Positions 1 to 22,987 of a stretch of DNA of 22,987 bases are shown here, piece by piece. The stretch's first letter is position 1; each line of letters begins with the position of its first letter. The notes beneath the pieces were generated by a model that ran no database searches, was not told the DNA's origin, and saw only the letters and a program-made list of their open reading frames with translations. Location of the stretch: positions 1-22,987 of IMG/VR virus record IMGVR_UViG_3300002137_000151, one strand, 5' to 3'. Position numbers and translations under genes: made by a program. Source of the stretch: a virus.

Positions 1-299
1 CTATCATCGACATCAGTAAGGCGGAGGCAAACCGCAACTTCCTTATCCAAGCGCTAACTGGTGACACCACAGACAACTACAAAGGCTGTGTTGGCATTGG
101 GGCAGTTAAGGCAAAAGCCGCTTTAGCAAAATTCAACATGATTTCTGACATTGAGCAAGCATGGGAAGCTGTTGTCGCTTTGTTTTTAAAGGCGGGACAG
201 ACGGTAGATGAGGCGCTTTTACAGGCACGTATGGCACGGATCCTACGCCACGGGGAGTATGACTTTAAGACAGGAGAAATCAGCTTATGGAAGATGTAA
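1..299 (+). CDS. T7 gp6-like 5'-3' exonuclease, C-terminal part (5' end outside window)
   Basis: Reading from base 3, the last 98 residues of a protein are visible, ending at a TAA at 297-299. The segment LTGDTTDNYKGCVGIGAVKA is the helix-hairpin-helix/metal-site region typical of the flap-endonuclease/5'-3' exonuclease family, with the GDxTDNxxGxxGxG signature. The tail (WEAVVALF, then ARMARILRHGEYDF) matches the style of T7 gp6 C-termini. In T7 this enzyme degrades host DNA to feed phage synthesis and removes RNA primers. Its place just upstream of nucleotide-metabolism genes and the head genes matches the T7 order. The N-terminal catalytic half is outside the window, so its integrity cannot be judged. 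The 3' end overlaps the next gene by 13 bases, which suggests coupled translation. Confidence 0.88.
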   Translation, partial: IIDISKAEANRNFLIQALTGDTTDNYKGCVGIGAVKAKAALAKFNMISDIEQAWEAVVALFLKAGQTVDEALLQARMARILRHGEYDFKTGEISLWKM

Positions 300-526
300 T
301 AAACACCCCTACGCATTACACACAGGGCAGTATTGAACCTATCGACTTTATCGCAGGTAACAAGATGTGCTTCCTTTCTGGTAACATCATAAAATATGTC
401 ACCAGACATAAGTACAAGGGCAAGCCTTTAGAAGATCTTGAAAAGGCTGAGTTTTATCTAAAGCGTCTCATCAAAGAAACACGGATGAGTCTTCTGCGCG
501 ACAGCAGTCAGGAGCTAGGGAAGTGA
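287..526 (+). CDS. DUF3310 family protein (T7 gp1.7-like nucleotide kinase family)
   Basis: A 79-residue protein with the DUF3310 signature at residues 6-60: N-x-P-x-H-Y near the start, then IEPIDFI, GNIIKYVTRHKYKG, and a final helix with EDLEKAEFYL. T7 gp1.7, which carries this domain, is an atypical deoxynucleotide kinase without a Walker motif. A nucleotide kinase role here is therefore plausible but inferred. The start ATG lies inside the exonuclease gene in another frame. The next solid gene is mazG, with a possible 15-codon ORF bridging the gap. Lying beside mazG and ribonucleotide reductase genes supports a nucleotide-pool role. Family assignment is firm; the catalytic role is less so. 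Confidence 0.85.
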   Translation: MEDVINTPTHYTQGSIEPIDFIAGNKMCFLSGNIIKYVTRHKYKGKPLEDLEKAEFYLKRLIKETRMSLLRDSSQELGK

Positions 527-570
527 TTGAGCATAATTTTTTAGACCAAGCAGAGGAAGCAACATTTTGA
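523..570 (+). CDS. Possible 15-residue micro-ORF bridging DUF3310 gene and mazG
   Basis: A GTG at 523 overlaps the preceding TGA (GTGA). The frame reads MIEHNFLDQAEEATF and ends in a TGA at 568-570 that overlaps the TTG start of mazG (TTGA). An AGGAG at 510-514 lies 8 bases upstream of the GTG, good spacing for a ribosome binding site. Double overlap plus a Shine-Dalgarno site is suggestive, either of a real micro-peptide or of a leader that hands ribosomes on to mazG. At 15 codons chance is a serious alternative, and no family is recognised. Confidence 0.3.
   Translation: MIEHNFLDQAEEATF
553..559 (+). promoter_or_regulatory. Ribosome binding site for mazG (supports TTG start)
   Basis: GAGGAAG at 553-559 lies 8 bases (counting from AGGAA) upstream of a TTG at 567. 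The next in-frame ATG is 15 codons further on, with no comparable upstream motif, so the TTG start is preferred. Confidence 0.6.
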
Positions 571-902
571 TTTCAGAAATAGATATAAAAGACTTTGGGG
601 TATACGAGCAAATGGCGGCAAAGACCGCTGTTTACCCAAAAGAACGAGCAATGGAGTATCTCAGCACAGGTATGGCGGCTGAGGTGGGAGAGTTCTGCGG
701 TAAAATAGCCAAGACTTTCCGAAAAGATAAAGACCTCGACAAAGAGGCGGCGGCTCAGGAGCTGGGGGATGTTATGTGGTTTGTGGCGCTAACGTGCCGT
801 GAGCTTGGCTACACAATGCAACAGGTAGCCACCATGAATATTATCAAACTACATGACCGAAAGGAACGTGGAGTTCTCAAAGGCGATGGGGACTACCGTT
901 AA
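567..902 (+). CDS. mazG: MazG-like nucleoside triphosphate pyrophosphohydrolase
   Basis: A 111-residue all-alpha NTP-pyrophosphatase. Metal-binding acidic residues sit in EVGE (E39, E42) and ELGD (E65, D68). The C-terminus has the family ending N-x-x-KLxxR followed by KGDGDYR. MazG enzymes hydrolyse (d)NTPs to monophosphates and pyrophosphate. Phage versions have been proposed to alter host nucleotide or alarmone pools, although direct (p)ppGpp hydrolysis is disputed. The TTG start is chosen from the Shine-Dalgarno site at 553-559; an ATG at residue 16 is the alternative. nrdA begins three bases after the stop. The length is that of a single-domain phage MazG rather than the two-domain E. coli enzyme. 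Confidence 0.88.
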   Translation: MISEIDIKDFGVYEQMAAKTAVYPKERAMEYLSTGMAAEVGEFCGKIAKTFRKDKDLDKEAAAQELGDVMWFVALTCRELGYTMQQVATMNIIKLHDRKERGVLKGDGDYR

Positions 903-905
903 AAT

Positions 906-2651
906 ATGAAACATCTAGGACTCGACATTAACCTGAGCCGCGACAGCCTTCTCAGCGACCAAGCATCCACCCTTCTCAAGGGCTACTATATGCTTAGCAC
1001 CGAAACGTCTCCACAAGAGGCATACGCACGAGCGGCAGTAGCTTTCAGCGACAACAACAAAGAGTTGGCTCAGCGAATATATGACTATGCATCAAAGCAA
1101 TGGTTTATGTTCTCATCACCCATCTTATCAAATGCCCCACTCCCTAATGAGAAAACCCGTGGGCTACCCATTAGCTGTTTTCTTACATTTGTTCCTGACA
1201 CTCTAGAGGGACTTATTGATCACACTACAGAATTGCGGTGGCTGTCTGTAAAAGGTGGGGGTGTAGGAGGGCATTGGAGCGCTGTGCGGTCAACAAGTGC
1301 CGTTGCTCCCAGCCCCATCCCCTTTCTCAAGACTGTGGATGCAGACATGACTGCGTACCGCCAAGGAACCACCCGCAAAGGATCCTACGCGGCGTACCTC
1401 GATATCAGCCATCCAGACATTATTGAATTCTTAAACATCCGAGTACCTACAGGTGGGGATGCAAACAGAAAGTGTTTTAATCTACACAACGCAATCAACA
1501 TTACTGATGCGTTTATGAAAGCCGTTGAAAACGGTACGTCTTGGGATCTTATAGATCCAAACGACAAGACCCTTCGTGAGACTGTCAACGCACGAGAGTT
1601 GTGGACACGCATCTTAGAGGTACGCTTTCGCACAGGTGAGCCGTATCTGAATTTTATTGATACAGCTAACGCCGCCTTACCCCAGACCCAAAAGGACTTA
1701 GGGTTAAGGATCAACGGGAGTAATCTATGCAATGAGATACACCTCGCCACGGATGAGTTCCGCACCGCAGTATGTTGCTTGTCCTCTGTAAACTTAGAGT
1801 TCTATGATGATTGGAAAGACACCACAATGGTGGAGGATCTTGTGGAGTTTCTAGATAACGTTCTGACGTTCTTTATCGAAAACGCCCCCATGTCCCTTAA
1901 ACGTGCGATCTACAGCGCCAAGATGGAGAGATCCATAGGACTGGGTGCTATGGGGTTTCATAGCTATCTTCAAAAGCAGATGCTCCCTTGGGAGTCCCCC
2001 TTAGCTGTATCTGCTAATCGTCAAATTTTTAAAAGGATCAAAGATGACGCGGTTAAAGCAAGCCTACGTTTGGGTAAAGAACGTGGTGAGGCAAGCGATA
2101 TGGTGGGTACTGGAATGCGTAATGCTCACCTCCTTGCTATTGCTCCTAATGCTAATAGCAGTATTATTGCTGGGTGTTCTCCTAGTATCGAGCCTTGGAA
2201 GAGTAATGCTTACACCCATCGCACTCGTGCAGGAGCGCATCTGGTCAAAAACAAGCATCTCGAAGCCCTCCTCGTTGAACGCGGTTTGGACGATCCTGAA
2301 ACGTGGCGTTCAATAATACTGAACCAAGGATCCATCCAGCACCTAACAGAGTTGTCTGATTGGGAGCGGGACGTATTCAAGACGGCTTTTGAATTAGATC
2401 AGGGGTGGGTTGTGGATCAAGCAGGTCATCGCCAATCCTATGTATGTCAAGGACAGAGCGTCAATCTCTTCTTCCCAGAAGGAAGTGACAAAGCGTATGT
2501 AAATAGCGTACACCTTAGAGCCTATAAAGCAGGGCTAAAGGGGCTGTATTATCTCCGCACAAGTGCGGGTGTTGTAGCTGAGAAGGTTTCTCAAAAGGTC
2601 TCGCGCAACGCGCTTAGGGACGCTGAGGACTGCTTAGCCTGTCATGGATAA
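906..2651 (+). CDS. nrdA: Ribonucleotide reductase class I, large (alpha) subunit
   Basis: A 581-residue NrdA-type protein. Class I features are visible: redox cysteine C91 in PISCFLT, the active-site NLCNEI (N273, C275, E277), the partner cysteine in AVCCLSSVNL (C290/C291), a Tyr-Tyr pair in GLYYLRT that matches the radical-transfer pair, and a C-terminal tail with C576-x2-C579 for reduction by thioredoxin or glutaredoxin. It reduces ribonucleoside diphosphates with the radical from NrdB, encoded just downstream. It is much shorter than E. coli NrdA (about 760 residues). The N-terminus enters the alpha domain directly, with no ATP-cone, so dATP feedback through that domain should be absent. 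Class II is unlikely because a full NrdB follows. Confidence 0.95.
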   Translation: MKHLGLDINLSRDSLLSDQASTLLKGYYMLSTETSPQEAYARAAVAFSDNNKELAQRIYDYASKQWFMFSSPILSNAPLPNEKTRGLPISCFLTFVPDTLEGLIDHTTELRWLSVKGGGVGGHWSAVRSTSAVAPSPIPFLKTVDADMTAYRQGTTRKGSYAAYLDISHPDIIEFLNIRVPTGGDANRKCFNLHNAINITDAFMKAVENGTSWDLIDPNDKTLRETVNARELWTRILEVRFRTGEPYLNFIDTANAALPQTQKDLGLRINGSNLCNEIHLATDEFRTAVCCLSSVNLEFYDDWKDTTMVEDLVEFLDNVLTFFIENAPMSLKRAIYSAKMERSIGLGAMGFHSYLQKQMLPWESPLAVSANRQIFKRIKDDAVKASLRLGKERGEASDMVGTGMRNAHLLAIAPNANSSIIAGCSPSIEPWKSNAYTHRTRAGAHLVKNKHLEALLVERGLDDPETWRSIILNQGSIQHLTELSDWERDVFKTAFELDQGWVVDQAGHRQSYVCQGQSVNLFFPEGSDKAYVNSVHLRAYKAGLKGLYYLRTSAGVVAEKVSQKVSRNALRDAEDCLACHG

Positions 2652-2654
2652 CCT

Positions 2655-2921
2655 ATGATACCAAAACAGTTTGCGTTAGCTGGCTGTACGTGGAGGGTAG
2701 TGGAGGTTGTGGATATGGAGGACTTAGGTTGTACCAATCCACAAACCTTCACTATCACCCTGCGTAAATCACTTAACACACAAGCAAAAGAGCAAACTTT
2801 TTGCCATGAGCTAGTCCACGCCATCAAATTTACGATGGGGCAGACGGAGCATAGTGAGCAAGAAGTGGATGCCTTTGGGCATCTTTTATATCAATTCCTG
2901 AAACATAAAGGTAGCAAATGA
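2655..2921 (+). CDS. Small HExxH putative zinc metallopeptidase between nrdA and nrdB
   Basis: An 88-residue protein with a zinc-peptidase motif, HELVH at residues 51-55. A downstream acidic residue, E70 in EQEVDAFG, fits the third ligand of the HExxH...ExxA arrangement seen in ImmA/IrrE-like and other minimal phage metallopeptidases. The first half is beta-rich with Cys11 and Cys26. It has no signal peptide or membrane segment, so it should act in the cytoplasm. It starts 3 bases after nrdA and its stop overlaps the nrdB start (ATGA), so it is built into the RNR operon. Substrate unknown: cleavage of a host regulator or phage protein is possible. Metallopeptidase assignment is by motif only. 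Confidence 0.75.
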   Translation: MIPKQFALAGCTWRVVEVVDMEDLGCTNPQTFTITLRKSLNTQAKEQTFCHELVHAIKFTMGQTEHSEQEVDAFGHLLYQFLKHKGSK

Positions 2922-3874
2922 GCCTTCTTGCACCATCAATGACCTACAAGCCCTTCAAATATGCATGGGCTGTAGAGTCAGCAGTACAACATGAAAAAAT
3001 CCATTGGGGAGAATGGGAAGCCAAGCTCCAAGAAGACGTAACACAATGGAAGAATGGTGACTTATCCACCAGCGAAAAGAAACACATTACCTCGATTTTA
3101 CGGCTGTTTACACAGTCAGATGTTGCGGTAGGTGGCAACTACATCAACTTATTCCTCCCAAAATTCCACAACAACGAGATCCGCGCAATGCTTACCTCGT
3201 TTGTTAATCGAGAGTTTGTACACCAACGCGCCTACTCACTCCTAAACGACACCCTTGGGCTTCCTGAAGAGGAGTATGGGGCATTCCTTGATTATGATGA
3301 GATGCGTGAAAAAATCGAATTCATGCAGAACGGGGACACCTCGACATTGACTGGTTTGGCTAAAGCGTTAGCACAGTCGGCGTGTAACGAGGGGATGAGC
3401 CTGTTCTCAGCGTTTGTGATGCTTCTAAACTACCAACGGTTTGGGAAGATGCGTGGAATGTGTGAGATCGTTGAGTGGTCGATCCGTGATGAAACAATGC
3501 ACGTCCAAGGAATGACCCAATTATTCCGCCAATTTTGTGAAGAACACCCAAGGATCATTACAGATGAATTTAAAAAAGGCATTTACCAAATGTTCAGAGA
3601 TGCTGTTTCTCTGGAGGATAAGGTTATTGATTTGGCGTATCAACTTGATGGTTCGATTGAAGGTCTGGAAAAAAGCGATGTCAAAATATACATTCGATAT
3701 TTAGCAGACCGCCGCCTGACCCAGCTTGGGCTGAAGCCAAATTGGGAAGTACCAGAGAACCCCCTGCCTTGGCTGGATTGGTTAATTTCTGGAGACAGTT
3801 TCAAAAACTTCTTTGAAGGCACAGTCACCGATTATTCCTCAGATGGAATGGCAGGAGATTGGGGCTGGAGCTAG
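2918..3874 (+). CDS. nrdB: Ribonucleotide reductase class I, small (beta) subunit
   Basis: A 318-residue ferritin-like R2 protein. The diiron ligands line up with E. coli NrdB by spacing: D68, E99, H102, E158, E192 and H195, with the radical tyrosine Y106 four residues after H102 (EFVHQRAY). The intervals D-to-E (31) and E158-to-E192 (34) equal those of E. coli, while the middle interval is about 30 residues shorter. All metal and radical residues are present, so a tyrosyl-radical class I enzyme is expected rather than a metal-free or Phe-substituted type. The C-terminus, rich in Gly/Asp/Trp (GDWGWS), would dock on NrdA. The start overlaps the metallopeptidase stop by four bases. Confidence 0.95.
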   Translation: MSLLAPSMTYKPFKYAWAVESAVQHEKIHWGEWEAKLQEDVTQWKNGDLSTSEKKHITSILRLFTQSDVAVGGNYINLFLPKFHNNEIRAMLTSFVNREFVHQRAYSLLNDTLGLPEEEYGAFLDYDEMREKIEFMQNGDTSTLTGLAKALAQSACNEGMSLFSAFVMLLNYQRFGKMRGMCEIVEWSIRDETMHVQGMTQLFRQFCEEHPRIITDEFKKGIYQMFRDAVSLEDKVIDLAYQLDGSIEGLEKSDVKIYIRYLADRRLTQLGLKPNWEVPENPLPWLDWLISGDSFKNFFEGTVTDYSSDGMAGDWGWS

Positions 3875-3902
3875 TAAGTAACCCATTATCGGACGTTTTA
3901 CT

Positions 3903-4079
3903 ATGAACTATCCTACAAGAAAGCCTCCTCTTTCTAAAGAGCTATTAGCCTTTCTTAATGAAACGTATCCCGACACACTCCCACGATCTACGTCACTAAC
4001 TGAACGAGATCTAGCATACCTTCAAGGACAGCGGAGTGTTGTTGATTTTATAATTAACCTATTTGAACAGGATGACTGA
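3903..4079 (+). CDS. Hypothetical 58-residue protein
   Basis: An ATG at 3903 opens a 58-codon frame to a TGA at 4077-4079. It fills most of the space between nrdB and the next small gene. The protein begins MNYPTRKPPLSKELLAFLN and ends with the acidic FEQDD; the middle holds LTERDLAYLQGQRSVVDFII. It looks like a compact, mostly helical soluble protein with no membrane segment. Only one base separates its stop from the next start at 4081. The upstream ribosome site is weak (GGA in the 3890s). Small genes at this place in T7 (6.5 to 7) vary greatly, and no function is assigned. Position, reading direction and tight packing make it likely real. Confidence 0.65.
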   Translation: MNYPTRKPPLSKELLAFLNETYPDTLPRSTSLTERDLAYLQGQRSVVDFIINLFEQDD

Positions 4080-4080
4080 T

Positions 4081-4296
4081 ATGTGTCTAATGGATGCACC
4101 TGCGACTCCAAAGACTCCTGACCCACCTGCGCCAGCGGCGGCACCTGTTGCCTCTAAAGAGCCAGACTTAAAGGTCAAGCGAGGAAAGTCACGCGCAGAA
4201 ATTGCCCAAGGCAAAAGTCGTTACCGAGTTGATTCCAAGAAAACCAATACTGGTTCTCAAATCTCCTCTGGTACGGGTCTAAATATACCAACATAA
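4081..4296 (+). CDS. Small Met-Cys virion-type protein (T7 gp6.7/gp7.3-like), copy 1
   Basis: A 71-residue protein beginning MCLMDAP, followed by a Pro/Ala-rich stretch, then the basic LKVKRGKSRAEIAQGKSRYR and the ending SSGTGLNIPT. The frame is open upstream to 4063, but the ATG at 4081 is preferred: AGGA at 4069-4072 lies 8 bases upstream, and this start gives the same Met-Cys N-terminus as the next gene. The shared GLNIPT ending shows the two are sister genes. From memory, T7 gp6.7 starts Met-Cys with an LKVER segment and T7 gp7.3 ends in a similar Gly-rich motif; both are small virion proteins near the connector gene. A virion role is inferred from position and these resemblances. Confidence 0.65.
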   Translation: MCLMDAPATPKTPDPPAPAAAPVASKEPDLKVKRGKSRAEIAQGKSRYRVDSKKTNTGSQISSGTGLNIPT

Positions 4297-4306
4297 GGAG
4301 AAGCGT

Positions 4307-4585
4307 ATGTGTGGTGGTGGTAGAGGGGGTGGCGGCGGCGGCGGCGGCTCCCAACAAAAAGCGGCAGGGGCACCGACCCCAGCAAGTCAAGGTAGCGCAG
4401 GTGGTAGTGCAGGTGGCGGTGGTGCCCCAGCAGTATCAAGTGCGAATGATAAATCCCGAAATCAGGCGAATAGACGCGCCAACGGTGCAAATCGGAATTC
4501 TTATAAAGTGAGCCTTAAAGTTGATCGTGCAAACGTCGGCGGCGATGGTTCCTCTGGGTTAAATATCCCAACTACGAGAGGCTAA
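4307..4585 (+). CDS. Small Gly-rich Met-Cys virion-type protein (T7 gp6.7/gp7.3-like), copy 2
   Basis: A 92-residue protein starting MCGGG with a nearly pure glycine run to residue 14, then Gly/Ala/Ser-rich sequence, a basic Asn/Arg-rich middle (KSRNQANRRANGANRNSYK), SLKVDR, and a C-terminus SSGLNIPTTRG. It matches the preceding gene at both ends (Met-Cys; LKV-basic; GLNIPT), so the pair probably arose by duplication. A strong AAGGAGA lies just upstream and the connector gene starts one base after its stop. The low-complexity body suggests a disordered chain packaged in or ejected from the virion, as proposed for T7 gp6.7/gp7.3. Function is inferred, not shown. Confidence 0.68.
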   Translation: MCGGGRGGGGGGGGSQQKAAGAPTPASQGSAGGSAGGGGAPAVSSANDKSRNQANRRANGANRNSYKVSLKVDRANVGGDGSSGLNIPTTRG

Positions 4586-4586
4586 A

Positions 4587-6143
4587 ATGCAATCACAACT
4601 GATGAGTGGATCCCCTCAGTCAGTTGCCCATCGGTACGGTCAATTAGAGGCTAACCGTATGCCATTTTTGGAACGGGGGCGTAGAGCGGCTGAACTAACA
4701 ATTCCAACGCTTTTACCCAAGGCGGGGAGTACATCTTCAACAGATTTCCCAACGCCGTTTCAATCGGTAGGGGCACGAGGGACGAACAACCTAGCGTCCA
4801 AACTTTTGTTGGCTCTTCTTCCGCCGAATGCCCCGTTCTTCAGGCTTTCGATAGATGAACAAACTGCTCAGATGATTGCGCCTCAGAAGCGCGGCGAGAT
4901 TGAAGCTAATCTTGCTAAGATCGAACGAGTAGCAATGCAAGAGATTGAGACTACAGCGGCACGGGTGCCAATCTATGAGGCACTACGTTCTTTAATTGTC
5001 ACAGGCAATGCCCTGCTCTTTGTACCACCGACAGGGGGTATTCGCGTATTTCGCTTAGACCGTTTCGTAGTCAAGCGTGATGCGATGGGTAATGTATTAG
5101 AAGTTATCACAAAAGAGACTGTAGCACGTCAAGCGCTACCTCCTGAAGCACAGGCGGTATTATCTGAGCCAAACAGTACAGATCAAGCCAACGTAGATTT
5201 ATACACACGGTGTGTGCTGGTCAAAGACTACTGGGAGTTAATCCAAGAAGTAGAAGGTACCGCAGTAAAAGGCAGTTATGCCAAGATTGCCGTGGATCGC
5301 ACACCCTTTATCCCATTACGTTTTATTCGCGTGGATGGTGAGGATTATGGGCGAGGATATGTAGAAGAGTACTTTGGTGACCTCGCGTCCCTAGAGTCTT
5401 TAACACAGGCTATTGTTGAAGGTGCGGCGGCGGCGGCTAAGTTACTATTCTTGGTGCGCCCAAATGGTACAACCAAGATGAGCGCCCTAGCTAAAGCACC
5501 TAATGGTGCGTTCGTGCAGGGGTCTGATGAGGATGTCTCTGTACTTCAGCTTAATAAGCAAAACGATTTCTCAGTAGCACAGGAAACTTCCCGTCAAATT
5601 ACTGAGCGAATGGCATTTGCATTCTTATTAAATACATCCGTTCAACGGGATGCTGAGCGCGTAACCGCAGAAGAAGTGCGTTTCATGGCACAGGAACTAG
5701 AGAGCGCCTTAGGTGGTGTCTACTCAATTCTTAGCCAAGAACTCCAAGCACCTTTTATTGAGCTGGTGATGAACCGCTTAGAGCTTCAGGGGAAAATCCC
5801 CATGATGCCTAAGGAGGCTGTAAAGCCACAGATCATCACAGGTCTTGAGGCACTTGGTCGCGGGCAGGACTTAAATAAGTTAGCAACGTTCCTAAAATTC
5901 TTACAACCACTTGGTGCTGACATCTTGGCACGTGAGATGAACATCGATGACTATATTAATCGTCTAGGTGCTTCACTTGGTATTGAGACAGAAGGGCTTA
6001 TTAAGTCCCCAGAGCAGAAAGCAATGGAAGCTCAGGCGGCACAACAGGCTCAACAACAACAACTCATGCAACAAACAATGGCAGGTATGGCTGAACGAGC
6101 CGCACCTCAGTTGGCACAAGGCATGATGCCGAAACAGGGTTAA
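4587..6143 (+). CDS. Head-tail connector (portal) protein, T7 gp8-like
   Basis: A 518-residue protein of the T7 connector family (T7 gp8 is 536 residues). Recognisable features are the N-terminal SVAHRYGQLEANRMPFLER, the segment GARGTNNLASKLLLALLPPN, and a central VEEYFGDLASLESLTQAIVEGAAAAAKL stretch (first part cited only). The last 40 residues are Gln/Met/Ala-rich. Twelve copies form the DNA gate at one capsid vertex, nucleating the scaffold-driven prohead and holding the gp11/gp12 tail. GAGAGG lies just upstream of the ATG, and the next gene begins two bases after the stop. Position, length and sequence style agree, so the call is firm. Confidence 0.93.
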   Translation: MQSQLMSGSPQSVAHRYGQLEANRMPFLERGRRAAELTIPTLLPKAGSTSSTDFPTPFQSVGARGTNNLASKLLLALLPPNAPFFRLSIDEQTAQMIAPQKRGEIEANLAKIERVAMQEIETTAARVPIYEALRSLIVTGNALLFVPPTGGIRVFRLDRFVVKRDAMGNVLEVITKETVARQALPPEAQAVLSEPNSTDQANVDLYTRCVLVKDYWELIQEVEGTAVKGSYAKIAVDRTPFIPLRFIRVDGEDYGRGYVEEYFGDLASLESLTQAIVEGAAAAAKLLFLVRPNGTTKMSALAKAPNGAFVQGSDEDVSVLQLNKQNDFSVAQETSRQITERMAFAFLLNTSVQRDAERVTAEEVRFMAQELESALGGVYSILSQELQAPFIELVMNRLELQGKIPMMPKEAVKPQIITGLEALGRGQDLNKLATFLKFLQPLGADILAREMNIDDYINRLGASLGIETEGLIKSPEQKAMEAQAAQQAQQQQLMQQTMAGMAERAAPQLAQGMMPKQG

Positions 6144-6145
6144 AC

Positions 6146-6967
6146 ATGACAACTATAAATGCGGCTCAGCTAAAGCTGGGCAATAACGGTAAAGGGTCGC
6201 AGGTTAGCACAAACATGCGTCGCCAACCCATAGATATGGGGACGGTAGAAGAAGTACCTAAAGTAAAACGGGGTCTTCCCGCCCCTAAAGCGCGAGGTAA
6301 AGCGGGTATATTAGCACGGGTGATAAAACTTGCCAGAGGTGCGGCTGTTGCGCTCAACGCTTCAACTTACTCCAAAGGTCTAAACACCAATGAGGATGCG
6401 GAGTTAAAGAAGCGAAAAGCATCTTCCCCTACCCTTAGCGCGAGTAACGCTCGACGTGGTGCGGCACGTATTAAAGAAGGTGTTAACAAGGGTCTTAACA
6501 GCAATAACAGCGTCAGAAAAACGCCTGATTATGTTGGTGGTAAGAAAAAACGGGAAGGTGGACAAGCTAGGTCACTTAAGCCCGTTAAAGCGGCAGTCGC
6601 CGCTACAACGTCAGCCGCCGCTAAAACGCCCGTTAAAACGACAGCCGCCGCTACAACGTCAGCCGCCGCTAAAACGCCCGTTAAATTTGTGGGGCAAGGC
6701 TTACGAAAGGCAGGTATGTCTGTTAGTGGTAGCATAGGTGACAGCGTCTCTAGTCTCGGCAATGTTACGAGCAACGTAATGAAGGCTGACCTAACAGATG
6801 CATCACTTAAAAAGGCTGGCTTAGCCGCCTCAAACAAGGATGCCTCTAAAGGGTTTGCAGGTTCGTTTAAGCGCCTCTTTGAGGGCAACATCGATAATGC
6901 AGGTTCTGCGGCATACAAAAAGTATGGGGCTGGGCGTGGCTTATCTGAGTTACTCAAAAGCAAGTAA
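6146..6967 (+). CDS. Basic Ala/Lys-rich protein with tandem repeat, between connector and scaffold
   Basis: A 273-residue protein without a counterpart between genes 8 and 9 of T7. It is rich in Lys, Ala, Ser and Gly and poor in aromatic residues. Residues about 146-180 contain two 16-residue repeats, PVKAAVAATTSAAAKT and PVKTTAAATTSAAAKT, then a further PVK, reminiscent of the PAK-type repeats of histone H1-like and AlgP-like proteins. The Arg/Lys-rich N-terminal half also looks disordered; the last 60 residues (FKRLFEGN, YKKYGAGRGLSELLKSK) may form helices. No enzyme motif or membrane segment is seen. Its place in the head operon suggests a virion or assembly protein, perhaps DNA-binding, but that is inference from composition and position. 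Confidence 0.72.
   Translation: MTTINAAQLKLGNNGKGSQVSTNMRRQPIDMGTVEEVPKVKRGLPAPKARGKAGILARVIKLARGAAVALNASTYSKGLNTNEDAELKKRKASSPTLSASNARRGAARIKEGVNKGLNSNNSVRKTPDYVGGKKKREGGQARSLKPVKAAVAATTSAAAKTPVKTTAAATTSAAAKTPVKFVGQGLRKAGMSVSGSIGDSVSSLGNVTSNVMKADLTDASLKKAGLAASNKDASKGFAGSFKRLFEGNIDNAGSAAYKKYGAGRGLSELLKSK
6581..6685 (+). repeat. 48-bp tandem repeat (two units plus 9-bp partial)
   Basis: Units at 6581-6628 and 6629-6676 both start CCCGTTAAA and share ACGTCAGCCGCCGCTAAAACG (part of it); a third CCCGTTAAA follows at 6677. The unit length is a multiple of three, so gain or loss of copies keeps the frame. The units differ at a few bases, mainly near the start. Confidence 0.9.
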
Positions 6968-6984
6968 GTAAATAAAAAATTATC

Positions 6985-6989
6985 AGGAG
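6985..6989 (+). promoter_or_regulatory. Ribosome binding site for the scaffold gene (supports GTG start)
   Basis: AGGAG at 6985-6989 is 6 bases upstream of a GTG at 6996. No ATG lies nearby in frame, so GTG is taken as the scaffold start. Confidence 0.65.
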
Positions 6990-6995
6990 TATTTT

Positions 6996-7784
6996 GTGGA
7001 AGACATCAACACATTTGATGGCGAACCTACAGAGACTGCTGAACAGCAAGCGGAATTAATCCGTGTGGCAGAGGGTGGTACTCCCGCCCCTGCCTCTGCT
7101 GGTTCAGATCGTCCAGAATGGTTACCAGAGAAGTTCAAATCTGCGGAAGATTTAGCACAAGCATATTCTGAATTAGAGCGCAGGCTTGGTTCAGATGACT
7201 ATGACGATGAGGAAACAAACGAAACAGATGAGGATTTCGATCCCAACGAGTTTTCTCCACCTGAGGTTTCTGAATACCTAGCGGAACAGAACCTTAACTT
7301 TGATGCGTTTGCACAAGAGTTCTACCAAAATGGGGGACTATCTGATGATGCATACACAACACTAGAACAAAACGGCATCCCACGGGGTATTGTTGATCAA
7401 TACATCGAGGGTCAGACAGCTATCATGGCTGATATGCAGGACACCGCCTTCCAAGCTGTAGGTGGTCAGGCTGAATATACAAACATGATTAGTTGGGCAC
7501 AGAACAGCTTGAGCCAAGGTGAGATTGATGCATTTAATGCCAATCTAAACACCAATGATATGGATCAAGCCTTGTTCGCAATTCAGGGACTAGCGGCGCG
7601 TTACCGATCTGATATGGGTGGTCTACCTAGGAACATGACCTATGGTCAGACTAATACCACTTCAGCGGGGTCTTACCAGTCTATCGCGGAAATGACGCGG
7701 GACATGGCAGACTCGAAGTACGCTTCCGACCCTGCATTCCGACAGATGGTGGCTTCTCGTTTGAGAAACTCCAACATCCTGTAA
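6996..7784 (+). CDS. Capsid assembly scaffold protein, T7 gp9-like
   Basis: A 262-residue acidic protein (T7 gp9 is 307). It has the usual opening of T7-type scaffolds: a Pro/Ala/Gly-rich region, then RPEWLPEKFKSAEDLAQAYSELERRLG at about residues 39-65 (key residues PEWLPEKF, SAEDLA, YSELE), then an Asp/Glu-rich linker (DDYDDEETNETDEDFD). The C-terminal part is helical with a final FRQMVASRLRNS. It would guide gp10 into a prohead and leave before DNA packaging. The start is GTG with AGGAG 6 bases upstream. It directly precedes the capsid gene, as in T7, but here a terminator lies between them. Confidence 0.92.
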   Translation: MEDINTFDGEPTETAEQQAELIRVAEGGTPAPASAGSDRPEWLPEKFKSAEDLAQAYSELERRLGSDDYDDEETNETDEDFDPNEFSPPEVSEYLAEQNLNFDAFAQEFYQNGGLSDDAYTTLEQNGIPRGIVDQYIEGQTAIMADMQDTAFQAVGGQAEYTNMISWAQNSLSQGEIDAFNANLNTNDMDQALFAIQGLAARYRSDMGGLPRNMTYGQTNTTSAGSYQSIAEMTRDMADSKYASDPAFRQMVASRLRNSNIL

Positions 7785-7800
7785 CTCCTGAAAAAACTTT

Positions 7801-7831
7801 AGCCCCCGCCTAACCGTGGGGGCTTCTTTTT
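7801..7831 (+). terminator. Rho-independent terminator after the scaffold gene
   Basis: AGCCCCCGC and GTGGGGGCT pair over 9 bp (one G-U) with a 6-base CTAACC loop at 7801-7824, followed by TCTTTTT. It begins 16 bases after the scaffold stop and should end or attenuate transcripts before the capsid gene. Confidence 0.85.
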
Positions 7832-7867
7832 AATACTAAGAATTTTAAGCAATACAGTAGATCTAGA

Positions 7868-7880
7868 CCCCCTGCGGGGG
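7868..7880 (+). other. Short GC-rich hairpin in the capsid gene leader region
   Basis: CCCCC, TGC loop, GGGGG: a perfect 5-bp stem with a 3-base loop. No T-run follows, so it is not a simple terminator. It could be an RNA processing or stability element; this is a guess. Confidence 0.45.
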
Positions 7881-7927
7881 ACAATCCTGTGTCGAGACAT
7901 TGCAAGAAAGCCTGAGTGTTAAAAACC

Positions 7928-7947
7928 AGAGCATCTGCTCTATTTTT
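7928..7947 (+). other. Weak terminator-like hairpin before the capsid gene
   Basis: AGAGC, ATCT loop, GCTCT, then ATTTTT. A run of five A at 7921-7925 mirrors the T-run, so the element is nearly symmetrical. The stem is only 5 bp, so terminator function is doubtful; a processing site or 5' stabilising hairpin is equally possible. Confidence 0.3.
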
Positions 7948-7979
7948 GTACATTCCACTTTTTTGTAAGGAACTAAACT

Positions 7980-9005
7980 ATGGCTTTGCCAGATTACTCC
8001 CCCTCCCGTCTTGGTCAAACTAACGCCGCTGGCGATGATCGCGACCTCTTTCTAAAATTGTTTGCTGGTGAAGTTCTCACGAGCTTTGAGCACACCAACA
8101 TTGGTATGGGTTTGCACCGTGTGCGCACCATCGCCAAAGGTAAATCCGCCAGCTTTCCGCTGACAGGTTATGCCTCTGCGACATATCACACCCCCGGAAC
8201 TATGATTGATCCAACGGGTGTAAAACATGGTGAGCGTATTGTCACCGTTGATGACTTGCTGATCAGCCCTGTGTTTATCGCAAACATCGATGAGGCAATG
8301 AACCACTTTGATGTGCGCGGTATCTACTCTAAAGAGTCTGGTGCGGCATTGGCACGTCAAGCTGATCGGAACGTATTCCGTACCGTTGCAAAAGCCGCGT
8401 TCATCACTAACGGCACACAAGCCGCCGCCGAGTTCGGTGCGCAGTTTGATGACGAAATCTACACAGCAAACCAGACCATTGGTGCCGTTGCAGGTGATTC
8501 AACCGACCCTGTTAAGATTGTTGAAGCAATCTACAAGGCAGTTGAAGAGTTCGCTTTGAAGAACGTGCCTACCGACAACGCTGTTATCGTGTTGCCACCT
8601 GTGCAGTACTACGCGCTGTTGAATGTCTCTGATGTCACCAAAGCCGCTTGGCTGAACCGTGATGTTGGTGGTGCAGGTTCTACCGCAGGTGCTATGGTGC
8701 CTGTTGTTGCTGGTCTGCGTGTGATGATGAGCAACCACCTCCCTCAGACTGACCAGACATTGGCACTGGCTGACGGTGATACCGCTCCAATCACAACTAG
8801 CCGTGCTGGTAAGTACAAGGCTGACTTTAGCTCAATCAAGGGCTTGATCTTCACCCCCGATGCCGCCGCATCCGTCAAGTTGATGGATCTGGGTGTTGAG
8901 GCTGAGTATCAGATCGAACGTCAAGGCACCTTGATGGTCGCTAAGTACGCTATGGGACATAACGTCCTGCGTCCTGCTTGCGCCATTGCTCTGACGAGCG
9001 CCTAA
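7980..9005 (+). CDS. Major capsid protein, T7 gp10-like
   Basis: A 341-residue HK97-fold capsid protein of the T7 family (T7 gp10A is 345). Typical segments are DRDLFLKLFAGEVLTSFEHT near the N-terminus, the GKSASFPLTG stretch, DPTGVKHGERIVTVDDLL (partial), and the C-terminal KYAMGHNVLRPACAIAL. It forms the icosahedral shell around the scaffold. AAGGA precedes the ATG. Codon choice is unlike most neighbours: Asn is almost always AAC, and Leu is mostly CTG, TTG, CTC or CTT, as expected for the most highly expressed phage gene. Terminators lie on both sides, so it appears to be its own transcription unit. I saw no obvious frameshift site for a gp10B form. Confidence 0.96.
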   Translation: MALPDYSPSRLGQTNAAGDDRDLFLKLFAGEVLTSFEHTNIGMGLHRVRTIAKGKSASFPLTGYASATYHTPGTMIDPTGVKHGERIVTVDDLLISPVFIANIDEAMNHFDVRGIYSKESGAALARQADRNVFRTVAKAAFITNGTQAAAEFGAQFDDEIYTANQTIGAVAGDSTDPVKIVEAIYKAVEEFALKNVPTDNAVIVLPPVQYYALLNVSDVTKAAWLNRDVGGAGSTAGAMVPVVAGLRVMMSNHLPQTDQTLALADGDTAPITTSRAGKYKADFSSIKGLIFTPDAAASVKLMDLGVEAEYQIERQGTLMVAKYAMGHNVLRPACAIALTSA

Positions 9006-9010
9006 ACCCT

Positions 9011-9046
9011 TAGGGGAATCCTGTAAAAGGGGTTCCCCTATTTTTT
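9011..9046 (+). terminator. Strong rho-independent terminator after the capsid gene (T7 T-phi position)
   Basis: TAGGGGAATCC pairs with GGGTTCCCCTA (11 bp with one G-U) around a TGTAAAAG loop at 9011-9040, then six T at 9041-9046. It starts 5 bases after the capsid stop, the same place as T-phi in T7, where it limits readthrough from capsid into tail genes. Confidence 0.92.
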
Positions 9047-9057
9047 CGGAGTTATGA

Positions 9058-9645
9058 ATGACACCAACCACTAAACTTGAAGCCATCAACATCATGCTTT
9101 CGAGTATCGGTGAATCTCCCGTTAACTCGTTAACATCGGGTCTAGTGGATGCGGAGATGGCTGAGACAATTTTAAACGCTACAAGCCGTGATGTTCAATC
9201 ACAAGGCTGGCACTTCAACACAGAACCTTCCTATGGGATTGTCCCATTGGCATCTGGGGAGCTACTTCTCCCTGCAAACTGCTTAAAGGTTGATCAAATC
9301 TCATCAGAACGTGAATTCGATTTGGTTCAACGCGGGTCAAAGCTCTATGACCGTAAAAAGCATACTTTCAAAATTGGGCGTACTGTACAAGTTGACATGG
9401 TAATCATGTTAGATTTTGAGCAGTTGCCAGAAGCCGCTCGGCGTTTCATTACGCTTAAGGGCGCACGAGTTTTCCAAGACCGCGCTGTAGGATCCGCAGA
9501 ATTGCATGGGTTCCAAGAGCGTGATGAGCTACGTGCTTTGGTCGAGTTAAAGGATATGGAGGCAGATACTGCTGACTACACCATATTTGATAACTATGCC
9601 GTATCACGTGTGTTCGACAGGTCTATATCTAATAAATCAAGATAA
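9058..9645 (+). CDS. Tail tubular protein A (adaptor), T7 gp11-like
   Basis: A 195-residue protein, almost exactly the length of T7 gp11 (196). The N-terminus (TTKLEAINIMLSSIGESPVN) and the NATSRDVQSQGWHFNT segment are hallmarks of T7 tail tubular protein A. It forms the dodecameric adaptor ring between connector and nozzle and provides the fibre attachment surface. The ATG at 9058 is used; an ATG four bases earlier is out of frame and stops after six codons. CGGAG at 9047-9051 serves as ribosome site and lies right behind the terminator T-run, so terminator and translation start are closely spaced. Confidence 0.94.
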   Translation: MTPTTKLEAINIMLSSIGESPVNSLTSGLVDAEMAETILNATSRDVQSQGWHFNTEPSYGIVPLASGELLLPANCLKVDQISSEREFDLVQRGSKLYDRKKHTFKIGRTVQVDMVIMLDFEQLPEAARRFITLKGARVFQDRAVGSAELHGFQERDELRALVELKDMEADTADYTIFDNYAVSRVFDRSISNKSR

Positions 9646-9654
9646 GGTTGATAT

Positions 9655-11961
9655 ATGCCGCTGATTTCAGAATCCATCCCAAACCTTGTCAACGGCGTAT
9701 CTCAACAGCCCCCCTCTCTCCGTTTGAAAACTCAGGCGCAGTTGCAGGAGAATGGGCTATCGACAGTCGTTGAAGGGTTACGTAAGCGCCCCAGTTCAGA
9801 ATTTATCGCAGAGATACCTGATGCAGTAGACTTTGATAATGCGTTTATTCATACTATTCGGCGTGATGAAAAGGAATTCTATACCCTTATAATCACGCCA
9901 TCAACTATTCGAATGTTTGACAAAGAAGGTGTATCACGTGCAGTAACAGGTAATGCATCATACTTATCAGGTCTCGTAAATCCAAGCACAGAAGTAACCG
10001 TTACATCTGTCGCTGATTACACGTTTATTGTGAACAAAACAGTTACTGTTGGGAAGCTACCAGATATCTCCCCTACACGTCCTGAAGAGGCGCTAGTGTA
10101 TGTTAGGCAGGGTGACTACTTAACAGATTATAAAGTAACATTGACATACGATGGGGCAACTACAATCGCCTCATACACCACATTCGATGCAAGCGTATCC
10201 AGCAACCAATCAGATGTTAAGACTAACAACATTGCCAAGCGGTTGTTCGACGCTCTTGTGGCTAACCTACCCTCAGCCAAATTTGCATTAACAAATTATG
10301 GTAGCACGTTCTATATCAAACGTATTGATGGTGGTGCGTTCACAATGCGTGTCGAAGACTCCCGTGGTGACACCTTTGTAAAAGGATTTAAAGGACAGGT
10401 AACAGACTTCTATGATTTGCCTCCAAAAGGTGAGCTAGGCTTTAGTATCAAAGTGATTGGAGATACTAAAGCTCAGGAGGATGATTATTATGTAACGCTT
10501 ACCGACGATAACACAGGTGGTACACCCACTTGGAAAGAAAGCGTAGCCGCAGGGTTGGAAACACATTTTGACCCCGCAACAATGCCTCATCAATTGGTTA
10601 AGCAACCTGACGGATCATTTGTGTTTCAACAGGCAGAATGGTTATCAAGGCAAGCAGGGGACGATGAAACAAACCCGTTCCCATCTTTTGTGGGGAAAAC
10701 GTTGAATGATATTTTCCTGCACCGAAACCGCCTTGGTTTACTTGCGGATGAGAATGTTATCTTTTCGGAGGCGGGTGAGTACTACAACTACTTTGCAACT
10801 ACTGTGCTAACGATCTTGGATTCAAACCCCATTGACGTGGCGGTATCAAACAACCAAGTGTCTATTCTCCGTCACGCGGTGCCGTTCAACAAAACCTTAC
10901 TTCTGTTCTCCGACTTAACACAGTTTACATTGACTGCGGGTGATCTACTCACCCCAGATACCGTAGCTATTGATGTGGCAACACAGTTTGAGGCATCCCT
11001 CCGCGCAAAACCTGTGGGTATTGGTCGCTTTGTGTTTTTCGCAACGCGCCGAGGTATTTGGTCAGGCGTTCGAGAGTATTTCGTTGAAACAGCTTCTGAT
11101 ACTACTACTAACGCGCTGGAGATTACCTCACATTGCCCACGGTATATTCAAGGGGAAGTTAAACGCCTTGCCGCCTCTTCTAACGAAGAGATGCTCTTGG
11201 CGCTGTCTGAAACAGATCCCAGCACAGTGTACGTGTACCGCTACTACTGGGGCGCACAGGAAAAGTTACAATCCTCTTGGTCAGAATGGAAGTTTGATGG
11301 TGAGGTTCTGAATGTAGACTTCAACATGAGCGACATCTTTCTAATTATTAAGAGGGCTGATGGTGTTTATTTGGAACGTATTAACCTCTCACGAGATCAG
11401 GCGACCCAGTACACCGTAAATAATTTTGGCGTTAACTTAGATCGTAGAGTGATGCTTTCTGAGGTTGGTGCAAGACCACCTTACACGTCTCAAAACATCA
11501 TCTATGTCTCATTTGATGGCATTGTAATTACCCAAGGTGATGTTGGCTGGGAAGAGAAGTTAGATGCCGCCTTAGCAAGAGGTGTGGTGTTTGCAGGTGT
11601 CCCGTACACTTTTAAATACACCTTATCAGAGGTGGTGGTGAAGCGGGAGAATGAACCAATAACAATCAGTCGCTTGCAGATGCGTAGCTTTGCTCTCGTG
11701 TATTACGACACAGGCTACTTTGAGGTGACCGTTCGTCCTAAAAGCCGAACACCTTCAAATCTAAAATTTACTGGTAGAGTTGTTGGGTCACGCAATAACT
11801 TGATTAGCGCTTTGCCAATCGAGTCAGGCACCTTCAAGTTTCCCGTATTAGCCAAAAGTGATCAGGTTGAGATTGAGATCAGTAGTGATTCATTCTTACC
11901 CTGCGCCTTCCAATCGGCTGAGTGGGAAGGCTACTACACCTTACGATCAACAAGGAATTAA
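9655..11961 (+). CDS. Tail tubular protein B (nozzle), T7 gp12-like
   Basis: A 768-residue protein (T7 gp12 is 794). The opening ESIPNLVNGVSQQPPSLRLK is the classic start of tail tubular protein B, followed by QLQENGLSTVVEGLRKRPS. The middle contains FPSFVGKTLNDIFLHRNRLG and DSNPIDVAVS, also family hallmarks. Six copies make the tail nozzle through which DNA and the core proteins leave. It begins nine bases after gp11 and its stop abuts the ATG of the next gene directly. No truncation or frameshift is seen. Confidence 0.95.
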   Translation: MPLISESIPNLVNGVSQQPPSLRLKTQAQLQENGLSTVVEGLRKRPSSEFIAEIPDAVDFDNAFIHTIRRDEKEFYTLIITPSTIRMFDKEGVSRAVTGNASYLSGLVNPSTEVTVTSVADYTFIVNKTVTVGKLPDISPTRPEEALVYVRQGDYLTDYKVTLTYDGATTIASYTTFDASVSSNQSDVKTNNIAKRLFDALVANLPSAKFALTNYGSTFYIKRIDGGAFTMRVEDSRGDTFVKGFKGQVTDFYDLPPKGELGFSIKVIGDTKAQEDDYYVTLTDDNTGGTPTWKESVAAGLETHFDPATMPHQLVKQPDGSFVFQQAEWLSRQAGDDETNPFPSFVGKTLNDIFLHRNRLGLLADENVIFSEAGEYYNYFATTVLTILDSNPIDVAVSNNQVSILRHAVPFNKTLLLFSDLTQFTLTAGDLLTPDTVAIDVATQFEASLRAKPVGIGRFVFFATRRGIWSGVREYFVETASDTTTNALEITSHCPRYIQGEVKRLAASSNEEMLLALSETDPSTVYVYRYYWGAQEKLQSSWSEWKFDGEVLNVDFNMSDIFLIIKRADGVYLERINLSRDQATQYTVNNFGVNLDRRVMLSEVGARPPYTSQNIIYVSFDGIVITQGDVGWEEKLDAALARGVVFAGVPYTFKYTLSEVVVKRENEPITISRLQMRSFALVYYDTGYFEVTVRPKSRTPSNLKFTGRVVGSRNNLISALPIESGTFKFPVLAKSDQVEIEISSDSFLPCAFQSAEWEGYYTLRSTRN

Positions 11962-12423
11962 ATGGCTTATTACCGTCCTTCTATTAAAGAGGATATCACG
12001 GTACTCGCCCCAAAAATGCGGAAGCAAGATGCACTAGAGGTCTGGCATAGCCACGGCTTGTCACCTCTAGATGCTCTTGCCATGTCTTTTAAGTTAAGTG
12101 TGGAATCCAACACCATCCTCGATGATGACAAAGAGGTCATTGGGATGTTTGGTGTTGGAGAAGCCACACCGCAGGTGGGTATTCCGTGGTTGTTAGCATC
12201 AGACAAATTACGGGATGTAACTAAACAGTTTCTTCCTGAATCTGAGAAGTGGGTCAAGCGCATGAACGAGCGCTATGACCTCCTGTATAACTACGTTTAC
12301 GCGGGGAATACCACGAGCATTAGATGGCTCAAATGGATGGGGTTTTCGTTCATACGAGAAATCCCTGATTATGGTGTTCATCCCACTAATTTTATAGAAT
12401 TTGCTAAACACAAAGGATTCTAA
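11962..12423 (+). CDS. T7 gp13-like protein with GNAT-like fold
   Basis: A 153-residue protein (T7 gp13 is 138) between gp12 and gp14 homologues, the T7 order. It resembles GNAT acetyltransferases: a central VIGMFGVGEATPQVGIPWLL region and the C-terminal YVYAGNTTSIRWLKWMGFSF, which corresponds to the N-x-x-x-x-R-x-L-x-x-x-G-F motif near the acetyl-CoA site. In T7, gp13 is needed for proper virion morphogenesis but no acetyltransferase reaction is established. It starts immediately after the gp12 stop and ends immediately before the gp14 start, so translation is coupled. Homology is firm; enzymatic activity is open. Confidence 0.88.
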   Translation: MAYYRPSIKEDITVLAPKMRKQDALEVWHSHGLSPLDALAMSFKLSVESNTILDDDKEVIGMFGVGEATPQVGIPWLLASDKLRDVTKQFLPESEKWVKRMNERYDLLYNYVYAGNTTSIRWLKWMGFSFIREIPDYGVHPTNFIEFAKHKGF

Positions 12424-13035
12424 ATGTGTACTCCCGAAGCGATGGCAGGGGCGGCGGTATTCCAAGGAATAATGCAACAAGACGCCGCTGTTGAACAAGC
12501 GAACAGGCAGAACGCAATGTATCTTGAAAATGCACAGAACGCTCGTACAGCGGCTACTGATGATCAACGCGCACTTAATATGCGGATTGGTCAGGAAGGG
12601 GATGCCGCCTCGCAACAGCGCTTTGCCGCCTTAGTTCAAGGAATGCGAAATAGCGGTACTGCCACAACCGCCGCAGGTGAAGCAGGTGTCTCAGGTAACT
12701 CTGTCTCTGCTTTACTTGCTGACCTAACCCGTCAAACAACAGTCCAACAAGGTACGATTACTCGTAACTTTGATATGACAAAAAACCAAATTGAACAGAA
12801 TAAAGAAGCAACCAAGTCAACCTTCACCTCACGAGTCAACTCCGTGCAAAAGGGGTCAGCCCCCTCAGCAACCGATGCCCTCCTTGGAATTGGGATAAAT
12901 GCTGGCATGGCATACGGTTCGGCTTCGATGGGTCAGCAGGATATTGCTAACGTTAAAAGCGGCATACCTACACGCGGAAGTAGCGCGTTACCATCCTCTG
13001 GTAGGGCGAATATGACCCGCGCTTTTAACCGGTGA
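12424..13035 (+). CDS. Internal virion protein B, T7 gp14-like
   Basis: A 203-residue Ala/Gln/Asn-rich helical protein (T7 gp14 is 196). It begins MCTPEAMAGAAVFQGIMQQ; a Met-Cys start followed by a short apolar Gly/Ala segment is also how I recall T7 gp14 beginning. A long helical region rich in Gln and Arg follows, then the Gly/Ala-rich ATDALLGIGINAGMAYGSAS, which could insert in a membrane. In T7, gp14 leaves the capsid and forms the outer-membrane pore of the ejection channel with gp15 and gp16. It abuts gp13 with no gap. Confidence 0.88.
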   Translation: MCTPEAMAGAAVFQGIMQQDAAVEQANRQNAMYLENAQNARTAATDDQRALNMRIGQEGDAASQQRFAALVQGMRNSGTATTAAGEAGVSGNSVSALLADLTRQTTVQQGTITRNFDMTKNQIEQNKEATKSTFTSRVNSVQKGSAPSATDALLGIGINAGMAYGSASMGQQDIANVKSGIPTRGSSALPSSGRANMTRAFNR

Positions 13036-13059
13036 AGCTCTTTCTAAATAAGGATAAAA

Positions 13060-15078
13060 ATGGCACGAGTACAAGTTAATGGGACGAGTCCCCAAGTTGC
13101 ACTCCAACCCCAAGCCGCCCCTGTAGAAACCTTTAAACAGGCAGAGGCACCTCAGGCTTCCAAAGCGGAGATGAGGGCTAAAATGTTGGAGGGGGTATTT
13201 GCGAATACAGTAACCCCTGCACTAAAGCAGATGACCGACAAACAACAGCGGGAAGATCTTGAATTTGCAAAGGATGAACTCGCTATTGCGGCTTCAGCCG
13301 ACTACATTGGGTTTAAGAATTCTATAGAGCCTGAGTTGTATGGCTTAAACCCTGAAGAAACGACGGCACACATTCAAAAGAAGTTTGGTGAGCGCTATGA
13401 AGGAATGGATAATCCCTTCCTCGCAAGTGCGCTGAATAACTTAAATATGAATTTTGTAACCTCTGCCGCGAATACTGCACGTGTGGCAGGTATCAAAGCA
13501 GGGCAAGAGAAGTTTGCCGCCGCTGTTTCCACAAACGCAAATGATCTTTTAGCTAAAATGCAAAAGGGTGAGTTAACTCAAGAGCAGTTTAATAGTGAGT
13601 TGGATGTTATATTTACCGCCTCTCGCCGTACGAAGGGTGATCCATCAGTCCACAAGTTGGACGGTAGCGAGGTTAATAAAGTATTTGCGCTGGTCGGCGC
13701 CGATAGCGATAGCGACTATATGCTGGAGTACTTTAAAGCCAAGGGCTTGGATAAAACCAATACCCCTGACTATGAAGTACCTCTTAACCAGATGCGCAAG
13801 AACAGCTCTGATCGGTTATCTTATGGGGCTACCTTTAAGATAAAAGTCCAAGCTGATGAGCTTGTACGACAAGGGCGCGTAAAAGAACTTCAATCCAAGA
13901 TCGCCAACGAGTGGATGCCTGTCCTTTCAAAATTAGGTATTAAGCCTGACTTTCTTGCGGAAAAGCTCGACGCGGCTAAAGCAAAAGCCACTTCTCTTAA
14001 TGACACAAACCTCAAGAATCAGGCGATAAATAAGGCTGTGATTGATGCCTTCGAAAACAATGGTGTTATTGGTGCTCTTGCTTACCCAGACAGTAAGGGT
14101 AATCAAGTTCTAAACGAAGCTGAAGTAAGACGGCGGTTGTTGGAAACTTCTAGAAGTAATCCTTCTATCTACGAGGATGTGCTGACCCACCACAAAGACC
14201 CTGTCATCCAGCGCCCTATTTTAGCTGGTGCCGCCGCTCTAGATGATATTATGGATCCAGAGAAAAGTTCGGCGGCTGTGCAGTCAGTAACCGCTGGGCT
14301 AGAGGCTTACCGTAAGCTGAAAGCTATGGGCAATCAAGAAATCCTAACTACGCAAATGAGCGCCTCACATATTGATATGTATGAGGCTATGGACATGGCG
14401 GCGGCGGATGGTGTGTCAGCGAAAGATATAGCAAGTAATCTCTCTGCTTTGAAACAAGGTAGAGGTAAGAAAGCAACGGCTGAGCAATTGGAATCGATGA
14501 CAGATTCAATAGTTGGTGAGTTTGACCCTGATGGCATCTTATGGTGGGAAGATCCAATCATTAATAGGGATTACATCTCGCAACGGCTTGGTCAGTTATA
14601 CAATTTGCACCGCGCTACCGCCACAAGTGATGAAGAGGCACAGACAAGAGCTTTAGAAGTGTTTGGGCGCTCACACACCCTGTCACAGCAAAATGATGTT
14701 GCAGTCCTGTTAAACATGAACACCTTGTCGGGGTTAAATGACTTATCAGGTAACACAACGTCACAGATTCCCTCAGCTTCTTCACAGATCGACCGCATCA
14801 ATGATGCCGCCGAGATGGTGCTTTATAGAATTAGAAAAGAGTACCCTGATGTGGCGCAAGACAGTCAGATATTCATAACACAGAGTATCTCAGATCCTAA
14901 AAAGTTTGAGATTAGGACAACTAATGGTGGAGTTGTCTTCAGCACAGGCACCTACACCGCAAAGCAAATAGGCACACTCTCGCGAGAATGGGCTAATCAC
15001 AAACGTACTAAACCTCGTTCTAGAATGGAAGAGCGTGAAAGGCTCCGCCAACAGAATTTAGAGGATGTAGCACCTTAA
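13060..15078 (+). CDS. Internal virion (core) protein C, T7 gp15-like
   Basis: A 672-residue mostly helical protein (T7 gp15 is 747). It opens with a Pro/Gln/Ala-rich arm (TSPQVALQPQAAPVETFKQ) and continues with long charged helices such as KAEMRAKMLEGVFANTVTP and RGKKATAEQLESMTDSIVGEFDPDG (short excerpts). No enzymatic motif is visible; in particular I see no transglycosylase signature. In T7, gp15 is ejected and forms the periplasmic part of the DNA channel with gp16. It begins 24 bases after the gp14 gene with AAGGAT upstream; gp16 begins nine bases after its stop. Confidence 0.9.
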   Translation: MARVQVNGTSPQVALQPQAAPVETFKQAEAPQASKAEMRAKMLEGVFANTVTPALKQMTDKQQREDLEFAKDELAIAASADYIGFKNSIEPELYGLNPEETTAHIQKKFGERYEGMDNPFLASALNNLNMNFVTSAANTARVAGIKAGQEKFAAAVSTNANDLLAKMQKGELTQEQFNSELDVIFTASRRTKGDPSVHKLDGSEVNKVFALVGADSDSDYMLEYFKAKGLDKTNTPDYEVPLNQMRKNSSDRLSYGATFKIKVQADELVRQGRVKELQSKIANEWMPVLSKLGIKPDFLAEKLDAAKAKATSLNDTNLKNQAINKAVIDAFENNGVIGALAYPDSKGNQVLNEAEVRRRLLETSRSNPSIYEDVLTHHKDPVIQRPILAGAAALDDIMDPEKSSAAVQSVTAGLEAYRKLKAMGNQEILTTQMSASHIDMYEAMDMAAADGVSAKDIASNLSALKQGRGKKATAEQLESMTDSIVGEFDPDGILWWEDPIINRDYISQRLGQLYNLHRATATSDEEAQTRALEVFGRSHTLSQQNDVAVLLNMNTLSGLNDLSGNTTSQIPSASSQIDRINDAAEMVLYRIRKEYPDVAQDSQIFITQSISDPKKFEIRTTNGGVVFSTGTYTAKQIGTLSREWANHKRTKPRSRMEERERLRQQNLEDVAP

Positions 15079-15087
15079 GGAAATTAT

Positions 15088-18000
15088 ATGGAACCAGACG
15101 TATCACCTCAGGATCCCTCAACTGCGGTTGGGATTACCCCTGAGATCACTACGCTCTCTTCAGACAACCTTCAGTTGGCTGATGGGGCTGATAATCTTAG
15201 TAAAACTGAAATAGAAGCCCAAGAAGCATCCGCCCCTACATGGGGACAGACGTTTTCTATTGCTACTGATGAGTGGCTACATAATCTTGTACCGCTAATG
15301 AATGTGCAAGGGCAAGGTACGCCATTACAAGAGATTACTGAAGAAATGGAAGTCAAGGCGGGTATTAATACAATGCCTCCTGAATTCCGTAACTATGTAA
15401 TTGAGAAATCCAATACTGATACGGAATTTGAGTATTACAGTCAGATCGCCCGTCAGCGTATAACTAATTTGGAGAAGATGCAAAACGCCTCAGTCCCCAA
15501 AATTATCGCAGGGGCGCTGGTTTCCGCTTTTGATCCCGCAGAGCTTGCAATAACAACCATAGCCACCTTAGGCATGGGTACGGCAGTTAAGGCTGGCTTT
15601 GGTGTTATGGAGGGGGCAGTCGCCGCCAAGAACGCTCTGAAATTAAACCAGTCTGCACAGGCGATTAGCGCCTTAAGTAAGACCGCCGCATTATCTAAAG
15701 GTGGCGCGTTTGCTAGAGGTGCCGCCGCTAACATGGCATTAACTGCGCCTTTTGAACTAACGCGCCAAGCCTTCCTGCCCGATTATGGCGCAGGAGACTT
15801 TGCGATGGTAATGGGCTTTGCAGGTGGTTTGGGTGGTATCGGTGGACGAATGGTTCGAGGACATGACACCACAAAACTCGCGGCTATTCTGTACAAACGT
15901 GAGCAATTAGGGGAACCTTTAACACACGCTGAGAAGCAATTCTTTGCTCCCATTATCGGAACTGAGACCTTAGCTGAGCGTAGTCGTGCATTAGAAAACC
16001 TCTTTGGTGATGCTAAAATTAAGACACCCACGGCGGCTAAGGCATCAGCAGAAACATTGGATGCTACAGGCTCTAAGCCAGCACCAGTCGGTTTAGGTAT
16101 TAATGATGTATTTACAACCGCTTCCGATGACGCGCTGTCTGCAATGACTGAAGGGTTAAGCGGGACAGGTGCCAAACTTGTTAGAGAGGCGCTGGAAAAG
16201 AGGATGACTTACCGCGCTATCCAAGTGCAATTGTCACGTCTTCAAGCGGCACGTCAAAAAGCCCGTTACACTTTAGACAACGGTAGTGACGATGAGATCA
16301 TTAGTAAATTTGGTAAAGGTGTTAAGCCTGAAGATTTTGAAGACTACTACGGGTACTTAGGTGAGGTAAGAAAGAAGGCTGATAATTCTATACACGTTAT
16401 GTTGCGTAAAGAAGAGGCATATGATGCTATTCTTAACCAACGCTTAGAACGTATGCGAGATGTTGATATACCTGCTGGTGTTCAAGGGATCGATACGGGA
16501 GACATAGCACGGTATGAGAATGCTCCCTTCTTATTAGGTGTGAAAGCATTTATGCCAGCCTCGGTTCGCAGGAACCTATCATCCTTAGCTAGAGGCGCTG
16601 AAAGTAAGATTGGTGCGATGCGCCAGATCTTCTTTGCCTTGGGGACTAACCATGTTGGCTTATCCAACCGACAGGCTACCAACTTTAGTGCGGAAGAAAT
16701 CCGTAATTGGGTGCAAGCAAAGAAGGATGGTCAATGGTTACCTAAGCACCAGCTAAATCAGAAAGAGTGGATTAAGAAGAACGGTAAGAGCCAAGGTCGT
16801 ATGGTCAAAAGCCCAATGCAGTTTATGCGCGATCAAATGGAGTTTAACGCCTTAGTCGCACGACACCGCCGCTATGGGGATGTCTCAGATCCTTTGGTTG
16901 TTGCCTCAGCAAATGATGCTAAGCGGGTTCTTGATGAAGTAGCGCAGATGGCTCTCGATGCCAAAGTGCGTGGCTTTAGTTCGGAACTGCTAGAAAAGAA
17001 TTATTTGCCACGTATCTACAACGATGTGTCGATGGATGCTGTGCTACAGAAGCTAGGCAAAGAGGGTTTTAAAGAGCGTTTTATTAATGCTGTCGCTAAA
17101 GGTAATCCTGAGATGGATATTGAAGTAGCCCAGCGCATTGGTCGCGGTTACGCAGAGGCGTTACTGAAGCGGATGCAACAGCGCTCATTAGGCAGTCAAA
17201 TGCGAAATGTATCACAGGTTGCACAAGACAGTGTAGATGATGTCCTCGATATTATCCGCGCCGAAAAGACTCTTTCTGAAGAAGAGTTTGCGGCGATTGA
17301 ACGGGAAATTGGACGTGTCTATAAATTTAGCTCTGTCGGTAAAGAGGGCATCTCACGAGTACGCAAGCGTATGCAGTTAGATGAACGATACATCGATGAT
17401 ATGACTGAAAATGATATCGAGCAGTTGATGCAAGCGTACACCTTTCAAATGGGTGGGCAAATTGGATTGGCGCGTAATGGTATTGATGTAGAGGGTGGTA
17501 AGAGCTTTGAGGAGATGCTTTCAGATATTACAAAGTACAATCAAGATAATCGTGTAGAGCTTGATGAAGATACCTTTGTAGATCAGATAGCCGCCGCACG
17601 GTTTTTGTATGATTCAGTAACTGGTAACTTGGCAAAAGATGACAACTTATTTGGTACTGGCGAGAAAACAATGCGGAGGATCCGCGACTATAACTTTATT
17701 CGAGTTATGGGTGCCACAGGCTTACCTTCTTTAGTTGAGATAGGGAGCTTGATTGATCACTCTGTTGGGACGATCTTTCGGACAATACCTGAGCTACGCA
17801 GTATGTGGCGCAAGACCGCAGAGGGGCAGTTAGATGACCCATTAGTGCGTGAGTTACAACATTCGTTTGGTACAGGTACCGATGTAATCACAGGGCATAG
17901 TAGAAATCATTGGGATGACCATGACCATACCATGCTACAAAGTGATTTTGATCGGCACGATATGTTCTTACAGAAGGGTCGCCAAGCAACAGCTATGGCT

Positions 18001-18858
18001 AGTGGGATGCTCCCCGTGACTGCAATCTTACGTCGCCTTGATGGGTATATGTTTGCACAAGACTTCTTTGGTGCCGCTATGAAAAAGGGTGCTGATAAAA
18101 GCCGTGTGTATTCTGACATTAAGTTAGAGCAGATTGGTATCAGCCCCAAAGACTACGATGGCATTATGGAGATGATCCGTAAACACGCCGCTTACGATAA
18201 AAGCGGAAAGCTGATTACGCTTAACCTAGATAAGTGGAAAGCCGATAACCCGAAATTGCATGATGTATTCTCTTTGGCAGGGCGCAGACACGTTCTCAAT
18301 GCTGTGCAAGAGACTTCATCCAGTTCTGTTAATAGGTTTCTCCGCACCTCTGTTGGGCGAACTCTCTTTCAGTTTATGAGCTACCCTATTGCCGCATCTG
18401 AACAACAAGCGCAACGCTTAGGTGTTCGAGCGCTACATGGTGATGCTGGGGGGTCTGCAAGGATCATCCTGTCTCAAGCACTCATTGCGACAATGGTTTA
18501 CTACGTCGGTATTCATAATCGTGCGGCGGGTATGTCTGAAAAGAAACGCAAGCAGTATCTTAAAGACAACTTAGACATGAGTTCGGTGATTGCGAAAGGA
18601 ACCTTAGGGTACCTTGGTTTCTCTGGTGCCTATGGTGCTTTTGCTAACCAGCTTACCTCAGGTAATATGATGCAGTCACCTACCACAGATCTTTTAGGGG
18701 GTGCCTCTAAATTGTTTAACGCAGGTTCTGATGGTCTCTTTAATGGTAAACCACCATCTGAGGGGACTATCCGACAGTTAACAAGGCTGACACCTCTTCA
18801 GAACTGGTATGGTACTAACTACATATTAAATAAAATGTCTGCACAACTCGGTAACTAA
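15088..18858 (+). CDS. Internal virion (core) protein D, T7 gp16-like, no visible transglycosylase domain
   Basis: A 1256-residue protein (T7 gp16 is 1318), the largest in the window and in the gp16 position. T7 gp16 starts with a lytic transglycosylase (SLT) domain of about 150 residues. Here the first 150 residues are an acidic Ser/Thr/Pro-rich arm followed by helices, and no E-S-x-x-N type motif is seen. Apolar segments lie around residues 140-185 (IAGALVSAFDPAELAITTIA) and near the C-terminus (LSQALIATMVYYVGIH; GTLGYLGFSGAYGAFA), fitting insertion in the inner membrane during ejection. The C-terminal RTLFQFMSYPIAASEQQAQR region is typical of the family. AAGGA precedes the ATG. Confidence 0.92.
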   Translation: MEPDVSPQDPSTAVGITPEITTLSSDNLQLADGADNLSKTEIEAQEASAPTWGQTFSIATDEWLHNLVPLMNVQGQGTPLQEITEEMEVKAGINTMPPEFRNYVIEKSNTDTEFEYYSQIARQRITNLEKMQNASVPKIIAGALVSAFDPAELAITTIATLGMGTAVKAGFGVMEGAVAAKNALKLNQSAQAISALSKTAALSKGGAFARGAAANMALTAPFELTRQAFLPDYGAGDFAMVMGFAGGLGGIGGRMVRGHDTTKLAAILYKREQLGEPLTHAEKQFFAPIIGTETLAERSRALENLFGDAKIKTPTAAKASAETLDATGSKPAPVGLGINDVFTTASDDALSAMTEGLSGTGAKLVREALEKRMTYRAIQVQLSRLQAARQKARYTLDNGSDDEIISKFGKGVKPEDFEDYYGYLGEVRKKADNSIHVMLRKEEAYDAILNQRLERMRDVDIPAGVQGIDTGDIARYENAPFLLGVKAFMPASVRRNLSSLARGAESKIGAMRQIFFALGTNHVGLSNRQATNFSAEEIRNWVQAKKDGQWLPKHQLNQKEWIKKNGKSQGRMVKSPMQFMRDQMEFNALVARHRRYGDVSDPLVVASANDAKRVLDEVAQMALDAKVRGFSSELLEKNYLPRIYNDVSMDAVLQKLGKEGFKERFINAVAKGNPEMDIEVAQRIGRGYAEALLKRMQQRSLGSQMRNVSQVAQDSVDDVLDIIRAEKTLSEEEFAAIEREIGRVYKFSSVGKEGISRVRKRMQLDERYIDDMTENDIEQLMQAYTFQMGGQIGLARNGIDVEGGKSFEEMLSDITKYNQDNRVELDEDTFVDQIAAARFLYDSVTGNLAKDDNLFGTGEKTMRRIRDYNFIRVMGATGLPSLVEIGSLIDHSVGTIFRTIPELRSMWRKTAEGQLDDPLVRELQHSFGTGTDVITGHSRNHWDDHDHTMLQSDFDRHDMFLQKGRQATAMASGMLPVTAILRRLDGYMFAQDFFGAAMKKGADKSRVYSDIKLEQIGISPKDYDGIMEMIRKHAAYDKSGKLITLNLDKWKADNPKLHDVFSLAGRRHVLNAVQETSSSSVNRFLRTSVGRTLFQFMSYPIAASEQQAQRLGVRALHGDAGGSARIILSQALIATMVYYVGIHNRAAGMSEKKRKQYLKDNLDMSSVIAKGTLGYLGFSGAYGAFANQLTSGNMMQSPTTDLLGGASKLFNAGSDGLFNGKPPSEGTIRQLTRLTPLQNWYGTNYILNKMSAQLGN

Positions 18859-18861
18859 CAT

Positions 18862-18883
18862 GGGGGCTTTATGCCCCCTTTTT
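18862..18883 (+). terminator. Terminator-like hairpin between gp16 and the tail fibre gene
   Basis: GGGGGC, loop TTTAT, GCCCCC at 18862-18878, then TTTTT to 18883. It begins three bases after the gp16 stop, and only 13 bases lie between the T-run and the fibre ATG. It looks like a standard intrinsic terminator. Confidence 0.75.
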
Positions 18884-18896
18884 CTTTGGGGCAAAA

Positions 18897-19790
18897 ATGG
18901 CTTATTCATATCAGGAATTTATCGGGGATGGGGTTTCTAATAACTACAACATCCCCTTCACATACGTTAAAACTTCAGAGGTTAACGTTTTTATTAATGG
19001 GGTGGTGACTACCGACTTTGAGTTCAGTAGCACTTCAACACTAACATTGGGTGTTGTACCTGCGAACGGGGTGATTGTTCGTATTGCACGTACTACAGAC
19101 CTAGAAACACGTGCTGTAGACTTTGTAGCTGGTGCGGTGCTTTCTGAGGAAGACTTAGACACAGCATTAACGCAGGTGTTCAACGGCGCTCAAGAAGCTG
19201 TAGATAAAACGGCAGAAACAATCGCCAAATCAACTGATGGTTCTTTTGATGCACAGGGACGTATTATACGAAACGTTAATGACCCAGTACTTGGTCAGGA
19301 CGCGGCAAATCGTCAATGGGTCATCGCTCAAACAGCTACTTCAGTTTCCGCCGCCGCTAATTCTGCAAGTGCATCGGCAGGTAGCGCAGTAACCGCTTAT
19401 AATGAAGCCACCCGCGCCTACAATGAAGCACAACGCTCCCTTGGGTTTGCTAACACGGCAAGTACACAGGCAGGTAACGCCTCAACAAGCGCCACAGCCG
19501 CACAAGATTCTTATCAAGATGTGCTAAACGCTTTAGATGCCGCGAATATCCCAAATCAGCTTGCAGGTCGCGGAGGAGAGTTCCTACAAGTGAAAGCGAC
19601 TGCTGATGGCTACGAGCTAGTCGCATCGGTGGCGGCACCTTCGTTTTTTGGGTTACGCACAGTGGGTTCAGAAATTGAACTGACATATGGACGTGATGCA
19701 GATTTTGATGTGGCGGATTTTGATACGTGGACAATGGCAGAAAACATTACGCTTGCTGTTCAAAACAATAACTTGGTGATTCAGTTATGA
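18897..19790 (+). CDS. Tail fibre adaptor, T7 gp17 N-terminal type, without receptor-binding domain
   Basis: A 297-residue protein. Residues 1 to about 140 form the T7-type fibre attachment domain (YQEFIGDGVSNNYNIPFTYV; VARTTDLE-like segment; SEEDLDTALTQVFNGAQEAVD), which docks fibres to the gp11/gp12 junction. About 142-212 is an Ala/Ser-rich helix, probably a trimeric coiled coil. Residues 224-242 (GRGGEFLQVKATADGYELV) are a hinge motif common in phage fibres, and 250-297 form a short beta-rich end (GSEIELTYGRDADF; ENITLAVQNNNLVIQL). T7 gp17 is 553 residues with a large tip, which is lacking here. The ATG has only a weak GGGG ribosome site. Its TGA overlaps the next start (ATGA), so the next gene is probably its partner. 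Confidence 0.88.
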   Translation: MAYSYQEFIGDGVSNNYNIPFTYVKTSEVNVFINGVVTTDFEFSSTSTLTLGVVPANGVIVRIARTTDLETRAVDFVAGAVLSEEDLDTALTQVFNGAQEAVDKTAETIAKSTDGSFDAQGRIIRNVNDPVLGQDAANRQWVIAQTATSVSAAANSASASAGSAVTAYNEATRAYNEAQRSLGFANTASTQAGNASTSATAAQDSYQDVLNALDAANIPNQLAGRGGEFLQVKATADGYELVASVAAPSFFGLRTVGSEIELTYGRDADFDVADFDTWTMAENITLAVQNNNLVIQL

Positions 19791-21487
19791 AGATAGATAC
19801 AACAAAACTTGGTTACCGCTGGAAGGGCATTTATGCCGCTGGTGCGGTATACGCAAAAGGAGATGTAGTTCGGAAAGAGGGTCAAGCACAGGTGTTTGAT
19901 GGACTTTACTGGACACGCATGACAGCCGATCAACAGAACGCTGTACAAGCAGGGGAACTTGCAACATTCGGTGAAGCCACCCTTTTAAAGGGCGCTATGG
20001 ATCAACAGCTTTACGTCAACGCCGCTGGTGATGACTTAGAGTTTCGCTACGGCGAAGGGCGCACAAGTTCAGCCTGTATTGATATTGCAGACATAGATAA
20101 CGGCTGTTGTAATGGTCAAAGTAACGGAGGTGAAACAGCCGCCGCGCTGATGTCCGACGGTACAGTTTGTATGTGGGGCTATGGTGGGCATGGAAACATG
20201 GGTGATGGTGCTACTTACAACCGATCAAAACCTGTTCGTGCGGCATTCCCTCCTAACACACCTCCGATTGTGAAGATCGCACGAGGCTATTACAACACCT
20301 TTGCTATCGATGCGGATGGTAAGCTGTGGGCATGGGGATACAACAACTACGGTCAAGTTGGTGCAAACACTGGTACTACCAACGTAAACATTCCGACGCT
20401 CATAAGTGGTAAGGGGGATCTACCCCTCGATGCTAAAGTGGTTCAAGTTAAGGGTGGTTCTGGATACTATGCATACAACGCCACATTGATCCGTACTGAA
20501 GACGGTCGTGTGTATCACTGCGGCTACCAAGCCTACGGCAGTGCTGGGACTCAAGACGGTCAAAGTACTACCCACGCCGCGCCTAAGATCGTCCGACGTT
20601 CTATCGACACAAAGATTGTCGATATGTTTGTCTGGGGTATTTATCATCACGCAACTTGGCTGATTGATGAAAAGGGACAATTGTGGGGCGCTGGTGAGCA
20701 GAACACTATTGGTCGTCTAAATAACAGCGCCAACACAGACTCTATGCACCAGTTGTGGAACCCATCCACCTCCGATCCTGTTGTAAAGCTGGTCTTTGAA
20801 GAGTCAGACGAACACGTCAACGCTGGTAACCAGCACTACCGTCAATTTATGATCATTACTCGTAGTGGGCGTATCTGGTCATGGGGAAATGGTTCTACCC
20901 ACAGTACTGGAACAAACTACATTTCTGATCCCGCTAATGGCGGTTTTGAGACATGGGTGCCTAAGCTGGACAGCCGTATCGACAACGTGGTTGATGCTTA
21001 TGTTGGTGGCGGTTGGTACTCCCAAGCGATGGTCGTGAAAGCTGATGGTACTGTTTGGGCGATTGGTAATAACCAAGACGGCCTCTTTACACCGAGTGCA
21101 CAAAGCTACCAGTGGATCCCTGTCTACCCCGACTACCTAACCAATGTGGTCAAGCTGTATCCCGGCGGTGGTCGCCACGGCAAGTCGTGTGGTTTTCTAA
21201 CCGCTGACGGTAAGTGGTATATGTCTGGTATGAACAACTCTGGTCAATCAGGTAACGGTTCTGCCACCACAGGGTGGACAGTTCCCGCACTCGGACACGC
21301 ACGGTTGCCAGCACCAATCACGAAAGTGACGTACATTGGCACAACTAATGACGCCGCAAACTACCAGACCATCTACGCAATGTGTGGTGACGGTAACCTC
21401 TACTCATGGGGTTACAACGCTAACGGTCAGCTAGGTTGGGATGATGACCAAGAATATTCTTGTGTCCCCTCACCAGTACTCTTTTAA
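19787..21487 (+). CDS. RCC1-repeat beta-propeller tail protein with CBM5/12-like N-terminus, copy 1
   Basis: A 566-residue protein. Residues 9-47 resemble a CBM5/12 fold (YRWKGIYAAGAVYAKGDVV, then YW). Residues 70-90 are a stalk-like motif shared with the fibre adaptor (DQQLYVNAAGDDLEFRYGEG). From about 117 to 566 I count eight RCC1-type repeats with the pattern DG-x-[LV]-[WY]-x-[WS/CG]-G, clearest at 124-140, 176-192, 239-254, 419-427 and 535-551 (ending WGYNANGQLG). RCC1 propellers are usually seven-bladed; the extra motif may close the ring or be a degenerate blade. No signal peptide or membrane segment. Coupled to the fibre gene by ATGA overlap, so a receptor-binding tip is the likely role, which is inference. 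Asn and Tyr codons strongly favour AAC and TAC. Confidence 0.85.
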   Translation: MKIDTTKLGYRWKGIYAAGAVYAKGDVVRKEGQAQVFDGLYWTRMTADQQNAVQAGELATFGEATLLKGAMDQQLYVNAAGDDLEFRYGEGRTSSACIDIADIDNGCCNGQSNGGETAAALMSDGTVCMWGYGGHGNMGDGATYNRSKPVRAAFPPNTPPIVKIARGYYNTFAIDADGKLWAWGYNNYGQVGANTGTTNVNIPTLISGKGDLPLDAKVVQVKGGSGYYAYNATLIRTEDGRVYHCGYQAYGSAGTQDGQSTTHAAPKIVRRSIDTKIVDMFVWGIYHHATWLIDEKGQLWGAGEQNTIGRLNNSANTDSMHQLWNPSTSDPVVKLVFEESDEHVNAGNQHYRQFMIITRSGRIWSWGNGSTHSTGTNYISDPANGGFETWVPKLDSRIDNVVDAYVGGGWYSQAMVVKADGTVWAIGNNQDGLFTPSAQSYQWIPVYPDYLTNVVKLYPGGGRHGKSCGFLTADGKWYMSGMNNSGQSGNGSATTGWTVPALGHARLPAPITKVTYIGTTNDAANYQTIYAMCGDGNLYSWGYNANGQLGWDDDQEYSCVPSPVLF

Positions 21488-21496
21488 GGAAAAAAT

Positions 21497-22987
21497 ATGC
21501 CAACCATTTCTCTGGGCAAAGTAGCCCTGACATGGCGTGGTGCCTACAATGCAATAACTGCTTACGCGAGTCAGGATGTTATTTCGTTTGGCGGCTCTAC
21601 GTACATCGCAAAAACTAACACTACAGGTGTGGATCCCACAGACCTTACCAAATGGGATTTACTTGCCCAAGGTATTGAGAGTGTTTCATCAAACGTAGGG
21701 GAGTTAGTCTATTTCGATGGTACACAACTACAACCCCTACCTGTGGGTACCGCTGGTCAAATTTTAAAAGTGGGCACCTCAGGACTCCCTGAATGGGGCG
21801 CACCAGAGCAACGCTCAGGCATGAGGGCTGTTGCCATTCAAGACTACCGTATGCCTTATATGTACCGCAAAGGTATGGCAGTAATGTCAGACGGTTCCTT
21901 ACGTATGTGGGGACGTGGTACTGGCTATATGCTTGGGCAAGGTGATTACAATCCTGCGCGGTCATACCCTATACGGGTGGGCTTCCCGCCTGAAGCTGGT
22001 AAGGTTATCTATGCCTGTGGTCAGTATGACTACGCCACAGTAGCTATTACTGATGACGGTAAATTTTGGGCTTGGGGTGAGAATGATCATGGTGAGGTAG
22101 GTAGGGGGAATACCACTAATACTACTGTTCCTTATTGTTCTTCAGACAACGTCAGTAACTCATTGTTTGGTAAGACTGCAATTGATTATGCCCCAATGCC
22201 TTCCAACAATAATAGCCTTTCCCATTTGGTGTTGTGTTCAGACGGCACAGTTCACGCCTGTGGTATCAACAGTTATGGACAACTGGGGCAAGGTGACACC
22301 ACTCAACGTACCAACTTTGTGCAAGTCCCTCTGCTGACAGGTATCACCAAGATTGCTCGTGGTCGTGAACTATACACAAGTTGCTATGCATTGAAAGATG
22401 ATGGCACCGTGTACTCGTGGGGCTACGGACCTAATGGTGGTCTTGGGCATGGTAATGCCACGCAGATGAACATTCCGATGCAGATCATGTATTTTGTGCA
22501 GAACAACATTACGATTGTTGATATAGGCACAGGACTCGATCTGGGCTGGGCAATCGATGATCAAGCAAACCTCTACACATGGGGCTACAACAACTACGGT
22601 CAGCTTGGTCATAGTGGCACGACAACGAGCCCAACTCCGACGCTTGCCGCGACAAATGTCAAGTTCTGCTACTCATCTAGCATTGATTACCAACGCACAA
22701 ATATCATCAAGACAGATGGTTCAGTATGGGCAACAGGACGTAACGATTACGGTTGTCTTGGTGTTGCCGCTGACACAACCCACCGCTCAGGTTTCCAAGA
22801 GTGTCTGAAAGAGGGCACAACTGGCTTCACTAACGCCACTAAGGTGATCTTAGGTGGCTCTGGCTCCTACAACTACACCATAGTCCTCGATGAAGATGGC
22901 GTGTGCTGGTCTGTCGGTTACTCAGGTCACGGTCAGCTTGGGCGTGGTGTTGTTGGGACAACCCACTACTGGTTCTACCCTGTACTG
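21497..22987 (+). CDS. RCC1-repeat beta-propeller tail protein with CBM5/12-like N-terminus, copy 2 (3' end outside window)
   Basis: An ATG at 21497, preceded by AAGGA, opens a frame that stays open for 497 codons to the window edge. Residues 10-57 are a clear CBM5/12-like module (W13, Y17, Y23, V28, Y36, W53; LTWRGAYNAITAYASQDVIS). Residues 69-101 are a fibre stalk motif (QPLPVGTAGQILKV, then GLPEWG). From about 126 on there are seven visible RCC1 repeats, for example MSDGSLRMWGRGTG, DDGKFWAWGENDHGEVG, DDGTVYSWGYGPNGGLG, NLYTWGYNNYGQLG and DGVCWSVGYSGHGQLG. Same architecture as the preceding gene, so the two are tandem paralogues with diverged sequence. The last blade or a C-terminal domain is missing from view. 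A second receptor-binding or surface-binding tail protein is inferred. Confidence 0.85.
   Translation, partial: MPTISLGKVALTWRGAYNAITAYASQDVISFGGSTYIAKTNTTGVDPTDLTKWDLLAQGIESVSSNVGELVYFDGTQLQPLPVGTAGQILKVGTSGLPEWGAPEQRSGMRAVAIQDYRMPYMYRKGMAVMSDGSLRMWGRGTGYMLGQGDYNPARSYPIRVGFPPEAGKVIYACGQYDYATVAITDDGKFWAWGENDHGEVGRGNTTNTTVPYCSSDNVSNSLFGKTAIDYAPMPSNNNSLSHLVLCSDGTVHACGINSYGQLGQGDTTQRTNFVQVPLLTGITKIARGRELYTSCYALKDDGTVYSWGYGPNGGLGHGNATQMNIPMQIMYFVQNNITIVDIGTGLDLGWAIDDQANLYTWGYNNYGQLGHSGTTTSPTPTLAATNVKFCYSSSIDYQRTNIIKTDGSVWATGRNDYGCLGVAADTTHRSGFQECLKEGTTGFTNATKVILGGSGSYNYTIVLDEDGVCWSVGYSGHGQLGRGVVGTTHYWFYPVL

Follow-up and report, generated by a model that had tools for sequence, protein, structure and literature searches.

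Phages of the SP6/K1-5 kind carry two tailspikes that attach through short N-terminal peptides to an adaptor of 300 amino acids (PMC6872550). The locus described here resembles that arrangement: like gp37 of SP6, K1E and K1-5, its adaptor is approximately 300 residues long, lacks a tip, begins with a T7 gp17-like N-terminus and goes with two further proteins. The first of these, which we call RCC1-A, has a conserved N-terminus for which we propose a docking role by analogy with the short conserved docking sequences at the N-termini of the SP6, K1E and K1-5 tailspikes (PMC6872550). There are also differences. SP6, K1E and K1-5 use trimeric tailspike enzymes, whereas the putative tips at this locus are RCC1 propellers (RCC1-A and RCC1-B) and both of their genes lie directly behind the adaptor. 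Furthermore, the C-terminus of the adaptor has no T4gp10-like sequence match and is a different module, one that occurs on many anchor types. An adaptor with two receptor-binding proteins is of a known kind; what sets this one apart is the putative RCC1 tips and a docking module that can be transferred.

A second precedent comes from the cultured Pseudomonas T7-like phages PollyC (A0A2K9VI36) and Ppr_SeaP1 (SeaP1_12), in which a T7 fibre N-terminus is fused to RCC1. The first-pass annotation of this DNA held that RCC1 propellers are not part of the T7 tail model, a statement that these fusions show to be too strong. PHROG 4219 and the PollyC and Ppr_SeaP1 proteins share with our locus a T7 fibre anchor and RCC1 repeats in the fibre slot, but each is a single chain in which the anchor is joined to one RCC1 region, and there is neither a separate docking module nor a second propeller protein. 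When the fused SeaP1 protein served as query, a viral scan returned no match. Propellers of other families, with other blade numbers and embedded in trimeric multidomain proteins, are used or suspected in receptor binding by the phi11 receptor-binding protein, which has a five-bladed propeller platform, and by PhiKZ gp131, which has a C-terminal propeller (PMC4901313). In the cultured phages S-SRM01, Jenst, LIBA6276 and BUCT-ZZ01, RCC1 genes adjoin tail-fibre genes and some are paired, as they are here, but similarity is below 35%, the C-terminal module of the adaptor was not found and the annotations are unexplained.

These proteins have numerous relatives in viral metagenomes, with at least 552 in one scan and two or more RCC1 open reading frames (ORFs) at many loci. 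One 13-kb viral locus (L079) has eight separate RCC1 ORFs and many others have two to four; at another (L129), an RCC1 gene (5428-7209) stands in a row with glycosyltransferase-like genes and the gene of a long SGxSG-repeat protein (1052-2689, 2689-7209). In databases, phage RCC1 genes are named "regulator of chromosome condensation" and filed under DNA metabolism, and the RCC1 fibres of PollyC and Ppr_SeaP1 are deposited there without explanation. Within the non-subscription literature searched, we found no description of RCC1 tail tips or fibres, or of the gene set reported below.

A tip-less adaptor followed by two RCC1 proteins

The window, the whole stretch of 22,987 bases that we analyzed, is a virus record and represents a fragment of a T7-like phage. 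It encodes T7-type portal, scaffold, Gp10A-like capsid, tail tube and nozzle proteins and T7 Gp13/internal virion proteins. A 42.5-kb relative, G001, has a T7-type RNA polymerase (single-subunit, PF00940, 1.3e-105), DNA polymerase, primase-helicase, terminase and integrase. By the criteria used for Autographiviridae, the RNA polymerase in G001 and the T7 structural module in the window identify the phage as T7-like. In G001 (L044) the gene immediately after the integrase (7919-8917) encodes a tRNA-Leu(TAA) (8931-9017) that could mark an attachment site, and a similar tRNA-Leu is present in the T7-like phage LUZ100, which has temperate features. No close bacterial match was found; the best among 369 genomes of one class was 84%, too low to name a host. 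Elsewhere in the window, a Lys/Ala-rich protein encoded between the portal and scaffold genes (6146-6967) differs from that of G001 by in-frame length changes, with a dN/dS of 0.73, and two adjacent small low-complexity proteins upstream of the portal (4063-4296 and 4307-4585) have a common C-terminal motif, GLNIPT.

Within the final 4 kb of the window lie three co-directional genes, all on the plus strand, downstream of a gene 16-like internal virion protein (15088-18858; phrog_342, 1.2e-80), the conserved gene that directly precedes the fibre position. The first encodes the adaptor, a tip-less tail-fibre protein of 297 residues (18897-19790) with a T7 gp17 anchor (PF03906, 6.8e-30), an alanine-rich stalk and approximately 80 further residues. 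Domains of the PF03906 type bind the tail in T7-like phages. Here the anchor spans residues 1-142 (18897-19322), with the Pfam match covering 3-142, and residues 11-137 or more can be matched to the solved N-termini of T7 gp17 and of other T7-like fibres; relatives with other anchors have an unrelated counterpart. At the other end, residues 216-297 or thereabouts (19542-19787) form the C-terminal module, SVAAPSFFGL...TYGRDADFDVADFDTWTMAENI...NNNLVIQL, at which we propose that the RCC1 proteins dock. Sequence searches with the adaptor beyond anchor and stalk found no Pfam or PDB match, T4gp10-like or otherwise.

The three genes are tightly packed. The adaptor gene, which ends in TGA (19788-19790), and the RCC1-A gene, which starts with ATG at 19787, overlap by four nucleotides, and this ATGA (19787-19790), indicative of translational coupling, recurs in 40 contigs. 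Nine bases with an AAGGA ribosome site separate RCC1-A from RCC1-B, which starts at 21497; the ribosome-binding site AAGGAA lies at 21486-21491. The coordinates given in the first-pass annotation, and its account of a fibre gene lacking a tip and coupled to the first RCC1 gene, with the second following nine bases later, are thus correct: the N-terminus matches PF03906, only about 80 residues follow the stalk, and both junctions can be read in the sequence.

That the two downstream genes encode consecutive RCC1 propeller proteins, as had been proposed from the letters alone, is borne out by Pfam matches well above the curated cut-offs. RCC1-A (19787-21487; 566 residues) matches PF25390 at 1.9e-62 and 212 bits and RCC1-B (21497-22987) at 6.4e-73 and 247 bits (cut-off, 150); the corresponding values for PF00415 are 2.6e-31 and 108 bits, and 1.5e-38 and 132 bits (cut-off, 21.7). 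RCC1-B is cut by the end of the window after 497 of 553 residues; complete copies of 553 residues are found in L009 (476-2137) and L034 (6736-8397), so the window copy is short by 56. AlphaFold2 modeled both proteins with a propeller fold, at a mean pLDDT of 61 for RCC1-A, which is modest confidence, and 72 for RCC1-B. Foldseek searches of the PDB with both models returned UVR8, HERC2 and RCC1 at probability 1.0, with UVR8 matching the RCC1-A model at 4e-24. These eukaryotic proteins and RPGR have the same repeat family and fold, but with seven blades, a number typical of solved members though not demanded by the Pfam definition, compared to the eight hairpins counted in each window protein and in the majority of relatives. 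Of the seven to eight repeats initially suggested, eight is the number that holds for each protein, and these would close into an eight-bladed ring. Likeness to UVR8 or RCC1 gives no reason to infer an exchange-factor or photoreceptor function.

The propellers are preceded by two different N-terminal regions. In RCC1-A, the repeats (20108-21484) follow a region of 100 residues (19787-20086) that opens with a near-invariant M.ID....GYRWKG.Y, the proposed docking peptide. This very start is the most conserved stretch of the protein: at least 90% of the 33 dereplicated loci retain D4, G9-G14 and Y16. In RCC1-B, the propeller (21845-22987, from residue 117), assigned from the AlphaFold2 model, Foldseek and the repeat count, has eight hairpins when complete and follows a leader domain (residues 1-105; 21497-21811) that matches parts of the tail-fibre families phrog_9851 and phrog_5073. 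The leader also matches the start of genes downstream of the fibre in Pelagibacter phages. In two of these, HTVC024P (L052, 3001-3810) and HTVC041P (L131, 12121-12900), it occurs without RCC1 repeats, and the genes probably encode further fibre proteins that use an RCC1-B-type leader. A CBM5/12-like N-terminus, previously ascribed to both proteins, did not hold up: CBM_5_12 matches only the second, with 12.8 bits (E 0.13) where the curated cut-off is 26.2, and we rejected such a module in favor of the phage fibre leader. No trimerisation domain or intramolecular chaperone was recognised.

A paired cassette on unrelated anchors

We define the cassette as RCC1-A and RCC1-B together with the C-terminal module, some 80 residues long, of the adaptor. 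Profile searches of viral contigs identified 39 loci with the RCC1-B profile and 52 with the RCC1-A profile, and the cassette is present on 66 contigs, including the window. Searches of the phage collection found it in no cultured phage. The full order of adaptor, RCC1-A and RCC1-B is found on 54 of the 66; on the other 12, the contig ends inside the unit, the end of the adaptor is divergent, or there is a single RCC1-B-like protein. In one divergent case (L284), the adaptor end escapes the profile yet finishes with a similar NN.LV stretch. A single RCC1-B-like protein directly follows the adaptor or fibre gene in L163, L168 and L171. Wherever the contig extends further, RCC1-A never occurs without RCC1-B, and the gap between them is mostly 10-13 nucleotides. 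Across 33 dereplicated cassettes, RCC1-A and RCC1-B distances correlate with a Mantel r of 0.92. The two tips may serve two surface glycans or two host types, as the first-pass annotation suggested, but the two propellers are strongly co-inherited, which argues against free choice of each.

Two further arrangements are of note. In L253 (2900-3625), the adaptor frame is broken upstream of the C-terminal module by a frameshift or a sequence error, leaving the module in an ORF of 69 residues. In L168 (101-3130) and L171 (5086-8115), a weakly T7-like adaptor is followed by one RCC1-B-like protein of 704 residues and no RCC1-A.

By contrast with the constant C-terminal module, the adaptor N-termini can be sorted into eight or more types that are unrelated to one another. 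Besides PF03906, these comprise a fibre N-terminus of phrog_8469, a type marked by TRPKLEQ, two short types and several that occur singly. The C-terminal module stays with the RCC1 pair across these changes. Even between two adaptors, those of the window and L005, residues 241-297 are 75% identical and residues 1-142 only 39%. One of the short anchor types (L142) is encoded downstream of, and adjoining, a tape-measure gene; the cassette therefore also occurs on long tails. Mapped on the RCC1-B tree, in which the deep branches connect long ones and we place no trust in any single one of them, the T7-anchor label changes eight times, and well-supported branches force at least five of these changes. 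Chimeric assembly is an unlikely source of the anchor/cassette junctions because identical junctions recur in independent metagenomes, for example in the groups L136/L137/L156/L268, L258/L259/L260 and L282/L283/L285.

These patterns suggest that the cassette is a standard plug-in unit for recognizing the host. We lean, with some reserve, toward a standard-interface cassette in which a docking module and strictly paired eight-bladed RCC1 propellers are combined with at least eight anchors on short- and long-tailed phages, the first propeller also being exchanged alone.

Exchange and substitution in the propellers

Comparison of the window with G001 revealed where the locus varies. DNA identity is mostly 97-99% in gene 16, the adaptor anchor and the leaders of RCC1-A and RCC1-B, and approximately 90% in the adaptor stalk. 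In the RCC1-A propeller, however, it falls to 73-93% per 150-base step (82% overall; dS 0.61) against a background of about 95-99%. The window propeller is nearer to that of L005, at 86%, than to that of G001; elsewhere L005 is far more distant (49% at the adaptor N-terminus and 76% in RCC1-B). L009 has an RCC1-B 100% identical to that of the window and a different RCC1-A end, and the island pattern appears again between L137 and L139, with 83% identity in the RCC1-A leader and 42% in the propeller. As judged from these alignments, the RCC1-A propeller is exchanged by recombination within otherwise near-identical DNA. A second island of divergence lies at 12424-13035, in a gene at an internal-virion position (82.5% nucleotide identity to G001 and dS 0.45, with neighbors at 96-99%).

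Amino acid changes in RCC1-A are concentrated on one face: the AB/CD loops stand at 39% and the opposite BC/DA loops at 10% (p 5e-7), with strands assigned from the modest-confidence model (pLDDT 61). In RCC1-B, changes relative to G001 also favor the AB/CD-loop face (13% compared to 1% on the opposite face, p 0.001), but those relative to L005 have no clear bias (p 0.08). A simpler, motif-based measure of CD-loop excess gave 2.5-3.0 for RCC1-A and 1.5-2.3 for the remaining viral RCC1 pairs. The range was 0.5-1.8, with a pooled value of 1.2, for bacterial control pairs, for which the genome scan supplied RCC1 proteins at only 28-37% identity. The excess is weak in RCC1-B (1.2-1.7) and absent in some other cassette pairs.

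A probable receptor-binding device and competing explanations

The first-pass annotation had read the locus as a modular receptor-binding apparatus, a tip-less adaptor with two propeller tips. The comparative evidence supports this reading well, because the genes are syntenic behind many anchors, the adaptor C-terminus is co-inherited with the pair, one propeller is exchanged and the changes gather on one face. The RCC1 pair very probably forms the part of the phage that recognizes the host cell. We further consider it likely that the products of the three genes form a virion device for receptor binding, an SP6/K1-5-like adaptor and two propeller tips with their own docking module, since the genes occupy the fibre slot after gene 16 with a PF03906 adaptor, and T7 fibre and RCC1 are fused in Ppr_SeaP1 and PollyC. 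In the model that we propose, the T7 gp17-type N-terminus of the adaptor would anchor the device to the tail, and its C-terminal module of about 80 residues would hold RCC1-A, presumably by direct contact with the conserved start M.ID....GYRWKG.Y. RCC1-B would be held through its fibre-leader domain, either by the adaptor module or via RCC1-A. The tips would be the two eight-repeat propellers, with RCC1-A as the diversifying tip that determines specificity and RCC1-B as its more conserved partner. The cassette would move between phages together with its docking module and so plug onto unrelated anchors, and the RCC1-A propeller would additionally be swapped by homologous recombination.

The best-surviving alternative is that only RCC1-A binds the host and the other RCC1 protein is structural, serving as a branch point, a spacer or an assembly or chaperone partner of the fibre. 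The greater conservation of RCC1-B, its weaker loop bias and its widespread type of leader would all fit such a role, as would one record that annotates the RCC1 region of PollyC as "tail fiber assembly". Yet the propeller of RCC1-B is full and equal in size to that of RCC1-A, its changes relative to G001 also favor one face, and in L168 and L171 a single B-type protein follows the adaptor and is necessarily the tip there. We regard this alternative as unlikely.

Far less probable is a role in condensing or organizing DNA in the virion. This was suggested for the jumbo phage phAPEC6, with its eleven RCC1-like proteins, in the form of a DNA-ordering function (PMC7247149), and "DNA condensation protein" is a database name for such proteins. 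The phAPEC6 suggestion, however, rests on the domain name alone, and coupling to a tail adaptor, travel with the adaptor C-terminus across anchors, and recombination and diversification of one propeller are unexpected for a protein that packs DNA.

Eukaryotic RCC1 is the Ran exchange factor and other RCC1-like domains act in signaling, which might suggest a protein that acts inside the host cell as an effector or in the manner of an exchange factor. Against this, the genes lie at a late structural position, the N-terminal domains are of the fibre type, there is a docking module, T7 fibre and RCC1 are fused in homologs, and a search of defence-system families gave no match; it is the least credible reading. 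We rejected both the DNA-condensation and intracellular roles as main explanations.

With a receptor-binding device as the favored reading, the comparative case is strong for re-filing one large group of RCC1 proteins, at least, as host-recognition proteins. If the standard-interface model is true, the cassette is a general plug-in system for host recognition, one that is common among phages not yet in culture and missing from those records of cultured phages that we searched. The docking module, the conserved RCC1-A N-terminus and the likely binding face are now named, making the question directly testable, and a docking module behind many anchors would aid in spotting receptor-binding genes in uncultured phages.
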